From Clostridia bacterium (GTDB taxonomy: Bacteria > Bacillota > Clostridia > Christensenellales > Aristaeellaceae): a stretch of DNA of 63,013 nucleotides. The stretch's first letter is position 1. Each line of letters starts with the position of its first letter. Shown piece after piece: positions 1 through 63,013 of this stretch. Location of the stretch: NCBI GenBank assembly GCA_017532155.1, contig JAFXJP010000004.1, forward strand, positions 1 through 63,013, read 5' to 3'. Position numbers and translations under genes: made by a program. Under the pieces are notes generated by a model. It was not told the DNA's origin. It was given only the letters and a program-made list of their open reading frames with translations, and made no database searches.

Positions 1-49
1 TACCGATGTTTACGTGCGGCTTATTGCGCTCAAACTTTGCCTTAGCCAT
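1..49 (-). CDS. tuf: Elongation factor Tu, N-terminal fragment
   Basis: Only the first 16 codons lie in the window. Read on the minus strand from the ATG at 47-49 they give MAKAKFERNKPHVNIG, the conserved start of bacterial EF-Tu, which delivers aminoacyl-tRNA to the ribosome as a GTP complex. A strong ribosome binding site (GAGGAGG on the minus strand, about 59-66) precedes the start. The tRNA-Gly gene lies 56 bases upstream on the same strand with no convincing terminator between them, so the two are probably co-transcribed. The rest of the gene is outside the window. Confidence 0.9.
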   Translation of the reverse strand, partial: MAKAKFERNKPHVNIG

Positions 50-86
50 TGGAATCATCCTCCTCAACGTTTTAAACGTTTTTGCT

Positions 87-102
87 GCCGGAGTACTCCG
101 GC
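87..102. repeat. Perfect 16-bp palindrome between tRNA-Gly and tuf
   Basis: GCCGGAGTACTCCGGC is self-complementary. It follows the tRNA 3' end on the minus strand but has no T-tract after it in that direction, so it does not look like an intrinsic terminator. It could assist processing of the tRNA from the tuf message. Confidence 0.5.
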
Positions 103-105
103 TAT

Positions 106-179
106 TGGAGCGGGTGATGGGAATCGAACCCACGTGGTCAGCTTGGGAAGCTGAAGTTCTACCATTGAACTACACCCGC
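106..179 (-). tRNA. tRNA-Gly (anticodon CCC)
   Basis: A full cloverleaf reads on the minus strand. The acceptor stem GCGGGTG pairs with CACCCGC, the anticodon loop is TTCCCAA with anticodon CCC, the T-loop contains GGTTCGATTCC, and a 3' TCCA is encoded. The tRNA reads GGG glycine codons. It has its own promoter (TTGACA-17-TAAAAT) and lies just upstream of tuf on the same strand. Confidence 0.95.
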
Positions 180-213
180 ACAGCACGCAGACTAATACAG
201 CCTAACATGCTAT

Positions 214-242
214 ATTTTACCCGCAACCAACAGAATTGTCAA
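214..242 (-). promoter_or_regulatory. Sigma-A promoter for tRNA-Gly / tuf
   Basis: On the minus strand TTGACA (237-242) is separated by 17 bp from TAAAAT (214-219), close to the vegetative consensus. The predicted start is about 30 bp before the tRNA. Confidence 0.8.
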
Positions 243-252
243 CCATTCCAAG

Positions 253-271
253 GGATATTTCGGAAATATCC
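253..271. repeat. Inverted repeat between sigH and tRNA-Gly
   Basis: Nine-base arms GGATATTTC and GAAATATCC surround one central base, just upstream of the tRNA promoter and downstream of sigH. With flanking AAG/CTT the stem can extend. There is no good U-tract, so it is either a weak sigH terminator or an operator. Confidence 0.4.
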
Positions 272-307
272 TTTGCAAAGCAGCGCAATTTTAATTGATT
301 GCAGGAT

Positions 308-964
308 TTATTCGTCCTGAGATTTCTCTTCGAGAAAATGCATCAGCTTTCTCTTTACACGCTGCAGCGCATTATCGATAGATTTCACATGACGTCCCAG
401 CATTTCTGCGATCTCCTGATAGCTTTTGCCATCCAGAAAAGCTTCCAGTACCTGTTTTTCAAAATCGGACAAAAGCGTGTCGATCTGGCGCTGAATGTGA
501 TCCATCCCCTCCTGGCTGATAAACAAATCCTCCGGGTTGGTCACGCGCCCTTCGATGACGTCCAGGAGCGTACGATCGGATTCTTCGTCATAGAGTGGCT
601 TGTTCAGCGATACATAGCTATTTAGCGGCACATGCTTTTGACGTGTGGCCGTTTTGATCGCAGTAATTATCTGCCTCTTTACGCAAAGCTCGGCAAATGC
701 GCGAAAGGAAGTTTGCTTATCCGTCTTGTAATCGCGGATGGATTTATACAGGCCGATCATACCTTCCTGTACAATATCCTCGTGATCAGCGCCGATAAGA
801 AAATAGCTTCTGGCTTTTGCGCGGACAAAATTCTTATATTTATCCAGCAGATAGACAAGCGCCTGCCCATCCCCCGCCTGCGCCAGCACAGCCACTTCGT
901 CATCCGTCATCTCTGCGTAATGCTGCAGTTCTCTGGTGTCGATGCCATCATAGCTATCCGGCAT
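308..964 (-). CDS. sigH: RNA polymerase sigma-H factor
   Basis: This 218-residue sigma-70 family protein matches the size and gene context of the sporulation and transition-state sigma factor SigH. Region 2 contains DHEDIVQEGMIGLYKSI and the -10 recognition helix. Region 4 near the C terminus carries the helix-turn-helix YQEIAEMLGRHVKSIDNALQR. The start is supported by AAAGGAGA about six bases before the ATG. It lies downstream of rlmB on the same strand and upstream of tRNA-Gly/tuf, the usual thyX-rlmB-sigH-tuf order of Clostridia. In spore formers SigH drives early sporulation genes. Confidence 0.93.
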   Translation of the reverse strand: MPDSYDGIDTRELQHYAEMTDDEVAVLAQAGDGQALVYLLDKYKNFVRAKARSYFLIGADHEDIVQEGMIGLYKSIRDYKTDKQTSFRAFAELCVKRQIITAIKTATRQKHVPLNSYVSLNKPLYDEESDRTLLDVIEGRVTNPEDLFISQEGMDHIQRQIDTLLSDFEKQVLEAFLDGKSYQEIAEMLGRHVKSIDNALQRVKRKLMHFLEEKSQDE

Positions 965-985
965 GACTGATCTCCTTTATGTTAG

Positions 986-2032
986 TTAGTCTCTGGCAGC
1001 GGCCGCGGCATACATCAGGATACCGGCAGCAACAGAGGCATTGAGCGATTCCATGGCAGGATTCTTCATGGGAATCGATACGATATGATCGCACTGCTCG
1101 CGAACAAGCCGGCTAATGCCATCGCCTTCAGAGCCAATAATCAGCGCACAGGGGCCAGAGAAATTCACCTTGCGGTAATCCTCGCCCTCAGCGTCAGCGC
1201 CGTAGAACCATACGCCCTTTTCCTGCAAACGCTTGATTTCATTGGTCAGGTTAACAACACGAGCAACCTTGATATGCTCTACGCCGCCAGCGGAAGCCTT
1301 AACAGCTGCAGGTGTAAGTCCCACAGCACGGCGCTCAGGAACAATTACGCCATGTGCGCCAACGGCTGCAGCGGTACGGATCACAGCGCCAAGATTATGC
1401 GGGTCTGTCACGCCGTCCAGAATGATCAGGAAAGGATCTTCTCCCTTTTCAGCCGCCACCTGCAGCATATCATCCACATCGGCATACTGATAGGCAGAAG
1501 CGAAAGCAATCATGCCCTGATGGTTCTTGGCGATTTCATCCAGGCGGATGCGTTCAACCATTTGCACAGGTACATGCGCTTCATGCGCCATGGCGACAAT
1601 CTCACGAGCGGTACCGGACAGATCACCCTTGGCAACCATCAGTTTTTCTATATCGCGGCCAGACTTCAGCGCTTCGCGGATGGGATTGCGGCCGGTGAGA
1701 ATATTGTCAATCAATTCTTCCTCAACAGCAGGTTTCGGCGCCACAACAGTCTTAAGCGGACGCTGCTCAGTCTGAGGACGCGGCGCGCTCTTTTTGAAAT
1801 CACGACCGCCACGGTCATTCTTTTTATCAAAATCGCGCTTGCCGCCTTTGCTGTTGGCGCTATGATAGCCGCCGCGTTCGTCCTTACGGTACATATCCGG
1901 CTTGCTGTTGCGGCCTTTTGCGCCAAATGTTCCCTTGCGATAGCCGGCGCCCTCATCCTCTTTCCAGGCATCCTGCCGCATGTGATCAGCGCGCGTCGTA
2001 CGCTTCTTCTTTACATCATCAAAATAAGGCAT
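986..2032 (-). CDS. rlmB: 23S rRNA (guanosine-2'-O-)-methyltransferase RlmB, with charged N-terminal extension
   Basis: This SpoU/TrmH-family SPOUT methyltransferase has 348 residues. Residues 1 to about 105 form a Lys/Arg/Gly-rich extension that looks disordered. Next comes the RNA-binding substrate domain (ILTGRNPIREAL onward) and then the knotted catalytic domain with DGVTDPHNLGAVIRTA, IIGSEGDGISR and IPMKNPAMESLNASVAAGI, the three SpoU motifs that bind SAM. The family methylates a 23S rRNA guanosine 2'-O position. E. coli RlmB is about 243 residues, so the extension is the unusual part and is probably an rRNA-binding tail. It sits between thyX and sigH, all on the minus strand. Confidence 0.92.
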   Translation of the reverse strand: MPYFDDVKKKRTTRADHMRQDAWKEDEGAGYRKGTFGAKGRNSKPDMYRKDERGGYHSANSKGGKRDFDKKNDRGGRDFKKSAPRPQTEQRPLKTVVAPKPAVEEELIDNILTGRNPIREALKSGRDIEKLMVAKGDLSGTAREIVAMAHEAHVPVQMVERIRLDEIAKNHQGMIAFASAYQYADVDDMLQVAAEKGEDPFLIILDGVTDPHNLGAVIRTAAAVGAHGVIVPERRAVGLTPAAVKASAGGVEHIKVARVVNLTNEIKRLQEKGVWFYGADAEGEDYRKVNFSGPCALIIGSEGDGISRLVREQCDHIVSIPMKNPAMESLNASVAAGILMYAAAAARD

Positions 2033-2047
2033 TTTTTAACCTCTCCA

Positions 2048-2773
2048 TTATTTACTCAGGTAATATTTGCGCATTTCGGCAGCTTTGCCGCAGGTTTTTG
2101 CACCTTCAGGGCAAGCGCCGCGAACGCAGCCCGGGCCGGCTTTCTCAAACAGAACCGGCGCGACCTCCTTACACAGGCGCAGCATTTCATTGGCCAGCGC
2201 ACGGATTTCCCACTGTGCGCGAGAACAGCAGCGCAGTTCAAAGAAATGCAAAAGCTCGCGAGTGTTCATCGTCAGCACAAGGCGCGTTTCGCAAGCGTTG
2301 GGCAAAACAAAACGCGCGTCCTCATTGCTGCTTTCGCCTTTGGCTCCCAGCGCTTCCTGCCATTCGATGTACCACTGCTGCATCTGAGCCATCTGACTGT
2401 TATATTTTTCGACAGCTTCGTCTCCCAGCGCTTTGATAGCCGGCGGCGTAATGTAAGCAAAATTATCACCAGCCAGAGACACATAGCGCTGGCTTTGCAC
2501 GCTGAAAGAGGCGATGCGGTGACGCGTCAATTGTGCCAGCAGCACACGACTGACGCCTTCGATTGCAAAAGTGAAGGAGGCATGTTCGAGCACAGACAAG
2601 TGCTTGGATTCCATGATTTTTTCAAGGAAAGCACTCTGATCCTGGGCGTTGATCTTCTCACGCAGCGAATTTACATCAGCCTTGGCATAGCACAGCTTGG
2701 CTGCCAGCGAGCAAATCTGCTCCGGATTAGGCGTTGAAGCCAGCAATTCAACATGCAGCTGTTTTTCAGGCAT
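2048..2773 (-). CDS. thyX: Flavin-dependent thymidylate synthase
   Basis: This 241-residue protein belongs to the ThyX family, which makes dTMP from dUMP using methylene-tetrahydrofolate, FAD and NADPH. The ThyX signature RHRIASFSVQSQRY (RHRx7S) is intact and is preceded by the conserved HLSVLEHASFTF segment. The C-terminal LRCCSRAQWEIRALANEM helix is typical. The start follows AAAGGAG. It overlaps nothing and sits 5 bp downstream of mrnC, so it is operonic with mrnC, rlmB and sigH. No thyA is seen in the window. Confidence 0.95.
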   Translation of the reverse strand: MPEKQLHVELLASTPNPEQICSLAAKLCYAKADVNSLREKINAQDQSAFLEKIMESKHLSVLEHASFTFAIEGVSRVLLAQLTRHRIASFSVQSQRYVSLAGDNFAYITPPAIKALGDEAVEKYNSQMAQMQQWYIEWQEALGAKGESSNEDARFVLPNACETRLVLTMNTRELLHFFELRCCSRAQWEIRALANEMLRLCKEVAPVLFEKAGPGCVRGACPEGAKTCGKAAEMRKYYLSK

Positions 2774-2778
2774 GGTTT

Positions 2779-3168
2779 TTACTCCTTTATCAAGCTCAGT
2801 TTATACAGCATCTGGGCGCGCTTCATCTGCCCGGTAAGATATAAATATCCCATCAGCGCTTCGTATCCCGTTGCATCCAGATACTCCTCCCGGCTGGCTG
2901 CATGCGGAATGTTATGGCCAAGATGCGCATTCCGGGCGCGACGTACAATATCGATCTCATCTTCATCCAGCAAGTGACGCACCTGACGAAGCCCCCTGGC
3001 CTGAGCCCTGGCATTGACCACCATGGTCGCCTGCGTGTGCATTTCTTTCACATGCAGGTCGGTAAACATCAGCTCTGTGCGCGTCAGCAGGTCAAATATT
3101 GCATCGCCCATATACGCCAGCTGCAAGGCCGAAAGCTGTCTTGCAGCCTGTTTTGTCATTAGCGGCAT
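2779..3168 (-). CDS. mrnC: Mini-ribonuclease III
   Basis: The protein has 129 residues and is an RNase III catalytic domain without the dsRNA-binding domain, as expected for Mini-III, which trims 23S rRNA ends in Bacillus. ALQLAYMGDAIFDLLTR contains the acidic catalytic Asp, and ARAQARG and LGHNIPHAASREEYLDATGYEALMGYLYLTG carry the second acidic cluster. The start is supported by GAGGG four bases before the ATG. In most Firmicutes cysS precedes this gene; here an AraC regulator does, only 9 bp upstream. Confidence 0.93.
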   Translation of the reverse strand: MPLMTKQAARQLSALQLAYMGDAIFDLLTRTELMFTDLHVKEMHTQATMVVNARAQARGLRQVRHLLDEDEIDIVRRARNAHLGHNIPHAASREEYLDATGYEALMGYLYLTGQMKRAQMLYKLSLIKE

Positions 3169-3177
3169 ATTTCCCTC

Positions 3178-4053
3178 TTACTTCTGCGCAGTTTTGCTGT
3201 ACGCAGAGGGGCTCATGCCAACGATATTTTTAAAGGTTTTAGAGAAATGATACGGATCGCTCATGCCCACTTCGACACCGGCCTGACGTACGGTAGAGCC
3301 ATTCTTGAGCAGCGTCTTGGCTCTCTCCATCTTACAGAACAGCTGATAGCTCTGCGGCGGCATGCCAACCTCAGATACAAAACGCTTGCGGAAAGTTTCT
3401 ACCGGCATACGGCTGATTGCAGCCATTTCTGCCAGGGAGAAGCTGTCGCGGTACTGATTCTTGCGCATGGCGTCAACAACACGGGCAATCTCATGAGACA
3501 AGACAGCATCCATTGCAACCGGCTGACCGGAATGAGACGCCAGCATGGCCCACAAAAGCTGCTGCAACTGCGCGCTGGAAGCATCCTGCGCCGCAGCGAT
3601 GCGAACAACCGCCTGCACAATGTGACGCGCAAGATTCAGCTGAGACGGCAACGCGCCCTGCTTCATCAGTCGATGCGGCAGCGCGCCCATACGCTGAAGG
3701 AAAGCGCCGCTGAGAACGCCGTCCACCGTCAGCCAAAGAACGCGTGCCTCCTGCGTAGCATTTACAGTCACGCCGCTTGTCATCGGCGGCAGCATGCAGC
3801 AGTCACCGCTGCGCAGCGTAAAGGAGATATCCCCCTGTTCTACAAGCATCTGGCCGCCTTCTACCGCAACCCAAAGCCAGCGCTCGGAATCGCTCATCGC
3901 ATATTCGCCAACGGGAAGCATAACCGTTCCGGCAGCAGCAATCCATACGCCACTGGCACGCGCCAACTCATCCGGGGAATGCGTGCCCTCAACATACAAA
4001 GGCTGCGAGATTTCATCTTCTCTTACAGGAACGAGGAACTGAGACGTAGGCAT
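3178..4053 (-). CDS. AraC-family transcriptional regulator
   Basis: This protein has 291 residues from the ATG at 4053, which follows a strong GGGAGGGG; a longer reading frame upstream lacks such a site. The first half, about residues 1-170, looks like a cupin-type sensing domain (SGDCCMLPPMTSGVTV). The last 100 residues are a classic AraC/XylS double helix-turn-helix, including FSLAEMAAISRMPVETFRKRF and VRQAGVEVGMSDPYHFSKTFK, ending MSPSAYSK. The ligand is unknown. It is the first gene of the minus-strand run leading to mrnC-thyX-rlmB-sigH and is divergent from the radical SAM operon. Confidence 0.88.
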   Translation of the reverse strand: MPTSQFLVPVREDEISQPLYVEGTHSPDELARASGVWIAAAGTVMLPVGEYAMSDSERWLWVAVEGGQMLVEQGDISFTLRSGDCCMLPPMTSGVTVNATQEARVLWLTVDGVLSGAFLQRMGALPHRLMKQGALPSQLNLARHIVQAVVRIAAAQDASSAQLQQLLWAMLASHSGQPVAMDAVLSHEIARVVDAMRKNQYRDSFSLAEMAAISRMPVETFRKRFVSEVGMPPQSYQLFCKMERAKTLLKNGSTVRQAGVEVGMSDPYHFSKTFKNIVGMSPSAYSKTAQK

Positions 4054-4069
4054 AAAAATCCCCTCCCAA

Positions 4070-4098
4070 ATTATACACTTACAGTTCTGTATTTTACA
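4070..4098 (-). promoter_or_regulatory. Candidate promoter for the AraC gene and mrnC-thyX-rlmB-sigH
   Basis: On the minus strand TGTAAA (4093-4098) is followed after 17 bp by TATAAT (4070-4075). The expected start site falls next to the Shine-Dalgarno sequence, which would give a very short leader, so the call is tentative. Confidence 0.5.
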
Positions 4099-4228
4099 TC
4101 CCAAATTCACCATTGTCAATAACGGATAACCATTTTCTACATGAAAAATTCTGTATGGCTCCTCTTTCAAAGCACAAGATATTGTAGATATTTCAAATTT
4201 GTTACAATTATTAAAGAATTCATGCAGA

Positions 4229-4257
4229 TGGACAACTCCTGTATTTTATGGTATCAT
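4229..4257 (+). promoter_or_regulatory. Sigma-A promoter of the radical SAM/mutS/mutL operon
   Basis: TGGACA (4229-4234), a 17-bp spacer, then TATCAT (4252-4257). The transcript would begin near 4264, and the GGAGG of the first gene is at 4281-4285. Confidence 0.75.
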
Positions 4258-4293
4258 AATAAACTGAAATATTGTGTATTGGAGGAATCGCTT

Positions 4294-6144
4294 GTGAAAG
4301 AGTTTTCTGAAAGCAAGCTTGAAATTTTGCTCGATACTGCCCTGAAGCCTGCGCGCTATACCGGCGGCGAAATGAACGCCGTGATCAAGCCCTTTGATCA
4401 GGCAGACGTGTCCTTTGCATTCTGCTTCCCGGATTCTTATGAAGTTGGCATGTCTCACCTTGGCATCAAGATCCTTTATCATATCATCAATAAGCAGCCC
4501 TGGGCGCTTTGTGAGCGTGTATATATGCCCTGGCCCGACATGGCCGATGCGCTGCGCCGTGAAAACCTGTCGCTGTTCTCTATTGAATCCCGCACGCCCA
4601 TCCGCAAGTTTGACATTCTGGGCTTCACGCTTCAATATGAAATGTGCTATACCAACATTCTGGAAGTGCTGGACCTGTCGGATATTCCGCTGCATTCCTG
4701 TGATCGCACGCAGGATGACCCCATCGTCATGGCCGGCGGTCCCTGCGCTTACAATCCCGAGCCCCTCGCTCCTTTCATTGATGTTTTCCAGATTGGCGAC
4801 GGCGAGGAAATGATGCTGGACGCTATCGACTGTGTCCGCAAATGCAAGGCCGAAGGCAAATCCCGCCTGGATACACTGCGTGCCCTTGCCGGCATCGAAG
4901 GCATTTATGTGCCTGCTTTCTATGAAGCCGCTTATCATGAAGACGGCACACTGAAATCCTTTACTCCTATCGATCAGGCGGCCAGCCCCATCGTGCGCAA
5001 ACGCATTGTCAAGGATTTGGATAAAGCTGATTATCCCGATTCGTTTATCGTTCCGTACACTGAAGCCATTCAGGATCGATCGGTGCTGGAGATCATGCGC
5101 GGCTGCACGAAGGGCTGCCGTTTCTGTCAGGCCGGCATGCTGTATCGTCCCGTGCGTGAACGCAGTCTCGAAACGCTGCTCAAGCAGGCCGATCAGCTGG
5201 TCAATTCCACCGGTTATGAAGAGATTTCCCTCTCTTCCCTGTCCAGCGGCGACTACTCTCAGCTGACCGAGCTGTGCTGCGAATTGACACAACGCTATGC
5301 GGATAAAAAAGTCAGCCTTTCGCTTCCCTCCATGCGCCTTGACAGTGTTGTCAAGCAATCGCTCGAAGAATTGCAAAAGGTCCGCAAAGCCGGCCTTACG
5401 CTGGCGCCCGAGGCCGGCACACAGCGTCTGCGTGACGTCATCAACAAAGGCGTTACAGAAGACGATCTTGTCCGAGCTGTAACAGATGCTTTTCAGAGCG
5501 GCTGGAGTACCGTCAAGCTTTACTTCATGATCGGTCTCCCCACCGAAACAGACGAAGATCTTGCCGGCATCGGTCATGTAGCAAAGACCGTAATGAATTG
5601 CTATTTCACCGTCCCCAAGGGCATGCGCGCCAGAGGCCTTCGCGTCACCGCCAGCGCCTCCACCTTTGTTCCCAAGCCATTCACCCCTTTCCAGTGGCAG
5701 CCGCAGGATACGCTTCCGCAAATCCGCGAAAAGCAGGCAAAGCTCAAGGATATTCTCTATGCCATCAAGGGCGTTAATTTCAACTGGCATGATCCCGAGC
5801 TGAGCATGCTGGAAGCCTGCTTTGCCCGCGGTGACCGACGCATGGCAGACGTGCTTGAGGCTGCCTGGAAAAATGGCTGCCGCATGGATGGCTGGACAGA
5901 GTTTTTCAATTACGAAGGCTGGACAAAGGCCTTTGCCGACTGCAATGTGGATCCCGCATTCTATGCCAATCGTCAGCGCGGCGAAGACGAGCTTTTGCCC
6001 TGGGACTTCATCGATGCCGGCGTAACACGCGCTTTCCTGTGGCGCGAATGGCAGCGTGCCCAGCGTGCCGAAGTAACGCCTGATTGCCGCAAAGGATGCC
6101 AGGGCTGCGGTCTGCAGCGTTTTGAGGGGGTATGCCGCAAATGA
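4294..6144 (+). CDS. TIGR03960-type B12-binding-like radical SAM protein
   Basis: This protein has 616 residues from the GTG at 4294, chosen because GGAGG lies 8 bases upstream; the reading frame extends further but without a ribosome site. It belongs to the YgiQ-like radical SAM group found fused or adjacent to DUF2344. The SAM/4Fe-4S motif RGCTKGCRFCQAG (CxxxCxxC) is near residue 270, after an N-terminal Rossmann-like region (FCFPDSYEVGMSHLGIKIL). A Cys cluster (CRKGCQGCG) ends the protein. The next gene overlaps it by ATGA. Its substrate is unknown; the context suggests RNA or ribosome modification. Confidence 0.88.
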   Translation: MKEFSESKLEILLDTALKPARYTGGEMNAVIKPFDQADVSFAFCFPDSYEVGMSHLGIKILYHIINKQPWALCERVYMPWPDMADALRRENLSLFSIESRTPIRKFDILGFTLQYEMCYTNILEVLDLSDIPLHSCDRTQDDPIVMAGGPCAYNPEPLAPFIDVFQIGDGEEMMLDAIDCVRKCKAEGKSRLDTLRALAGIEGIYVPAFYEAAYHEDGTLKSFTPIDQAASPIVRKRIVKDLDKADYPDSFIVPYTEAIQDRSVLEIMRGCTKGCRFCQAGMLYRPVRERSLETLLKQADQLVNSTGYEEISLSSLSSGDYSQLTELCCELTQRYADKKVSLSLPSMRLDSVVKQSLEELQKVRKAGLTLAPEAGTQRLRDVINKGVTEDDLVRAVTDAFQSGWSTVKLYFMIGLPTETDEDLAGIGHVAKTVMNCYFTVPKGMRARGLRVTASASTFVPKPFTPFQWQPQDTLPQIREKQAKLKDILYAIKGVNFNWHDPELSMLEACFARGDRRMADVLEAAWKNGCRMDGWTEFFNYEGWTKAFADCNVDPAFYANRQRGEDELLPWDFIDAGVTRAFLWREWQRAQRAEVTPDCRKGCQGCGLQRFEGVCRK

Positions 6145-6800
6145 AAATGCTCGTTGTTTTTGAAAAATTTCCACGCATCCGCCACATCGGCCATCTTGAC
6201 CTGATGCGCGCCATGCAGCGTGCGCTGCGCCGCAGCGGGCTGCCTGTTAAATTTTCGCAGGGCTTCAACCCGCATCTTTTGCTTACCTTCGCCGCGCCGC
6301 TGTCTGTTGGTATGGCCGGCAAACGTGAGATCATGGAGGTTCCGCTGGGCTCTGACGTAACAGAAGCCGAATTCCTTGAAAAGATTAATGCCGCCCTCCC
6401 TCCTGAGCTTCCCTGCCTGTCCGCCCGCATTGTCGACGACAAGCACCCTGCCTCCATGGCGTCTTTATACGCTGCCGCATACGAAATCGCTATTGATTCC
6501 GAAGCTGAGGCATTGCGCAATGCCATCCCTTCTTTCCTCGCACAGGAAAGCATTATAGCGCTGCGCAAAACCAAATCCGGCGAAAAAATGGTTGACATTC
6601 GCCCGATGATCTTTGAATTAAAAGCCTCCGGCGATAACACCATTCGCTGTACTTTAGCGCTGAGCGAGGCCGCTACCTGCAAGCCTGATTTGCTGATGGA
6701 CGCGCTTTGTGCGCATGCAGGTCTTGCAGCCCGTCCGCGCACGATCATTACGCGCCTGCAAATGTATGGAAAGGATCTCATTCCGCTTGAAATGCTATGA
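6141..6800 (+). CDS. DUF2344 / TIGR03936 protein
   Basis: The start at 6141 overlaps the preceding stop (ATGA) and has GAGGGGG about ten bases upstream; an in-frame ATG at 6132 is too close to that site. The product has about 219 residues. The N terminus MLVVFEKFPRIRHIGHLDLMRAMQRALRRSGLP, followed by FSQGFNPHLLLTFAAPL, is characteristic of DUF2344, the regular partner of TIGR03960 radical SAM proteins. No biochemical function is established. It overlaps the RNase G start by four bases, so the three genes are translationally coupled. Confidence 0.85.
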   Translation: MKMLVVFEKFPRIRHIGHLDLMRAMQRALRRSGLPVKFSQGFNPHLLLTFAAPLSVGMAGKREIMEVPLGSDVTEAEFLEKINAALPPELPCLSARIVDDKHPASMASLYAAAYEIAIDSEAEALRNAIPSFLAQESIIALRKTKSGEKMVDIRPMIFELKASGDNTIRCTLALSEAATCKPDLLMDALCAHAGLAARPRTIITRLQMYGKDLIPLEML

Positions 6801-7966
6801 GTATTCTGCTGATTGACAAAACTCCCGTCGGCGTCCGCGCTGCCGTAATGAAAGACGGCCGCTTGTATGCATACCATTCCAGCGAAAGCGGCGGAGGCAT
6901 TTGCGAGGATCAGATTTATCTTGCCGTTGTTGATCGCATGGCCAAAGGCGTCAACGCCGCATTCGTCAAGCTGCCGCATGGAGACTTCGGTTTCCTGCCC
7001 TATGACAAGGAAAAGCGTCCGCTGCGCTCTGGCGAACGCGTACTGGTTCAGGTTAAGCGTCCGCCAAACAACGCAAAAAAGGCATTTCTTTCGCTGGACG
7101 TCTCCGTTGGCGGCAAGTACCTTGTGCTTCTCCCCATGGGCGGCGGCATTTCTGTGTCGCGATCCATCGAAAACGATGACAGCAGAAAGCTGATTCGTCA
7201 GGTTGGTAAGAAGCTCAAAGTTACTTCCTTTGGCCTGATCATGCGCGCAGAGGCTTTAGACGCCAGCGAAGAAGTCCTTATCGAAGAACGCGATGCGCTG
7301 CTTAAACGCTGGCAGGAAATCAGCAAGCTGGCAAATACATTGCCTGCACCCGCCCTTGTCTGGGATGGCGATGATATCATTTCAATTTTGCTGCATGAAG
7401 AGGAAAAGCATCTTGAGTATATCCTGACCAATGCGCCGGAGCTCGTCCCTTCTTCTGTTACCTGCCCGATTCGTCAGGCCGATGAGCCCTTTCTTCTACA
7501 CAATGTGGAACACAAGCTCAAGCGCTCCCAGCAACGCACTTTCCTGATGAAAAGCGGCGCTAATCTGGTCATTGACCGCTGTGAGGCCATGACGGTTATC
7601 GACGTCAACTCAGCCATGTCCGGCGGCGGCAGAAACATTGCAGATACCGCCGAAAAAATCAACATGGAAGCTGCCAGAGAAATTGCGCGACTCCTGAGAC
7701 TGTTGCGCATCGGCGGCATGATTGTGATTGATTTTATCGATATGGCTACGGAAGAAGCCAAAGATCATCTACTTTCCTATATGAAGGAGCTTTTGCAGGA
7801 CGATCCTATGAAAACTGTTGTATATGGCATGACGCAGCTGGGGTTGATGGAACTGACGCGCAAGCGCGCCGATACGCCGCTGCCGCCGCTGCCTGATCCC
7901 CTTTGTCCGCATTGCGCCGGTACAGGCATTTTGCAAGAAAGCGAGGACGAACCGCTTAATGCGTGA
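6797..7966 (+). CDS. rng: Ribonuclease G (Rne/Rng family)
   Basis: This 389-residue endoribonuclease of the RNase E/G family cleaves single-stranded 5'-monophosphate RNA. It has the N-terminal S1 region (GGICEDQIYLAVVDRMAKGVNAAFVKL, GERVLVQVKRPP), DNase I-like catalytic aspartates in MTVIDVNS (about residue 265) and MIVIDFIDM (about 310), and the zinc-link CPHC near residue 370. It is shorter than E. coli RNase G (489 residues) and has no RNase E-type scaffold. In many Firmicutes this trio precedes rplU-ysxB-rpmA; here miaB follows instead. Confidence 0.93.
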   Translation: MSILLIDKTPVGVRAAVMKDGRLYAYHSSESGGGICEDQIYLAVVDRMAKGVNAAFVKLPHGDFGFLPYDKEKRPLRSGERVLVQVKRPPNNAKKAFLSLDVSVGGKYLVLLPMGGGISVSRSIENDDSRKLIRQVGKKLKVTSFGLIMRAEALDASEEVLIEERDALLKRWQEISKLANTLPAPALVWDGDDIISILLHEEEKHLEYILTNAPELVPSSVTCPIRQADEPFLLHNVEHKLKRSQQRTFLMKSGANLVIDRCEAMTVIDVNSAMSGGGRNIADTAEKINMEAAREIARLLRLLRIGGMIVIDFIDMATEEAKDHLLSYMKELLQDDPMKTVVYGMTQLGLMELTRKRADTPLPPLPDPLCPHCAGTGILQESEDEPLNA

Positions 7967-9365
7967 AGAAATCAAAATCATTTCCCCAGAGGAATTAGCT
8001 GTTCAGCAGGCATTTGCGCAAAAAGTGCTTTTGCATCCCGAGCGGCCAAAGACCTACTATATTGTCACATACGGCTGCCAGATGAACGCGCACGACAGCG
8101 AAAAGCTGGCCGGTATGCTGCAAAACATGGGTATGACGCCAGCCGCAGACCGTCGTGAAGCAGATTTTGTGCTGCATAACACCTGCTGTATTCGTGACAA
8201 TGCCGAGCGAAAAGCCTTGGGCAATGTTACCTGGCTCAAGGAAATCAAGAAAGAGCGTCCGCATATGCTCATTGGCGTTTGCGGCTGCATGATCCAGCAA
8301 AAGGTGATGGCTGAAAAGCTGCTCAGTCAGTATCCTTTTATCGACGTTGCCTTTGGCACAGGCAATCTCTATCGCCTGCCTGAATACCTTTACGAAGCCA
8401 TCACTACGCACGAGCGCATCATCCGTGTAGATCCTAACGCCAGCACGCTGGTCGAAAATCTGCCCGTCTGCCGTGATCATCCGCTCAAGTCGTACATCAC
8501 CGTTATGTACGGCTGCAATAACTTCTGTTCTTATTGCATTGTGCCTTATGTGCGCGGTCGTGAGCGTTCCCGTGCAGCAGATGACATTGTCCGCGAGGCA
8601 GAATCGCTGGTAGCCTCCGGCGCAAAGGAGATCATGCTCCTTGGCCAGAATGTCAACAGCTATGGCACCGATAACGAAAACGGCATTTCGTTTGCAAAGC
8701 TTTTGCATCGGGTATCTCAAACCGGTATCGAGCGCATCCGCTTCATGACCTCTCATCCCAAAGATCTTTCCGATGAGCTGATCGATGAAATGGCGCACAA
8801 TTCCGTCATCGCTCCGCATCTGCATTTGCCTGTGCAGGCTGGCAACAACCGCATTTTGGAAGCAATGAACCGCCGCTATACGCGGGAACACTACCTCGAA
8901 AAGGTCAGAAAGCTCCGCGCTGCCATGCCGCATCTGGGTCTGACAACAGACTTGATTGTTGCGTTCCCCGGAGAAACTGAAGAGGAATTCCTCGATACCG
9001 TGTCTCTGGTGGAGGAAGTACGCTACGACAGTGCCTACACCTTTATTTACAGCCCGCGCACCGGCACCCGCGCCGCCGAAATGCCCGGTCGTATCGATCC
9101 TGAAGTTGCCAGTAACCGCATTGAGAGACTGATTGCTGTACAGGAAAGAATCACCGGCGAAATTCTTGAAAGCATGACCGGTCAAGTTGTACTCGCGCTT
9201 ATTGAAGGCACGTCCCGCCGCCGTGACTGGCAATTGACGGGCAAAACCGAGCGCAACATCAATATAAACTTTAGCGGAAGCGAAGCTGATATTGGCAAAA
9301 TCATTCCCGTTCGCGTTACAGGCCACGGCAGCAATACGCTGCGTGGTCAGAAAGAGGAGGACTAA
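7959..9365 (+). CDS. miaB: tRNA-2-methylthio-N6-dimethylallyladenosine synthase
   Basis: This 468-residue radical SAM methylthiotransferase converts i6A37 to ms2i6A37 in tRNAs reading UNN codons. The N-terminal MTTase domain has the three auxiliary 4Fe-4S ligands (YGCQMN, NTCCIRD, GVCGCM). The radical SAM motif is YGCNNFCSYCIVPYVRGRERSR, and a TRAM domain closes the protein (ESMTGQVVLALIEG). It overlaps the rng stop by 8 bases. The i6A substrate is made by miaA further down the same operon. Confidence 0.95.
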   Translation: MREEIKIISPEELAVQQAFAQKVLLHPERPKTYYIVTYGCQMNAHDSEKLAGMLQNMGMTPAADRREADFVLHNTCCIRDNAERKALGNVTWLKEIKKERPHMLIGVCGCMIQQKVMAEKLLSQYPFIDVAFGTGNLYRLPEYLYEAITTHERIIRVDPNASTLVENLPVCRDHPLKSYITVMYGCNNFCSYCIVPYVRGRERSRAADDIVREAESLVASGAKEIMLLGQNVNSYGTDNENGISFAKLLHRVSQTGIERIRFMTSHPKDLSDELIDEMAHNSVIAPHLHLPVQAGNNRILEAMNRRYTREHYLEKVRKLRAAMPHLGLTTDLIVAFPGETEEEFLDTVSLVEEVRYDSAYTFIYSPRTGTRAAEMPGRIDPEVASNRIERLIAVQERITGEILESMTGQVVLALIEGTSRRRDWQLTGKTERNININFSGSEADIGKIIPVRVTGHGSNTLRGQKEED

Positions 9366-9368
9366 ATT

Positions 9369-9797
9369 ATGTTCCATATGTCTCGTGCAATTTATGACAA
9401 GGCCGTTGAACTGGGCAAGCTGATGGCTGAAAGCGACACCTTCCTTGCCCTGAAAGCCGCCGAAGAAGCCGGTCAGAACGATCCTGAGCTTTCCAAGTGC
9501 GTTAGCGCTTATCTCGAAAAACGCCAGCGTATGGAAGAAGAAACGATGAAGGAAGAGAAGGATTTTGACCTCATCGCCGCGCTTGCCCGTGAAATTGACG
9601 AGGAATCGCAGCGCATGAATGCTCTGCCTGCCTACGAAAAACTTCAGAAAGCGCGCGAAGGTTACAACATGCTTATGAGCGGCATCAATGATGTGCTATA
9701 CGCCACGCTTTATCCGGATACCACCTGCTCCTGCTCCGGCAATTGCGCCACCTGCGGCGGCTGCAGCCATCCGATGGACAACGCTAGCGAAGAGTAA
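9369..9797 (+). CDS. YlbF/YmcA (Ric) family protein with Cys-rich tail
   Basis: The protein has 142 residues and starts after GAGGAGG. Its helical core (residues 3-112) matches the YlbF/YmcA/Com_YlbF family. In B. subtilis two such paralogues form the RicAFT complex with YaaT, bind 4Fe-4S clusters and promote RNA maturation with RNase Y. The tail has five cysteines at 120, 122, 126, 129 and 132 (CSCSGNCATCGGC), a plausible iron-sulfur site. B. subtilis ymcA also lies directly after miaB, so a RicA-like role is likely. Confidence 0.82.
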   Translation: MFHMSRAIYDKAVELGKLMAESDTFLALKAAEEAGQNDPELSKCVSAYLEKRQRMEEETMKEEKDFDLIAALAREIDEESQRMNALPAYEKLQKAREGYNMLMSGINDVLYATLYPDTTCSCSGNCATCGGCSHPMDNASEE

Positions 9798-9828
9798 GAT
9801 TTCATTTATACCAAAGGAGTAATTGTTC

Positions 9829-12437
9829 ATGGCACGCCCGGCTATCAACAGCGTTACCCCCATGATGCAGCAATACCTCACCATGAAGGAAGAGCACAAG
9901 GATGAATTGCTCTTCTATCGCCTTGGTGACTTTTATGAAATGTTTTTCGACGACGCAATCACCGCCAGCCGTGAGCTTGAGCTTACGCTGACCGGTCGTG
10001 AATGCGGTCTGCCCGAGCGCGCGCCCATGTGCGGCGTGCCGCACCATGCGGTAGATACTTACGTAACGCGCCTGATCGAAAAAGGGTATCGCGTCGCCAT
10101 TTGCGAACAGATGGAAGATCCCTCTGTTGCAAAGGGGCTTGTTAAACGTGCCATCACACGCATCATTACCCCCGGTACCGTAACAGATCAGTCTGCCCTG
10201 ACGGAGCGGAAAAACAATTATCTGGCCTCAGTTTGCATTGAAGGCAAACGCGCAGGCGTCGCCTATGTTGACGTGACCACCGGCGAATTCTATGCCGCGC
10301 AGTTGTCAAACGCAGAACGTGAATTAAAAGGCGCGCTTTCTTCCATCGCTCCACGCGAAATTATCACCAACAACAGCCAGCTTGTTTCTTCCGTGAGCGA
10401 CGTCTCTCAAAGCCATTGTCCCCAAAGTGCTTTCCAGGGAGCCCGCGCTACCGAGACGCTGACCAGGCATTTTGGCGTATCTTCGCTTACCGCGCTTGGC
10501 ATTGACAGTTCTCTGCTTCCTGCCGCACATGCTGCCGGTGCGCTGATGCACTATCTGGCCGACACACAGATGAACGCCATGTGCCACATTACAACGCTTC
10601 GTCTGCAAATGTCCAACCAGTCCATGCCGCTGGACGCCGCCACACGGCGCAACCTTGAGCTAACCGAGAATTTGCATGGCCGCTCTGTGCGCGGCAGCCT
10701 TCTGTGGCTGCTTGATAAGACGGCCACAGCCATGGGCGGCCGTCAGCTGCGCCGCTGGGTTGAACAGCCTTTGCTTTCCAAAGAAGCCATCGAAAGTCGT
10801 CTATCTGCTGTTTCCACACTGAAAAACAGTCATGTGCTGTCTGAACGGCTGCACGAAGTGCTCTGCAATGTCTACGATATGGAGCGCATTCTCTCCAAAG
10901 TCTCTTACGGTACGCTCAATGCGCGAGATTGTCTGGCGCTGCTGCGCTCTCTCAATCAGGTGCCGTTGCTGCAGGAGCTCCTTTCCGGCGAGGAATATGC
11001 TCACATCCGTCATATGCTGGGTTCGCTTGATCCCCTTTCCAATCTCACGCAATTGCTTGAAAATGCAATCAATCCCGATGCGCCGCTTTTGATTACCGAC
11101 GGCAATGTCATCCGCGAAGGCTATCACGCCCAATTGGATGAATTCAGAAATGCCGCCCTGCTGGGCAAACAGTGGATTGCCGATCTCGAAGCCCGCGAAC
11201 GCGAAGAGACAGGCATTAAAAACCTCAAAATCCACTTCAACCGCGTATTTGGCTATTATATTGAGGTCACAAAGTCGTATTATTCGCTTGTTCCTCTGCG
11301 CTATCAACGCAGACAGACGCTCGCCTCCTCTGAGCGCTATACCACCGATGAACTGCGCCAGATCGAAAGCAAGGTTTCCGGCGCCCAGGAACAAAGCGCC
11401 AAACTGGAGCTTGAGCTTTTCTCCGCCGTCCGCGAAGAAGTGCGCGCCGCCATTCCCCGGCTGCAAGGCACAGCCGAAGCCCTCAAAACGCTGGACGCGC
11501 TGCTCTCTCTGGCCCGCGTTGCTATCGAAAACAATTATGTCTGCCCTACCATCACTGAAGACGGCGAATTGATCATCCGCGACGGTCGCCATCCTGTGGT
11601 AGAAAAAACGATGTCCGACGGTTTGTTCGTTCCCAACGACACCGAAATGAATCTGAATGACAAACGCATGCAGATTATCACCGGCCCGAACATGGCCGGT
11701 AAAAGCACCTACATGCGTCAGGTTGCACTGATCGTGCTGATGGCGCACATCGGCTCGTTCGTACCCGCACGCGAGGCCGTAATTCCCCTGGTCGATAATG
11801 TCTTTACACGCATCGGCGCCTCGGACGATCTGGCAGGCGGCCAATCCACCTTCATGGTAGAAATGAGCGAAACGGCCTACATCCTGCGCAATGCTACCAG
11901 CCGCTCGCTGGTCATTCTGGATGAAATCGGTCGCGGCACCAGCACCTTTGATGGACTGAGCATCGCTTGTCTACCGTTGAATACCTCTGCGATCAGAAAA
12001 AGTGCGGCGCTAAAACGCTCTTCGCCACGCATTACCACGAGCTTTCCGAGCTGGAAGGCGTACTGGAGGGCGTTACAAATTATCAGATTTCTGTTAAGGA
12101 ACACGGCGAGGAGGTCATCTTCCTGCGCAAGATTGTTCGCGGCGGCGCTGATAAGAGCTTTGGCGTGTACGTCGCACGTCTGGCCGGCGTACCGCACGCA
12201 GTTGTAGCCCGTGCGCAGGAAATCGAAGCACGCCTTGAAGCTAACAACATCACGCAAAACACCATTGGACAAAATATCCTTGAAAAGGGCAAAAAGAAAA
12301 ATCAGCAGCAAGATCTCTTTGAATACGGAAAAACAGAGCTTGTTGAAGAATTAAGTAACCTTGATGTGCTTTCCATGTCGCCCATCGACGCCCTCAACGC
12401 CCTCTTCCTGCTGCGTGAAAAAGCGCGAAAGCTATAA
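9829..12437 (+). pseudogene. mutS: DNA mismatch recognition protein MutS, broken by a -1 frameshift
   Basis: The gene begins at ATG 9829 after AAAGGAG. Frame 1 runs to a stop at 12207 and encodes the mismatch-recognition domain (GDFYEMF with the Phe-x-Glu wedge), the connector, lever and clamp domains, Walker A GPNMAGKST (about residue 618) and Walker B ILDEIGRGTSTFDG (about 693). At about 11967-11970 the conserved SIAW loses one base, TGG reading as TG. The true protein continues in another frame to 12437 with LFATHYHEL, KSFGVYVARLAG and a C-terminal QQDLFEY clamp-binding motif. As read, the product would have about 80 wrong C-terminal residues and no dimer/HTH region. It is a natural mutation or a sequence error; everything else is intact. 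Confidence 0.9.
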
Positions 12438-12445
12438 TTTGAAAA

Positions 12446-13162
12446 ATGGCCAACTGGATTACGCATTTAATGATTGCCGATGGCGTTCTCAAGCGTTTCC
12501 CTGCCTTAGACAGGCACGGTTTCTGCGTAGGAAACATTGCGCCGGATTGCAATATTGAAAACGAAGACTGGACTGTCTTCACGCCTTCCCGCGAAATTAC
12601 CCATTGGATGCAGGGAGAGCGAAAGCAGTTATCGGATTGCGATTCGTTTTGTGACGCATATCTTCTGAAGCCCGTCAATCACCTTCTGTCACGCGAACAG
12701 CACGCTTTCTATTTGGGATACTATGCGCATTTGATTGCAGATGCAGCGTTTCAATTGATGACGCGCGACGAAGAACGCGTAAGAGCTGTTTGGAAGCGAA
12801 TTAAAGAGAGTGAGAACTGGCGCGCCGCCTCCGCAGGAATGGACGAAACCTGGGATTCCGTCAAAAAGCTGATTCCCGCCAAAGAAAGAATGCGTGAAAT
12901 CTATGCCATGGAGGCTGATTATCTTGTTTCTCATCCGGATTCCGGTTACCTTACCGAAATTCTTCCCTTAAAATCTTTTCCGGACTATATTGACTATCTG
13001 CCGCCCGGCGCAATCACGCGTAAAATTCATGTGATGGGCTATCTGCCCCAGCAAGACAAAGCTGTGCAGTATATATGCTTTTCGCAAGATGAATATACTG
13101 GTTTTGTCAAAAACACTATTCAACTTATTACAGAGCATTTTGTCACAAAACGATTGCTATAA
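12446..13162 (+). CDS. Zinc-dependent phospholipase C-like protein
   Basis: This 238-residue protein resembles the zinc-dependent phospholipase C superfamily. Candidate metal ligands lie in MANWITHLMIADGVL, GNIAPD, REITHWMQGE and YLGYYAHLIADAAFQ, the pattern of W/H/D/H residues that holds three zincs in Clostridium and Bacillus PLC. No signal peptide is visible, so it is probably cytoplasmic and may act on another phosphoester. It lies 8 bp after mutS and 10 bp before mutL. Similar small genes occur widely in Clostridia without known function. Confidence 0.7.
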   Translation: MANWITHLMIADGVLKRFPALDRHGFCVGNIAPDCNIENEDWTVFTPSREITHWMQGERKQLSDCDSFCDAYLLKPVNHLLSREQHAFYLGYYAHLIADAAFQLMTRDEERVRAVWKRIKESENWRAASAGMDETWDSVKKLIPAKERMREIYAMEADYLVSHPDSGYLTEILPLKSFPDYIDYLPPGAITRKIHVMGYLPQQDKAVQYICFSQDEYTGFVKNTIQLITEHFVTKRLL

Positions 13163-13172
13163 GGAGTTATCT

Positions 13173-15260
13173 ATGTCACTTAAGCACATCAGGCAGCTTT
13201 CACAGGATGTAATCGGTCAAATCGCCGCCGGCGAAGTTGTCGAACGTCCTGCCGCTGCAATTAAAGAACTGGTCGAGAATAGCATGGACGCCGGCGCCAC
13301 TGCCATCACAGTTGAAATTCGCGACGGTGGGCTTACCTCCTTTCGCGTAGTTGATAACGGCAGCGGCATTCAGCCGAGCGATATACGCCTCGCCTTTGAA
13401 CGTCATGCCACCAGCAAGATTTCTACCGCAGATGATCTATATAGCATTCAAACGCTCGGCTTCCGTGGTGAAGCTCTGGCCTCTATTGCAGCTGTATCAA
13501 AGCTTACCTGCACCACTCGAACCAAAAACGCCGACTTTGGTATCTCTGTTCAGAATAATGGCGGTATCATCAGTGAAATCAAGGAAGCAGCCTGTCCTGA
13601 AGGTACCGCTTTCACGGTAAAGGATCTGTTCTATAATGCGCCTGTCAGACGCAAATTTATGAAAAAGCCCTCAACAGAAACAGGCTACGTTTCTGATCTG
13701 ATGATGCGCTTTATCCTTTCTCATCCGCAAATCTCCTTCCGCTATATTGCTGATGGCAAAACCGTTTATTTCAGTGCCGGTGATGGCAAACTGGAAAGCG
13801 CAGTAATGAGCATTTACGGCCTGAATACCCTTGGAAAACTGCACCGTGTTTCCGGCCATATGAACGGACTGAGGCTGGATGGATTTGTCGGCATTGGAGA
13901 ATTGGCGCGCGGAAACCGCACGCACCAAACCTTTATCCTCAATGGCAGAATGATCAAAAGTAATCTGCTGACAGTCTCACTGGAGGAGGCTTGTCGCCAG
14001 CGCGTCATGATTGGCCGATTCCCCATTTGCATTCTTCATCTTACCATGCCTTTTGAGCAAGCAGACGTCAACGTACACCCCAACAAATGGGAAGTTCGCT
14101 TTCAAAACGAGCTGGGCATTCGCGAGGCTGTCACAACGCTCATTCAAGATGCTTGGCGTGACAAACCGACCCTGGATACAGCCGAAAAGCTGTTTGACGA
14201 AAAGCCTGCGCCCGTTTCGCCCGTTAAAATCACCACACCTATCGTCTCAGTCCAAACCAGCCTTCAATCCAGCGCAACATCCAACAATATTAAACCAGAC
14301 GAAAGCAATACCAAACCCGATATCAAAAAAGAAAGTGCAAACGTCAATAATTTACATACCACAGTACATAATATATCGAACAATATTTCAGATAATATCA
14401 GTCATAAATCTATATTTAACAACCCAAATCCTCTGCAATCGAAGCAAGCCTATATGCATTCATCTCAGGAATTGCTTCCTCCGCTGAAGATAAACACTGC
14501 CAACGCGCCGCTTAAAAGCACTTTTTCGCCCGTTGAAAAGCCGAATTCTATCAATCTAGCAGCAAATGCAGAATCGACCAATCTCGTCTCTGCCCCCAAT
14601 TCTCCCGTTTCCATCCCTGCGCCCAAGGTTGTTCAAGAAGAAATTGAACAAGTTACAGAGCAAAAGATCGAGTCTGCTTTTTCTAAGCTTAGCGTTCGCA
14701 TGATCGGCGTTGTCTTTAACACCTACATTATTCTGGAATGCAATGACCGTATGCTTTTATGCGATCAGCACGCCGTGCACGAGCGCTTGCTATTTGAACG
14801 CATGCTGAAAGCCTGTGAGGCCGATACTGCCTCTCAGATGTTGCTCACACCTCTGCTGATTAAACTGACGCATCGAGAATACGAGGTGTTTCTTGACAGT
14901 CAGGATGCTTTGCACAATGCCGGCTTTGATGCAGCTGATTTCGGTGATCTGACTGTACAGCTTCGCGCCGTGCCCATGGTGCTTGGCGCCGCCCGCAGCA
15001 CAGATTGTTTCCGCGACGCTTTGGATGAACTGGCCGACGGTCGTCAAATTACCAATCAAAAGCGCACTGAAAGAATCATCCAGATGGCCTGCAAGCACGC
15101 TGTAAAGGGTGGCGAAAAGCTGCCTGAGGAAGGCTTATTTGAGCTTGTCCGACGTATGATTACCGACAATGTTACCCCTACCTGTCCGCATGGACGTCCT
15201 CTTATTGTCGAAGTAACGCACCGTGAGCTCGACAAACGTTTCCGCAGGATTCAAAACTGA
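13173..15260 (+). CDS. mutL: DNA mismatch repair protein MutL (endonuclease type)
   Basis: This protein has 695 residues from ATG 13173 after AAGGAG. The GHKL ATPase domain is intact (IAAGEVVERPAAAIKELVENSMDAGA, DNGSGI, HATSKI, GFRGEALASI). The C-terminal dimerisation domain carries the endonuclease signature DQHAVHERLLFE and the metal-site motifs ACKHAVKGG and CPHGRP, so this MutL should nick DNA, as in organisms without MutH. The linker (about residues 350-510) is Asn/Ser/Thr-rich and visibly more AT-rich than its flanks. Its partner mutS lies two genes upstream in the same operon. Confidence 0.95.
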   Translation: MSLKHIRQLSQDVIGQIAAGEVVERPAAAIKELVENSMDAGATAITVEIRDGGLTSFRVVDNGSGIQPSDIRLAFERHATSKISTADDLYSIQTLGFRGEALASIAAVSKLTCTTRTKNADFGISVQNNGGIISEIKEAACPEGTAFTVKDLFYNAPVRRKFMKKPSTETGYVSDLMMRFILSHPQISFRYIADGKTVYFSAGDGKLESAVMSIYGLNTLGKLHRVSGHMNGLRLDGFVGIGELARGNRTHQTFILNGRMIKSNLLTVSLEEACRQRVMIGRFPICILHLTMPFEQADVNVHPNKWEVRFQNELGIREAVTTLIQDAWRDKPTLDTAEKLFDEKPAPVSPVKITTPIVSVQTSLQSSATSNNIKPDESNTKPDIKKESANVNNLHTTVHNISNNISDNISHKSIFNNPNPLQSKQAYMHSSQELLPPLKINTANAPLKSTFSPVEKPNSINLAANAESTNLVSAPNSPVSIPAPKVVQEEIEQVTEQKIESAFSKLSVRMIGVVFNTYIILECNDRMLLCDQHAVHERLLFERMLKACEADTASQMLLTPLLIKLTHREYEVFLDSQDALHNAGFDAADFGDLTVQLRAVPMVLGAARSTDCFRDALDELADGRQITNQKRTERIIQMACKHAVKGGEKLPEEGLFELVRRMITDNVTPTCPHGRPLIVEVTHRELDKRFRRIQN

Positions 15261-15261
15261 T

Positions 15262-16194
15262 ATGAATATGCAAAATAATAAACCTCGTATTCTTGGTTTT
15301 GTCGGCGCGACCGCCAGCGGGAAGACCAGCCTTGCCCTTGAAGTCGCCAAGCGTCTGCCCTGTGAAATCCTCTGCATGGATTCTATGCAAATCTACCGTG
15401 GTATGGATATTGGCACCGCTAAGCCAACTGCTGCTGAGCAGTCCATTGCACCGCATTACATGATTGACATTGTCGATCCCGCCGATTCCTATTCTGTTGC
15501 GCAGTATGTCGACTCGGCCCATCATCTTATTGCTGATATTCTTTCGCGCAATCACGTTCCGGTTCTGGTCGGCGGCACTGGCTTATATCTGCAAGGGCTG
15601 TCTTTGCCAATGAATTATGGTGGATTGCCCAGCGATCCCGCCATGCGTCAGCAATTGACCGATGATCTTGCACAGATCGGCCCTGAAATGCTGCACGCTC
15701 GCCTGCAATCAGTTGATCCCATAACTGCCGCACGCTTGCATCCAAACGACACTCGCCGCGTTATTCGCGCTCTGGAGATTTTCCACTTGACCGGCACACC
15801 CATGTCACAGCATAAAACCCCAACTGACGCCGATTCTCCTTATCGCTTTTCGCTCTACGCCATCGACTGGCCACGCGCGGAATTGCATCAGCGCATCAAC
15901 CTGCGCGTTGATCTGATGATACAAAACGGGTTGCTGGATGAAGTTGAGCGGCTCGTCCGCAGCGGCGTACCCGCCGATGCACAAAGCATGCAGGGGCTTG
16001 GCTATAAAGAGCTATTGCCCGTATTAAGCAATAAAGCCGCACTTCCATCTGCCGTTGAGCAGATTAAAACCGGCACACGCAATTATGCACGCCGCCAGCT
16101 GATCTGGTTCAGGCGCGACAAACGCATCGAATGGATTGATAAAGACCATCTTCCCTCTGCCGCTGAACACATTATTAACAACTGGAAGGAATGA
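15262..16194 (+). CDS. miaA: tRNA dimethylallyltransferase
   Basis: This 310-residue enzyme transfers the dimethylallyl group to A37, giving the substrate of MiaB. The P-loop GATASGKTSLA and DSMQIYRGMDIGTAKPT are diagnostic, followed by HYMIDIVDP, GGTGLYLQGL, RRVIRALEI and GLGYKEL. The start at 15262 lies one base after the mutL stop; a GCAGGA upstream is a weak ribosome site, suggesting translational coupling. Confidence 0.95.
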   Translation: MNMQNNKPRILGFVGATASGKTSLALEVAKRLPCEILCMDSMQIYRGMDIGTAKPTAAEQSIAPHYMIDIVDPADSYSVAQYVDSAHHLIADILSRNHVPVLVGGTGLYLQGLSLPMNYGGLPSDPAMRQQLTDDLAQIGPEMLHARLQSVDPITAARLHPNDTRRVIRALEIFHLTGTPMSQHKTPTDADSPYRFSLYAIDWPRAELHQRINLRVDLMIQNGLLDEVERLVRSGVPADAQSMQGLGYKELLPVLSNKAALPSAVEQIKTGTRNYARRQLIWFRRDKRIEWIDKDHLPSAAEHIINNWKE

Positions 16195-16201
16195 GATACC
16201 C

Positions 16202-17443
16202 ATGGATATCCAAAGTCTGATTCTACGTGCCGAAGCCGGCTGCACACAGCAGTTTGCTCAAATCGATCAAACTGCACTGCTTGGCACGCGCAAAGTTCTT
16301 ACTGCCTTTGCCAATCACCATGTAGCCGCCCGCCATTTTTCCCCCACGACCGGCTATGGCTATGACGATATTGGTCGCGATACGCTCGAATCCATTTTCA
16401 GCGAGCTGCTGGGCACTGAAGCCTCCATCGTCCGTCCTCAAATCGCTTCTGGTACCCATGCGCTGTCTATGTGCCTGTTTGGTCTGCTCAAGCCTGGCGA
16501 TCACCTGCTGGCTGCCAGCGGCATGCCTTATGATACGCTCGAATGCGTAATCGGCAAAAACGGTCAGCCGGCAGGTTCTCTCTCTGAAATGGGAGTTACC
16601 TTCGATGCGGTTGATTTGCTCAGCGATGGTTCGATTAACGTCCCTGCGGTTCTTGCTGCAATCAAACCTGAAACTACCGTCGTGTCCCTCCAGCGCAGCC
16701 GCGGCTATGCCTGGCGTGATGCTATCCTCCCTGAAGATATGCAGCCCGTCATTGATGCGGTGCACAAGCTGCGTCCGGATATTTTCATCATGGTTGATAA
16801 CTGCTATGGCGCTTTTGTATGCGATAAAGAACCCTCGCACCTGGGTGCAGATGTCGTTGTAGGCAGCCTGATTAAAAATATTGGCGGCGGTCTCGCTCCC
16901 ACCGGCGGCTATATTTCGGGCACTGCGCGCGCGATTGAACGCATCGAAGCCCGACTGACTGCACCTGGTATTGGCCGTGAAGTTGGCAGCTATGCTGCTT
17001 CGTATCAGCCCTTCTATCAGGGACTTTTTCTGGCGCCGCATACCGTAGCCCAGGCGCTTAAAACAGCAGTTCTTTCTGCCCGCGTATTCGAATTGCTCGG
17101 AATGAAATCCTCTCCTGCTTATGACGCCAAACGTTCTGATATTATCCAGGCCATTGAAATGGGTACGCCCGAGCGTCTGGTTGCTTTCTGCCGCGGTATT
17201 CAAGCCGCTTCCCCTGTAGACAGCTTCGTTGCGCCCGAGCCCTGGGAGATGCCCGGCTATAACGATCAGGTCATCATGGCAGCCGGCACCTTCGTTTCCG
17301 GCGCTTCTATCGAATTGTCTGCAGATGCGCCCATGCGCGCACCGTATATCGCCTATATGCAGGGTGCACTGACATACGAGCATGGCAAGCTCGCCATTCA
17401 AACCGCGCTCGAATGCATGGATAAGGAACACACACTCCTGTAA
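16202..17443 (+). CDS. Methionine gamma-lyase family protein (YnbB / 'aluminium resistance' type)
   Basis: The protein has 413 residues from ATG 16202 after AAGGAA. It is a PLP enzyme of the Cys/Met metabolism fold in the PF06838 group, historically called aluminium resistance protein. PFGYGYDDIGRDTLE-like sequence, IVRPQIASGTHAL and the PLP-lysine segment GSLIKNIGGGLAPTGGYI are characteristic. The substrate is not established; a C-S lyase role is inferred from the fold. B. subtilis also keeps its homologue near the miaA region. It is the last gene of the operon and is followed by a strong terminator. Confidence 0.85.
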   Translation: MDIQSLILRAEAGCTQQFAQIDQTALLGTRKVLTAFANHHVAARHFSPTTGYGYDDIGRDTLESIFSELLGTEASIVRPQIASGTHALSMCLFGLLKPGDHLLAASGMPYDTLECVIGKNGQPAGSLSEMGVTFDAVDLLSDGSINVPAVLAAIKPETTVVSLQRSRGYAWRDAILPEDMQPVIDAVHKLRPDIFIMVDNCYGAFVCDKEPSHLGADVVVGSLIKNIGGGLAPTGGYISGTARAIERIEARLTAPGIGREVGSYAASYQPFYQGLFLAPHTVAQALKTAVLSARVFELLGMKSSPAYDAKRSDIIQAIEMGTPERLVAFCRGIQAASPVDSFVAPEPWEMPGYNDQVIMAAGTFVSGASIELSADAPMRAPYIAYMQGALTYEHGKLAIQTALECMDKEHTLL

Positions 17444-17457
17444 TTTGCTTTTCTTGC

Positions 17458-17490
17458 AGTCCGCAGTTCGCTGCGGACTTTTTCTTTTTG
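17458..17490 (+). terminator. Intrinsic terminator of the mutS-mutL-miaA operon
   Basis: A perfect 9-bp stem, AGTCCGCAG / CTGCGGACT, with a TTCG tetraloop is followed by TTTTTCTTTTT. Confidence 0.95.
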
Positions 17491-17498
17491 TCTGCAGC

Positions 17499-17527
17499 GC
17501 ATATCACTGTCCTCCCCATCATACTTT
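17499..17527 (+). promoter_or_regulatory. Candidate sigma-E (mother-cell) promoter for spoIVFA-spoIVFB
   Basis: GCATATC (17499-17505), a 14-bp spacer and CATACTTT (17520-17527) resemble the sigma-E pattern KMATATT-14/15-CATACANT. The predicted start lies just ahead of the GGAGG at 17537-17541. The spoIVF operon of B. subtilis is known to be sigma-E dependent. No good sigma-A promoter is seen here. Confidence 0.6.
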
Positions 17528-17548
17528 CCAGAAAACGGAGGTATCTCT

Positions 17549-18187
17549 ATGGGAAATTTAGTCAAGCGTTTAGACACTCAAACACCCAATGCTGATCATG
17601 CACCGGCAATCAAACCCCGCTTTGTCTTTGGCGAACGGCTCACACGCAACGTGTTGACTGCCGCATTTGTACTTGCCTGTGTCGTCAGTGCAAAAGATTT
17701 AAGTCTCTCTCCTGATAAAAATGTATTATCCACATTGCAAAACGCCGTAAAAAGCGAATGGGATGAAAATCTTGGTCGGCTCGTGTACGCAAACAGTACG
17801 CTTTCCGATGCAATCGCTGTGTTTTCTCCCACCAATTCCACTGTGCAATTATACCAGCCCTGCTCCTCTCAGGTTGCCGATATCTATTCCGCCGCATCGC
17901 CCTATATTGTTTACCAACCTGCGCAGAGCGTCTATGCTGCCGCCGCCTGCGAAGTAGTATCCGTCACTTATACCGATAACGATTGTTTTAGCATACGAAC
18001 CGTTTGCGACAACGGCATAGAATGCCTGTATTTTGGCCTTTCAGACTGTTTTGTTGAAGAAGGTGACACATTGCCCGCCCGTGCGCCGCTCGGCTCTTGC
18101 AGCGAAAATTCGCTAGTTTTTGAAGTGCGCAAAAATGGCGCATCCATTGACGCCTCCAGCCTGTTTATGTCAGGGCAGGTGCAATAA
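17549..18187 (+). CDS. spoIVFA: SpoIVFA-like stage IV sporulation protein (degenerate M23/LytM domain)
   Basis: This 212-residue protein has one membrane segment (about residues 33-48, LTAAFVLACVVSA) after a cytoplasmic N terminus. Its C-terminal part, about 130-205, retains the M23 fold (VEEGDTLPARAPLGSC, LVFEVRKNGASIDASSLF) but lacks the metal-binding histidines. That is the form of SpoIVFA, which holds the SpoIVFB protease in an inhibited complex in the outer forespore membrane. It overlaps spoIVFB by one base (TAATG), which strongly supports the assignment since sequence conservation in this family is low. Confidence 0.8.
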   Translation: MGNLVKRLDTQTPNADHAPAIKPRFVFGERLTRNVLTAAFVLACVVSAKDLSLSPDKNVLSTLQNAVKSEWDENLGRLVYANSTLSDAIAVFSPTNSTVQLYQPCSSQVADIYSAASPYIVYQPAQSVYAAAACEVVSVTYTDNDCFSIRTVCDNGIECLYFGLSDCFVEEGDTLPARAPLGSCSENSLVFEVRKNGASIDASSLFMSGQVQ

Positions 18188-19068
18188 TGCGCTTGTTTTC
18201 TATCCGCGGCTGCGTCATTCGCGTCCATCCACTATTTCCGCTCATGCTTCTTATCATGTGTTTCGGTGGCGCGCCCTGGGCAGCAGCCGCTTTTTTAGCT
18301 ACGCTTTTCCTGCATGAAAGCGCGCATTTTCTGCAAGCTCTCAAATTGCAGTTGCCTATCTCTCAGATCGAATTAACGCCCTTTGGCGGCAGTATGCAAA
18401 TCCCGCTGATTGATACCCTCACGCCACGGCAGCATTTCCTGCTCAGCAGCGCCGGCCCCGCCTGCAACGCACTCTTCCTTATTCCTGCGCTGTTTATCAG
18501 TTGGCGCTATGCCATCTTTCATCCTTTTCTCCTGCATTTTATTGAGTGTCACGCCGTCATGCTATGCATCAATCTGCTGCCTGTTTTGCCGCTGGACGGA
18601 GGGCGCATGCTGCTTTCCTTATTATCCCGACGTATGGAACGACATCAAGTGTTGCGCGTTTTACTGATTGCCGGACGCATTTTCGCCGTTGCTCTGATTC
18701 TTGCAGGCACATTGTTTTCTCTCTGCGGCAGACCCCGCCTTTCATTGATTTTGCTGGGGCTTTACCTTCTTTATGCTGCCGCCATTGAAGAAAAAACAAG
18801 TACTGCCCGCTATCTTGCCTCCTTTATGGCACGCAGAATCCGTTTTGAAAAACATATGCTTCTCCCTGTTCACATGCTATGTGTCTCCGCTTCCATGCCT
18901 GTATTCATGCTGATTGCCCATCTGCGCCCTGGCGCATACCATATTGTTACTGTTGTTGAAGACGTCTCATCTCTCCCGATTGGCCAGTTGCATGAAGCGG
19001 CTTTGCTTTCTGCGCTGCTTACATGCAGCAATGCGCCTCTGGGCGACTTATGTACTTCACGTCCTTAA
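18187..19068 (+). CDS. spoIVFB: SpoIVFB-like site-2 intramembrane metalloprotease
   Basis: This 293-residue multi-pass membrane protein belongs to the M50 family. The zinc site HESAH (HExxH) is in the second membrane segment, and the third-ligand motif appears as NLLPVLPLDGGRML, the usual LPxxPLDGGR. It is partnered with SpoIVFA. In Bacillus SpoIVFB cuts pro-sigma-K late in sporulation; whether this organism has a pro-sigma-K cannot be judged here. About 90 residues follow the last predicted helix bundle. Confidence 0.87.
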   Translation: MRLFSIRGCVIRVHPLFPLMLLIMCFGGAPWAAAAFLATLFLHESAHFLQALKLQLPISQIELTPFGGSMQIPLIDTLTPRQHFLLSSAGPACNALFLIPALFISWRYAIFHPFLLHFIECHAVMLCINLLPVLPLDGGRMLLSLLSRRMERHQVLRVLLIAGRIFAVALILAGTLFSLCGRPRLSLILLGLYLLYAAAIEEKTSTARYLASFMARRIRFEKHMLLPVHMLCVSASMPVFMLIAHLRPGAYHIVTVVEDVSSLPIGQLHEAALLSALLTCSNAPLGDLCTSRP

Positions 19069-19069
19069 A

Positions 19070-19083
19070 AGAACATTTGTTCT
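19070..19083. promoter_or_regulatory. LexA box 1 (SOS operator)
   Basis: AGAACATTTGTTCT matches the Gram-positive LexA/DinR box CGAACnnnnGTTCG in its GAAC-N4-GTTC core and is palindromic. It lies just upstream of the dinB -35 element. Confidence 0.85.
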
Positions 19084-19093
19084 TATTTTCCAG

Positions 19094-19121
19094 TTGATTT
19101 TTTGCAGGCTTGTGCTATAAT
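19094..19121 (+). promoter_or_regulatory. Sigma-A promoter of the dinB operon
   Basis: TTGATT (19094-19099), 16 bp, then TATAAT (19116-19121) with an upstream TGC extended -10. It lies between two LexA boxes. Confidence 0.85.
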
Positions 19122-19128
19122 ATTTACA

Positions 19129-19140
19129 GAACATTTGTTC
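19129..19140. promoter_or_regulatory. LexA box 2 (SOS operator)
   Basis: GAACATTTGTTC, identical in its 12-base core to box 1 and 58 bp downstream of it, covers the expected transcription start of dinB. Confidence 0.88.
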
Positions 19141-19157
19141 CCTTTATGGAGGAAAGC

Positions 19158-20408
19158 ATGCGAACAATTCTGCACAGCGACTGCAATAATTTCTACGCAT
19201 CTGTCGAATGCGTGTTTGATCCTGCGCTGCGCGGCAAGCCCGTTGCCGTATGCGGAGATCCCTCCAAACGTCATGGCATCGTGCTGGCTAAAAGCGAAGC
19301 TGCCAAGAAATGCGGCGTCAAAACCGGCGAAGCCCTGTGGGAGGCGAAATTGAAATGCCCCGACCTGATCCTTCTCCCGCCGCACGGAGATCAATATATT
19401 CGCTTTTCCAAGATGATGCGTAAGCTATATAGCGAATATACCAATCAGATTGAGCCCTTCGGTCTGGACGAAAGCTGGCTGGACGTCAGCAGCCACACAC
19501 TCAGCGGCGCCGAAATTGCTTCTCAATTACGCCGTCGCGCCAGGGACGAGCTGGGCATTACTATTTCCATTGGCGTAAGCTTTAACAAAGTCTTTGCCAA
19601 GCTCGGCAGTGACATGCACAAGCCCGACGCCACCACCATCATTTCCCACGATAATTTTCGTCATAAGGTTTGGCCGTTACCGGCAGGCGATCTGCTCTTT
19701 ATTGGCCGCAGCACCGTCAGCCGTCTGGCGCATTACGGCATTCGAACCATCGGTGATATTGCCCGCAGCAGCCAGGATACGCTGCACTCCATGCTGGGAA
19801 AAGGCGGGGACATGCTCTATGCCTACGCCAATGGCCTGGATGAATCTCCCGTTATGCGCACAGAACAAAGCTCTGAGGTTAAATCCGTCAGCAACAGCAC
19901 CACTCCGCCCTTTGATGTGGACAATGACACTGACGCCCGCCGTATTCTCTATATGCTCTCTGATTCTGTGGCTTCCCGTCTGCGCGAACAGCACCTGTAC
20001 GGACGTACCATCTCACTTTGGCTTCGCTCTGAAACGCTGCATTCCTATGAGCGGCAGACCACCCTGACCACGCCCACCAACCTATCCAAAGTCATCGCAC
20101 AGCATATTTTTCAATTACTCTACCAAAATTGGGATATGCACAGCCCCTTACGCTCTCTGGGCGTGCGCGTCAGCGATTTATCCTTTTCTCCGCAGGAAAC
20201 CACCTTGCTGGTAGAGAGAGATCCCCTGCTGATGCGACACGAAAAAATCGAACGTACCATGGATGACATCCGCAAACGCTATGGCGTCAGCGCTCTGCAG
20301 CGCGGCAATACCCTTCAAAAGAAAAATCCGCTGCATCTGGAAGACGTCCACCACAATTTCTCCGCTGCCAATATGTCCGCCATCCACGGACGTGGCGAAG
20401 GAATCTGA
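19158..20408 (+). CDS. dinB: DNA polymerase IV-type Y-family translesion polymerase
   Basis: This protein has 416 residues from the ATG after GGAGGAAA. Palm residues are conserved in HSDCNNFYASVECVF and GLDESWLDVS, with the finger segment AKSEAAKKCGVKTGEALWEAK. A little-finger domain follows from about residue 245. It copies damaged DNA with low fidelity. Two LexA boxes flank its promoter, so it should be SOS-induced. No canonical QLxLF clamp-binding motif is obvious at the C terminus. The two following genes are co-directional and closely spaced, suggesting one SOS operon. Confidence 0.92.
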   Translation: MRTILHSDCNNFYASVECVFDPALRGKPVAVCGDPSKRHGIVLAKSEAAKKCGVKTGEALWEAKLKCPDLILLPPHGDQYIRFSKMMRKLYSEYTNQIEPFGLDESWLDVSSHTLSGAEIASQLRRRARDELGITISIGVSFNKVFAKLGSDMHKPDATTIISHDNFRHKVWPLPAGDLLFIGRSTVSRLAHYGIRTIGDIARSSQDTLHSMLGKGGDMLYAYANGLDESPVMRTEQSSEVKSVSNSTTPPFDVDNDTDARRILYMLSDSVASRLREQHLYGRTISLWLRSETLHSYERQTTLTTPTNLSKVIAQHIFQLLYQNWDMHSPLRSLGVRVSDLSFSPQETTLLVERDPLLMRHEKIERTMDDIRKRYGVSALQRGNTLQKKNPLHLEDVHHNFSAANMSAIHGRGEGI

Positions 20409-20428
20409 TCCGCCGAAAGGAGTCTTAT

Positions 20429-20692
20429 ATGTTTACCAGAACCTATGTGCAGGTAATTGCAACCTTTAACGAAGACGGCAGCATTACCCCGCATGCATTG
20501 ACTTTTCACGATCAACAGTTTATCATCGATCGTGTGCTGGATCGTCGTCCGGCAGCCGCCACCAAGGCCGGCGGCCAGGGCATGCGCTATACTGTGCGTA
20601 TCGGCGGAAAGCAAACCTATATTTTTCTTGATGAACAACAGCGCTGGTTTGTGGAGGAAAAAGAACATGTGCGGCAGATATCAAACCCCTGA
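20429..20692 (+). CDS. Small conserved protein of the dinB operon (DUF6504-like)
   Basis: This 87-residue protein has a good ribosome site (AAAGGAG) and lies 20 bp after dinB. It is probably all-beta, with FIIDRVLDRRPAAATKAGGQGMRYTVRIGGKQTYIFL. From memory it resembles DUF6504-type proteins often coded beside Y-family or error-prone polymerases, but I cannot confirm this. It overlaps the SRAP gene by 26 bases. A role as accessory or regulator of translesion synthesis is inference from the operon. Confidence 0.65.
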   Translation: MFTRTYVQVIATFNEDGSITPHALTFHDQQFIIDRVLDRRPAAATKAGGQGMRYTVRIGGKQTYIFLDEQQRWFVEEKEHVRQISNP

Positions 20693-21188
20693 TGAAAAAG
20701 AAATCCGCCCAGGCGATACAGCCCTTGTCTACACCGCGCAGGGAACCGAACATATGTGCTGGGGCATTTCGTCCATTGATAAAAAGCTTATCATCAACGC
20801 CCGCAGCGAAACAGCCGCAGAAAAACCCCTGTTCCGACAGGCAATGAAAACCGGCAGAGCCTATATCGAAGCCAGCGCCTTTTTTGAATGGGACGGGCAT
20901 AAACGCTGCCATGCCTTCACTACGCCCGATCAAGCAAAGATTTATTTAGCCGCGCTTTATATCCAGGCGCAGGACGGACAAAAGCGCTTTGCCATCCTCA
21001 CGCAGCCGGCACAGGAAAACGCCAAAGGCATCCATCCACGCATGCCCTGTTTTCTGCCAAGCGAAGAATACAGACACCTGTGGCTGTACAATAACGAGCT
21101 GGCGCCTGCGCTTTTAAATGAACTTCAGCCGCTGCAAATAGAGCGTATTCAGCGCGAGGCAGAACAAATTTCTCTGTTTAACGAATAA
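20667..21188 (+). CDS. SRAP-domain protein (HMCES/YedK family)
   Basis: The product has 173 residues from ATG 20667, with GGAGG ten bases upstream inside the preceding gene. After Met removal, Cys2 of MCGRY is the residue that forms a thiazolidine crosslink with abasic sites in single-stranded DNA. Other SRAP signatures are present: MCWGI, NARSET, YIEASAFFEWD and the HPRMP active-site segment. It is shorter than E. coli YedK (222 residues) because the insertion after MCGRY is reduced. Sitting behind LexA-controlled dinB, it would protect abasic sites during the SOS response. Confidence 0.9.
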   Translation: MCGRYQTPDEKEIRPGDTALVYTAQGTEHMCWGISSIDKKLIINARSETAAEKPLFRQAMKTGRAYIEASAFFEWDGHKRCHAFTTPDQAKIYLAALYIQAQDGQKRFAILTQPAQENAKGIHPRMPCFLPSEEYRHLWLYNNELAPALLNELQPLQIERIQREAEQISLFNE

Positions 21189-21204
21189 AAAACAATTTCA
21201 ATCC

Positions 21205-21233
21205 TTGCTTGCCATCTGCTTCGATGGTACAAT
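21205..21233 (+). promoter_or_regulatory. Sigma-A promoter of the M24 peptidase gene
   Basis: TTGCTT (21205-21210), 17 bp, TACAAT (21228-21233), with AGGAGG and the ATG within the next 30 bp. Confidence 0.8.
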
Positions 21234-21261
21234 ATTTTCATCCACGACAGGAGGTTGTGAT

Positions 21262-22332
21262 ATGTTAAACCAGCGTTTATCCCGCGTGATTGAAAATATG
21301 CAGCGCACGTCCCTTTCGCAGCTGCTCGTTTCCTCTCCCGCATCAGTATTTTATCTGACCGGAAAATGGATTCATCCCGGCGAGCGTATGTTGGCTTTGC
21401 TTATCCGCTCCGATGGCGCTATCCGTTTGTTCGCCAATCGGCTTTTTGCGCTTTCCGGCACTCTTTCCGTACCGCTGACCGAATATGACGACACCGAAGA
21501 CTGCGTCAAAATTCTGGCAGATCATCTGCTGCCCGGCGCAATCGGCATTGACAAAACATGGCCCAGCCTCTTTACCATCCGTCTGATGGAGGCCCGCAGC
21601 GATATTCGCCCCGTGCTTGGCTCGCATTGCGTGGATGACGCCCGGCTATGCAAAGACGCCGCCGAAATCCAATTGATGCGCGAAAGCTCTCAAAAGAACG
21701 ACGAAACCACGCTGCAGGTAATCAACGCGCTTCGCTGCGGCATGCAGGAAAGCAACGTTGCAGCGCTGTATAAGCAAATTTCCGCTTCCCTCGGCTCCTC
21801 CAAGCCCAGTTTTGCGCCGCTGATCTGCTTTGGAGCCAACTGTGCAGAGCCGCACCATGATACCGATCATACCGTGCTGAAGTCTGGCGACTCCGTCATT
21901 CTCGACGTTGGTCTCACCTGGCAAAGCTACTGCAGCGATATGACGCGCACCGTCTTCATGGGAACGCCCAGCGACGAGCAAAAGCGCGTGTACGACCTGA
22001 TCTGTGCTGCCAACGCCGCCGGCCGCGCTGCTGTCCGTCCTGGCATTCCGCTTAAGGAAGTAGACCGCGCCGCCCGCAAAGTTATCGAAGACGCCGGTTA
22101 TGGCCCGCGCTTCATCCACCGCACTGGCCACGGAATCGGTCTCGAAGTACATGAATTTCCCGATGTCAGCGCCACCAGCGAAATCATTGCCAAGCCCGGC
22201 ATGATCTTCTCTGTAGAGCCCGGCATCTATCTGCCCGGCAGTTTTGGCGTCCGTGTGGAAGATTTGGTTGTCGTCACCGATGACGGCTGCGAAACGCTCA
22301 ACGCCGCCCCGCGGGAAATGCGCATTCTTTAA
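21262..22332 (+). CDS. M24 family Xaa-Pro aminopeptidase
   Basis: This 356-residue protein starts after AGGAGG. Residues 1-125 form the creatinase-type N-terminal domain and the rest the pita-bread catalytic domain. All five metal ligands are visible in ILDVGL (Asp), CSDMTRT (Asp), HRTGHGIG (His), SVEPGIY (Glu) and RVEDLVVV (Glu). It would release N-terminal residues preceding proline in the cytoplasm. It has its own promoter and ends at a terminator shared with the convergent hslU. Confidence 0.92.
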   Translation: MLNQRLSRVIENMQRTSLSQLLVSSPASVFYLTGKWIHPGERMLALLIRSDGAIRLFANRLFALSGTLSVPLTEYDDTEDCVKILADHLLPGAIGIDKTWPSLFTIRLMEARSDIRPVLGSHCVDDARLCKDAAEIQLMRESSQKNDETTLQVINALRCGMQESNVAALYKQISASLGSSKPSFAPLICFGANCAEPHHDTDHTVLKSGDSVILDVGLTWQSYCSDMTRTVFMGTPSDEQKRVYDLICAANAAGRAAVRPGIPLKEVDRAARKVIEDAGYGPRFIHRTGHGIGLEVHEFPDVSATSEIIAKPGMIFSVEPGIYLPGSFGVRVEDLVVVTDDGCETLNAAPREMRIL

Positions 22333-22358
22333 AACCTAATACATAATTACAAAACATA

Positions 22359-22403
22359 AAAAATCCCTCTGATGCAAGCAATAAACACATCAGAGGGATT
22401 TTT
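22359..22403. terminator. Bidirectional terminator between M24 peptidase and hslU
   Basis: AAAAATCCCTCTGATG pairs with CATCAGAGGGATTTTT across a 13-base loop, giving T-tracts in both directions for the convergent genes. Confidence 0.9.
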
Positions 22404-22425
22404 AAATATAGCTTTCAGTTCTTCT

Positions 22426-23796
22426 TTACAGAATATATTTATGCGGATCGGGCAGATTCATCATTTTCTTGAGATGCTCCTTCACATATTCCGCATTGAT
22501 ATTCAAATACACATCCGGCATCTCATCGCCGCCGGCGTTGAAGGAGATGTCTTCGAGCAATTCTTCAAACACCGCATGCAGCCGGCGCGCACCAATATCC
22601 TCGCCTTCCTCGTTGGCAAGGAAAGCCGTATCGGCAATCTCACGCAGCGCTTCTTCCTCAAAGCTCAGATGCACCCGATCCGTCTCCAGCAGCGCCGTAT
22701 ATTGCAGCGTCAGCGCATTATCAGGCTTGCTGAGAATGTTAACAAAGTCCTCCCGGGAAAGACTCTTGAGCATCACATGCACCGGGAAGCGACCCTGCAG
22801 CTCAGGAATCAAATCCGTAACTTTAGCTACATGAAATGCACCCGCAGCAATAAAGAGCATAAAGTCCGTCTTGACGGGGCCATACTTCGTATTCACCGTG
22901 CTGCCTTCAACGATGGGCAGAATGTCACGCTGCACGCCCTCGCGCGAAACATCCGGACCGTGGCCGCCGTTGGAGCGGCCGGCAATCTTATCGATTTCAT
23001 CAAGGAAGACAATACCATTCTGCTCAGCACGGCGAACAGCTTCTTCCTGCACAGCATCCTGATCAATCAGTTTGTCAGATTCTTCATCAATCAGAATCTT
23101 GCGTGCATCCTTTACCTTCAGTCTGCGCTGCTTTGTGCGCTTGGGCATCAGGCCGCCCATCATATCGCCAATGCTGATAGAGCCGCCGCCCACCTGCAAT
23201 TCAGGCGTTTTTTCGCTGACTTCTACTTCGATTTCCATCTCTTCCAGCAGTCCCTTGCGCAGCTGATCGCGCACTTCATCGCGGCGCGTACGCTGCCTTT
23301 CTCTCTCTTCATCAGAGATTACAGGCTCGCTGTTTTGCGGTGCAAGCAGCGCCTGGAAGGGATTATTATTCTGCTTTTTGGGCGGATGCACAATCAGATC
23401 AATCAGTCGTTCTTCGGTCAGCACTTCCGCGCGCACGCGCACACGCTGCGCATGCTCATCCTGCACCATGCGAACGGCATTTTCTACCAGATCACGGATG
23501 ATGCTTTCAACGTCGCGCCCGACATAGCCAACCTCAGTAAATTTAGTCGCTTCCACCTTAATAAAAGGCGCCTGCACCAGTTTTGCCAGACGGCGGGCAA
23601 TTTCCGTTTTACCAACGCCCGTCGGGCCAATCATCAGGATGTTTTTGGGATAAATCTCCTCGCGCATTTTTTCATCCACGCGGGAGCGGCGATAGCGATT
23701 GCGCAGCGCGATGGCCACAGCACGCTTGGCCTCATCCTGGCCGATAATATAACGATCCAGTTCGCGAACAATTTCGCGGGGCGTTAATTCTCTCAT
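22426..23796 (-). CDS. hslU: ATP-dependent protease ATPase subunit HslU (ClpY)
   Basis: This protein has 456 residues from the ATG at 23796, which follows GAGGGAAGAG and overlaps the zinc-ribbon stop (ATGA). It is an AAA+ unfoldase with Walker [16 protein letters not shown], Walker [13 protein letters not shown] and an I-domain. The HslU-specific N terminus [34 protein letters not shown] and the C-terminal tail ending HKYIL fit. It feeds substrates into HslV. Confidence 0.95.
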
Positions 23797-24017
23797 TCTC
23801 TTCCCTCTTTTTCTGCCTTGGTCAACAGAACGTCGATTCTCTTGACGCGGCTGTGAATGACGCTGCCACAATCGCGGCATACCAGATGGATAATTTCCGC
23901 CGTCTTGAAAATATGCCCAACGCGCGTACCTGCAGCATTGCCGGCCTGAACAATCTCCATAAATTCTTTCCCGTCACAATAGGGACAAGCAGTAAATTCA
24001 GGCGCCTTGGTGATCAT
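23793..24017 (-). CDS. Small zinc-ribbon protein between hslV and hslU
   Basis: This 74-residue protein has CPYC (Cys11, Cys14) and CRDC (Cys47, Cys50), a single zinc ribbon, with a basic C-terminal tail. It overlaps the hslV stop upstream and the hslU start downstream by ATGA junctions, so its translation is locked to both protease subunits. I do not recognise a named family. A role as adaptor or folding partner of HslUV is inference from position only. Confidence 0.75.
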
Positions 24018-24547
24018 ACTTCCTCCACAATGATATTATCGTTAGTGTAAACGCAGATGGAAGCGGCAACATGCAGTGCCTTGTCAGCAATTTCCCTGGC
24101 GGAAAGCGCCGTGTTCTGCATCAGCGCACGCGCAGCTGCCAGGGCATAATTGCCGCCCGAACCAATAGCGCAGATGCCATCGTCGGGCTCGATCACTTCG
24201 CCGGTACCCGAAAGGATCAGCATTTTTTCCTTGTTGGCAACAATCATCATCGCTTCCAGCTGGCGCATTGCTTTATCGGCGCGCCAGTCCTGCGCCAGCG
24301 AAACCGCCGCACGCTCCAGACTGCCGTTGCACTGCGTCAGACGCTCTTCAAAGCGATCACACAGCGAAAAAGCATCCGCCACCGTGCCCGCAAAACCGAC
24401 AACCACCTGATTATTATAAATGCGGCGTACTTTCTTGGCGGTATTTTTAAAGATGGTCGTTTCCCCCATCGTGACCTGGCCATCGCCCGCGATTGCAATT
24501 TTTCCGTCGCGCTGCACAGCACAGATCGTCGTACCCTTCATTGCCAT
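24014..24547 (-). CDS. hslV: ATP-dependent protease subunit HslV (ClpQ)
   Basis: This 177-residue proteasome-beta-like peptidase has its catalytic Thr in [28 protein letters not shown]; removal of the leader would expose [23 protein letters not shown] and [15 protein letters not shown] are typical. It forms a double hexamer capped by HslU. The gene has its own promoter downstream of trmFO. Confidence 0.95.
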
Positions 24548-24596
24548 ATTAATATTTCTCCTTCAAACAGTTGTGCAGACTCTCACTGCATTCAAT

Positions 24597-24625
24597 ATGG
24601 TACAGGATTTTTTTCTTATGATCAA
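24597..24625 (-). promoter_or_regulatory. Candidate promoter of hslV-zinc ribbon-hslU
   Basis: On the minus strand TTGATC (24620-24625), 17 bp, TACCAT (24597-24602). It starts within the trmFO-hslV gap. Confidence 0.6.
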
Positions 24626-24636
24626 GTCATCGTGTC

Positions 24637-25935
24637 TCAATTGTCGATTTTCGCGCTCAATTCCCGCACAATGGCAAGTGCACGCTCGCTGATCATTTCA
24701 TAGCGCTGCATTTTGTTGCGCACACGCTTATCCAGCGAATCAATCAGACCAAAGGTGATATTCATGGGCTGAAAATCCTGATTAGGCGTTGCCACATAAT
24801 GTGACAGCGCACCAATCGCTGTGGCTGTGGGGAATTCAACAGGTTCTTCTCCATTCAGGCGCTTATACAGCGAAATACCCGCCATCAGGCCGCTGGCCGC
24901 GCTTTCCACATATCCTTCCACGCCCGTCATCTGTCCGGCAAAATACAAATCAGGCTTTTCAATCATACGGAAGGTATGATCAAGCTTGCCGGGGCTATTG
25001 ATAAACGTGTTGCGATGCATCACGCCATATCTGGCATATTCTGCATTTTCAAGGCCGGGAATCATGCCGAAAACACGCTTTTGCTCGCCAAATTTCAAGC
25101 GCGTCTGGAAGCCTACAAGGTTGTACATCGTGCCGGCTGCATCGTCTTGTCTGAGCTGTACGATGGCATAGGCTTCCTTGCCGGTATGCGGATCCTTTAG
25201 CCCTACCGGCTTCATCGGCCCAAAGGCCAGCACCATATGCCCGCGGCGCGCCATCACCTCTACCGGCATGCAGCCTTCAAAGACCATGTTTTCTTCAAAG
25301 CCGTGCACCGGCGCTGTCTCAGCGTTTAGCAGCGCTTCCACAAAGGCGTCATATTCCTCTTTGTTCATCGGGCAGTTGAGATAATCATCGCCGCGGTCAT
25401 ATCTGGAGGCGCGGAACACTTTGTCCATGTTGAGCGATTCCGCCATCACAATCGGCGCTGCCGCATCATAAAAATGCAGCGAACTCATACCCGGCAACTG
25501 CATGATCGCTTCCGCCATACCGTCGCTGGTAAGCGGACCGGTAGCGACAATCACAGGGCCGTCAGGAATCTCCGTCACTTCCTCGTCAATCACAGTCACA
25601 TGCGGATGATTGCGCAATTTTTCTGTGATGTAGCCGGAAAAACGCTCTCTGTCAACCGCCAATGCCCCGCCTGCCGGTACGCGCGCAGCATCCGCCGCCT
25701 GCATCACAAGCGAGTCAAACACGCGCATTTCTTCCTTCAAAAGACCAACGGCATTCTGAATACGATCTGAGCGCAGGGAATTACTGCACACCAATTCAGC
25801 AAACAGCGGGCTTTTATGTGCCGGGCTCATTTTTTGCGGCTTCATTTCATACAGCGTCACATCAACGCCGCGTTTGGCCAGCTGCCACGCAGCCTCGCTG
25901 CCCGCAAGGCCTGCGCCAATCACCGTAACTTTCAT
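24637..25935 (-). CDS. trmFO: Methylenetetrahydrofolate-tRNA-(uracil-5-)-methyltransferase TrmFO
   Basis: This 432-residue flavoprotein makes m5U54 (ribothymidine) in tRNA with methylene-THF as carbon donor. The FAD-binding [29 protein letters not shown] with its conserved Cys, [10 protein letters not shown] and [18 protein letters not shown] are all TrmFO hallmarks. Its ATG overlaps the topA stop. The topA-trmFO-hslV-hslU order is conserved in Firmicutes, though the usual xerC/codV between trmFO and hslV is missing. Confidence 0.95.
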
Positions 25936-28049
25936 TCTTCTTGCGTCTCCTCAGTCTTTGCTTCCGTACGATAGCGGCATGTTTCGTTGGCGCACAGGTG
26001 CCATTCTTCGCCCTTGCGATTGCGCTTGAGCGTCATATAGGTGCCGCACTTGGGGCAGCGCTCGTCAACCGGCATTTCCCAGCTGACAAAGTCACACTCA
26101 GGATAATGCTCGCAGCCGAAGAATTTACGATTTTTGCGGCTGGTTTTCTCCAGCAATCTTCCGCCGCATTTGGGACAGCTTGTATCGATATAATTAAGCA
26201 CAGGCTTGGTATTGCGGCAATCCGGGAAATTCGGGCACGCCAGGAATTTACCAAAGCGGCCTACGCGATACACCATCTGCGCACCGCACTTGTCGCACAC
26301 TTCATCGCTGGGCTCCTCGCGAAGCTCAATTTTTTCAACCGCTTTTTCCGCTTCCTCCAGCATCTCGCTGAAAGAAGGATAGAAATCACGCAGAACCTGC
26401 TTCCATTCCACGTTTCCTTCTTCAATAGTATCCAGCTGCTCTTCCATCTGCGCGGTAAATTCCGTGTCCACAATGGGCGCAAAATACTGCGTCATCACGT
26501 TGGTTACCATGCGGCCAAGCTCCGTCGGGAACAGGCGCTTATTTTCGCGCATTACATAGCCGCGCGCAATGATCGTCGTAATTGTCGGCGCATAAGTGGA
26601 AGGACGGCCAATGCCCTTTTCCTCCAGCATGCGAACAAGAGAAGCTTCCGTAAACCGGGCCGGCGGCTGCGTGAAATGCTGATCGCTGTTTACTTCCTGG
26701 ATCGTTACAGGATCTCCCTCGTTCAGCTGCGTCAGCGTCGTCTCGCTGTTTTCGGCTGCATCATCGCTGCCTTCTTCGTATACGGCGGTAAAGCCGGCAA
26801 ACTTGCGATGCTCGCCATAGAAACGCAGACCGACGCCGTCTCCGCCAATTTCCATCGTCATCGTATCATAAAGCGCATTGGTCATCTGGCTGGCGATAAA
26901 GCGCGAATAAATCAGACGATAGAGCTGGAACTGTTCTTTTGTCAGCGACGCCTTGATGCTTTCAGGCGTGCGGCGCACATCGGTAGGACGAATGGCTTCA
27001 TGCGCATTCTGCGCGTTGCTGCGGCCCTTGAAAACATTGGCGGATTCAGGCAGATACGCCTCGCCGTACTCTTCACCGATATATTCGCGCACAGCCGACA
27101 GCGCTTCTGCGCTGACAGATACAGAGTCTGTACGGATATAGGTAACAATACCCTGCGTGCCCTCTTTTTCAAGATCCACGCCTTCATAAAGCTGCTGTAC
27201 CACCTGCATGGTTTTTTGCGTGGTAAAATTCAGCTTGCGGCCCGCTTCCTGCTGCAAAGAAGAAGTAGTAAACGGCGGTGCAGGCTGCTTACGCTTTTCG
27301 CCGTGCTTGACGCTGTATACAGCAAAGTGCGCATTCTCAACACGCTGCAGCGCTTTTTCTGCGTCTTCAGCGTTATTCAGCACCGCCTTTTCGCCATCAA
27401 GCGTCACCAGACGCGCTTTGAAGGTCGTCTTGCGGCCGCGGGCATTGGGCAGAATCGCATGCGCCGTAATATCCCAGTATTCCTCCGGAATAAACGCTTC
27501 AATTTCCTCTTCACGGTCAACAACCATACGCGTAGCAACGCTCTGAACGCGGCCGGCAGACAGACCCTTTTTAATCTTCGCCCACAGCAAAGGACTGATC
27601 TTATAGCCAACCAATCTGTCCAGGGCACGGCGCGCCTGCTGTGCGTCTACCAAGCCCATATCCAGCTTACGCGGCGACTGCAGCGCATTAGCGATTGCCT
27701 TTTTGGTAATCTCATGAAATTCAATGCGGCACGGCGCTTCCATATCCATTCCAAGCGTCTGAGCCAGATGCCAGGAAATTGCTTCACCTTCGCGGTCCGG
27801 GTCAGTTGCCAGATAGATCCGGCTGGCATTCTTCGCCTCTTTACGGATCTTGGTCAAAATCTTGCCGCGGCCATGGATGGTAATATATTTGACTTCATAG
27901 TCATTTTCAACGTCAACGCCAAGTTGGGACTTGGGAAGATCGCGCACATGCCCCTGGGACGCCTCCACTTTGTAGCCCTTCCCCAGGAATTTGGCAATTG
28001 TACGCGCTTTGGCAGGAGATTCCACGATAACAAGTTTAGTAGCAGCCAC
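25932..28049 (-). CDS. topA: DNA topoisomerase I
   Basis: This protein has 705 residues from the GTG at 28049, chosen because GGAGGGT precedes it; upstream in-frame codons overlap dprA. The TOPRIM domain ([35 protein letters not shown]) and the active-site tyrosine in TYIRTDS near residue 305 are intact. Three C-terminal C4 zinc ribbons (CDKC, CPKC and CPKC units) follow. It relaxes negative supercoils. It lies between dprA and trmFO with short or overlapping junctions. Confidence 0.95.
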
Positions 28050-28077
28050 GTTATACACCCTCCGAAATTGATGCAGT

Positions 28078-29175
28078 TTATTTTGTAAGCAATGCATAGG
28101 CCCGGCCTGCGCGGGATTCTACCACGCCGTCCAGCTCCAGCATTGCAAGTTCGCCCGTTAATACTTCCGGCGAAAGGCCGGTCAGAGTGATCAGTTCTTC
28201 AAAATACTTTTGTTCATTGGCAAGCGCAGATACAATCACCTGCTGTTCCGGTGTGAAGGAAGAAGACACTTGCACCTTCTCCTCCGATTTTCTTTCCCCT
28301 TCCCAGCGCATATCCAGCAATATATCCTGCGCACAAGTGCATATATTAGCACCTTCACGCAATAAACGCAAGGGCGCTGCACTCCCCGGTGCATCTACCA
28401 TGCCCGGAAGCGCAAACACCTCTCTGCCCTGCTCCGCAGCATATCCGGCCGTGATCATCGTGCCACTGCGCGCATGCCCTTCCACCAGCAGTGTCGCCGC
28501 GCTGATGCCGCTGATAATGCGATTCCTGATCGGAAAATGATGTGCAAGCGGCGCTGATCCAAAGGGGAATTCGCTGATGATCGCGCCGCCTTGATCCACG
28601 ATCCGCCTGGCAAGCTCAGTATTCTCTGGAGGATAAATCTGATCAATACCGTTACCAAGAACCGCGACCGTGCGCCCGCCGCCAGCAAGCGCGCCTTCGT
28701 GCGCCGCCGTGTCGATACCGCGCGCCAAACCGCTGACAATCGTTACGCCATGCTGTGCCAGTTCTTTGGCAATGTTATATGCCTGCGTGCGGCCATAGCG
28801 CGTCTCGCGTCTTGATCCAACAATCGCCACGCTCTTTTCGTCATCAGCAGGCAGGCCTTTTATAAACAGCGCATGCGGCGGATCATTGATCTGTTCGAGC
28901 AAATACGGATAACCGGATGTGCCTCGCACCACCAGCTGCGCATCGTTTTCAAGCAGCCTTTGCTCAATTCTCTCAAGACCTTCATTCTTGGAATTGACCA
29001 ATGATTTGTATGCCTTTTCTCCGGCAATGGCCAGCATGGTGCCGCCCAGCAGATCAAAGATCACTTCGCCGCTGCCAAAGTACGCCAGAAGCGTTTCCTG
29101 CGCCCGCCAGCTAAGGCCTTCCGCATTTTGAAGCCAAGCGCGGCAAAGCGTTTCGCGTGTAAACTTTCCGTCCAT
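28078..29175 (-). CDS. dprA: DNA processing protein DprA
   Basis: This 365-residue protein has an N-terminal helix-hairpin region. Its Rossmann-like core has VAIVGSRRETRYG, SGLARGIDTAAHEGAL, GRTVAVLGNGIDQIYPPEN and RNRIISGISAATLLVEGHARSGTM. A C-terminal winged helix carries ITLTGLSPEVLTGELAMLELDG. DprA loads RecA on incoming single-stranded DNA in natural transformation. It directly follows comM. Confidence 0.94.
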   Translation of the reverse strand: MDGKFTRETLCRAWLQNAEGLSWRAQETLLAYFGSGEVIFDLLGGTMLAIAGEKAYKSLVNSKNEGLERIEQRLLENDAQLVVRGTSGYPYLLEQINDPPHALFIKGLPADDEKSVAIVGSRRETRYGRTQAYNIAKELAQHGVTIVSGLARGIDTAAHEGALAGGGRTVAVLGNGIDQIYPPENTELARRIVDQGGAIISEFPFGSAPLAHHFPIRNRIISGISAATLLVEGHARSGTMITAGYAAEQGREVFALPGMVDAPGSAAPLRLLREGANICTCAQDILLDMRWEGERKSEEKVQVSSSFTPEQQVIVSALANEQKYFEELITLTGLSPEVLTGELAMLELDGVVESRAGRAYALLTK

Positions 29176-30711
29176 TTATCGGCTCCAATACTTCGCATCC
29201 AAGGTGCGATACTGAATAGCCTCCGCCATAGCCGCAGCAGAGATTTCCTCTTCCCCGCGCAGATCGGAGATTGTCCGTGCAACCTTGATCATACGCATAT
29301 ATCCACGCATACTCAGCTGATATTTTTCCATCGCCTTGCTCAGCACTGCATTTGCCTGTGAAGATACCATCGCCAGCTCTTCAATGTGCTTATTGTTCAT
29401 TTGCGCATTACAGGTAATACCGGCATGTTCAAAGCGCTTAAGCTGTAGCGCCCGCGCCTTTTCCACGCGCTGACGCACAGTTGCGGAGTCCTCGCCCTTT
29501 TTGCTGTCTGTTATCTCTTCCAGCGGAACGGCATCCACTTCAATGTGCAGATCAATACGATCCAGCAGCGGCCCGGACACACGGTCAAGATAACGCTTGA
29601 TTTCATGCGATCCGCAGCGGCACTGACGTACGGCGCTGCCATAATATCCGCAAGGGCAGGGATTCATGCTGGCCACCAGCATACACCGCGACAAATACTG
29701 CGTATGCGCCCTGACGCGTGTGATTGTGCATACGCCATCCTCCAGCGGCTGACGCAGCGCCTCAAGCGCTACGCGCGAATATTCCGGCAACTCATCGAGA
29801 AAAAGCACGCCGTTGTGCGCCAGTGAAATCTCGCCGGGCGCAGCATTTGCTCCGCCGCCAATCAGCGACGGCATGGACGCCGAGTGATGCGGCGTTCTAA
29901 AAGGTCTTTCTGTCATCAGGCCCGAGCCAGGCGTCAGCATGCCCGCAACCGAATGAATACGCGTCGTTTCAAATGCTTCTTCCAGCGTCATTTGCGGCAA
30001 AATACCAGGCAGACAGCGGGCCAGCATCGTTTTACCGCTGCCGGGAACGCCTACCATCAGCATATTATGTCCGCCGGCAGCCGCAACTTCCAGTGCACGT
30101 CTGGCGCCAGCCTGACCGCGCACGCTGCTCAGATCATAGCTGATCTGCCGCTGATCGCGATATTCCTGATAGCTCTTTTGCTCCTGCGCCAGCAGTGGTG
30201 CAGCGCCAGTCAGATGCATAATCGCTTCATACAGCGTATGCGCCGGATACACCAGCATCCCCTGCACAGCCTGCACCTCAGCTGCATTTTCGGCAGGCAG
30301 GATGACCTCGCGCATACCGTGCTCATGCGCTGCAATGACCATCGACAGCGCGCCGCGCACGGGCACCAGCCGCCCGTCCAGCGCCAGTTCGCCCATCAGC
30401 AAAATGCCGCTTGTATCCATGGGCTTCACCTGACGCGTGGCAATCGCTATGGCCACAGCGATGGGCAAATCAAAGGCCGCGCCTTCTTTTTTCAGGTCCG
30501 CAGGAGACAAATTGACCGTCACATGCCCAGTAGGCGTAGTAAAGCCATTGTTCTTCAGCGCCGCAAAAACACGCTCCCGGCTTTCGCGCACCGCAGCATC
30601 GGGCAATCCCACCATGGAAAAGACAAACTGACCGCCCGAAACAAAGGCTTCCACCGTTACCGGTACGCCTTCGATTCCCTGCAGCGCAAAGCATTTTGTA
30701 CGCGCCAGCAT
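29176..30711 (-). CDS. comM: ComM / YifB family Mg-chelatase-like AAA+ ATPase
   Basis: This 511-residue protein has the YifB-type N-terminal domain (VSGGQFVFSMVGLPDAAVRESRERV, TVNLSPADLKKEGAAFDLPIA). A central AAA+ domain follows with Walker A GVPGSGKTMLARCLPGILP and Walker B GVLFLDELPEY, plus four conserved cysteines (NPCPCGYYG, CRCG). In Vibrio ComM is a branch-migration helicase aiding integration of transforming DNA; beside dprA the same role is likely. Confidence 0.92.
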   Translation of the reverse strand: MLARTKCFALQGIEGVPVTVEAFVSGGQFVFSMVGLPDAAVRESRERVFAALKNNGFTTPTGHVTVNLSPADLKKEGAAFDLPIAVAIAIATRQVKPMDTSGILLMGELALDGRLVPVRGALSMVIAAHEHGMREVILPAENAAEVQAVQGMLVYPAHTLYEAIMHLTGAAPLLAQEQKSYQEYRDQRQISYDLSSVRGQAGARRALEVAAAGGHNMLMVGVPGSGKTMLARCLPGILPQMTLEEAFETTRIHSVAGMLTPGSGLMTERPFRTPHHSASMPSLIGGGANAAPGEISLAHNGVLFLDELPEYSRVALEALRQPLEDGVCTITRVRAHTQYLSRCMLVASMNPCPCGYYGSAVRQCRCGSHEIKRYLDRVSGPLLDRIDLHIEVDAVPLEEITDSKKGEDSATVRQRVEKARALQLKRFEHAGITCNAQMNNKHIEELAMVSSQANAVLSKAMEKYQLSMRGYMRMIKVARTISDLRGEEEISAAAMAEAIQYRTLDAKYWSR

Positions 30712-30732
30712 GTCATTTCACACCTTTCGTTA

Positions 30733-33700
30733 TCAGAAGTAAATCCCCGGGAACCACTGCATCGCACGCAGCCAGCGCACAGAAGTCATTGCGCCGCTGG
30801 CATAAGGATAAAACCCAATAAACAGCATAAGACCCACCGCGCACAGGACAATCACCGCGCCGTATACTGCCTTTTTCAGCAGCGGATGTCTGGCCTGATC
30901 TAAAAGATAGTCCGCGCACAGCGCAATGCATGCAATGATAAAGGGCACAGACGTGAAGTAGTGGTAAATATACGTTCCGCGCGGCACCAGTACCCAGGGC
31001 AGATACTGCGCAGCAAAGCTAATGATCAGGATTGCCGGACGCATGTCATCTGTCCGGTTATGCAGTTCAATGCCATTGCGCGATACATGCTTCAACGCCC
31101 AGATCACAGCCATTGCCGCCAGCGCAGCCAGGCCGCACCACCATACCAGCGGATTGCCAAAGGCTGTAATGGTCTGCGTATATCCATCCGGATGATAGGT
31201 GCTGGAATAGTACCACATGGGCTTGCCAATCACGGGCCATTCGTACCAGGGAGAATAATAGGGATGATCCATACCCAACCCCGGCGTGCCGTGATAGCCC
31301 AGCATGCCGCCGGTAACGCCCGTCCTGAAGTAATCTCCCACCGCCGCCTGCACCACGCGATAAGGCGTAATGCCGCCGGACGGCAGGAAGTACGGAATGT
31401 AGGACGCATAGTAAATCAGCAGCGGCACAGCTACGAAAAAGACCAGGCAGGAAAGCAGCGTTACAAAGGGCCGGATCAAGCCTTCCTTGCTGATCAAAAC
31501 CAGATGCTGATCTTTCGCGCGTTCTCTTTCACGCTCTGCATAGCGGTATTCCTGATACCTTCTCCATACGCTCCAGAAGAACAGCACCGCCAGACCAACG
31601 CCCGCATAGCAGCCCGTCCATTTGCTGGCCACGGATAGGCCCATAAACAGGCCGCTCAGCGCCAGAGGAATGAGCGTTTTCCAGAGCTTGGTGTGCCAGT
31701 AGTCCATGCGGATATAGTAGATCATAAACACATAAGACCAGATGATGAACAGCACCACAAAGCTGTCGATCGTTGCAATACGCGTTTGCGTAAAGTGCAT
31801 CAGATCGATACTCATCAGGAACATGCTGAGGAATGCGCCGATCCGGCGCTTGGTCAGATACTTACCCAGCATGTACATGCCCGGCAGCATCAGCACGCCC
31901 GCCAGCGTACCGGCAAAGCGCCAGCCAAAGGGCGTCATGCCAAAGATCGAAATAGCAAAGGCAATCAGCACCTTGCCAAGCGGCGGATGCGAGGTTTCGT
32001 AGGGATGATAGGTGTAATCCCCCTGCATCGCCAGGTAGTGTTCATAACCTGTGCGCGCATGGTAGATCTCATCAAAGTACGTACTGTTATACCAGCCAGG
32101 CTCGCCGATCAAGGTATCCTGTTCGTCAATGAGCGCTCCGCCGTTGCCCTCAATCACCGTGCACGGGAAAACTTCCTGCGTATCGGGATCGCGCAATATC
32201 ACTTCATACAAAGTCGTTGCAATGTTTTGGGCCGTGATCATCACATACCGGCCGGTCATATCCAGCGGCGTAGAGGTGTAGCTGGAGCCGTCATCATAAA
32301 CATTGACCTTGCAGACATACTGCCATTTAAAGCAGTTGCCTACGCTCATCTCCGCCCAGTGATAATCGCTCCAGTTGATGCCGTCCGAGCTGACCTGCAC
32401 CACAAAATCGCTGTCCACCTGATGAATGCCGCCAAAGTACAGCATGTTCATCGTGCGTTCTTCGCCCAGATCCAGCACAATCGTTTCGTCCTTTGTGCCA
32501 GCCTGCCATCTTGTCTGCGGAGAGACGGTAGAGCCAAGATTCGTAAAGGCCAGAACTGCATAAACAGCCGTCACAGTAAGCATCAGCGCCCAATCCTGCC
32601 ATTTCATACGAGGCAGCGGTCTGGCGTCTTCAAGCGATTTTTTCGCGCGTTCAAAAGCCGGACTCTGCTGATTCTTTTCAACAGCTTCCTTTACAGTATA
32701 AGGGACCATCTGCTGCACACAGCAGATCATCGTGCCAATATAAACACCCAGCACCGTCAGCGCACAGTTGGCAAAGGAAATCACATACTCCATCAGCGCG
32801 CTGTCGCTTTCGATCCGGAATGCCGGCGCGTGCAAATGCCCTTCCACGCCGCCGATGCGGATGCCGCGGTCAAGCACCAGGCCCACATTCATAAATACGC
32901 TCGCCGTTACCAGTGCAAAGAGCAGATAAACCCGCTTATCGCGCTCCAGCACGCAGGATAGCGCCAGCAGCAGCACCGCCGCAAACAGATAGCGCTCATG
33001 CATCATTACGCCGAAATTGCAAAGCATCAGCAGGAGCAGCGCGCCCAGCAGCGGCAAATGGCGCATGTCCTTTCCCGAGCAATACAGTACTGCAACAAAT
33101 ATGACGGCAAAAATGATCACGCAGGTGCCAAATGCGTCAAACGCCATCGGAATGGCGGAGAGCGCAGCCACAGACACAAGCAGAGCAATCAAGGCAATCA
33201 GAGGCTTTTCACTGCCGCGTTCAAACAATCCTTTGTTGATTTTTCCGCCGCGCAGCAAAGCCGCCAGCGCGCCGCCAGCCATCAGCAGCATCGCAGTCAG
33301 ACGAATATACCAGGCGGCTGCGTTGTCAACATTCACCCAGTTTTTGCCAAAGAGGAAGTACAGATTGCAGGCATTCACCGTGGCGCTGTCGTAATAGCCC
33401 ATGGTATTGGCATACAGCCCGATTATCCACAGGGGATTCTCCTGCTTGACAGAGAACGGCACAATGATGGCCAGCGCCACCACAACAGCAATGCCCACGC
33501 CAATCACAGTTTCCCGTATCAGCTTTTTATCGCGCTTTTGAATCAACTGCAAAGCGAGCGCCAGCAGCCCCAGCGGGCCAAACATCAGCGCCTGCGGCTT
33601 CAAAAGCACAGAGAGCATATACACCGGCAGCGCAACCGCCCATTTGCCTTCAATCGCCAGCATAACCACCAGCAAAATGCCCAGCGCCATCACGCTGTCA

Positions 33701-34842
33701 GCCTGCCCCCAGGCAGCGCCCGCGATGAACGTCAAAGGATTAAACGCATACAGCGCCGCCAGCGTGAAGGCAGATTTTTCGCTGATACGCTTGCGCGCAA
33801 ACAGATAAATCAGCCCGGCAGCCGCTACATCGCACAGGATCGAGGGCAGCTTGATCATGATCTCAGTCGTGCCCGTGCCCAGGATTTCGCCAATCCAGCC
33901 AATCAGACCAAGCACCAGCAGATACCCCGGAGGATAATCGCAAAACACACCGGACACATAGAAATCCGCCGGTCCGGATGCAACCATCATATCCGCCCAG
34001 GCCGTAAAGCAGCCCACGTCAACACCGTAGCCAGGCACGCTGATCGCAATGATCACGCGCAGTGCAAAGGCCAGCAGCAGCATAAATGCCACCTTCAGCA
34101 TGGGCTGCATTTGCCCCGCCTGAAGCTGTCTGCGCTCATCTGCCAGGGCATGACGCGCAACCGCAAAGCACGCCGCCGCGTACGCTGCAGCAATTACCAG
34201 CAGCACAGGCCAGGCCGATGCGCCCATGCCGTCGTCAGCCTCTTCATATACAGCCGCTGCCTGATACCAGTTCTGCGCGCTGTAGCCAAGCGGCACACTG
34301 TCCACTTTGGTCAGCGAAAGATCGCGGAAAGAAGCCTTTCCCAGCGCTTCGCCGCTGTAGCCGCCCAAACGCGCATAAAGCGTTACGCTCGTCTGCTTTT
34401 TGTCCGTGCGTCCATACAGGCGCACTTCCTGCCATTCGCCGTTTGTATCATAAAAGCTGTCGGAAAAAACATATACGCCTTCAACCGACAGATTGGCGCC
34501 CAGGCCCTCGGTTGCCTCTGCGCGCACATAGCCGCTGAAGCAGTACAGCGATTCAGGATCAACATCCACGCGCTGCGCAAAGCGGGCGTCGTTCAATTCG
34601 TGATTGACAATTGTAATCACGCCGTCTTCTGCAGAATAATCGGTAAATCCCGGCGTGTAGATATACGCATCCGCATACCAGTCCTCAGGCATGGCGTTGC
34701 TGTTCAGACGCGAAAAATCGCCGTTTTTGAGCAATTCAACGCCCGTCTGCGCACTGTCATTTCCACCGAAGATCAGAAATGCAGCGGCCACCAGCAAAAG
34801 AACGGCAGCGGCCGATAATAAAAGCTTGCGTTTTTTGTTCAT
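30733..34842 (-). CDS. Giant membrane protein fusing two GT-C glycosyltransferases with two jelly-roll-like domains
   Basis: This protein has 1,369 residues from ATG 34842, five bases after AAAGGAG. Order: membrane anchor (8-25); extracellular jelly-roll-like domain (34-182, LLKNGDFSRLN, GKASFRDLSL); a first multi-helix GT-C domain (about 212-700) with an Asp in PGYGVDVGCFTAWADM; an F5/8-type-C-like domain (about 765-895, ETIVLDLGEERTMNMLYFGG, VQVSSDGINWSDY); and a second GT-C domain of the GT39/PMT type (about 900-1369) with YFDEIYHARTGYEH and SHPPLGK. The second half would move a sugar from a polyprenyl-phosphate carrier to a protein or glycan outside the cell. Acceptors are unknown. It is an unusual insert in the rnhB-comM-dprA cluster. 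Confidence 0.82.
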   Translation of the reverse strand: MNKKRKLLLSAAAVLLLVAAAFLIFGGNDSAQTGVELLKNGDFSRLNSNAMPEDWYADAYIYTPGFTDYSAEDGVITIVNHELNDARFAQRVDVDPESLYCFSGYVRAEATEGLGANLSVEGVYVFSDSFYDTNGEWQEVRLYGRTDKKQTSVTLYARLGGYSGEALGKASFRDLSLTKVDSVPLGYSAQNWYQAAAVYEEADDGMGASAWPVLLVIAAAYAAACFAVARHALADERRQLQAGQMQPMLKVAFMLLLAFALRVIIAISVPGYGVDVGCFTAWADMMVASGPADFYVSGVFCDYPPGYLLVLGLIGWIGEILGTGTTEIMIKLPSILCDVAAAGLIYLFARKRISEKSAFTLAALYAFNPLTFIAGAAWGQADSVMALGILLVVMLAIEGKWAVALPVYMLSVLLKPQALMFGPLGLLALALQLIQKRDKKLIRETVIGVGIAVVVALAIIVPFSVKQENPLWIIGLYANTMGYYDSATVNACNLYFLFGKNWVNVDNAAAWYIRLTAMLLMAGGALAALLRGGKINKGLFERGSEKPLIALIALLVSVAALSAIPMAFDAFGTCVIIFAVIFVAVLYCSGKDMRHLPLLGALLLLMLCNFGVMMHERYLFAAVLLLALSCVLERDKRVYLLFALVTASVFMNVGLVLDRGIRIGGVEGHLHAPAFRIESDSALMEYVISFANCALTVLGVYIGTMICCVQQMVPYTVKEAVEKNQQSPAFERAKKSLEDARPLPRMKWQDWALMLTVTAVYAVLAFTNLGSTVSPQTRWQAGTKDETIVLDLGEERTMNMLYFGGIHQVDSDFVVQVSSDGINWSDYHWAEMSVGNCFKWQYVCKVNVYDDGSSYTSTPLDMTGRYVMITAQNIATTLYEVILRDPDTQEVFPCTVIEGNGGALIDEQDTLIGEPGWYNSTYFDEIYHARTGYEHYLAMQGDYTYHPYETSHPPLGKVLIAFAISIFGMTPFGWRFAGTLAGVLMLPGMYMLGKYLTKRRIGAFLSMFLMSIDLMHFTQTRIATIDSFVVLFIIWSYVFMIYYIRMDYWHTKLWKTLIPLALSGLFMGLSVASKWTGCYAGVGLAVLFFWSVWRRYQEYRYAERERERAKDQHLVLISKEGLIRPFVTLLSCLVFFVAVPLLIYYASYIPYFLPSGGITPYRVVQAAVGDYFRTGVTGGMLGYHGTPGLGMDHPYYSPWYEWPVIGKPMWYYSSTYHPDGYTQTITAFGNPLVWWCGLAALAAMAVIWALKHVSRNGIELHNRTDDMRPAILIISFAAQYLPWVLVPRGTYIYHYFTSVPFIIACIALCADYLLDQARHPLLKKAVYGAVIVLCAVGLMLFIGFYPYASGAMTSVRWLRAMQWFPGIYF

Positions 34843-34869
34843 AGGCTCTCCTTTGCCCATAGCATCCGC

Positions 34870-35208
34870 CTAAAATGCATTTTCCATGTATAGGGCGCCT
34901 GCGCGCGAAAACTCAATAATATCAAACCGGCAAGCAGCTTCCTGCAGCTTATGCTGCTTGATATATACCTTTGCAGCGGCGCGCAAGCGGCGGCGCTTGT
35001 CAGCATTTACCGCCTCAATGCCCGCTCCCAGGCGTGCGTTCGGCCGTGCCTTGACCTCCAGAAACACAACTGTTTCCCGATCCCTGCAGATCAGATCAAT
35101 CTCACCGTCCATCGCACGAAATCTTCTGGCCAGGATGCGATATCCGCGTTTTTTTACATAGCGTGCTGCGCGCAATTCATAAATAAGGCCCGTCTGATAA
35201 ATATTCAC
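34870..35208 (-). CDS. YraN family (UPF0102) nuclease-fold protein
   Basis: This 112-residue protein has the restriction-endonuclease-like core of UPF0102: MDGEIDLICRD and VVFLEVKAR with E-D-EVK residues, then DKRRRLRAAAKVYI. Its function is uncertain; conservation next to rnhB and dprA suggests a DNA metabolism role. It overlaps rnhB by ATGA. Confidence 0.88.
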   Translation of the reverse strand: MNIYQTGLIYELRAARYVKKRGYRILARRFRAMDGEIDLICRDRETVVFLEVKARPNARLGAGIEAVNADKRRRLRAAAKVYIKQHKLQEAACRFDIIEFSRAGALYMENAF

Positions 35209-35822
35209 AGGAATTTCCCAATAAACGTCATTCTGTGTGCAGGGCAGGGACCAAATTCGCGCAGCGCAGCAATATGCTGCGGCGTTCCGTATCCCTTGTG
35301 TTTGGCAAAGCCATACTCCGGATACAGTTTATCCAGTTCCTCCAGTTCGCGGTCACGCGTCACCTTGGCAACAATGCTGGCCGCGGCAATGGAATAAGAC
35401 ACCGCATCACCGTGAATAATCGGAACCTCCGGCGCATCCAGGCCCAGATTTTTTACTGCATCGATCAGATAGATATTCGCCTTCGCATCCTGCGCAGCGC
35501 GGCGCATGGCGTTCATGGTGGCCTGCAAAATGTTGATACGATCAATCTCTGCGGGATCCGCACGTCCAACGCCGACATACAGCGCCGTTTTCATGATCTC
35601 TTCATACACTTTTTCACGGCGCACTGCGGAAAGCTTTTTGGAGTCATCCACCCAGTCCACAAATGCATCAGGCGGCATGATCACGCAGGCCGTCACAACG
35701 TTTCCCGCCAGCGGGCCGCGTCCAGCCTCGTCCATACCGGCTACGCGCTCGCACGCGTTCCAGTATGCCTTATCATGCTCGATCATCTTCAGTTGTCTTT
35801 CAAGCCTGTCCGTCCGTGCCAT
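35205..35822 (-). CDS. rnhB: Ribonuclease HII
   Basis: This 205-residue enzyme removes ribonucleotides from DNA and RNA-DNA hybrids. The active-site acidic residues lie in VAGMDEAGRGPLAG, NIYLIDAV and SIVAKVTRDRELEEL; HKGYGTPQHIAALREFGPCPAHR is the conserved C-terminal segment. It overlaps rbgA by 23 bases and yraN by 4. Confidence 0.95.
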   Translation of the reverse strand: MARTDRLERQLKMIEHDKAYWNACERVAGMDEAGRGPLAGNVVTACVIMPPDAFVDWVDDSKKLSAVRREKVYEEIMKTALYVGVGRADPAEIDRINILQATMNAMRRAAQDAKANIYLIDAVKNLGLDAPEVPIIHGDAVSYSIAAASIVAKVTRDRELEELDKLYPEYGFAKHKGYGTPQHIAALREFGPCPAHRMTFIGKFL

Positions 35823-36702
35823 GTTTTTCCTCCGGTTCAGGTTCTTTGGTTTCGGGCTTTTTCAAGGCAGCGGGCGTCTCAAGCGTCACCCGTCCGAGCT
35901 TGCCGTCACGGAATTCGTCCAGCACCACAGCACAGGCGCGGTCGATGTCCAGCTCGCCGCCGCGCAGCAAAAATCCGCGTCCGCGGCATACGGCTTCCAT
36001 CAATTCAAGGCCGCGCAAAGAAAGATCCGTCAGCTTGTAGCGCTTCTGTACGCATTCAGGCGACATCACAATCAAATCTTCCAGCAGCGACACAGCCAGC
36101 GCATAGGTATCCAGGATTTCATCCTTAATGGCGGAAATATACGCCAGGCGCTTGGCGGCGACGGGATCATCCAGACGCGGCCAGAGCATGCCGGGAGTAT
36201 CCAGTAATTCCAGATAGTCCCCTACGCGCACCCACTGATTTGCGCGCGTCACGCCCGGACGGTCGCCCACCTTGGCAATAGCGCCGCCATGCAGGCGATT
36301 GATCAGCGTGCTCTTTCCGACGTTGGGTACGCCAACCACCATCACACGAATGGTGCGCCTCAAGCCGCGCGCCTCTGCTCTCTCCACCTTTTCGCGCGTC
36401 AGGCGCTCAATGATCTTGAGCACTTCCTTGGCATTGCGTTCGGCAGTAACGGCCGCGCACTGCAGTCCGCGCGATTTAAAATAGCTCAGCCACTGCTGCG
36501 TCACACTGGGATCGGCAAGATCAGCTTTATTCATCAAAAGCACCCTTGCCTTGTTCTTTGTCATATAATTCAAATCCGGATTACGGCTGGAATACGGCAG
36601 TCTTGCATCGCACAGCTCGATCACCGCATCAACGCGCGAAAGCTGGTCCTGCAGCAGTCGCTTTGCTTTCGCCATATGTCCCGGATACCAGTTGATCTGC
36701 AT
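35800..36702 (-). CDS. rbgA: Ribosome biogenesis GTPase RbgA (YlqF)
   Basis: This 300-residue circularly permuted GTPase matures the 50S subunit. The order of motifs is G4 (LMNKADLAD), G1 (GVPNVGKSTLINRL) and G3 (DTPGMLWPR), diagnostic of the YlqF/YawG group. The start MQINWYPGHMAKAKRLL is typical and follows AAAGGAG. The acidic C-terminal tail is low complexity. It is the first gene of the minus-strand run through trmFO, and its leader carries an inverted repeat. Confidence 0.94.
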   Translation of the reverse strand: MQINWYPGHMAKAKRLLQDQLSRVDAVIELCDARLPYSSRNPDLNYMTKNKARVLLMNKADLADPSVTQQWLSYFKSRGLQCAAVTAERNAKEVLKIIERLTREKVERAEARGLRRTIRVMVVGVPNVGKSTLINRLHGGAIAKVGDRPGVTRANQWVRVGDYLELLDTPGMLWPRLDDPVAAKRLAYISAIKDEILDTYALAVSLLEDLIVMSPECVQKRYKLTDLSLRGLELMEAVCRGRGFLLRGGELDIDRACAVVLDEFRDGKLGRVTLETPAALKKPETKEPEPEEKHGTDGQA

Positions 36703-36732
36703 GTTTTCTCCTTTTGGTAAAAATTGGTATTC

Positions 36733-36749
36733 AATCGAAAATTTCGATT
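36733..36749. repeat. Inverted repeat in the rbgA leader (possible operator)
   Basis: AATCGAAA and TTTCGATT flank one central A, located about 10-25 bp after the predicted -10 of the rbgA promoter. That position suits a repressor site or a small RNA hairpin. Confidence 0.45.
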
Positions 36750-36757
36750 CTTCTTAA

Positions 36758-36786
36758 GTAATATCACGCCTGCAGATAAAAATCAA
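36758..36786 (-). promoter_or_regulatory. Sigma-A promoter of the rbgA operon
   Basis: On the minus strand TTGATT (36781-36786), 17 bp, TATTAC (36758-36763). Confidence 0.65.
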
Positions 36787-36832
36787 GCATTTTCTTATAT
36801 AATGTAGGAAAATTTAAAATGTTTACAAATGA

Positions 36833-36862
36833 AAAGACCGTTTGCATGTTCACAAACGGTCT
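36833..36862 (-). terminator. Intrinsic terminator after the CofE-like gene
   Basis: On the minus strand a 10-bp stem, AGACCGTTTG / CAAACGGTCT with an 8-base loop, is followed by TTTTC, just past the stop at 36877. Confidence 0.85.
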
Positions 36863-36876
36863 GACAGATGTATCGA

Positions 36877-38061
36877 TCAGTCTTCGGAAGCGAAGTTGGT
36901 GAAGTAACCCTGTACCAGCACAACCGGAGTGCCGCGGTCGCCGCTGCCGCTGGTCAGGTCGCACAGGCTGCCCAGCAGATCGGTAAAGCGGCGGGGCGTC
37001 GTGCCCTGAGAGGCCATGTTGCCCTTCAGATCGCTGTCCTTCTCGCGGATCTTTTCCTTCATCGCCTTGGCCAGCTCCTCGCCGGTCAGGTTCTTAAGAT
37101 CATTGTCGGCAAAGTACTTCATCTTCAGCTCATTGGGCGTACCCTGCAAGCCAGAGGTGTAAGCAGGAGAAACAACCGGGTCAGCCAGCTCCCAGATGCC
37201 GCCAACGGGATCCTTGAAGCAGCCGTCGCCGTATATCATGACTTCCATGTGCTTGCCGGTTGCCTTGAGAAGAGAAGCCTGCAGCGCTTCTACAAACTTA
37301 TCACATTCGCGCGGGAAGAGCTTTACCTTTTCTTCCGTCGCCTTGTTGCTGCCCAGAATGCCGTAATCAGGGTTAAAACCGCTGCCGTCCACAGAACTGG
37401 TCATGATATCATCCATTCCCAGCACCGTAGCACCCTTGGCGCGCAGCAGACGCTTGGAGCGCGCGCGGGTGTGAATATCGCAGGTGATTACCTTTTTGGT
37501 ATAGTTCAGGATATAGCGGGGATCATTGGCGAACACCACCTGAACATTGGGCGCAAAAGAGCGATAGTATTCAATATAATCCATGCCGGTAAAGGGATGC
37601 ACGGTTTCATTGCCGAATACCTTGCGGAATTCTTCATAGGTAAACTGATCACGATAAGGATCGACATCCTTTTCGTCCATCAGATCCCAGGAGATCAGCG
37701 CATTGCCCACCTCGTCGGAGGGGAAGCTCATCTGGATGATCACGCCTTCAGGCGAAGCCATGCACATGGCGCGCAGCAGAATGCTGAAGCGATTGCGGCT
37801 CAGAATCGGAAACACAATGCCGATCGGGCCTTCGCCCAGCTTATTGCGGATATCCTTGGCAATCTGTTCGCAGGTCGCATAATTGCCCTGCGTGCGGCCA
37901 ACAACTGCCTCAGTCACAGCAACAATATCACGATCATGCAGAGCAAAACCTTCATTAGCGGCCGCGTTGCACACGCTTTCGGTAACCGCTTTCACCAGGT
38001 CATCACCCTGCTGGAAGACAGGAGTAACAATACCGCGGGAAGTAATGCCGGTAGTACGCAT
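36877..38061 (-). CDS. Coenzyme F420-0:L-glutamate ligase-like (CofE family) protein
   Basis: This 394-residue protein starts after AAGGAGG. The N-terminal half (VTEAVVGRTQGN, IGIVFPILSRNRFSILLRAM) resembles the F420_ligase/CofE fold, which adds glutamate to F420-0 in methanogens and actinobacteria. Many Clostridia without known F420 biosynthesis carry such proteins, so the real substrate is uncertain and another acyl-glutamate ligation is possible. No other F420 genes are in the window. It is single-gene, with a perfect consensus promoter and a terminator, which suggests strong expression. Confidence 0.72.
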   Translation of the reverse strand: MRTTGITSRGIVTPVFQQGDDLVKAVTESVCNAAANEGFALHDRDIVAVTEAVVGRTQGNYATCEQIAKDIRNKLGEGPIGIVFPILSRNRFSILLRAMCMASPEGVIIQMSFPSDEVGNALISWDLMDEKDVDPYRDQFTYEEFRKVFGNETVHPFTGMDYIEYYRSFAPNVQVVFANDPRYILNYTKKVITCDIHTRARSKRLLRAKGATVLGMDDIMTSSVDGSGFNPDYGILGSNKATEEKVKLFPRECDKFVEALQASLLKATGKHMEVMIYGDGCFKDPVGGIWELADPVVSPAYTSGLQGTPNELKMKYFADNDLKNLTGEELAKAMKEKIREKDSDLKGNMASQGTTPRRFTDLLGSLCDLTSGSGDRGTPVVLVQGYFTNFASED

Positions 38062-38069
38062 ATGAAAAT

Positions 38070-38090
38070 GCCTCCTTCATTCACAAGACG
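38070..38090. repeat. Hairpin next to the CofE-like ribosome binding site
   Basis: On the minus strand TTCATTC-(7-nt loop)-GAATGAA sits immediately before GGAGG. A 7-bp stem so close to the Shine-Dalgarno could control translation initiation or protect the 5' end. Confidence 0.4.
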
Positions 38091-38112
38091 AATGAAATGA
38101 TATTACTTCAGT

Positions 38113-38141
38113 ATTATACGCACATCACCCCCTGCTGTCAA
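38113..38141 (-). promoter_or_regulatory. Perfect consensus sigma-A promoter for the CofE-like gene
   Basis: On the minus strand TTGACA (38136-38141), 17 bp, TATAAT (38113-38118): both hexamers and the spacer are exact consensus. Confidence 0.9.
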
Positions 38142-38178
38142 TCAATTTTCTGCAAACTCTCTCATATAAAATTGCCAC

Positions 38179-38207
38179 TTGCATTCATTTTCAATTCGTA
38201 TTATGAT
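38179..38207 (+). promoter_or_regulatory. Sigma-A promoter of the M20 peptidase gene
   Basis: TTGCAT (38179-38184), 17 bp, TATGAT (38202-38207), about 30 bp before the ATG. Confidence 0.75.
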
Positions 38208-38236
38208 AGTAAAAATACATGTTGGGAGTATTATCT

Positions 38237-39382
38237 ATGCAAGCTTATTATGATTATTGTTTTGATCTGCTCTCGCGCATGATTGCCTGCAACACCACCA
38301 ATCCTGACGGCAAAGAAGAAGCGCTATCTCAGCTCCTGTGCGATGAAATGAAAAAAATGGGCATGAAGGCTCAGGTGCAGCCAATCATCCCCCAGCGCGC
38401 TAATGTCATCGGTGAAATAGGCGAAGGTGAAAAGGCGCTGCTGCTCAACGGACATCTGGACGTCGTTCCCGCCGTCGGCGAATGGAGCAGCGATCCGTTT
38501 GTAATGACCGAGCGCGACGGCAAATTCTTCGGTCGCGGCACAGCCGATATGAAGGGCCCTATCGCCGCCATGATGGCCGCCATGAAATGGCATCTTGAAA
38601 ATACCGAAAGGCTGCCCGGGCGCGTTAAAATGGCCTTTGACGCCGATGAAGAGCTTGGCACAATCGGCATTCACAAGCTCCTTGAGGAGGATCATGATCA
38701 GTATCTTGGCGCAGTGATCGGCGAGCCCTCCATGCTGGAGGTATGCGTAACGCATAAAGGCCTGATCCGCATGCGCGTCAATCTGCACGGCAAAGGCGCC
38801 CATGCCAGCACGCCGAAGGCTGGCGTCAACAGCATCGAAAAAGCTGCCGATGCCATCATTGCGCTGCGCGCCGCCAATGAAGAGCTTGGACAGAAGGAGC
38901 ACCCGCTCCTGCCGCGCAGAACACTTACCGTCACCATGATCGAGGGCGGTGAAAAGGAAAACGTCATCCCCTCCTATTGCTCCTTCCTGCTGGATATCCG
39001 TCCCTTCCCGGGCGATACCTATGCCGATATGGAGGCGCTTGTAAACAAGCATCTCCATCCGCTGAAAGAAAAAGATCCTGATTTCAATTACACGCTGACC
39101 AAGGTGATGGACGTCTTCCCGGGCGAGTTGCCGACCGATCACCCCTGGACAAAGAAGGTCGTATCCATCCATAACGCTGCCTTTGGCGGCGATACCAAAG
39201 CCCGCGATTTCGGCGCCACGTGCGAGCAGTGTTTCCTGCTGGCAAAGGGCATTCCCACCGTAATCTGCGGCCCCGGCAGCATGGCGCAGGCGCACATCGT
39301 GGATGAATACATCGATATTGAACAGCTCCGTCAGGGCGTACTGTTCTATAAGCAAGTCATCGCGGATGCTTTCAAAGAATAA
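38237..39382 (+). CDS. M20 family metallopeptidase (ArgE/DapE-like)
   Basis: This protein has 381 residues from ATG 38237 after GGGAG; an upstream ATG has no ribosome site. The di-zinc site is visible in LLNGHLDVVPA (His, Asp), GRGTADMKGPIAAMM (Asp), ADEELG (catalytic Glu) and VIGEPS, with the dimerisation lid GKGAHASTPKAGVNSIEKA in between. Members deacylate or hydrolyse N-acyl amino acids, succinyl-diaminopimelate or dipeptides; the sequence does not fix the substrate. It has its own promoter and terminator. Confidence 0.9.
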   Translation: MQAYYDYCFDLLSRMIACNTTNPDGKEEALSQLLCDEMKKMGMKAQVQPIIPQRANVIGEIGEGEKALLLNGHLDVVPAVGEWSSDPFVMTERDGKFFGRGTADMKGPIAAMMAAMKWHLENTERLPGRVKMAFDADEELGTIGIHKLLEEDHDQYLGAVIGEPSMLEVCVTHKGLIRMRVNLHGKGAHASTPKAGVNSIEKAADAIIALRAANEELGQKEHPLLPRRTLTVTMIEGGEKENVIPSYCSFLLDIRPFPGDTYADMEALVNKHLHPLKEKDPDFNYTLTKVMDVFPGELPTDHPWTKKVVSIHNAAFGGDTKARDFGATCEQCFLLAKGIPTVICGPGSMAQAHIVDEYIDIEQLRQGVLFYKQVIADAFKE

Positions 39383-39397
39383 AACTTATATCACAGC

Positions 39398-39428
39398 AAA
39401 CAGCAGAGTTCCCTGCTGTTTGTTTTTT
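39398..39428 (+). terminator. Intrinsic terminator after the M20 peptidase
   Basis: AAACAGCAG / CTGCTGTTT with a 6-base loop is followed by GTTTTTT. Confidence 0.9.
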
Positions 39429-39437
39429 GTGCCTTCA

Positions 39438-39466
39438 TTGCATACAAACCGTTTCTGTGATATAGT
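39438..39466 (+). promoter_or_regulatory. Sigma-A promoter of the DUF5058/M20/M32 operon
   Basis: TTGCAT (39438-39443), 17 bp, TATAGT (39461-39466), directly after the preceding terminator. Its -35 is identical to that of the upstream M20 gene. Confidence 0.75.
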
Positions 39467-39499
39467 TGAAGCAACATCTTTCAACGAGGTGACTGACGT

Positions 39500-40243
39500 A
39501 TGGAATTCAACATTTCTCAGCTGAATGCTCCCGGATTGTTTCTGATCTGCGGCGCAATCATCCTTGCCGTTATGGCTGTTTGCGTATTGTTTATGGTGCG
39601 CGCCTGGCGTGCCGGCATCGCCATCGGCATGGATCGGAAAAAGCTCAAGCGTACCATCACCGCCAGCGCTACTTTTACGCTAATTCCCAGCATTTCTATT
39701 CTGCTGGGTGTAATCGCCCTGTCCGGCACGCTGGGCACGCCGCTTCCCTGGCTGCGTCTGAGCGTCATCGGCGCGCTGCATTATGAAGCCAGCGTAGCAG
39801 ACATCGCCGCGCGCAACATCGGCATGACAGGCCTGAACGCTACTGAAATGACAGCAACCGCCTATACGACCATCGCGCTGCTGATGACCGTGGGCATCAT
39901 CTGGGGCATGGTATGCATGGTTCTTTTTGGCAAGCGCTACTGCAACCGCCTGCAGCGCCCCAAGGAAAGCGGCAAAAGCGGCGCCGGCTTTGGCGATCTG
40001 GCCATGAAAGCCATGTTTATCGGCCTGATCTCCGCCTATATCGGCAGCTATATCGGCGGCTTTGTTTCTCTGCCGGCGCATGATTACATGCCTCTTATCG
40101 TTATGGCTGTATCCGCCTGCGCCATGGCTGTCTTCCTCTATTTTGTCGAAAAGAAAAAGATCAGCTGGCTGGATAATTTCTCCATGGCCGGCAGCATGCT
40201 CGTTTCGATGGCCGCCGCCGTTGTGGTTGGTCTGATCGTATAA
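39500..40243 (+). CDS. DUF5058-type membrane protein
   Basis: This 247-residue protein has about six predicted membrane helices and no signal peptide. Notable stretches are FTLIPSISILLGVIAL, LPWLRLSVIGALHYEAS and GLISAYIGSYIGG. I place it in the DUF5058 family from memory. Such proteins are coded next to a second membrane protein and M20 peptidases, so a two-subunit transporter for an amino-acid or peptide derivative is the natural guess. It is followed 12 bp later by the partner. Confidence 0.7.
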   Translation: MEFNISQLNAPGLFLICGAIILAVMAVCVLFMVRAWRAGIAIGMDRKKLKRTITASATFTLIPSISILLGVIALSGTLGTPLPWLRLSVIGALHYEASVADIAARNIGMTGLNATEMTATAYTTIALLMTVGIIWGMVCMVLFGKRYCNRLQRPKESGKSGAGFGDLAMKAMFIGLISAYIGSYIGGFVSLPAHDYMPLIVMAVSACAMAVFLYFVEKKKISWLDNFSMAGSMLVSMAAAVVVGLIV

Positions 40244-40255
40244 GGAGGAAGCATC

Positions 40256-40948
40256 ATGGATATGCAGCAAAAGAATACTTATTTTGATACCTATAACAAC
40301 AACACCCACCGAATCGGCCGGATCTGCGTCATACTGATCCTTTTGATTCTGCTGGCCGCCCCCTTTGCCATGGGGCTTGTAGTTGGCGCAGCGCCTGATC
40401 TTAAAGCCTTTGCCATGGGCTTTATGTCCATTGCCGTCATCTACATTCCCAGCTGCATCGTGGAATTTCTCATCTACACGCCCATGCTGGGCGCAGGCGG
40501 CAGCTATCTTGCCTTTATTACCGGCAATCTGATCAACATGAAGATTCCCTGCGCCGTCAATGCCCGTGAAATGACCGGCGCCAAGGTAGGCACGCCTGAA
40601 AACGAAATCATCTCCACACTTTCTATTGCCACCTCCTCGCTTGTTACCACCCTCGTGATCGCCGTTGGCGTATTGCTGATCATCCCGCTGCAGCCTATCC
40701 TTTCCAGCCCGGCATTGCAGCCCGCCTTCAACAATGTCATCGCCGCGCTCTTTGGCGCCATGGCCTATCGTTATTTCCGCGGCGGTATGAAGATTGCCGC
40801 CCTGCCGCTGATTACCATGACGCTGCTCTGCGTGCTGGTTCCCTCCGTTATTTCCAGCGTCAGCTTCCTGATCATCCCCAGCGGCGCCATGGCAATTGGC
40901 ATTGCCTTCCTGATCCATAAAAACCAGCAGAAAAAGGAGCTGAAATAA
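40256..40948 (+). CDS. Membrane protein paired with the DUF5058 protein
   Basis: This 230-residue protein has a hydrophilic N-terminal tail and about six helices. The central TPMLGAGGSYLAFITGNLINMKIPCAV followed by a cytoplasmic stretch TGAKVGTPENEIISTLSIA looks like a conserved functional loop. It starts after AAGGAGG and ends one base before the M20 gene. I know no named function; with the DUF5058 protein it probably forms a transporter whose cargo is handled by the next two peptidases. Confidence 0.65.
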   Translation: MDMQQKNTYFDTYNNNTHRIGRICVILILLILLAAPFAMGLVVGAAPDLKAFAMGFMSIAVIYIPSCIVEFLIYTPMLGAGGSYLAFITGNLINMKIPCAVNAREMTGAKVGTPENEIISTLSIATSSLVTTLVIAVGVLLIIPLQPILSSPALQPAFNNVIAALFGAMAYRYFRGGMKIAALPLITMTLLCVLVPSVISSVSFLIIPSGAMAIGIAFLIHKNQQKKELK

Positions 40949-42403
40949 ATGTTAATTCTCTACATTCTGCTTGCATTGATTTCACTCATTCTGTGTCTTC
41001 TGGCTGTTGCCTGCATCCGCACGCTGCTAATGCCAACAAAAAAGGCCTCCTACAAACCGTCGCCCGATCCCAAGCGCGAACAGGAATACGCTCAAAAGCT
41101 CTCGCGCATGGTGCAGATGGAGACCATCTCCTATGCCGATCACTGCGATGTAGAAAAATTCCGCAAGTTCCACGCTCTGCTCCAGGAGCTTTTCCCCCGC
41201 GTATTTGCCCAGCTCGAAAAAATAGATCTGGACGGCAACCTGCTCCTCAAATGGAAAGGCAAGTCCTCCGAAAATCCCATCCTGCTGATGAGCCATATGG
41301 ACGTCGTAGAAGCAAGCGGCACATGGTCGCACGCGTCCTTCTCCGGCGACATCGCCGACGGCAAGGTATGGGGCCGCGGCGCCGGCGATACCAAATGCTC
41401 TGTGATGGCTTTTTATCAGGCCGTTGAGGAGCTGCTGGAACAAGGCTATGAACCCGCTTGCGATATTTACCTTGGCTCCAGCTGCACAGAAGAAGTAGGC
41501 GGCGACGGCGCGCCTAAAATCGTACAATGGTTCAAGGATCACGGCGTGCACCTCGCCATGCTGTCTGATGAGGGCGGCGGCATCATCGAAGAGCCCATCG
41601 GCGGTGTGAAGGGTTGCTATGCCATGATCGGCGTATTTGAAAAGGGCGTGGGCAACCTGCGCTTCGTCGCCCGCAGCCAGGGCGGTCATGCCAGCGCGCC
41701 GAAAAAGAACACGCCCCTGGCACGCATTGGCAAATTTATCGCACATGTTGAGAAGAAATATCCCTTCAAATCCCAGTTCTCGCCCGAAGTGCTTGAAATG
41801 TTCGAGCGTCTCGCGCCCTATGCCGGTTTCGGCATGCGCCTGATCTTTGGCAATCTGTGGCTCTTTAAGCCGCTGCTGCTCAAGCTGATGCCCCTCATTT
41901 CCGCGCAGGGCGCCGCCATGCTGCGCACCACCATCGCCTTTACCATGGCCAAAGGCTCCGACGGCATGAACGTCATCCCGCAGGAAGCCTCCGTGATTGC
42001 CAATCTGCGCTTTATTCCGCATCAGGGCGCCAAGGAGAGCCATCAGATCATTTCTGCCCTTGCTGCCAAATACGGCCTGGAAACGGAAATTATCATGCTT
42101 GGAGAGCCCTCCAAGGCCGTTGACATTCACGCCCCTGCCTTCAAGCTGACGGAAGAAGCCATTGCCGCCTGTTTCCCCGGCGCCGGCTGCTCTCCGTATG
42201 TAGTTACCGGTGCAACAGATGCCCGCTTCTACAGCGACGTATGCGATAACTGCATCCGCTTCAGCCCCGTCATTTTTGGCCCCGAGCAAATGAAGGGCAT
42301 GCACGGCATTGACGAAACCATCGAAACCAACTGTCTCCCCGGAGCTGTCGATTACTATACGTACCTGATCCGCGCGCAGGAAAGACAGCCGCTCAAACAG
42401 TAA
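40949..42403 (+). CDS. Membrane-anchored M20 family peptidase
   Basis: This protein has 484 residues. An N-terminal membrane helix (about 3-25) precedes an M20 catalytic domain with LLMSHMDVVEA (His, Asp), WGRGAGDTKCSVMAF (Asp), SSCTEEVGGDGA (Glu pair) and LSDEGGG. The lid domain holds ARSQGGHASAPKKNTPLARI, and a C-terminal metal ligand is in GMHGIDE. The architecture resembles carboxypeptidase G2 and PM20D1-like enzymes that hydrolyse N-acyl amino acids. The anchor places the domain on one membrane face, and the adjacent transporter pair suggests coupled import and hydrolysis. Confidence 0.86.
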   Translation: MLILYILLALISLILCLLAVACIRTLLMPTKKASYKPSPDPKREQEYAQKLSRMVQMETISYADHCDVEKFRKFHALLQELFPRVFAQLEKIDLDGNLLLKWKGKSSENPILLMSHMDVVEASGTWSHASFSGDIADGKVWGRGAGDTKCSVMAFYQAVEELLEQGYEPACDIYLGSSCTEEVGGDGAPKIVQWFKDHGVHLAMLSDEGGGIIEEPIGGVKGCYAMIGVFEKGVGNLRFVARSQGGHASAPKKNTPLARIGKFIAHVEKKYPFKSQFSPEVLEMFERLAPYAGFGMRLIFGNLWLFKPLLLKLMPLISAQGAAMLRTTIAFTMAKGSDGMNVIPQEASVIANLRFIPHQGAKESHQIISALAAKYGLETEIIMLGEPSKAVDIHAPAFKLTEEAIAACFPGAGCSPYVVTGATDARFYSDVCDNCIRFSPVIFGPEQMKGMHGIDETIETNCLPGAVDYYTYLIRAQERQPLKQ

Positions 42404-42415
42404 AGGAGAACGTAT

Positions 42416-43912
42416 ATGGAATTAAAGCAAGCGCTTCAACAGCTCGACCTTCTCCAGCGAAAGCAAATCGCCTACGGACACGCCATGGGACTGATCAGCT
42501 ACGACGGCAATACCGTCGCCCCCAAAGGCTCTGCTGCCAACCGCGCCGAAACGCTTGGCATTCTGTCTGGTGAAATCTATATGCTCTCCACCAGCGAAGA
42601 GACCATCGCGCTCCTGGACGAATTGCATGCCCGCCGCGAAGAGCTTGATCTCAAGAGCCGCCGCATCGTCGAGGTGATGCATAAGGAGATCGAAAACACC
42701 CGCAAAATCCCAATGGATGAATACATTGCCTATCAAAAGCTCTGCGTGGAAGCAGAGGATATATGGCGCAAGGCAAAAGACGCCAACGACTATCCCCTCT
42801 TTATGCCCTATCTCAAGGATCTGATCGAATACACGCGCCGCATTGCGCATTACACCCATCCCGACCTGCCTGTATATGACGCACTGCTGGATCAGTATGA
42901 AAAGGGCCTGACACGCGAAAAGTGCGATCAGTTCTTCGATACGCTGCGACGCGAACTGGTTCCGCTCATTCACAAGGTTGCTCAGGCAAAACAGGTGGAT
43001 GACAGCTTCCTGACAGGCGTCTTCCCGCTTGACAAGCAGCGTCAGCTGAGCGATTATGTCATGCAGGTCATGGGCATTGACCGCAATCACTGCGGCATCG
43101 GCGAAACCGAGCACCCCTTTACCACCGGCTTTACCAAGTATGATGTGCGCATCACCACGCACTATTATGAAAAAAATTTTGCCTCCTCGCTCTACAGCGT
43201 CATCCACGAAGGCGGCCATGCGCTCTATGATCTGCACCCGGCTGATGATCTGGCTTATACCAATATCGGCGGCGGTGTTTCAATGAGCATTCACGAAAGC
43301 CAGTCGCGCTTCTATGAAAATATCATCGGCAGAAGCCGCGCCTTTGTCTCACTGATCGCTCCCAAGCTGCGCGAGCTGTTCCCAGAAATCAATGACCGCA
43401 CAGATGACGAACTCTACAAGGCCTTCAACAAAGCGCAGCCTTCCCTGATTCGCACCGAATCGGACGAATTGCATTATTGCATGCATATCATGGTGCGCTA
43501 CGAGCTTGAGCAAAAGCTGATGGACGGCACACTGACAGTCGAAGCACTGCCGCAGGAATGGAACCGCCTCTACAAAGAATATCTGGGCGTAGATGTTCCC
43601 AGCGACCGCGAAGGCGTATTGCAGGATACCCACTGGGCAGGCGGCATGTTTGGCTATTTCCCCTCCTACGCACTGGGATCTGCCTACGGCGCACAGATGC
43701 TGAGCGTCATGCAGGAAACAGTGGACGTGCAATCCGTCATCGAAAGCGGCGATCTGACGCCTATCAATTGCTGGCTCGAAGAGCATATCTGGAAGTACGG
43801 CGGCCTGTATGAGCCCGGCACGCTGCTCGAAACGGCGCTTGGCAGGCCCTTTGATCCGATGTATTTCGTCCAGTATCTCAAGCAGAAATTCACAGAAATC
43901 TATCAGCTGTAA
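42416..43912 (+). CDS. M32 family metallocarboxypeptidase (carboxypeptidase Taq type)
   Basis: This 498-residue enzyme has the M32 zinc site VIHEGGHALYD (HExxH) and the downstream glutamate in GGVSMSIHESQSRFYENIIGRS. M32 enzymes trim C-terminal residues from peptides in the cytoplasm. The start follows AAAGGAG and lies 12 bp after the M20 gene. It ends at a strong bidirectional terminator, closing a four-gene peptide-handling operon. Confidence 0.93.
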   Translation: MELKQALQQLDLLQRKQIAYGHAMGLISYDGNTVAPKGSAANRAETLGILSGEIYMLSTSEETIALLDELHARREELDLKSRRIVEVMHKEIENTRKIPMDEYIAYQKLCVEAEDIWRKAKDANDYPLFMPYLKDLIEYTRRIAHYTHPDLPVYDALLDQYEKGLTREKCDQFFDTLRRELVPLIHKVAQAKQVDDSFLTGVFPLDKQRQLSDYVMQVMGIDRNHCGIGETEHPFTTGFTKYDVRITTHYYEKNFASSLYSVIHEGGHALYDLHPADDLAYTNIGGGVSMSIHESQSRFYENIIGRSRAFVSLIAPKLRELFPEINDRTDDELYKAFNKAQPSLIRTESDELHYCMHIMVRYELEQKLMDGTLTVEALPQEWNRLYKEYLGVDVPSDREGVLQDTHWAGGMFGYFPSYALGSAYGAQMLSVMQETVDVQSVIESGDLTPINCWLEEHIWKYGGLYEPGTLLETALGRPFDPMYFVQYLKQKFTEIYQL

Positions 43913-43922
43913 CAGCATACAA

Positions 43923-43957
43923 AAAAAGCGCTGAAGCTCATTGCTTCAGCGCTTTTT
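43923..43957. terminator. Bidirectional terminator between M32 and the VanY-like gene
   Basis: AAAAAGCGCTGAAGC and GCTTCAGCGCTTTTT form a 15-bp stem with loop TCATT, giving T-tracts in both directions for the two convergent genes. Confidence 0.95.
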
Positions 43958-43967
43958 ATATGCCGTA

Positions 43968-45134
43968 TTAGTAGCTGATCGACACGACCAGGCCGTTCAT
44001 GTTATCCGTGGATACGCTGTAAGAAGCAGCGCCCTTGGGAATGTTGACCATCGTATCCGCATTACCGCCTTCCATGCGGTAGATTTCATACTTAAGCACG
44101 CCATCCTGATAGACAGCGATGTGCGGATGCTCCATCAGGTATTCCACATACTCTTCCAGGCAGAATCCCAGCGTGTTCATCGCCGCGGCATTGGCTTCGC
44201 CTACATAGCGATACACCTTATGGTTCTTCAGGTTGATACCCGTCTTGTAAGACTTATCAACGGTATCCTCATACGGGAAGCCCTGTACCGGGAAGCGGAA
44301 CACAAGGCCGTACTTCCAGCTGTTGTTATAAATCCACTTGCCCTGCTCGGTTTCATGCAGAGGCGTGTTGCTGAAAGCCTTGTCGCCGCTCTTATAGTTG
44401 TACAGGAACACCGAAAAGCCCGTCTGATAGTCGCTGGAGCCGGGATAAGCCGTTTCCGTTCTGGCCTTCTCAGTCAGCGTATCGCCGCTGTAGCGATCAG
44501 AAAACTTTTCAATCGAAGCATTCCACAGCTCGGTCTGCTCTTCCATCGTACGATAGCCATACTGAATAATGATATTATCCATGTCCAGGCCCTGTGCGCG
44601 CGCATCAGAATACATCTTCATCAACGCTTCAATGGCAGACACCTGCAAAGAAACGGCAGCGTCATGCGTGGGCAGCTTTTCCGTCTTGTCAGCATCCTCG
44701 CTGCGGCTGTACTGGTTGGCACTGACCATGTATTCATCCAGCAGATCAGCAGGCATCAAGTGCCAGCGGTTCACCACCATCAGGCCGCCTTCCAGCATTT
44801 CACGGCGGGTAACAGAAACTTCCTTGCCGCGGTTGACCGCATAAGCGCTCAGATCAACAACATCCCAGCCCGTCGCCTTCGCTTCCGGCCACTGCTTATT
44901 TTCATTCGCCAGCGCAGCCTCTTCCTCCTGGCGCTTTACTTCCGCAACAGCATCGTTATATTCCTGAGTCAGCTGAGCATTGGTATCAGCAACCGCCTGG
45001 GCATGCTCCTGCGCACGCTGCTCCAGCGCATTCCTGGTCATCAGATAACCCGCGCAGCACAATACAGCAAGCACCAGCAGCACCAGCATCCAGGCAATCA
45101 GGGAACGATAAGCATTCTTTTTCGTCTTGGCCAT
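43968..45134 (-). CDS. VanY-like M15 peptidase-fold protein lacking the zinc ligands
   Basis: This 388-residue protein has an N-terminal membrane anchor (about 12-32), a coiled-coil-like stalk (35-80) and a domain aligning with D-Ala-D-Ala carboxypeptidase VanY/LdcB (IIQYGYRTMEEQTELWN, YPGSSDYQTGFSVF, WKYGLVFRFP, YRYVG). The family's SxHxxGxAxD motif is S234-D-Y236-QTG-FSV-F243, so His is Tyr and Asp is Phe. The EPWH-RYVG motif reads N304-H-K-V307-Y-RYVG, so catalytic Glu and zinc His are gone. It is probably a non-catalytic cell-wall binding or regulatory protein outside the membrane. It has a strong promoter. Confidence 0.85.
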   Translation of the reverse strand: MAKTKKNAYRSLIAWMLVLLVLAVLCCAGYLMTRNALEQRAQEHAQAVADTNAQLTQEYNDAVAEVKRQEEEAALANENKQWPEAKATGWDVVDLSAYAVNRGKEVSVTRREMLEGGLMVVNRWHLMPADLLDEYMVSANQYSRSEDADKTEKLPTHDAAVSLQVSAIEALMKMYSDARAQGLDMDNIIIQYGYRTMEEQTELWNASIEKFSDRYSGDTLTEKARTETAYPGSSDYQTGFSVFLYNYKSGDKAFSNTPLHETEQGKWIYNNSWKYGLVFRFPVQGFPYEDTVDKSYKTGINLKNHKVYRYVGEANAAAMNTLGFCLEEYVEYLMEHPHIAVYQDGVLKYEIYRMEGGNADTMVNIPKGAASYSVSTDNMNGLVVSISY

Positions 45135-45194
45135 AAAAAGTCACCTTTCCATCCGCAGGGCGGACAAGCGTGAATTATAAACAAATCCATCTTT

Positions 45195-45223
45195 TTTATA
45201 TCAAATTTATTACAAAATGTCAA
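45195..45223 (-). promoter_or_regulatory. Sigma-A promoter of the VanY-like gene
   Basis: On the minus strand TTGACA (45218-45223), 17 bp, TATAAA (45195-45200). Confidence 0.85.
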
Positions 45224-45261
45224 CAGGAAAGAGACTTTTTCTGCCAATTCTCCTGTATTTG

Positions 45262-46017
45262 TTACTCAGAAAGCACCAGTTCCACCGGGCAATGATCCGA
45301 ACCAAAGATTTCAGAATGGATTTTTGCTTCCGCAATCCTGTCTTTCAGGCTTTCGCTGGTCAGGAAATAGTCAATGCGCCACCCCGCATTCTTTTCACGC
45401 GCGCGGAAGCGATAAGACCACCACGAATACGCCCCCTCCTCATCGGGATGTAAATAGCGGAAGGTATCCACAAAACCGCTTGCCAGCAGCGCGCGCATTT
45501 TATTCCGCTCTTCATCGGTAAAGCCAGCGTTCTTGCGGTTGGTTTTGGGATTTTTCAGGTCAATTTCCTCTTTCGCCACGTTCAGGTCGCCGCAAACCAC
45601 TACGGGTTTTTCCTCTTCCAGCTGTTTGAGGAACGCCTTGAAATCATCCTCCCACTTCATACGATAATCCAGGCGCTTCAATTCATCCTGAGAATTGGGC
45701 GTATACACCGCCACCAGCCAGAAGTCCTGCAGATCCAGCGCCAACACGCGGCCTTCATGGTCATGCTCGTCCATCCCCATGCCATATTTCACCTGCAGCG
45801 GCTCTCGCTTGGTAAACACGGCTACGCCGGAATATCCCTTCTTTTCGGCATAATTCCAGTACTGATGATAGCCAGGCAAATCCAGCGAGATCTGTCCTGC
45901 CTGCAATTTGGTTTCATTCAGACAAAATACATCCGCATCCAGCGACTTAAATACATCCATAAAGCCCTTTTCCATGGCTGCACGAATCCCGTTAACGTTC
46001 CAGGAAATCAATTTCAT
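45262..46017 (-). CDS. xth: Exodeoxyribonuclease III
   Basis: This protein has 251 residues from the ATG at 46017, five bases after GAGGTGA; an in-frame GTG at 46026 overlaps that site and is unlikely. It is an EEP-fold AP endonuclease/exonuclease with ISWNVNGIRA, LNETKLQ (metal Glu), VVVCGDLNVA, NAGWRIDYFL and SDHCPV. It acts in base excision repair, and the next upstream gene is the glycosylase mutM, so the two steps are coded together. Confidence 0.94.
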   Translation of the reverse strand: MKLISWNVNGIRAAMEKGFMDVFKSLDADVFCLNETKLQAGQISLDLPGYHQYWNYAEKKGYSGVAVFTKREPLQVKYGMGMDEHDHEGRVLALDLQDFWLVAVYTPNSQDELKRLDYRMKWEDDFKAFLKQLEEEKPVVVCGDLNVAKEEIDLKNPKTNRKNAGFTDEERNKMRALLASGFVDTFRYLHPDEEGAYSWWSYRFRAREKNAGWRIDYFLTSESLKDRIAEAKIHSEIFGSDHCPVELVLSE

Positions 46018-46048
46018 ATCTTTCACCTCTGTTTGTATAGTATCTCAA

Positions 46049-46882
46049 TCATGTTGTTTCGTCAAGCCTCTGGCAGCATGGGCAATATACGCTCCCGCGG
46101 CCGGCGACTCGCGCCTTGACAAGCCTTTCCCCGCATACAAGACACGCCTTTCCAGCCCTGCCATATACTTGCAAATAGGGCGTATTCTGATATTCCCTGC
46201 CGCCCGTCTTTAAGTATGTCTGCGCATCAATGCGATTCTTATCTACATAGTATCGCATCGTATCAGGGATCTGCGCCGCCAGTCTTTCGTACGCCGCCTC
46301 GGTTAAGGAGCATGCCTCCCTCGCTGGATGAATGCCTGCGCGAAAGAGAATTTCATCGCTATATATGTTGCCTATTCCGGCGACCAAATGCTGATCCAGT
46401 AAACAATCCTTTATTTTACGGTGCAAATTTCCGATTCTCTCTTTCAGGTATTCCGCCGTCAACGCTTTGTCAAACGGCTCCGGGCCAAGCGCGTCAAGCC
46501 CAGGAACTTTTCCGCAGGCCTCAGTCAGCCACATACGCCCAAATTTTCGCTGATCGATAAAACGCAGTTCCTGGCCGCCTTCTAATTCAAATGTAACATG
46601 CGTATGCTTTTCCGCAGGATATCCCGCAGGCGCTACCAGCAGACAGCCTGTCATGCGCAAATGGATTGTCAGCCGTCTTCCTTTGTCCAGCAAAAGAAGG
46701 ATATATTTTCCCCTGCGGTTCACCGCTTCAAAAGCCGCGCCGATCAGACATTTTTTAAATTTGTCCACATCAGCGCCCGCAATCACTTTTTCTTCTTCTA
46801 TCCTGATATTCTCTATTCGTTTCCCAACAATCTGCGGTCGCATCACATCGCAAACCGTCTGTACCTCAGGCAATTCAGGCAT
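46049..46882 (-). CDS. mutM: Formamidopyrimidine-DNA glycosylase
   Basis: This 277-residue enzyme excises 8-oxoguanine and FapyG. The N-terminal MPELPEVQTV holds the catalytic Pro2 and Glu3, and the helix-two-turn-helix is in LDQHLVAGIGNIYSDEILFRAGIHP. The C-terminal zinc finger is CLVCGERLVKARVAGRGSVYCPCC. The start follows AAAGGAGA. A weak promoter candidate (TTCAAA-17-TATAAC) lies just upstream. It is 31 bp from xth. Confidence 0.95.
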   Translation of the reverse strand: MPELPEVQTVCDVMRPQIVGKRIENIRIEEEKVIAGADVDKFKKCLIGAAFEAVNRRGKYILLLLDKGRRLTIHLRMTGCLLVAPAGYPAEKHTHVTFELEGGQELRFIDQRKFGRMWLTEACGKVPGLDALGPEPFDKALTAEYLKERIGNLHRKIKDCLLDQHLVAGIGNIYSDEILFRAGIHPAREACSLTEAAYERLAAQIPDTMRYYVDKNRIDAQTYLKTGGREYQNTPYLQVYGRAGKACLVCGERLVKARVAGRGSVYCPCCQRLDETT

Positions 46883-46963
46883 TTCACTATCTCCTTTCTC
46901 TTCATGTTATATACCCGTTTTAGTCTAATTTGAAGCATATATGTTGTTTGTTACAAATTTCAC

Positions 46964-46992
46964 TTGTATTTCTGAAATCAATCCTGTATAAT
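46964..46992 (+). promoter_or_regulatory. Sigma-A promoter of the leader ORF / CorC-type gene
   Basis: TTGTAT (46964-46969), 17 bp, TATAAT (46987-46992). The transcript should start near 47000. Confidence 0.85.
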
Positions 46993-47026
46993 AGTTGATC
47001 ATCTTTAATTGGAGGTATCAGTACGC

Positions 47027-47176
47027 ATGGAATGCGACAGTAGCGGCGAATGTCCTAGTTGCTTCAACCTGTTCCTTTGTCATTGGTATGTGCGGCATAT
47101 GAAGCCCCACGCTTATGTGCCCGGGAATCTTCCACCCAACAAGAAGACAGATTCTCGTTTCCCGTACAGCAATTGA
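47027..47176 (+). CDS. Small Cys/His-rich leader ORF (49 residues)
   Basis: An ATG 11 bases after GGAGG, and about 28 bases after the predicted transcription start, opens a 49-residue frame beginning MECDSSGECPSCFNLFLCHW and ending RFPYSN. It has four cysteines in the first 18 residues and an LPP stretch near residue 37. Its stop is four bases before the ribosome site of the CorC-type gene. It could be a metal-binding microprotein or a leader peptide governing that gene. I recognise no family, and the coding claim rests on promoter, ribosome site and frame only. Confidence 0.5.
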   Translation: MECDSSGECPSCFNLFLCHWYVRHMKPHAYVPGNLPPNKKTDSRFPYSN

Positions 47177-47198
47177 TATAAGGAGTCAGTTAAATCTT

Positions 47199-48467
47199 AT
47201 GAACATTCCGCTTTATGTTGGCGTCATGGCCGTGCTGGTGCTCATGTCCGCCTATTTCTCGGCCACCGAAACGGCTTTCACATCTCTTAGCAAAACCAAA
47301 TTGAAACTGATGACTGAATCCAACCCCCGCGCACAGCTCGCGCTGGATTTGGCCGAACGCTATGATGAGCTAGTTTCTACCATCCTCATCGGCAATAACA
47401 TCGTTAACATTTCGCTCTCTTCCCTCGGCACACTGCTGTTTGTGGGCCTGATTGGTGATCTTGGCGCAACCGTATCCACAGTTGTCATCACCATCGTTGT
47501 GCTGATCTTCGGCGAGGTGTGCCCCAAAGGCATCGCTAAGGATATGCCGGAAAAATTCGCCATTTTCTCCGCACCCTTCATCCGCGTTGTTCTCTTTGTT
47601 TTCACCCCCTTCAACCACTGCTTCAAAGCGCTCAAGCGCCTGATGTCTAAGCTCTTCCACTCTGACGGAGACGATAAAATGTCCTCTGAGGAGCTGTTGA
47701 TGATCGTGGATGAAGCGCAGCAGGAAGGCGGCATCGACAAGGACGAAAGCATCCTCCTGCACAACGTTATTGAGTTTTCCGATCTGAAGGCAGAAGATGT
47801 CCTCACCCATCGCATCGATCTGGAAGCCGTGCCGCTTGACATGGATAAGCACGAGATTTCCCGCATCTTCTCTGAGAGCAAGTATTCCCGCCTGCTGGTA
47901 TATGAAGAAAGCATCGACAACATCGTCGGCGTATTGCATCAGAAAGATTTCTACGATGAAGACGGCATCACCAGCAAAGCTGTAAATGAGCTGATGACAA
48001 CGCCCATTTTCATCCTGCCCACCGAAAAGATTGACGATGTTCTGCGCAAGCTGCAAAAGAAAAAGTCGCACATCGCCGTTGTGCTGGATGAATACGGCGG
48101 CACCACCGGCATCGTCACGATGGAAGATATCCTGGAAGAGCTTGTAGGCGAAATCTGGGATGAACACGATGAAGTAATCGCCGATTATAAAAAGCTCAGC
48201 AATGATACATATCTTGTCAACTGCACAATGAATCTGGATGATTTCATGCGCAAGTTTGAAATCGATGATGACGACTACGAATCCGTTTCTCTGGGCGGCT
48301 GGATCGCCGAGCAGCTGGGCAGTCTGCCCGAGGAAGGCGAAACACTGGAATACGGCTATCTTCTCATCACTGTAAAGGCGATCGAAAATCGTCGCATCAC
48401 GCAGGTAGAAGTCAAAATCAACAAGGATGAAGAGCTCAGCTTTTTAGCGCAAGGCACTGAAATCTAA
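47199..48467 (+). CDS. CorC/HlyC family membrane protein (DUF21-CBS-CorC)
   Basis: This 422-residue protein has a DUF21 membrane domain (about 1-180, [39 protein letters not shown]), a CBS-pair domain (about 195-320, [33 protein letters not shown]) and a C-terminal CorC_HlyC domain (335-415). Family members include YhdP/MpfA-type magnesium exporters, so Mg2+ or Co2+ efflux is the likely role. The start is ATG 47199; AAGGAG lies a rather long 13 bases upstream, consistent with coupling to the small ORF before it. Confidence 0.9.
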
Positions 48468-48473
48468 ATACTG

Positions 48474-48500
48474 AAAGCTCCGCAGTTGCGGAGCTTTTTT
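48474..48500 (+). terminator. Intrinsic terminator after the CorC-type gene
   Basis: AGCTCCGC AGTT GCGGAGCT followed by TTTTTT. The convergent GNAT stop lies at its edge. Confidence 0.9.
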
Positions 48501-48976
48501 CATGCCTTTTTACAGCAGTAATACCTAAACCGTTCGTCTGAGTGCACATATTGAAAGCCGACCTTCTCAAGCACATGCTGGCTGCGCGTGTTGCCATGCA
48601 GCGCATCTGCATGCACTGCATCCATTCCAAGCGTTTCAAATGCATAGGCCAGTATGAGCTTTTCCGCCTGCGTGCCGTACCCCTTTCCCTTCACGCTGTC
48701 ATCCAGCAAATGCACGCCCATGCTGCAGGTGCGTTTATCAAAATCAATGTATTTTAGCTTGATCTCGCCAATCATGCGCCCATCAAGCATAATAGCAAAC
48801 ACGCGCCTTGTCGGCACATCCTGCTCACGCCAATATGCCTCTACCTTTTCCGGTGAATAGACATAGTCTTCAAATGCCTGATCCGGCGCAAACACTGCCG
48901 GATCATTTTTGAATTGTCGATAGAATGCATGGCACATCTCCTGCGTCATAGCAGTCAAGGATATACTTTCCCCCAT
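48500..48976 (-). CDS. GNAT family N-acetyltransferase (RimJ/RimL-like)
   Basis: This 158-residue protein has a complete GNAT fold. The acetyl-CoA motif is VKGKGYGTQAEKLILAYAFETLGM, followed by ALHGNTRSQHVLEKVGFQYV. Substrate unknown; RimL relatives acetylate protein N termini or small amines. It starts two bases after the stop of the preceding toroid-like gene, so the pair is one transcript. Confidence 0.85.
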   Translation of the reverse strand: MGESISLTAMTQEMCHAFYRQFKNDPAVFAPDQAFEDYVYSPEKVEAYWREQDVPTRRVFAIMLDGRMIGEIKLKYIDFDKRTCSMGVHLLDDSVKGKGYGTQAEKLILAYAFETLGMDAVHADALHGNTRSQHVLEKVGFQYVHSDERFRYYCCKKA

Positions 48977-48978
48977 TT

Positions 48979-50670
48979 TCAGTTCTCCTGAACACTCTTT
49001 TCAATACGGATTTTTACTGTCACCTGATTGCTTCCGGCTGCCAGATACATGCAGTAATGCCCGTTGCGATTTGCCGCTATCTTTTCAAGATTGACAATCT
49101 CACCATCCGTGCTGTACCGGCACATCCAGCCTTCATAATTGATCGTAAGCGTCTTTTCTTCCTGCACAATAAATGCTCGTTTTTCACCATCGAAGGAAAA
49201 CGCCGGCAGCGCAAAGGCAATTTCCCCATCGCCTTCCATCACCGCAGTTACGCCCTCTGCACTAATCTCATATCGCTCGTTCACATATTCTCCAGCAGGA
49301 AAAACCGTCTTCAGCACCGCCGCTGCCCTATCCTCAGTCTCTTTTATTTCCCGTACTTCATATATCGCATCGTCTGCAGCAAGTTTCCAGCCGCCTTTGG
49401 TCTTTATCGCAGCGCATGCAGAAAATGCCTGCGGAGCGCTGATATCCACCGCATAAGACGGATTTTTCGGACACGGACACGACAGACATATCGCTGAAGG
49501 CGCGCCGGCGCGATGCACCCTGCCCAAACCATTTGCATCATAGTGCGTATCCGCATCAAGATCAAATTCCATGCCGTATTCGCCGCTCTTTAAGAACAGC
49601 TTGTGGAAATGAGTCGAGGTCGCAAAAGCACTGGCTCCTTCATTGACGCACGCATCCGCAGGAATTGTATCATCACAGATCGTATATGCCGCATAAAGAA
49701 ACGAAGCCGCCGTTATCATGTATTTGTCGAAATATGCATACCCCTCGCAGCCATATTTCGTTTCTGTCGGGAATCTGTTTTTAATATGGCGGATCGGCTC
49801 TTTTTCAAGCCATGCATCCATAACAGAAAGCGCCTTTAGCGTCGCCGCTTTGAAACGCGCCGCCATTTGGAGATCGCCCATCTTTGCATAGCGTCTTGAT
49901 TCAAATTCAAAGAGAATACACAGCCACGCTTCGTTATGCAAAAACTGATTACTTCTCCCGCCGAAGGGAATTTCACCTGTGGGCGATTGCATTTTCAACG
50001 TCAGCAGCGCTGATTTTTTGAGTATTGCATCAATTGCATCATAATGCTTTCCGCAATAGCCTTGATTGAGCAGCAAGGCCATCAGGCCTCTGGGCACGAT
50101 ATCATATACGATGGGATGATGCTTTTGCGCATCCAGCTTATCCATATACATACCGTTTTCATCAAACCATTGCAGCTGCTGCTCAAGCTGCAATTCGATA
50201 AATTCCATCGTATCGCAAAGGCCGGCCTTTACCCTGAAATACTCGCTGACCGCAGAAAAGAGCGCCCAATTTCGCACAGTATCCGTTACGCTTGTGGCGT
50301 ATTTCGTATAACAGGTTGTCGGCTCAATTTCACGCAGATACGCCCGCCAGCGATCTGTCGTTTCGCAATTAACAACGCCGCTTTTTTCAATCTCCCAAAG
50401 GCAGCAGATGATCTCCCGCACAGAAAAATCATTGGCTGCCTTGACCTGCGGAATCGCTTTGCAGCAAAACTCCATCATCTCAAGAAAAACAGGCAATAAA
50501 TCCCTGCGTCGCCCGTGAGCAATCAATATACCGATGTTTGCCGTCAGTCGCGGGAAGCCGTGCTCAGTCAGCCCGTCTCTTTTTACTTCATCAAAATAAC
50601 GATGGATATGCGCATCAGAATAAGCGCTCAGAACGCGCTCCATCAATTCAATATACCGCTTTCTCAGCAT
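48979..50670 (-). CDS. Uncharacterised alpha/alpha-toroid-like protein (DUF2264/heparinase-like)
   Basis: This protein has 563 residues from ATG 50670, four bases after GGGAGGG. No signal peptide is visible, so it is probably cytoplasmic. The first 370 residues are helical and contain YTKYATSVTDTVRNWALFSAVSEYF, WFDENGMYMDKLDAQKHHPIVYD and GEIPFGGRSNQFLHNEAW, faintly like DUF2264 and heparinase II/III toroids. The last 190 residues are beta-rich, like the C-terminal sandwich of polysaccharide lyases. A glycan-degrading function is inference. It follows the sugar kinase/dehydrogenase operon but is separated from it by a terminator-like hairpin. Confidence 0.55.
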   Translation of the reverse strand: MLRKRYIELMERVLSAYSDAHIHRYFDEVKRDGLTEHGFPRLTANIGILIAHGRRRDLLPVFLEMMEFCCKAIPQVKAANDFSVREIICCLWEIEKSGVVNCETTDRWRAYLREIEPTTCYTKYATSVTDTVRNWALFSAVSEYFRVKAGLCDTMEFIELQLEQQLQWFDENGMYMDKLDAQKHHPIVYDIVPRGLMALLLNQGYCGKHYDAIDAILKKSALLTLKMQSPTGEIPFGGRSNQFLHNEAWLCILFEFESRRYAKMGDLQMAARFKAATLKALSVMDAWLEKEPIRHIKNRFPTETKYGCEGYAYFDKYMITAASFLYAAYTICDDTIPADACVNEGASAFATSTHFHKLFLKSGEYGMEFDLDADTHYDANGLGRVHRAGAPSAICLSCPCPKNPSYAVDISAPQAFSACAAIKTKGGWKLAADDAIYEVREIKETEDRAAAVLKTVFPAGEYVNERYEISAEGVTAVMEGDGEIAFALPAFSFDGEKRAFIVQEEKTLTINYEGWMCRYSTDGEIVNLEKIAANRNGHYCMYLAAGSNQVTVKIRIEKSVQEN

Positions 50671-50692
50671 ATTGCCCTCCCGGATGAAAATT

Positions 50693-50721
50693 GAAAAAGC
50701 GGCCCTCAAATGAGAGCCGCT
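50693..50721 (-). terminator. Intrinsic terminator after the dehydrogenase gene
   Basis: On the minus strand AGCGGCTCTCA and TGAGGGCCGCT form an 11-bp stem with a TT apex, followed by TTTTTC. It separates the dehydrogenase from the toroid-like gene. Confidence 0.8.
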
Positions 50722-50733
50722 ATAAAGCTGCAA

Positions 50734-51984
50734 TTACCAGTTGGCCAGCAGATATTCTTCTGCTTCGGGGCACCAGAGGTTGTTGTTCTTTTCGCAGATA
50801 TCCGCCAGACCGGCAAAGCGAGCATCCTCCGCAGCCTTGGCACGGAAGTCATCAATCGCGGTCAGAGGCATGGAAATATGCGTATAAATCAGCTTCTTGC
50901 CGCCGCCGAGCTTGGGCTGGTTGAGCGTCACTTCAGCACAGGAATCCAGGCCGCCGATGTGGGTAACCATTACCGCAGGATTCAGCACACCCTTGGCGCT
51001 CAGCTCCAGAGATTCGATCATGTCAGCCGTATTGCCGCCGGTGGTGCCCATGACGTGCGTGGAGTTATAATGCACATCATAATAATTCAGTTTGGCGCTG
51101 AACTTGGGATCGGTCGGGCCGGCGAAGAAGTTCAGGCAGCAGTCGCGGCCGGCGATATCGCTGGCAAGCTCAACCACAGCAGCCACAGGCGCATAAGAGA
51201 ACACATCGTCATAGCCCGTACCGCCGACCATATCCTTCAGTTCCTTGGCAGGATCAGCCATCTTGGCGGTGTTGACAAATTTAAGCTCAATACCAGCTTC
51301 CTTGGCCTGCTCAGCAAACAGGCTCTCTGCGCGCGCCAGGCGGGCTTCGTCGATATCCGTCACAACCATGGTGCCGGGACGGCGGTCGCAGCACAGCGCA
51401 TAGGCAATCGCGCCCAGACCCATCGGGCCGCAGCCAGCCAGCAGCGCCAGCTTGCCGCCTTCCTTGATGCCCATTTCATGCGTGTACACGCCCATCTGGG
51501 TGTGATAGCAGGCATGGAAAGCACCGATAGAGCAGCTCATGGGCTCAGCCAGAGAGGCTTCGTAGAAAGCCTTGCCCTTATATTCCATGAAGCAGTTCAG
51601 CTCCATCACTTCCGGCGGAATGATGCAATAAGTGCAGTCGCCGCCGAAGAACTCATAAGAATAGCCGGGGCTCCACATGGTGCCCTTGTAGTTCAGCGCG
51701 GGCTGCAGCGTAAAGCGCATGCCAGGCTTAAACTTATCCTGATGCATTTTGCCGACTTCTACGATTTCACCGGCAAATTCATGGCCCATAATGGCAGGAT
51801 GCTCGGCAACGTCATCATGAACGCGCTTGTGCGCAGCGCCCAGCGTAGCGCACTTATAGGTAGACATGCAGATGGAGTCCGAAATAACTTTTACCAGGAT
51901 TTCATCATCCTTGATAGCGGGCAGTTCAAATTCGTCCAGACGCAGATCATTGGCGCCATGCAGACGGACAGCCTTGGTTTTCAT
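50734..51984 (-). CDS. Zinc-dependent alcohol dehydrogenase, L-sorbose-1-phosphate reductase-like
   Basis: This 416-residue medium-chain dehydrogenase has a GroES-like N-terminal domain with AIMGHEFAGEIVEVG (zinc and proton relay), a Rossmann domain with LLAGCGPMGLGAIAYAL and TDIDEARLARAE, and EASLAEPMSCSIGAFHACYH. The long insertions resemble SorE-type L-sorbose-1-phosphate reductases. It lies 2 bp after a PfkB kinase and under a DeoR regulator, so the likely path is sugar phosphorylation and oxidation or reduction of a ketohexose phosphate. The exact sugar cannot be read from the sequence. Confidence 0.78.
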   Translation of the reverse strand: MKTKAVRLHGANDLRLDEFELPAIKDDEILVKVISDSICMSTYKCATLGAAHKRVHDDVAEHPAIMGHEFAGEIVEVGKMHQDKFKPGMRFTLQPALNYKGTMWSPGYSYEFFGGDCTYCIIPPEVMELNCFMEYKGKAFYEASLAEPMSCSIGAFHACYHTQMGVYTHEMGIKEGGKLALLAGCGPMGLGAIAYALCCDRRPGTMVVTDIDEARLARAESLFAEQAKEAGIELKFVNTAKMADPAKELKDMVGGTGYDDVFSYAPVAAVVELASDIAGRDCCLNFFAGPTDPKFSAKLNYYDVHYNSTHVMGTTGGNTADMIESLELSAKGVLNPAVMVTHIGGLDSCAEVTLNQPKLGGGKKLIYTHISMPLTAIDDFRAKAAEDARFAGLADICEKNNNLWCPEAEEYLLANW

Positions 51985-51986
51985 AC

Positions 51987-52922
51987 TTATTTGACCTCCT
52001 CAATGATTACTTTTTCATAAAGTTCTTTGATTGTTTCGGGATCGGGCGCCTGTGTGCCATCGCACATTACACTGGCAGCGCTGATGGCAATGGACAGCTT
52101 GATTGTCTGCTCGCGCGTCAGCTTCTGATCAAAGCCATACGCCAGCGCAGCCACCATCGAATCGCCTGCGCCCACAGTGCTGCGTACCGGCACTTTCAGC
52201 GGATGCGCCCTGACAACCTTATCATCAGTAACAAACAGCGCGCCGTCGCCGCCCATGGAGATAACAACATCCTCAATGCCTTTAGCAAGCAGCTCCTTAC
52301 CGGCAGCAATCAGATCTTCCACTGTATCAAGCGGCTTTCCAAGCAGTCTGGCCAGCTCTTCATTATTCGGCTTCACCATATACGGCGCAGCCTCCAGGCC
52401 CAGCCGCAGCGATTCGCCGTCCGCATCCAGGAAGACCCTCGCGCCGTGCTCCTTAAAGAACGCCGCCCAATCGCGGTATGTCGCAATATCCGCACCCTTG
52501 GGCAAACTGCCCGCCAGGATCACCACATCGCCGGGCTGCATCTGCTCCGCAATCGCGTTGCGAAGTTTCAGCATCAGCGCCTCATCCACCTGCGGACCAG
52601 GCTCATTGATGTCCGTATTCTGATGCAGCTCAGGATCGATAATCTTGAGATTCGTGCGCGTATTGCCGCCCGGAACATCCACAATCAGCGGCTTAAGGCC
52701 CGCTTCCTTCATCAGCTCCAGGCTCTGTACGCCGCCCGCGCCGCCCAGAAAAGCAGCCGCCGTGCTGTCAAGGCCCAGGTTTCTGAAGCACTTGGAAACA
52801 TTGATGCCTTTTCCTCCCACGTCAATACGCATCTGACCGATGCGGTTGACCGTATCCACGCGGAAAGAGGGAATGACCACCGTTTTATCAATGGCCGGGT
52901 TCAGCGTGACAGTAAAAATCAT
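51987..52922 (-). CDS. PfkB family sugar(-phosphate) kinase, 1-phosphofructokinase/tagatose-6-phosphate kinase type
   Basis: This 311-residue kinase opens with the FruK/LacC N terminus MIFTVTLNPAIDKTV and has RIDVGGKGINVSKCFRNLG and the catalytic VGAGDSMVAALAYG near residue 250. It would phosphorylate a ketohexose phosphate. A DeoR regulator is upstream and a dehydrogenase follows 2 bp downstream. No PTS permease is adjacent. Its promoter overlaps the end of deoR and contains two copies of a 13-mer. Confidence 0.87.
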   Translation of the reverse strand: MIFTVTLNPAIDKTVVIPSFRVDTVNRIGQMRIDVGGKGINVSKCFRNLGLDSTAAAFLGGAGGVQSLELMKEAGLKPLIVDVPGGNTRTNLKIIDPELHQNTDINEPGPQVDEALMLKLRNAIAEQMQPGDVVILAGSLPKGADIATYRDWAAFFKEHGARVFLDADGESLRLGLEAAPYMVKPNNEELARLLGKPLDTVEDLIAAGKELLAKGIEDVVISMGGDGALFVTDDKVVRAHPLKVPVRSTVGAGDSMVAALAYGFDQKLTREQTIKLSIAISAASVMCDGTQAPDPETIKELYEKVIIEEVK

Positions 52923-52938
52923 CGCTTTGACCTCCCAC

Positions 52939-52971
52939 TTTTATTTCAACAATTCATATTTTAATTCAACA
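52939..52971 (-). promoter_or_regulatory. Two 13-bp direct repeats, putative DeoR operators
   Basis: On the minus strand TGTTGAATTAAAA (52959-52971) and TGTTGAAATAAAA (52939-52951) are spaced exactly 20 bp apart, on one face of the helix, overlapping and following the -10 of the kinase promoter. A third copy is at 53798-53810. Confidence 0.6.
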
Positions 52972-52986
52972 GCACCAAAATGTCAA
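52958..52986 (-). promoter_or_regulatory. Sigma-A promoter of the kinase-dehydrogenase operon
   Basis: On the minus strand TTGACA (52981-52986), 17 bp, TAAAAT (52958-52963). The -35 overlaps the deoR stop codon. Confidence 0.8.
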
Positions 52987-53735
52987 TATACCGCAATCCC
53001 CTGTCGGATAAAAAACTCTTTCTGCTCTCTGCTCAGCTGATCATCCGACACCACTGCATCCACGCCCGACGCCGGACAAATGCAATGCGTGCTGTACAGG
53101 TCAAATTTACTGGAATCGATCAGCGCCACCTTGTATTCCGATTGTCTGAGCGCCATTTGCTTGAGTACGCAGTCGCTCTCCGATTCGCAGCCAAAGCCCA
53201 GATTCGGATGAAAGCTCGTCACGCCCAGAAAGCAAATATCAAAATGACAGTTCTGCAGCTCAAGCAAGCTGCGTCCCCCAGCCACAGACAGGCTGTAGCG
53301 GTTCATCTGTCCGCCCAGAAGATGCACCGTGGGCTGCACAAGCGTTGAAAGCTCCGTCGCACAGGATACGCCGCAGGTGTAAATCTGCCGCGCTTCATCC
53401 GGAAAATAACGCGACAAAAGCGTCGTTGTCGATCCGGAATCAATAAACGTCGATCCCTTTCCGTGCACAAGAGCAACCGCCTTCTGGGCAATCTGCAGCT
53501 TTTTCTCCTGATTGCGCACAATGCGCTGCGCCAGAAAGCCATCCGTCCCGGCGACTGTATCTATCGATTTGGCGCCGCCATGCACACGGATGATCGCACC
53601 CGTTTCATCCAGATATTTCAAATCTGTTCTCAGCGTCATCTCCGAAACATCAGGGAAAGCTTCCTTCAAATGCGCAAAGGTAATACGGCCCTCGCGATTG
53701 ACGATCTCCGTAATCTTTTGTCTGCGTTTTTGCAT
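52983..53735 (-). CDS. DeoR/GlpR family transcriptional regulator
   Basis: This 250-residue protein has the N-terminal DeoR helix-turn-helix (RRQKITEIVNREGRITFAHLKEAFPDVSEMTLRTDLKYLDETGAIIRVHGGA) and the C-terminal sugar-phosphate isomerase-like sensor (FIDSGSTTTLLSRYF, DICFLGVTSFH, KVALIDSSKFD). These proteins repress sugar catabolic genes and respond to a sugar phosphate. It is upstream of the kinase, whose promoter starts inside its end. Confidence 0.9.
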   Translation of the reverse strand: MQKRRQKITEIVNREGRITFAHLKEAFPDVSEMTLRTDLKYLDETGAIIRVHGGAKSIDTVAGTDGFLAQRIVRNQEKKLQIAQKAVALVHGKGSTFIDSGSTTTLLSRYFPDEARQIYTCGVSCATELSTLVQPTVHLLGGQMNRYSLSVAGGRSLLELQNCHFDICFLGVTSFHPNLGFGCESESDCVLKQMALRQSEYKVALIDSSKFDLYSTHCICPASGVDAVVSDDQLSREQKEFFIRQGIAVY

Positions 53736-53764
53736 ATAATCACCAACTTTAAAAAGATCAATTC

Positions 53765-53770
53765 ATTATA
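53765..53770 (-). promoter_or_regulatory. Extended -10 promoter of the deoR gene
   Basis: On the minus strand TGC-TATAAT, 30 bp before the ATG, with only a poor -35. An extended -10 promoter of this kind may need help or be weak. Confidence 0.6.
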
Positions 53771-53797
53771 GCATACTTTCGGCTCATAAGTACAGAC

Positions 53798-53810
53798 TGT
53801 TGAAATAAAA
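53798..53810 (+). promoter_or_regulatory. Third copy of the putative DeoR operator
   Basis: TGTTGAAATAAAA on the plus strand, identical to the copy at 52939-52951, about 28 bp upstream of the deoR -10. It partly overlaps the T-tract of the neighbouring ECF terminator, so part of the match could be chance. Confidence 0.45.
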
Positions 53811-53832
53811 AAAGCCGGCCTGAGGGGCCGGA
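53806..53832 (-). terminator. Intrinsic terminator of the cobalamin/ECF operon
   Basis: On the minus strand CCGGCC CCTCA GGCCGG followed by C and seven T, directly after the S-component stop. Confidence 0.93.
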
Positions 53833-53834
53833 TT

Positions 53835-54521
53835 TCAGATGCCGTATTTTATGCGTACGCGCTCCAGTTTCTCTCCAAAGGGTTTGGCAAGAAACCACAG
53901 AAACGCAAAATTTGAAATGCTGTACAGCGCAGTATGCGGCAGCGCCGCTACCACAGACGCCATATACAATTGCCAGTTCAAGCCGCCGTCATACCACATG
54001 ACCGTCCAGATATCCATGACAAAGGAATATATTACGCCTGACAGCACGCCATATATCATTAAGAGCGCTTTATGCCTTTTCAGCAGTCCGCCCATCAGGC
54101 CCGCGATAAAGCCAATCATCCCCCAGCCAAGCATCTGAAAGGCTGTCCACGGCCCTTGTCCAAAGTAAAAATTAGACAGCACCGCCGCCAGCGCCCCTAC
54201 CAGAAATCCCGCTTCGCCGCCCAGGTACATGCCGGCAATGATCGTCAGCGCCGTAACCGGCTTAAACAGAGGGATAAAGCGCCCGGCAATGCACAGCGCC
54301 GTCAGCACCGATACAATCACAAGCCGGCGCGATCCTGTCTTTTTCCGCTCAAATCCGGCAAAGAACAAAAGAACGGCCAGTATCGCTACGCCCATCGAAA
54401 TCAGCAAATGCCGCTTTGCGCTGAATACCGTTGCGCCAAGCGCCACCAGCAGCGGAATCAAAACGCAGGGAATAACATAGCGCATAATATCTCTGATACG
54501 CTTATTCTTTATTACCATCAT
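53835..54521 (-). CDS. ECF transporter substrate-binding (S) component, probably for cobalamin
   Basis: The product has 228 residues; the ATG at 54521 overlaps the ATPase stop (ATGA). Six membrane helices are expected. FKPVTALTIIAGMYLGGEAGFLVGALAAVLSNFYFGQGPWTAFQMLGWGMIGFIAGLMGG is typical of a group of ECF S components. It captures the vitamin and docks on the T/ATPase module coded just upstream. The substrate assignment to cobalamin comes from the B12 riboswitch heading the operon and the transcobalamin-like genes, not from residues here. Confidence 0.82.
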   Translation of the reverse strand: MMVIKNKRIRDIMRYVIPCVLIPLLVALGATVFSAKRHLLISMGVAILAVLLFFAGFERKKTGSRRLVIVSVLTALCIAGRFIPLFKPVTALTIIAGMYLGGEAGFLVGALAAVLSNFYFGQGPWTAFQMLGWGMIGFIAGLMGGLLKRHKALLMIYGVLSGVIYSFVMDIWTVMWYDGGLNWQLYMASVVAALPHTALYSISNFAFLWFLAKPFGEKLERVRIKYGI

Positions 54522-56149
54522 ATGCGCGCCTTTCCGTTCACCCGGCACAGGTGCGCTGCGTCTTCCACTGTCACGGCATTGTCAAAAATCCCCCGCGTCA
54601 TGCGGCTGATTGCCGTAGTATAGAAGCTGTTCTGCGCAAAAAACGCGCGCGGCATGCCCTCTGAAATGACATTCCCTCTGAAAAACAGTGCGCATCTGTC
54701 AGCACAAAGCGCAGCAAATTCCACATCGTGCGTCACAATCACGATCGTCATGCCATCCTGCTTTAAGGCCTTAAGAATCTCTATCAGCTTCATTTTGGAA
54801 GCTGCATCAATGCCCTTTGTCGGTTCGTCCATCAGCAAAAGCTTCGGCCGGGTTGCAAGTACTTTCGCCAGCGCTACCAGCTGCTGCTCGCCGCCTGACA
54901 AATCATACGGATGCCGGTCAAAGTAGGGTTTAAGATCAAAGGGCAATAGCGCCATTCCCTCTTCTGCGTCCTTCAACTCCTCCCGCACCGTATTGCACAA
55001 AAATACCGTCTGCACATCCTGCGGCAGCATCGTCAGACATTCGCGATACAGACTCTGATTATGATACTCTTTTATTTTTTTGCCAAACACCCGCACCATT
55101 CCGCTGTAAGGCTTATTCAGTCCCGCCGCAACGGTAAGCGCCGTTGTCTTGCCAGAGCCATTGCCACCCAGCACACAATAGATTTCATTTTCATATACCG
55201 TTGCATTCAGGCCTCGCAGCACATCCGCGCCATGCCTGTCGTACCGGAAATAAACCTCTCTCATTTCAAGCGCTGCCTTGTCATGCGCAGTCTCCTGCTC
55301 TTTTGGTAAAGCGCGCATCTGCGCATTGGTCCAGGCAGAGACATATTCCCGGCCCTCACGCACCGTCAGCGGACAGCTTCCCTCGCCGTTCACGGCTTGA
55401 AACAGACGGGACGGCGAAGGCATTACGCTATGAAGCGCTGCATCCTGCAGCATTCGCGGTACCACTTCTTTTGGCGCGCCATATGCCGCCACGCTTCCCT
55501 GGCTGATCACCAGCAGTTTGTCGCAGATCGGGATAACCTCCTCCAGCCGATGCTCCGTCATAATGACCGTCAGCCCCAGCTCCCGGTTGAGCTTTTGCAC
55601 CGTCGCAATAAAGGCGCTGGCCGCGATCGGATCAAGCTGCGCCGTAGGCTCATCCAGAATCAGAACGTCGGGCTGCATCACCATTACCGAAGCCAGATTC
55701 AACAGTTGCTTCTGGCCGCCCGAAAGCGTCGAAACATCCTTGTCAAACCAGCTCTCCATATCAAAGTAAGCGGCCATCTCCGCAATGCGCCTGGCAATCA
55801 CCGGCTGCGGCACCTGCATATTCTCAAGCCCAAACGCCAGTTCATGCCACACTTTATCCGTTACAATCTGCTGCTCCGGGCGCTGCATAACATATCCGAT
55901 CTTATACGCAGCTTCACGCTCAGACATTTCATCGCGCAATACGCCGTTATAGCGAATTTCACCCTCAAATTGCCCAAGGGGTGCAATTTCTCTTTTCAGG
56001 AGGCGAAGAAGCGTTGATTTACCGCTGCCCGTAGCGCCGCACACCGCAATGAACGCTCCCTGATCGACCGAAAATGAAATATCCCGCAGCGTTTTTTCTT
56101 GGATGCTTGGATAAGCAAAGCTTACATGCGATACATCAATACGCGCCAT
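54518..56149 (-). CDS. Fused double ATPase of an ECF transporter (EcfA-EcfA')
   Basis: This 543-residue protein holds two complete ABC ATPase domains. The first (about 1-235) has CGATGSGKSTLLRLL, LSGGQKQLLNLA and VLILDEPTAQLDP. The second (about 290-520) has LGGNGSGKTTALTVA, LSGGEQQLVALA and LLMDEPTKGIDA. It powers import through the T component. It overlaps the T component upstream by 28 bases and the S component downstream by 4, so the three are tightly coupled. Confidence 0.93.
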   Translation of the reverse strand: MARIDVSHVSFAYPSIQEKTLRDISFSVDQGAFIAVCGATGSGKSTLLRLLKREIAPLGQFEGEIRYNGVLRDEMSEREAAYKIGYVMQRPEQQIVTDKVWHELAFGLENMQVPQPVIARRIAEMAAYFDMESWFDKDVSTLSGGQKQLLNLASVMVMQPDVLILDEPTAQLDPIAASAFIATVQKLNRELGLTVIMTEHRLEEVIPICDKLLVISQGSVAAYGAPKEVVPRMLQDAALHSVMPSPSRLFQAVNGEGSCPLTVREGREYVSAWTNAQMRALPKEQETAHDKAALEMREVYFRYDRHGADVLRGLNATVYENEIYCVLGGNGSGKTTALTVAAGLNKPYSGMVRVFGKKIKEYHNQSLYRECLTMLPQDVQTVFLCNTVREELKDAEEGMALLPFDLKPYFDRHPYDLSGGEQQLVALAKVLATRPKLLLMDEPTKGIDAASKMKLIEILKALKQDGMTIVIVTHDVEFAALCADRCALFFRGNVISEGMPRAFFAQNSFYTTAISRMTRGIFDNAVTVEDAAHLCRVNGKARI

Positions 56150-56988
56150 TTGACCGCCTCCTTTCCACAGATGAATACCGGCATACAGGCAAGCATGCCA
56201 TATGCAACATAACCGATCGTCGCCCTGACTGTAAGCGGCGCTATCTGTAGCAGCGGATAGTATACAACTGCTCTGTCAAAGATCGCACTCAGCGCACACA
56301 GTACAAGCGATAAGATTAAAAACAATGCATCCTCAGTGCGCCAACGAAACAGCGAATACCGCGAGCGTCTGCCCGTGCCATAGCCCCTGGCCGTCATGCT
56401 GTCTGCAGTTATGATGCCGTTTTCCAGCGTCCACGTCACCATCACAGAAAACACCCGCAAGCCTGCCTTAAAGCTATCAACGATATTATCTTCTTTATAT
56501 AACCCAAGCGCCTTTTGTGCCTGCGATACTTTTCGCGCCTGCGTTCCAAAGAGCGGCACATAGCGCAGCGTCATGGAAAGCAGAAGGGCAAGCCTTGGCG
56601 ATATACCGCCAAATACATATAGCAGCTTATCGCTCGTCATCACAAACGAAAACGCCCTGAACCAGTATAATACCGCCACAATCATCCCCGCCGCAGACAA
56701 GCCATACAGGCACGCCTCCAGCGTGACCGGATTATCATTCATCACAAATAACACCGTTGCGCCATTGTGATTGAATATCGGATTCATCAGCGCCATCACA
56801 ACAAATAGCGCTATCGTATAGCCATGCGTCTTCCAGCCCGTCAAGCCATGCAATGCAAAATGCAGCGCCAGTGCCCCCATCAGCGAGCAGCACAAAAGCA
56901 CCGGATCGTTGCTGAACATCACCCGGCCGCTAACCAGAAGAAAATAGATTGTCAAAGCAATTGGATTGAGCCTTTCAATCGCCCGCAT
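56122..56988 (-). CDS. ECF transporter transmembrane (T) component, CbiQ/EcfT type
   Basis: This 288-residue protein has several membrane helices and the T-component coupling motif ADSMTARGYGTGRRS (Ala-Arg-Gly), which contacts the ATPases, as well as LRYVPLFGTQARKVSQAQKALG. It links the S component to the fused ATPase. It starts 11 bp after the transcobalamin-like gene. Confidence 0.9.
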   Translation of the reverse strand: MRAIERLNPIALTIYFLLVSGRVMFSNDPVLLCCSLMGALALHFALHGLTGWKTHGYTIALFVVMALMNPIFNHNGATVLFVMNDNPVTLEACLYGLSAAGMIVAVLYWFRAFSFVMTSDKLLYVFGGISPRLALLLSMTLRYVPLFGTQARKVSQAQKALGLYKEDNIVDSFKAGLRVFSVMVTWTLENGIITADSMTARGYGTGRRSRYSLFRWRTEDALFLILSLVLCALSAIFDRAVVYYPLLQIAPLTVRATIGYVAYGMLACMPVFICGKEAVKWRVLMYRM

Positions 56989-56999
56989 ATTTCATGTCC

Positions 57000-58523
57000 T
57001 TATTTCAAATCCTCGCCCATGGCGCAGGTATACAGCCATTCAACAGCATCGCCGTCCTGCAGCTGATAGCTGTCGCAGCCCTCCGAGAAGGATTCTCCGT
57101 TGACAAAATACAGCCAGCCGGACAAATCGCCAAAGTCGTACTCATAGATATTGGCAATGCCGGAAACATATCTGAATCCTTCAGCGCCGGAGCTTTCCGT
57201 ATGCAGTGCATATTGCCTGGCAGCCTGAATCAGTATGTCGTGCGCCGTCTCACCCTTTGCCAGCGTAAATTCCGTCCGGGGCAAAATTACGCCGTCCGCA
57301 GGAATGTGCGCTGCTGTCGTTTTGCCTTTCAGCGTGTCACAGCGAATGGACATTGTCACCGTACCGATCGGTTCGCTTTTTGTTATTGCCGTAACAGAAT
57401 AATAATCTGCCGCCGACTGAATATCAATCAGGTTCACCGCGCAGATCAGCGCAAGGGCTATGACAACAACCGCCGCAAAGTTTTTGATATTGCGTTTTTT
57501 CAAGACCAGCAGCGCTACGCACACAAGAACTGCCACGGAAGTAATCCCAACAGTTGCAACCGTCTTATAATCCAGCGTTTTTTTAATATCGCCCGTCGAT
57601 ACGCGTTCGCTGTCACGAATCACAAAGATGCTGCCGTCGCCAGACAGCATTTCGGCATGCGCGGCAGCTGCCAGATAGCTTTGAACCGTTGCAGTGCGGT
57701 TCATTGGTCCGCCCGCTGTATGGCTAAAGCTTTTATCAGGCAGCTGATACATCCCCAGCGCGTCCAGCAGCGTATTTCCATTCTTTACAAACCGCGCATC
57801 AGTCAGCGCATCGATATTCATTGCAGACAGCGCCAGCCAAACCTGCGCTGCACTTTCTGCATTGGGCTTGCCATAGCTCATAAAACCGCCGTCCGGCAGC
57901 TGAATTCCCGAAAGATACGAAATGGCGCGATCTATCGCAGTATGCACACGATCATGGCTCGCGTAATACGGCGCAAGCGCCTGTACCGTCATCGCCGTCA
58001 CGTCTGCATCCGACACTGCGCCAGTAATCACCCAGCCGCCGTCAGCAAGCTGCAAAGAAAGCAGCTTATCAATACACGCCTGCACTGTCGCCGTCTCGCA
58101 AGTGATGCCGTTATTCATCAGATGCAGCCCGTATACCCAGCTCATGATCCCCTGCTTGCCAACCGTATCCGCTAAAATCTCCGCCGCAATTGCATCATCG
58201 CCGCTGACCGTAACGAGCGTTAAAGCGTATTTCTGCCTTGTCACAGCAGATCTCACTTGATTCTTTTGCAGATACTCTGTCAGAGCCGCGCAATAGGCAG
58301 AAGAATCATATGCACCGCGCTGCATCAGCGCAATTGCATACCATTCCGCCCCGCCCGTCGGCTGTTGTGACAACGTATGATCCAGCCATTCCTGAACGTT
58401 TTTTGCCCCTGCAGCTTTCAGTTCGTACGACAGAATATCATCTTCCAGTTGTATCGTCTGGCCCTGTGCCATTGTGCAGATCAGCAGCAGACATGTCAGG
58501 CATGCCCATAATCTTTTCATCAT
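57000..58523 (-). CDS. Membrane-tethered transcobalamin-like protein (toroid plus DUF4430)
   Basis: This protein has 507 residues. A signal peptide (1-21) is followed by an alpha/alpha toroid of the prenyltransferase/terpene-cyclase type (about 25-300) with three clear repeats (LQLADGGWVITG at 157, IQLPDGGFMSYG at 207, YQLPDKSFSHTA at 259). Two membrane helices follow (322-341 and 347-367) joined by LKKRNIKN, which should face the cytoplasm. A C-terminal DUF4430 domain (375-503) has LAKGETAHDILIQAA, SGWLYFVNGESF and LQDGDAVEWLY. Toroid plus DUF4430 are the alpha and beta domains of transcobalamin. By the positive-inside rule both lie outside. In a B12-riboswitch ECF operon, it is very likely a cobalamin or corrinoid capture protein. 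It overlaps the preceding stop by one base. Confidence 0.85.
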   Translation of the reverse strand: MMKRLWACLTCLLLICTMAQGQTIQLEDDILSYELKAAGAKNVQEWLDHTLSQQPTGGAEWYAIALMQRGAYDSSAYCAALTEYLQKNQVRSAVTRQKYALTLVTVSGDDAIAAEILADTVGKQGIMSWVYGLHLMNNGITCETATVQACIDKLLSLQLADGGWVITGAVSDADVTAMTVQALAPYYASHDRVHTAIDRAISYLSGIQLPDGGFMSYGKPNAESAAQVWLALSAMNIDALTDARFVKNGNTLLDALGMYQLPDKSFSHTAGGPMNRTATVQSYLAAAAHAEMLSGDGSIFVIRDSERVSTGDIKKTLDYKTVATVGITSVAVLVCVALLVLKKRNIKNFAAVVVIALALICAVNLIDIQSAADYYSVTAITKSEPIGTVTMSIRCDTLKGKTTAAHIPADGVILPRTEFTLAKGETAHDILIQAARQYALHTESSGAEGFRYVSGIANIYEYDFGDLSGWLYFVNGESFSEGCDSYQLQDGDAVEWLYTCAMGEDLK

Positions 58524-59197
58524 CAGTTAACCGTTACAATGCACACCGGCGCTACCAGCACCTGCTCAGAAGACTTTGCGCTGATCACATAAACACCAGG
58601 CTGCTCCAGCTTCAGCGTCACGCAGCCATTTTCATCCGTCACAAATTCACTTTCAACGCCGTCCACCACAAGACAGGCCCCCGCCACCGGCATCACAACA
58701 GGATTCCATGCCGCATCAAATGCCGCCGCATTCAGTTTCAGCGTCGTTTCTTCACCGGCTGCAATCATCATTTCATCCGCATCAAAATAGCAGTAGGTAT
58801 CCGACCAGGTATCCAGATCAGTATACGCATACGCCTTTACATGATCGCCCTCCTGCACAGCGTCCATCAGACTCCAGGCCGAAGCATGATTCAGATAATA
58901 CCCAAAGCTGCCGTTGTTTTCCTCGCCCCACAGCCGCACCAGCGACATGCCATACTCCGTCTGCTCTGCCAGATAGCCATCCGAGCCCTCATATTTTTCC
59001 GCATGCGCGCAGGCAAGCGCATCATGGATCGAAATCACGCCGTCGCCGTCGCTGTCAGAAACAGCAATTTTCTCATGCGCCAGCACAATTTCTCCCGCGC
59101 AGTTTGTAATGGAAACATACACATCCACTCCTTCTGCTAAGCACACCTGCATCATCAGCACCAGCGCCAGCAAAACCATACCCATCTTTTTCATCAT
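58523..59197 (-). CDS. Secreted DUF4430-like protein with EF-hand-like loop, first gene of the B12 operon
   Basis: This protein has 224 residues from ATG 59197, five bases after AGGAGG. A signal peptide (1-22) is followed by a beta-rich domain (25-140) that shares with the next protein's DUF4430 the pattern YYLN...EGDHVKAYAY. A calcium-loop-like DSDGDGVISIHDAL lies at 48-61. A C-terminal Ig-like domain (150-224) ends the protein. No sortase signal or membrane anchor is seen, so it is either secreted or held by a partner. A cobalamin-binding or capture role is inferred from the riboswitch and neighbours. Confidence 0.72.
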   Translation of the reverse strand: MMKKMGMVLLALVLMMQVCLAEGVDVYVSITNCAGEIVLAHEKIAVSDSDGDGVISIHDALACAHAEKYEGSDGYLAEQTEYGMSLVRLWGEENNGSFGYYLNHASAWSLMDAVQEGDHVKAYAYTDLDTWSDTYCYFDADEMMIAAGEETTLKLNAAAFDAAWNPVVMPVAGACLVVDGVESEFVTDENGCVTLKLEQPGVYVISAKSSEQVLVAPVCIVTVN

Positions 59198-59220
59198 TTT
59201 ATCCTCCTTTACAATTGAAA

Positions 59221-59248
59221 CGCCCTTCCGCCGACAGGCAGAAGGGCG
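59221..59248 (-). promoter_or_regulatory. Expression-platform hairpin of the cobalamin riboswitch
   Basis: On the minus strand CGCCCTTCTGCC and GGCGGAAGGGCG form a 12-bp stem with loop TGTC, ending about 12 bases before the AGGAGG at 59203-59208. The tail is TTTCAATTG rather than a T-run, so it could act either as a weak terminator or by controlling access to the ribosome site. Confidence 0.65.
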
Positions 59249-59337
59249 CAACTGTTTCACCAAAATACCGCAGGAAATTCATCCTTGCGACTCTGATAAA
59301 CCGGCTGCACGCTTCTCACCCAATTGTGTTCACCTCA

Positions 59338-59512
59338 AGGATACGGCAGGTCTCCTGACTTATGACGAGCGGCAAACCGCGCGAAAGCACCTTCTCGGAT
59401 TTCTCCAATGGTCCTTGCTTTCTTCTGATCAAATACAGTAATGGTGGTTGTCCCGGATTCCAACCGGGTTCCCTATTAATCTACTCAGCTACAGCTTTTC
59501 GAACCGTATCTT
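59338..59512 (-). promoter_or_regulatory. Cobalamin (B12) riboswitch aptamer
   Basis: On the minus strand the B12 box AAGTCAGGAGACCTGCCGT lies at 59343-59361. P1 is formed by GATACGG (59504-59510) pairing with CCGTATC (59340-59346). The core segment GGGAACCCGGTTGGAATCC, typical of this class, lies in between. The aptamer follows a sigma-A promoter and precedes the surface protein/ECF operon. Cobalamin should switch the operon off. Confidence 0.95.
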
Positions 59513-59537
59513 CGTTATCTGTTCAATTGTCTGTTTC

Positions 59538-59566
59538 ATTGTATCCCAACAATTTACACTTGTCAA
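59538..59566 (-). promoter_or_regulatory. Sigma-A promoter of the cobalamin operon
   Basis: On the minus strand TTGACA (59561-59566), 17 bp, TACAAT (59538-59543), placing the start about 20 bases before the riboswitch P1. Confidence 0.88.
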
Positions 59567-59577
59567 TCATAAACAGC

Positions 59578-59606
59578 AAAAAGCAGACAGAAAAACTGTC
59601 TGCTTT
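59578..59606 (-). terminator. Intrinsic terminator of the iron ABC operon
   Basis: On the minus strand GCAGACAG TTTTT CTGTCTGC followed by TTTTT, downstream of the permease stop. It also has a short T-tract in the other direction. Confidence 0.85.
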
Positions 59607-59832
59607 CATTATTTATAAGCCAGTCGGAATAATTCCGTCACTCCCACTCTCTGCAGGCTTGCTGATTCTAAACAAATTTGTTCAGAAAATATGTTTCCTG
59701 CTATCTGGACGATTTACATTATCCGAGGTATGTGGGCTCTCTGATATGCGTTGCCGGGGTGTTGCCACTGAGGCATCATTAATACAAGTCGAAGACTGCT
59801 GCTTGCAAGGAGTTACCAAATGAAATCTTGAC
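59607..59832. other. Non-coding gap with an AACAAATTTGTT palindrome
   Basis: About 225 bases lie between the terminator and the permease stop. A 12-bp palindrome is at 59671-59682. Near the right end an AAGGAG at about 59808 precedes an ATG that opens only a three-codon frame. No RNA gene or intact ORF is convincing. This may be the 3' tail of the ABC transcript or a decayed gene edge. Confidence 0.4.
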
Positions 59833-61485
59833 TCAGACGATCTTGACCTTACCCTTTGTCAGCCGGAAGACGATGAGCATGGATGCTACCGTTGTCACCG
59901 AGAGGATTGTTGCAAGGGCTGCTGCGGTACCGTCGCTCATGCGGACAACTTCCTGGTAGATCGCAACTGCAATGGTGGAAGTGTTGCCGGAGTAGAGCAT
60001 GATGGAGCTGGACAGCTCGTTGATGCAGGTGATCCAGCTGAGCACTGCGCCGGACATTACGCCCGGAAGCATCATGCGTGCAGTCAGCGTGAAGAAGGTT
60101 TTCATCGGAGAAACGCCGAGGTTGATAGAGGCTTCCTCTACGGACGGATCCATCTGATAGAGGAAGGCGCTGCCTGAGCGAACGGTATAAGGCAGTTTTC
60201 GCACAATGTAGGAAATGATCATGATGGCAGCCGTACCTACGAGGATGATCGGTTTGCGATTGAACGCAACGATCAGGCCGATGCCGAGAACGGAGCCGGG
60301 AATCACGTACGGGAACATGATCAGCGTATCAATAACGCTGGCTGCCTTGCCCTTCTTGCGTACGAGTACGTAAGAGATCAGGATGCCGAAGATCACAATG
60401 AACACAATTGCGACCAGTGAGAAGGAATAGGTGTTGAAAATGTTCTGGCCAAGGCGGGAGAGAATAGCGCGATAGTTGTTCAGATTAATGCCCTGTACAA
60501 TGCCCGAGAAGCTGCGCTCTACAAAGGATTGACAAACGACAACAATCTGCGGCAAAAGAGCCAGGAATACGATCAGGTACACCGGGAAAACGGTTGCAAA
60601 ACGCTTGAAGCCGTGCAGCTGTGTTTCCTTGGGTGGACGCAGGGTGCTCATGGTGTAGTTTTTCTTGTCGATGATCAGCTTCTGAATTCCCAGCATGACC
60701 AGCGAGCAGGCAACGATGATGACCGACAGCGCGGAAGCCATGAACGGATCTGTTGCTGATTCGGACATGTACTCGTTGTATACCAGCACAGGCAGCACGG
60801 TGTAGCCTTCACCCAGGAGCATGGGGGTGCCGAAGTCCGCCAGACAAGTCATGAAAACCATGACGCAGCCCGCCAGAATCGACGGCAGCACGACCGGCAG
60901 CGTGATTGTCATGATGCGGCGGAATTTGTTCATGCCCAGATTCTCCGCTGCTTCTTCCAGAGATGCGTCGATGCTGTTCATCGCACCAGACGTGTAGAGG
61001 TAAACGTAGGGGAACAGATGGAGTGTAAACACGAAGATGATGCCATCTCGTCCGTATATTGTGGGAGCAGTCAAACCTATGGTACCAAACAGCTTCGCCA
61101 GCAGACCGTTGCGGCCCAGCAGTAGGATCCATGAATATGCACCGATAAACGGCGGACTCATGAGGGAAAGGATGATCAGCACATGCAGAAGATTCTTTCC
61201 CGGAACATTGAAACGTGTCATCACATAGGCGATGAACACGCCGATGATGCAGGAAAAGACCATCGTGGATGAACAGATGACCATGGAGCGGATCAGCGTG
61301 CGGTAATAGTACTTCTTGCTGAAGAAACGCTCGAAGTTATACAGCGTTATGCCATCCACTTTGCTGGAGAAAACACTTTTGGTCAGAATCGTGTAGAAGG
61401 GGTAGATAATGAACAGACACAGTGTGACCAGCACGATGGCTTTCACAAAAAACCAGAAATCCAGCTTGATCTTGCGTCGCGTCAT
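59833..61485 (-). CDS. Iron(III)-type ABC transporter permease (FbpB/AfuB-like)
   Basis: This 550-residue protein contains two fused permease domains of about 250 residues each. Their EAA loops are EEAAENLGMNKFRRIMTITLPVVLPS and EEASINLGVSPMKTFFTLTARMMLPG, which contact the ATPase. This double-permease layout is characteristic of the FbpB/AfuB/FutB iron transporters and related 2-aminoethylphosphonate systems. Its ATG overlaps the ATPase stop by ATGA. Substrate is most likely ferric iron but is not proven by sequence alone. Confidence 0.88.
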   Translation of the reverse strand: MTRRKIKLDFWFFVKAIVLVTLCLFIIYPFYTILTKSVFSSKVDGITLYNFERFFSKKYYYRTLIRSMVICSSTMVFSCIIGVFIAYVMTRFNVPGKNLLHVLIILSLMSPPFIGAYSWILLLGRNGLLAKLFGTIGLTAPTIYGRDGIIFVFTLHLFPYVYLYTSGAMNSIDASLEEAAENLGMNKFRRIMTITLPVVLPSILAGCVMVFMTCLADFGTPMLLGEGYTVLPVLVYNEYMSESATDPFMASALSVIIVACSLVMLGIQKLIIDKKNYTMSTLRPPKETQLHGFKRFATVFPVYLIVFLALLPQIVVVCQSFVERSFSGIVQGINLNNYRAILSRLGQNIFNTYSFSLVAIVFIVIFGILISYVLVRKKGKAASVIDTLIMFPYVIPGSVLGIGLIVAFNRKPIILVGTAAIMIISYIVRKLPYTVRSGSAFLYQMDPSVEEASINLGVSPMKTFFTLTARMMLPGVMSGAVLSWITCINELSSSIMLYSGNTSTIAVAIYQEVVRMSDGTAAALATILSVTTVASMLIVFRLTKGKVKIV

Positions 61486-62555
61486 TTGGAAAGCACCTCC
61501 CCGCCCTCATCATAGAGACTGATACGGGCAACATCAAACCGGATGAACACCTTTTCGCCAATATCGTGCATACTGGTGGTGTCCTTGGTGTACTCGTTGA
61601 TGATCAGCTCCTGTCCGTCATCCAACTGGATTTCGTACTCAATGAAGTCGCCCAGGAAGGTGGAGAAAAGAACCTTGCCCGGCATTCCTTCCTGGCTGAA
61701 GAAGAGCTGCTCAGGGCGTGCAGAGATCTGCGCTTTGCCGGTGTAATTTCTTCTGACAGGAATGTCGATATCCAATTCGCCCTTGATGGATACGCGGGCG
61801 GACTCTTCGGTACAGGAAGTAACTTCGCAGTTGAGGAAGTTGCTTACGCCGATAAAACCTGCAACAAAAGGATTCTCAGGCTTGGCGTAGATTTCCGTCG
61901 GCGTGCCGATCTGCATGACCTTACCTTGATTCATGACAGCGATGCGATCGGAGATGGCCAGCGCTTCTTCCTGGTCATGGGTAACGTAAATCGTGGTGAT
62001 CCCCAACCTGCGCTGAAGCTTTTTGATGATGGAACGCATCTGCACACGAAGCTTGGCATCCAGGTTGGACAGCGGCTCGTCCATCAGCAGCACACTCGGT
62101 TCGATGACGAAGGCGCGGGCCAGGGCAACTCGCTGCTGCTGACCGCCGGAAAGCTCGCTGGGCTTACGCTTGGCCAGAGGAAGAATCTGCACCAGGTCAA
62201 GTGCTTCCTTGACACGCTTTTCAATCTCCGGCTTTTTGACACCGCGTGCTTTCAGACCATAGGCTACGTTTTCTTCGACCGTCAGGTGCGGGAAAATGGC
62301 GTAGTTCTGGAAGACCATGCCGATGTCGCGCTTATGGGCCGGAACGTTGTTGATGATCTTGTCGCCAAAGAAAAACTCGCCGCCTTCGATGGAATTGAAG
62401 CCTGCAATCATTCGCAGCAGCGTTGTTTTGCCGCAGCCGGACGGGCCCAGGAGAGTAAAGAATTCCCCTTCCTTGATATGAAGGGACACATCGCTCAGGG
62501 CGGTAAAATCGCCGTAGCGCTTGACTGCATTTTTGATGATGACTTCGTTGCTCAT
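61482..62555 (-). CDS. ABC transporter ATP-binding protein, FbpC/PotA-like
   Basis: This protein has 357 residues from ATG 62555, with GAGAGGA upstream. The ATPase domain has LLGPSGCGKTTLLRMIAG, ELSGGQQQRVALARAF and VLLMDEPLSNLDAKLR. A C-terminal TOBE domain (about 270-350, ISARPEQLFF) is the regulatory part of this subfamily. It energises the double permease coded downstream. A GTG at 62582 would add nine residues but lacks a ribosome site. Confidence 0.9.
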   Translation of the reverse strand: MSNEVIIKNAVKRYGDFTALSDVSLHIKEGEFFTLLGPSGCGKTTLLRMIAGFNSIEGGEFFFGDKIINNVPAHKRDIGMVFQNYAIFPHLTVEENVAYGLKARGVKKPEIEKRVKEALDLVQILPLAKRKPSELSGGQQQRVALARAFVIEPSVLLMDEPLSNLDAKLRVQMRSIIKKLQRRLGITTIYVTHDQEEALAISDRIAVMNQGKVMQIGTPTEIYAKPENPFVAGFIGVSNFLNCEVTSCTEESARVSIKGELDIDIPVRRNYTGKAQISARPEQLFFSQEGMPGKVLFSTFLGDFIEYEIQLDDGQELIINEYTKDTTSMHDIGEKVFIRFDVARISLYDEGGEVLSK

Positions 62556-62604
62556 ATGTAATTCCTCTCTCCACTCGGACACAATCGCCCGCTGATGAAA
62601 TGAA

Positions 62605-62633
62605 TCAAGGGGGACACATAGTGTCCCCCTTGA
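62605..62633 (-). other. Strong hairpin between binding protein and ATPase genes
   Basis: TCAAGGGGGACAC and GTGTCCCCCTTGA form a perfect 13-bp stem with an ATA loop. On the minus strand TTCATTTC follows, not a T-run, so it is more likely an mRNA-stabilising or attenuating hairpin that lets the binding protein be made in excess. Confidence 0.75.
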
Positions 62634-62717
62634 AGTGTTTATCGTTGAGAAACACCAACTTCTCCGATTCAGTTACGGAACATACATACTGATTCGGTAT
62701 ACCTCTCTGGCTACTGA

Positions 62718-63013
62718 TTACTCTTCCGCCTCGATGGTCAGATCGTTCCACTTTTCAACGATCTCAGCCTTCTGGGTGGCAGCATAGGCAAAGTCGTAGT
62801 CGCCCAGGTCGAGGGTTTCCAGGCCCACCAGGCCTTCGGGCACCAGGTCGGTACGGACGGGACGACGGGCCCAATCCTTGTTCTGGGCGGTCTGGCACTC
62901 AAGACCAGTCACGAAATCAATGAACAGCTTTGCGTTGTCGGGGTTGGGGCAATTCTTGATCAGGGCGACACCGTCCGGCACAGCGGAGTTCTTGGCGGGG
63001 TAGACATAGCCGA
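62718..63013 (-). CDS. ABC transporter substrate-binding protein, C-terminal part (FbpA/AfuA-like)
   Basis: The gene runs off the right edge; about 98 C-terminal residues are present. GYVYPAKNSAVPDGVALIKNC and PDNAKLFIDFVTGLECQ match the C-terminal lobe of family 1 extracellular solute-binding proteins of the iron(III) type, where PxxxAVPDGVALIK is a common segment. It is the first visible gene of the fbp-like operon and would be a lipoprotein in a Gram-positive cell, but its N terminus is not in the window. Confidence 0.85.
   Translation of the reverse strand, partial: GYVYPAKNSAVPDGVALIKNCPNPDNAKLFIDFVTGLECQTAQNKDWARRPVRTDLVPEGLVGLETLDLGDYDFAYAATQKAEIVEKWNDLTIEAEE

Follow-up and report, generated by a model that had tools for sequence, protein, structure and literature searches.

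A candidate surface clamp for corrinoids, with a membrane hairpin, encoded beside a CbrT-like ECF importer in a cobalamin riboswitch operon of a Clostridia bacterium

Results

The whole gene set lies on the minus strand at 53815-59566 of contig JAFXJP010000004.1 from a Clostridia bacterium (Aristaeellaceae; GCA_017532155.1), the window being the whole stretch of DNA analyzed, 63,013 nucleotides. A cobalamin riboswitch is followed by genes for two exported proteins (P2, then P1) and then by those for the ECF T component, fused double ATPase and S component (Table 1), and the arrangement first noticed in a preliminary description is real. Sigma-70-like promoters were matched 8 times, against 6.4 in shuffles, and the promoter listed here is suggestive through its position only.

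Table 1. Features of the operon and their positions in the window
Feature	Position	Strand	Remarks
Sigma-70-like promoter TTGACA-17-TACAAT	59538..59566	-	consensus match at 11/12 positions
Cobalamin riboswitch aptamer (RF00174), full length	59328..59523	-	93.2 bits
Leader between aptamer and P2	59198..59327	-	strong hairpin GCGCCCUUCUGCC/GGCGGAAGGGCG shortly 5′ of the ribosome binding site
P2, 224 aa, secreted	58523..59197	-	possible DUF4430-like domain, then Ig/CarboxypepD_reg-like part
P1, 507 aa, signal peptide + toroid (about aa 26-295) + membrane hairpin (aa 319-368) + DUF4430 (about aa 385-505)	57000..58523	-	
P1 alpha/alpha toroid domain, aa 23-312	57588..58457	-	
P1 two-helix membrane hairpin, aa 319-368, turn KKRNIKN	57420..57569	-	
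P1 DUF4430/transcobalamin-like beta-grasp domain, aa 381-507	57003..57383	-	
ECF T component (CbiQ family), 288 aa	56122..56988	-	CbiQ 37.0 bits vs 25
ECF fused double ATPase, 543 aa	54518..56149	-	two ABC_tran stretches; TIGR04520 344.3 vs 315
ECF S component related to CbrT, 237 aa	53835..54548	-	
Terminator-like hairpin with T run, operon end	53815..53831	-	

The aptamer covers the RF00174 model from end to end (1-189 of 189), and its 93.2 bits, against a Rfam gathering score of 31.5, bear out the B12-riboswitch control that had been proposed for this operon. It is the sole RF00174 match in the source genome, the assembly of which is 82.5% complete. The fold of the leader hairpin has a z-score of -3.65, with 1 of 200 shuffles as stable, and we consider this hairpin a possible expression platform.

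The T component and the ECF ATPases are encoded together with the S component, as is expected of a CbrT-type importer. When the S component was compared with all PDB sequences, 6fnp_A was the sole match at E 10 (E 4.4e-8), and by profile 6fnp (E 3.4e-23) was followed by 4hzu_S (1.6e-4), placing this protein closer to CbrT than to other solved S components. ECF-CbrT, the L. delbrueckii transporter for vitamin B12, is the complex whose structure is deposited as 6FNP (PMC5997447). As judged by this likeness, the operon would supply an ECF importer of the B12 type, in keeping with the earlier proposal. Cobalt operons can also bear a cobalamin riboswitch, so that the S component carries the weight of the decision between B12 and cobalt. 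Cobalt as the substrate, to which the CbiQ and CbiO labels would point, was set aside: the S component is CbrT-like and has no CbiM match. Besides the S component, the likeness to ECF-CbrT (CbrT, CbrU, CbrV) takes in the T component, the ATPases and the cobalamin context; the present genes differ in forming a single operon, in their fused ATPases and in the two extracellular proteins. CbrT of L. delbrueckii is described with nrdJ-cbrS-cbrT-pduO, a description in which no extracellular partner is named (PMC5997447).

In P1, the DUF4430 domain matched PF14478 at 51.9 bits (cut-off 23.8). The layout claimed for this protein, a toroid and a DUF4430 domain separated by a membrane hairpin, held up, with both halves predicted to lie outside. 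Confidence in the predicted model is fair (pLDDT 79, pTM 0.59, parts of DUF4430 <60), so that the model gives no relative placing of the two halves. Toroid followed by DUF4430/beta-grasp domain are the same kinds of domain, in the same order, as in animal transcobalamin, intrinsic factor and haptocorrin; P1 differs from these in its hairpin between the domains, its bacterial surface location and the lack of a Cobalamin_bind match among 36 toroids. Those toroids gave matches to 25 Pfam families at E 10; Cobalamin_bind (PF01122), the Pfam family of the animal carriers' toroid, was not one of them, in searches where the HMMER filters drop most weak matches. Transcobalamin was likewise absent among the 50 structure matches listed for the P1 toroid, which we do not take as exclusion, and a diverse DUF4430 profile reached transcobalamin-2 at just E 1.1, behind ThiS (0.23), another beta-grasp protein.

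The best matches of the toroid, by sequence and, among the 50 structure matches listed, by fold, were squalene-hopene cyclase and drimenyl diphosphate synthase. The toroid might therefore be an enzyme of the terpene cyclase/prenyltransferase type that stands beside the importer incidentally. However, the DxDD motif of class II terpene cyclases was not intact in any of 36 toroids (residue at its fourth place: V 17, I 10, M 7, C 1, A 1), and, unlike such cyclases, the toroid domain carries a signal peptide for export and is tied to DUF4430 and to B12 genes. We rejected this reading as very improbable.

P2 was less readily assigned. Its possible DUF4430-like domain has a conserved loop, DxDxDG.....D, and both of its domain labels (DUF4430-like and Ig/CarboxypepD_reg-like) are sub-threshold. 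Profile comparisons gave P2 a 36-51% probability of being DUF4430, against 99.5% for the DUF4430 protein at the place of P2 in split operons (12 aligned), and thus did not support P2 as a clear DUF4430 protein. A secreted protein does stand where the preliminary description put a secreted DUF4430-like one, but the DUF4430 likeness is weak.

To place the operon among its relatives, we considered 55 genomes besides the source that gave matches. The ten weakest (best E 1.9e-8 or worse; G033, G046, G059, G102, G109, G127, G166, G244, G367, and G407) were left out of the riboswitch search. G227 was included in that search with its region unmapped, and second matches on other contigs stayed unmapped in G148, G198, G258, and G302. 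The region counts refer to 55 of 56 mapped regions, L009 having been dropped because it is cut by a contig end, and G120 and G292 are each represented twice. The second DUF4430 locus of the source genome, L039, was never in this set; it adjoins a BMP-type lipoprotein and a nucleoside-type ABC importer by our reading, has no riboswitch, and was rejected as part of the system.

A cobalamin riboswitch lies upstream in 28 of the 37 mapped regions that have T, ATPases and S, the source region included, and scores at or over the Rfam cut-off in 25/37. Where such regions came from whole genomes, the riboswitch was upstream in 24/32, while about 0.07 were expected. Several matches are near or below the cut-off (L005, 36.1 bits; L006, 33.1 bits; three <31.5). 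The first open frame is over-long in L079, L081, L092, and L106, where the riboswitch reaches into it by as many as 278 bases; the riboswitch was taken as upstream in the first three, which have full ECF genes. Nine of the 37 regions have no riboswitch, among them the P1-like L008 and L069. Relaxed thresholds gave none in L008, L034, L069, L085, L088, and L107, and a search with stricter filters gave none in the genomes of L096, L098, L100, and L102.

The P1 layout recurs in other ECF operons, a search for which had been suggested: the order P2-P1-T-AA-S was found in 11/12 ECF-linked fusion regions, the source included, and in the twelfth P2 was not found. A separate DUF4430 gene is the first one assigned after the toroid gene in 23 of 41 toroid regions. 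For that reason P1 reads, from sequence, as a fusion of two adjacent genes, one for a toroid protein with a C-terminal anchor and one for a DUF4430 protein with an N-terminal anchor, the two anchors having turned into the hairpin. In 4 of 5 inspected split pairs, toroid and DUF4430 protein each have a hydrophobic anchor of their own. The toroid/DUF4430 pair also occurs apart from ECF genes.

The genomic contexts in lactobacilli and Lactococcus were varied. Latilactobacillus curvatus has a toroid with LPXTG, then DUF4430, T, ATPase, and S, and in Levilactobacillus brevis p47-2 a cobalamin riboswitch (72.4 bits) is followed by DUF4430, toroid and DUF4430, with T, ATPase, and S nearby on the opposite strand. 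The order in L. plantarum MF1298 is T, ATPase, S, toroid, DUF4430, the importer genes being named CbrV, CbrU, and CbrT, in a cobalamin region, by that strain's authors. In Lactococcus the order is NrdJ, adenosyltransferase, DUF4430, and a "cobalamin ECF transporter" is encoded divergently from these genes.

P1 and P2 might not bind the vitamin themselves. They could be surface proteins that bind cell wall or polysaccharide, or assembly factors, alongside the B12 importer, leaving all binding of the vitamin to the S component. Consistent with this are the sub-threshold CarboxypepD_reg-like part of P2, relatives in which toroid/DUF4430 domains are joined to Ig, cadherin-like, MucBP and LPXTG parts, and the L. 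delbrueckii B12 transporter, in which CbrT is described as the binding protein (PMC5997447). However, DUF4430 keeps its place immediately before T-ATPase-S in regions where a toroid, a propeller or neither of them is found; the Lactococcus DUF4430 protein, with 134 aa and no wall-binding part, has NrdJ, adenosyltransferase and an S component as its genomic company; and the C-terminus of transcobalamin is itself a DUF4430 domain (PMC4350170; PMC1796856). We thus regard non-binding surface proteins as an unlikely explanation.

A marker of B12 synthesis, CbiD, was not found in the source genome (one marker gene, in an 82.5% complete assembly). In a survey of the source and 42 of the 49 riboswitch-searched genomes, it was missing in 35 of 43 carriers and present in 8. 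The source genome encodes a B12-binding protein that we read as glutamate mutase S, adjoining a MutL-like gene. As judged from gene content, the host is likely a B12 auxotroph.

Discussion

Taken together, we consider it probable that the operon encodes a surface clamp, which would capture a corrinoid and pass it to an importer of the CbrT type; the bacterium is likely a B12 auxotroph. By analogy with its family, the riboswitch would permit expression when intracellular B12 is low. P2 would then be exported, as would P1, which would be held by its hairpin with toroid and DUF4430 both exposed outside the membrane. The mouth of the toroid and the DUF4430 domain may close over one corrinoid as they do in transcobalamin. 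The loaded clamp would adjoin the CbrT-like S component, which would take over the vitamin and, if it acts like characterized ECF transporters, topple and release it inward together with T and the double ATPase.

The ligand could instead be a corrinoid other than complete B12, such as cobinamide or a different cobamide, imported through the same clamp and transporter; apart from the ligand, this reading coincides with the one proposed above. Uptake of cobinamide as well is reported for B12 transporter families, CbrT among them (PMC6593275), and human TCN1 binds base-less corrinoids (PMC4350170). We think a ligand other than B12 somewhat doubtful.

The idea of bacterial proteins of this kind is not new. 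In 2007, Burroughs, Balaji, Iyer and Aravind put forward the prediction that bacterial toroid and transcobalamin-like SLBB proteins encoded with CbiO/CbiQ scavenge B12; the hosts usually lack B12 synthesis, and the operons often encode another, paralogous extracellular protein (PMC1796856). P1 agrees with that clade in its secretion, its toroid on the same chain and the CbiO/CbiQ-like genes of its operon; surface toroid plus beta-grasp and predicted scavenging are common to both, and fusion to a beta-propeller occurs in their set as in relatives here (PMC1796856). We infer that DUF4430 is the domain of the SLBB clade (PMC4350170; PMC1796856). The membrane hairpin, the cobalamin riboswitch and the CbrT-type S component are features of the present operon of which we found no mention in the 2007 paper (PMC1796856). 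In the open-licence literature on DUF4430, transcobalamin-like proteins, ECF/CbrT, and SLBB we found no description of the membrane-hairpin form. The earlier remark that such a device is poorly characterized holds as far as this literature goes but overstated the novelty of the core idea, which had been predicted in 2007 (PMC1796856). What is new here is the hairpin fusion, the linkage to riboswitch and CbrT in numbers, the propeller replacing the toroid, and the lactobacillus cases.

The replacement of the toroid, in some relatives, by a PQQ-like propeller invites comparison with the BtuG/BtuH system. These are Bacteroides surface B12-binding proteins that feed an importer, and BtuG is a beta-propeller. 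Surface capture of B12 for an importer and the propeller of some relatives are shared features, whereas the importer here is of the ECF type. Identity of the propeller with BtuG was rejected by sequence: a search with one propeller (L038) gave designed and PQQ-type matches and no BtuG up to E 1.

ECF transporters are held to bind their substrate through the S component. We tentatively propose, at somewhat short of an even chance, that those of many Gram-positives own a dedicated extracytoplasmic clamp, made of a toroid or propeller plus DUF4430, that sits over the S component and hands the corrinoid over directly; P1 would be its most integrated form, and its hairpin may dock on the S component. 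If true, this would widen the picture of ECF transporters, in which the S component stands alone, to a chain of capture and hand-over. The uptake of B12 by gut bacteria that cannot synthesize it is to a large extent an open question, and a 2019 survey names the identification of B12 transport systems in many gut genomes as an open problem (PMC6593275); the operon offers a compact, testable case. It also provides concrete candidates for the 2007 prediction and for the claim, made in the same paper, of a Gram-positive bacterial origin of the animal B12 carriers (PMC1796856). Separately, the lactobacillus toroids are mislabeled in annotation as fucose-binding lectin, and these labels are corrected here.

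Organization of the operon

The operon proposed in the preliminary description (riboswitch-P2-P1-T-ATPase-S) is present on the minus strand of the window, with adjacent genes overlapping or separated by an 11-base gap. P1 is a 507-aa protein with signal peptide, alpha/alpha toroid, two-helix membrane hairpin and DUF4430 domain; P2 is a 224-aa secreted protein; T, ATPase and S are ECF importer components. RF00174 matched the genome assembly (2.02 Mb, 62 contigs, 82.5% complete) once, at this riboswitch. The operon is real, conserved and functionally coherent, and its riboswitch, gene order, domains, S kinship and association are established at the level of sequence.

Features of the operon and PQQ-like propeller proteins of related regions (L-numbers, with local coordinates)
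Feature	Location	Strand	Remarks
Promoter-like TTGACA-17-TACAAT	59566-59538	minus	sequence match
Cobalamin riboswitch, complete, RF00174	59523-59328	minus	93.2 bits
Leader with strong hairpin	between riboswitch and P2	minus	hairpin directly 5′ of ribosome binding site
P2	59197-58523	minus	
P1	58523-57000	minus	
ECF T	56988-56122	minus	
Fused double ATPase	56149-54518	minus	
S component	54548-53835	minus	
Terminator-like hairpin	53831-53815	minus	
PQQ-like propeller protein	L037:8614-11322	minus	precedes DUF4430-T-ATPase-S
PQQ-like propeller protein	L038:6615-8003		precedes DUF4430-T-ATPase-S
PQQ-like propeller protein	L099:8787-11888	minus	precedes DUF4430-T-ATPase-S
PQQ-like propeller protein	L035:2809-6261		precedes DUF4430-T-ATPase-S
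PQQ-like propeller protein	L094:8175-11789		cobalamin-riboswitch region
PQQ-like propeller protein	L091:14855-18601		cobalamin-riboswitch region

The sole PDB relative of the S component at E 10 was 6fnp_A (E 4.4e-8), which comes from the structure of ECF-CbrT, the vitamin B12 transporter of Lactobacillus delbrueckii (PMC5997447, available part). A profile built from 19 S components brought 6fnp to E 3.4e-23, the next row being 4hzu_S (1.6e-4).

Where toroid and DUF4430 are separate neighbouring genes (split pairs), the first gene of the operon often encodes a DUF4430 protein, a profile of 12 such proteins matching DUF4430 at 99.5%. P2 had been described as DUF4430-like; its own profile comparisons gave 36% and 51% across about 30 columns, and its kinship to DUF4430 is suggestive only. 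A CarboxypepD_reg-like part was seen below threshold in eight of nine P2 sequences. A DxDxDG.....D loop (D48, D50, D52, G53, D59), invariant in all nine (alignment A2), looks like a calcium loop of EF-hand/dockerin-like type, suggesting a calcium-dependent secreted partner.

Distribution and riboswitch linkage

With the window's own genome included, P1 or its profile hit 11 genomes among 60 near relatives. Across the order the hits came to 56 of 395 genomes (37 of 143 genera) and across the phylum to 117 of 398 (79 of 267 genera), many of the phylum matches being toroid alone or DUF4430 alone. Only one of ten other genomes of the same genus matched, with a different arrangement, and the operon is thus patchy.

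We mapped 56 regions and counted 55, chosen by protein match and not by riboswitch. T, ATPases and S were present in 37, and a same-strand upstream cobalamin riboswitch in 28 of these, 25 at or above the Rfam cut-off and three (L068, L071, L073) below it; none was found in the remaining nine (L008, L034, L069, L088, L096, L098, L100, L102, L107). Among the 32 ECF regions from whole genomes, 24 had the riboswitch, where a rough calculation for a 7-kb stretch gives an expected number of 0.07. The 37 ECF regions held a toroid in 28 cases, a PQQ-like propeller in four (one region has both) and neither in six, including L088, whose genome carries a toroid on another contig (L089).

In cobalamin-riboswitch regions, PQQ-like beta-propeller proteins replace or accompany the toroid. 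At L075:7431-14360, L090:8662-14670 and L092:8480-14467, the same operon place is taken by proteins roughly 2000-2300 residues long with the toroid in the last third, the first also having Ig-like, cadherin-like and DUF4430 domains.

P1 as a probable gene fusion

The preliminary description had suggested looking for the toroid-hairpin-DUF4430 layout in other B12-riboswitch ECF operons. P1-like fusions were found in 12 of the 37 ECF regions, the window's own among them, with P2 in 11 and a riboswitch in ten (eight over the cut-off). Among 41 toroid-bearing regions, a separate DUF4430 gene was the next assigned same-strand gene in 23, in most cases with an overlap or at most 61 bases away (two lie at 379 and 707). 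A single frame encodes both domains in 13, of which 12 are linked to ECF genes as P1 is, and five had another gene order. Five split pairs were inspected. In four (L036, L070, L072 and L084, but not L034), one hydrophobic helix and then basic residues close the toroid protein, while the DUF4430 protein starts with a hydrophobic helix of its own, so that joining the genes would yield P1's hairpin. A tree of 52 DUF4430 domains needed two changes for the 13 fused ones, 11 of which fell in one group (95/59, rough bootstrap values); all 13 may have a single origin.

Predicted function and earlier work

That both halves of P1 lie outside is a strong inference. Corrinoid binding by toroid and DUF4430 is likely, hand-over of the corrinoid from them to S would be plausible, and any docking role of the hairpin is speculative. 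No CbiD, a single marker for anaerobic corrin synthesis, was found in the window's genome (82.5% complete); of 43 carriers altogether, 35 lack it and eight have it. The window's genome has one B12-binding-domain protein, adjoining a MutL-like gene; it reads as a glutamate mutase small subunit, forming with that gene a putative B12-dependent set.

In its available part, Burroughs et al. 2007 (PMC1796856) defines a transcobalamin C-terminal clade of the SLBB superfamily, fused to alpha/alpha toroids on either side and to propeller and Ig domains, accompanied by a second paralogous secreted protein and CbiO-like/CbiQ-like genes, and usually found where B12 synthesis is absent; it proposed B12 scavenging and passage of the domain pair from Gram-positive bacteria to animals. 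The core idea of the preliminary description is already in this paper as a prediction, and its newness was put too high. The present analysis adds figures for the riboswitch linkage, an S component of CbrT type, the fusion through a membrane hairpin, toroid/propeller exchange ahead of a DUF4430-T-ATPase-S core, and cases from lactobacilli. The 2007 proposal predates the naming of ECF transporters. We found no experiments on such bacterial toroid/DUF4430 proteins in the open-licence literature.

The domain pair away from ECF genes

Neither ECF genes nor a riboswitch was found in the stretches of two Vescimonas fastidiosa toroid loci and a Collinsella DUF4430 locus, which speaks against tying these domains strictly to B12 and ECF import. 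The order DUF4430, toroid, MoxR ATPase, DUF58, transglutaminase occurs without ECF genes in V. fastidiosa pMM35_02 (L110:6840-14233, annotated) and at L093 (by reading). Toroid-DUF4430 pairs lacking adjoining ECF genes also occur at L084-L087, preceded at L084, L086 and L087 by a riboswitch and a DUF4430-like gene; no riboswitch was found in the L085 stretch. The genomes of these four loci have CbiD. All such loci away from ECF genes weigh against the proposed mechanism, and at them the pair may work with different importers or ligands.

In the window's own genome, a secreted protein of 308 aa carries DUF4430 twice (L039:7765-8691, C36). The genes directly downstream read as a BMP-type lipoprotein and an ABC importer of nucleoside type; here DUF4430 may be used for a second substrate, other than B12.

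Relatives in lactobacilli and Lactococcus

Plasmid p1_CACC879 of Latilactobacillus curvatus encodes a toroid-MucBP-LPXTG protein (toroid profile E 1.3e-39, nominal 100,000 sequences, as for all E-values in this section), a DUF4430 protein, T, ATPase and S; no riboswitch was found in this stretch, nor in that of L. plantarum MF1298 plasmid pMF1298-5, where T, ATPase and S precede a "fucose-binding lectin II" (L113:9638-10690) and DUF4430. Its authors name that transporter CbrV, CbrU, CbrT and assign it to a cobalamin region (PMC6722938, available part). The lectin label, also carried by a Levilactobacillus brevis p47-2 protein (L114:1454-2500), is probably wrong for both, judging from toroid profile matches (E 3.2e-15 and 1.3e-14, respectively); no Pfam match was found for the L. 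plantarum protein. At Lactococcus pLLUC147D, where no cobalamin riboswitch was found, a B12-dependent ribonucleotide reductase, an adenosyltransferase and a DUF4430 protein lie divergent from a "cobalamin ECF transporter". On the L. brevis plasmid p47-2, a cobalamin riboswitch (72.4 bits, L114:4293-4460, minus) stands ahead of a "DUF5776" protein with C-terminal DUF4430 (E 9e-22), the toroid protein and a DUF4430 protein, the order of the split clostridial operons; T, ATPase and S lie past a transposase on the opposite strand.
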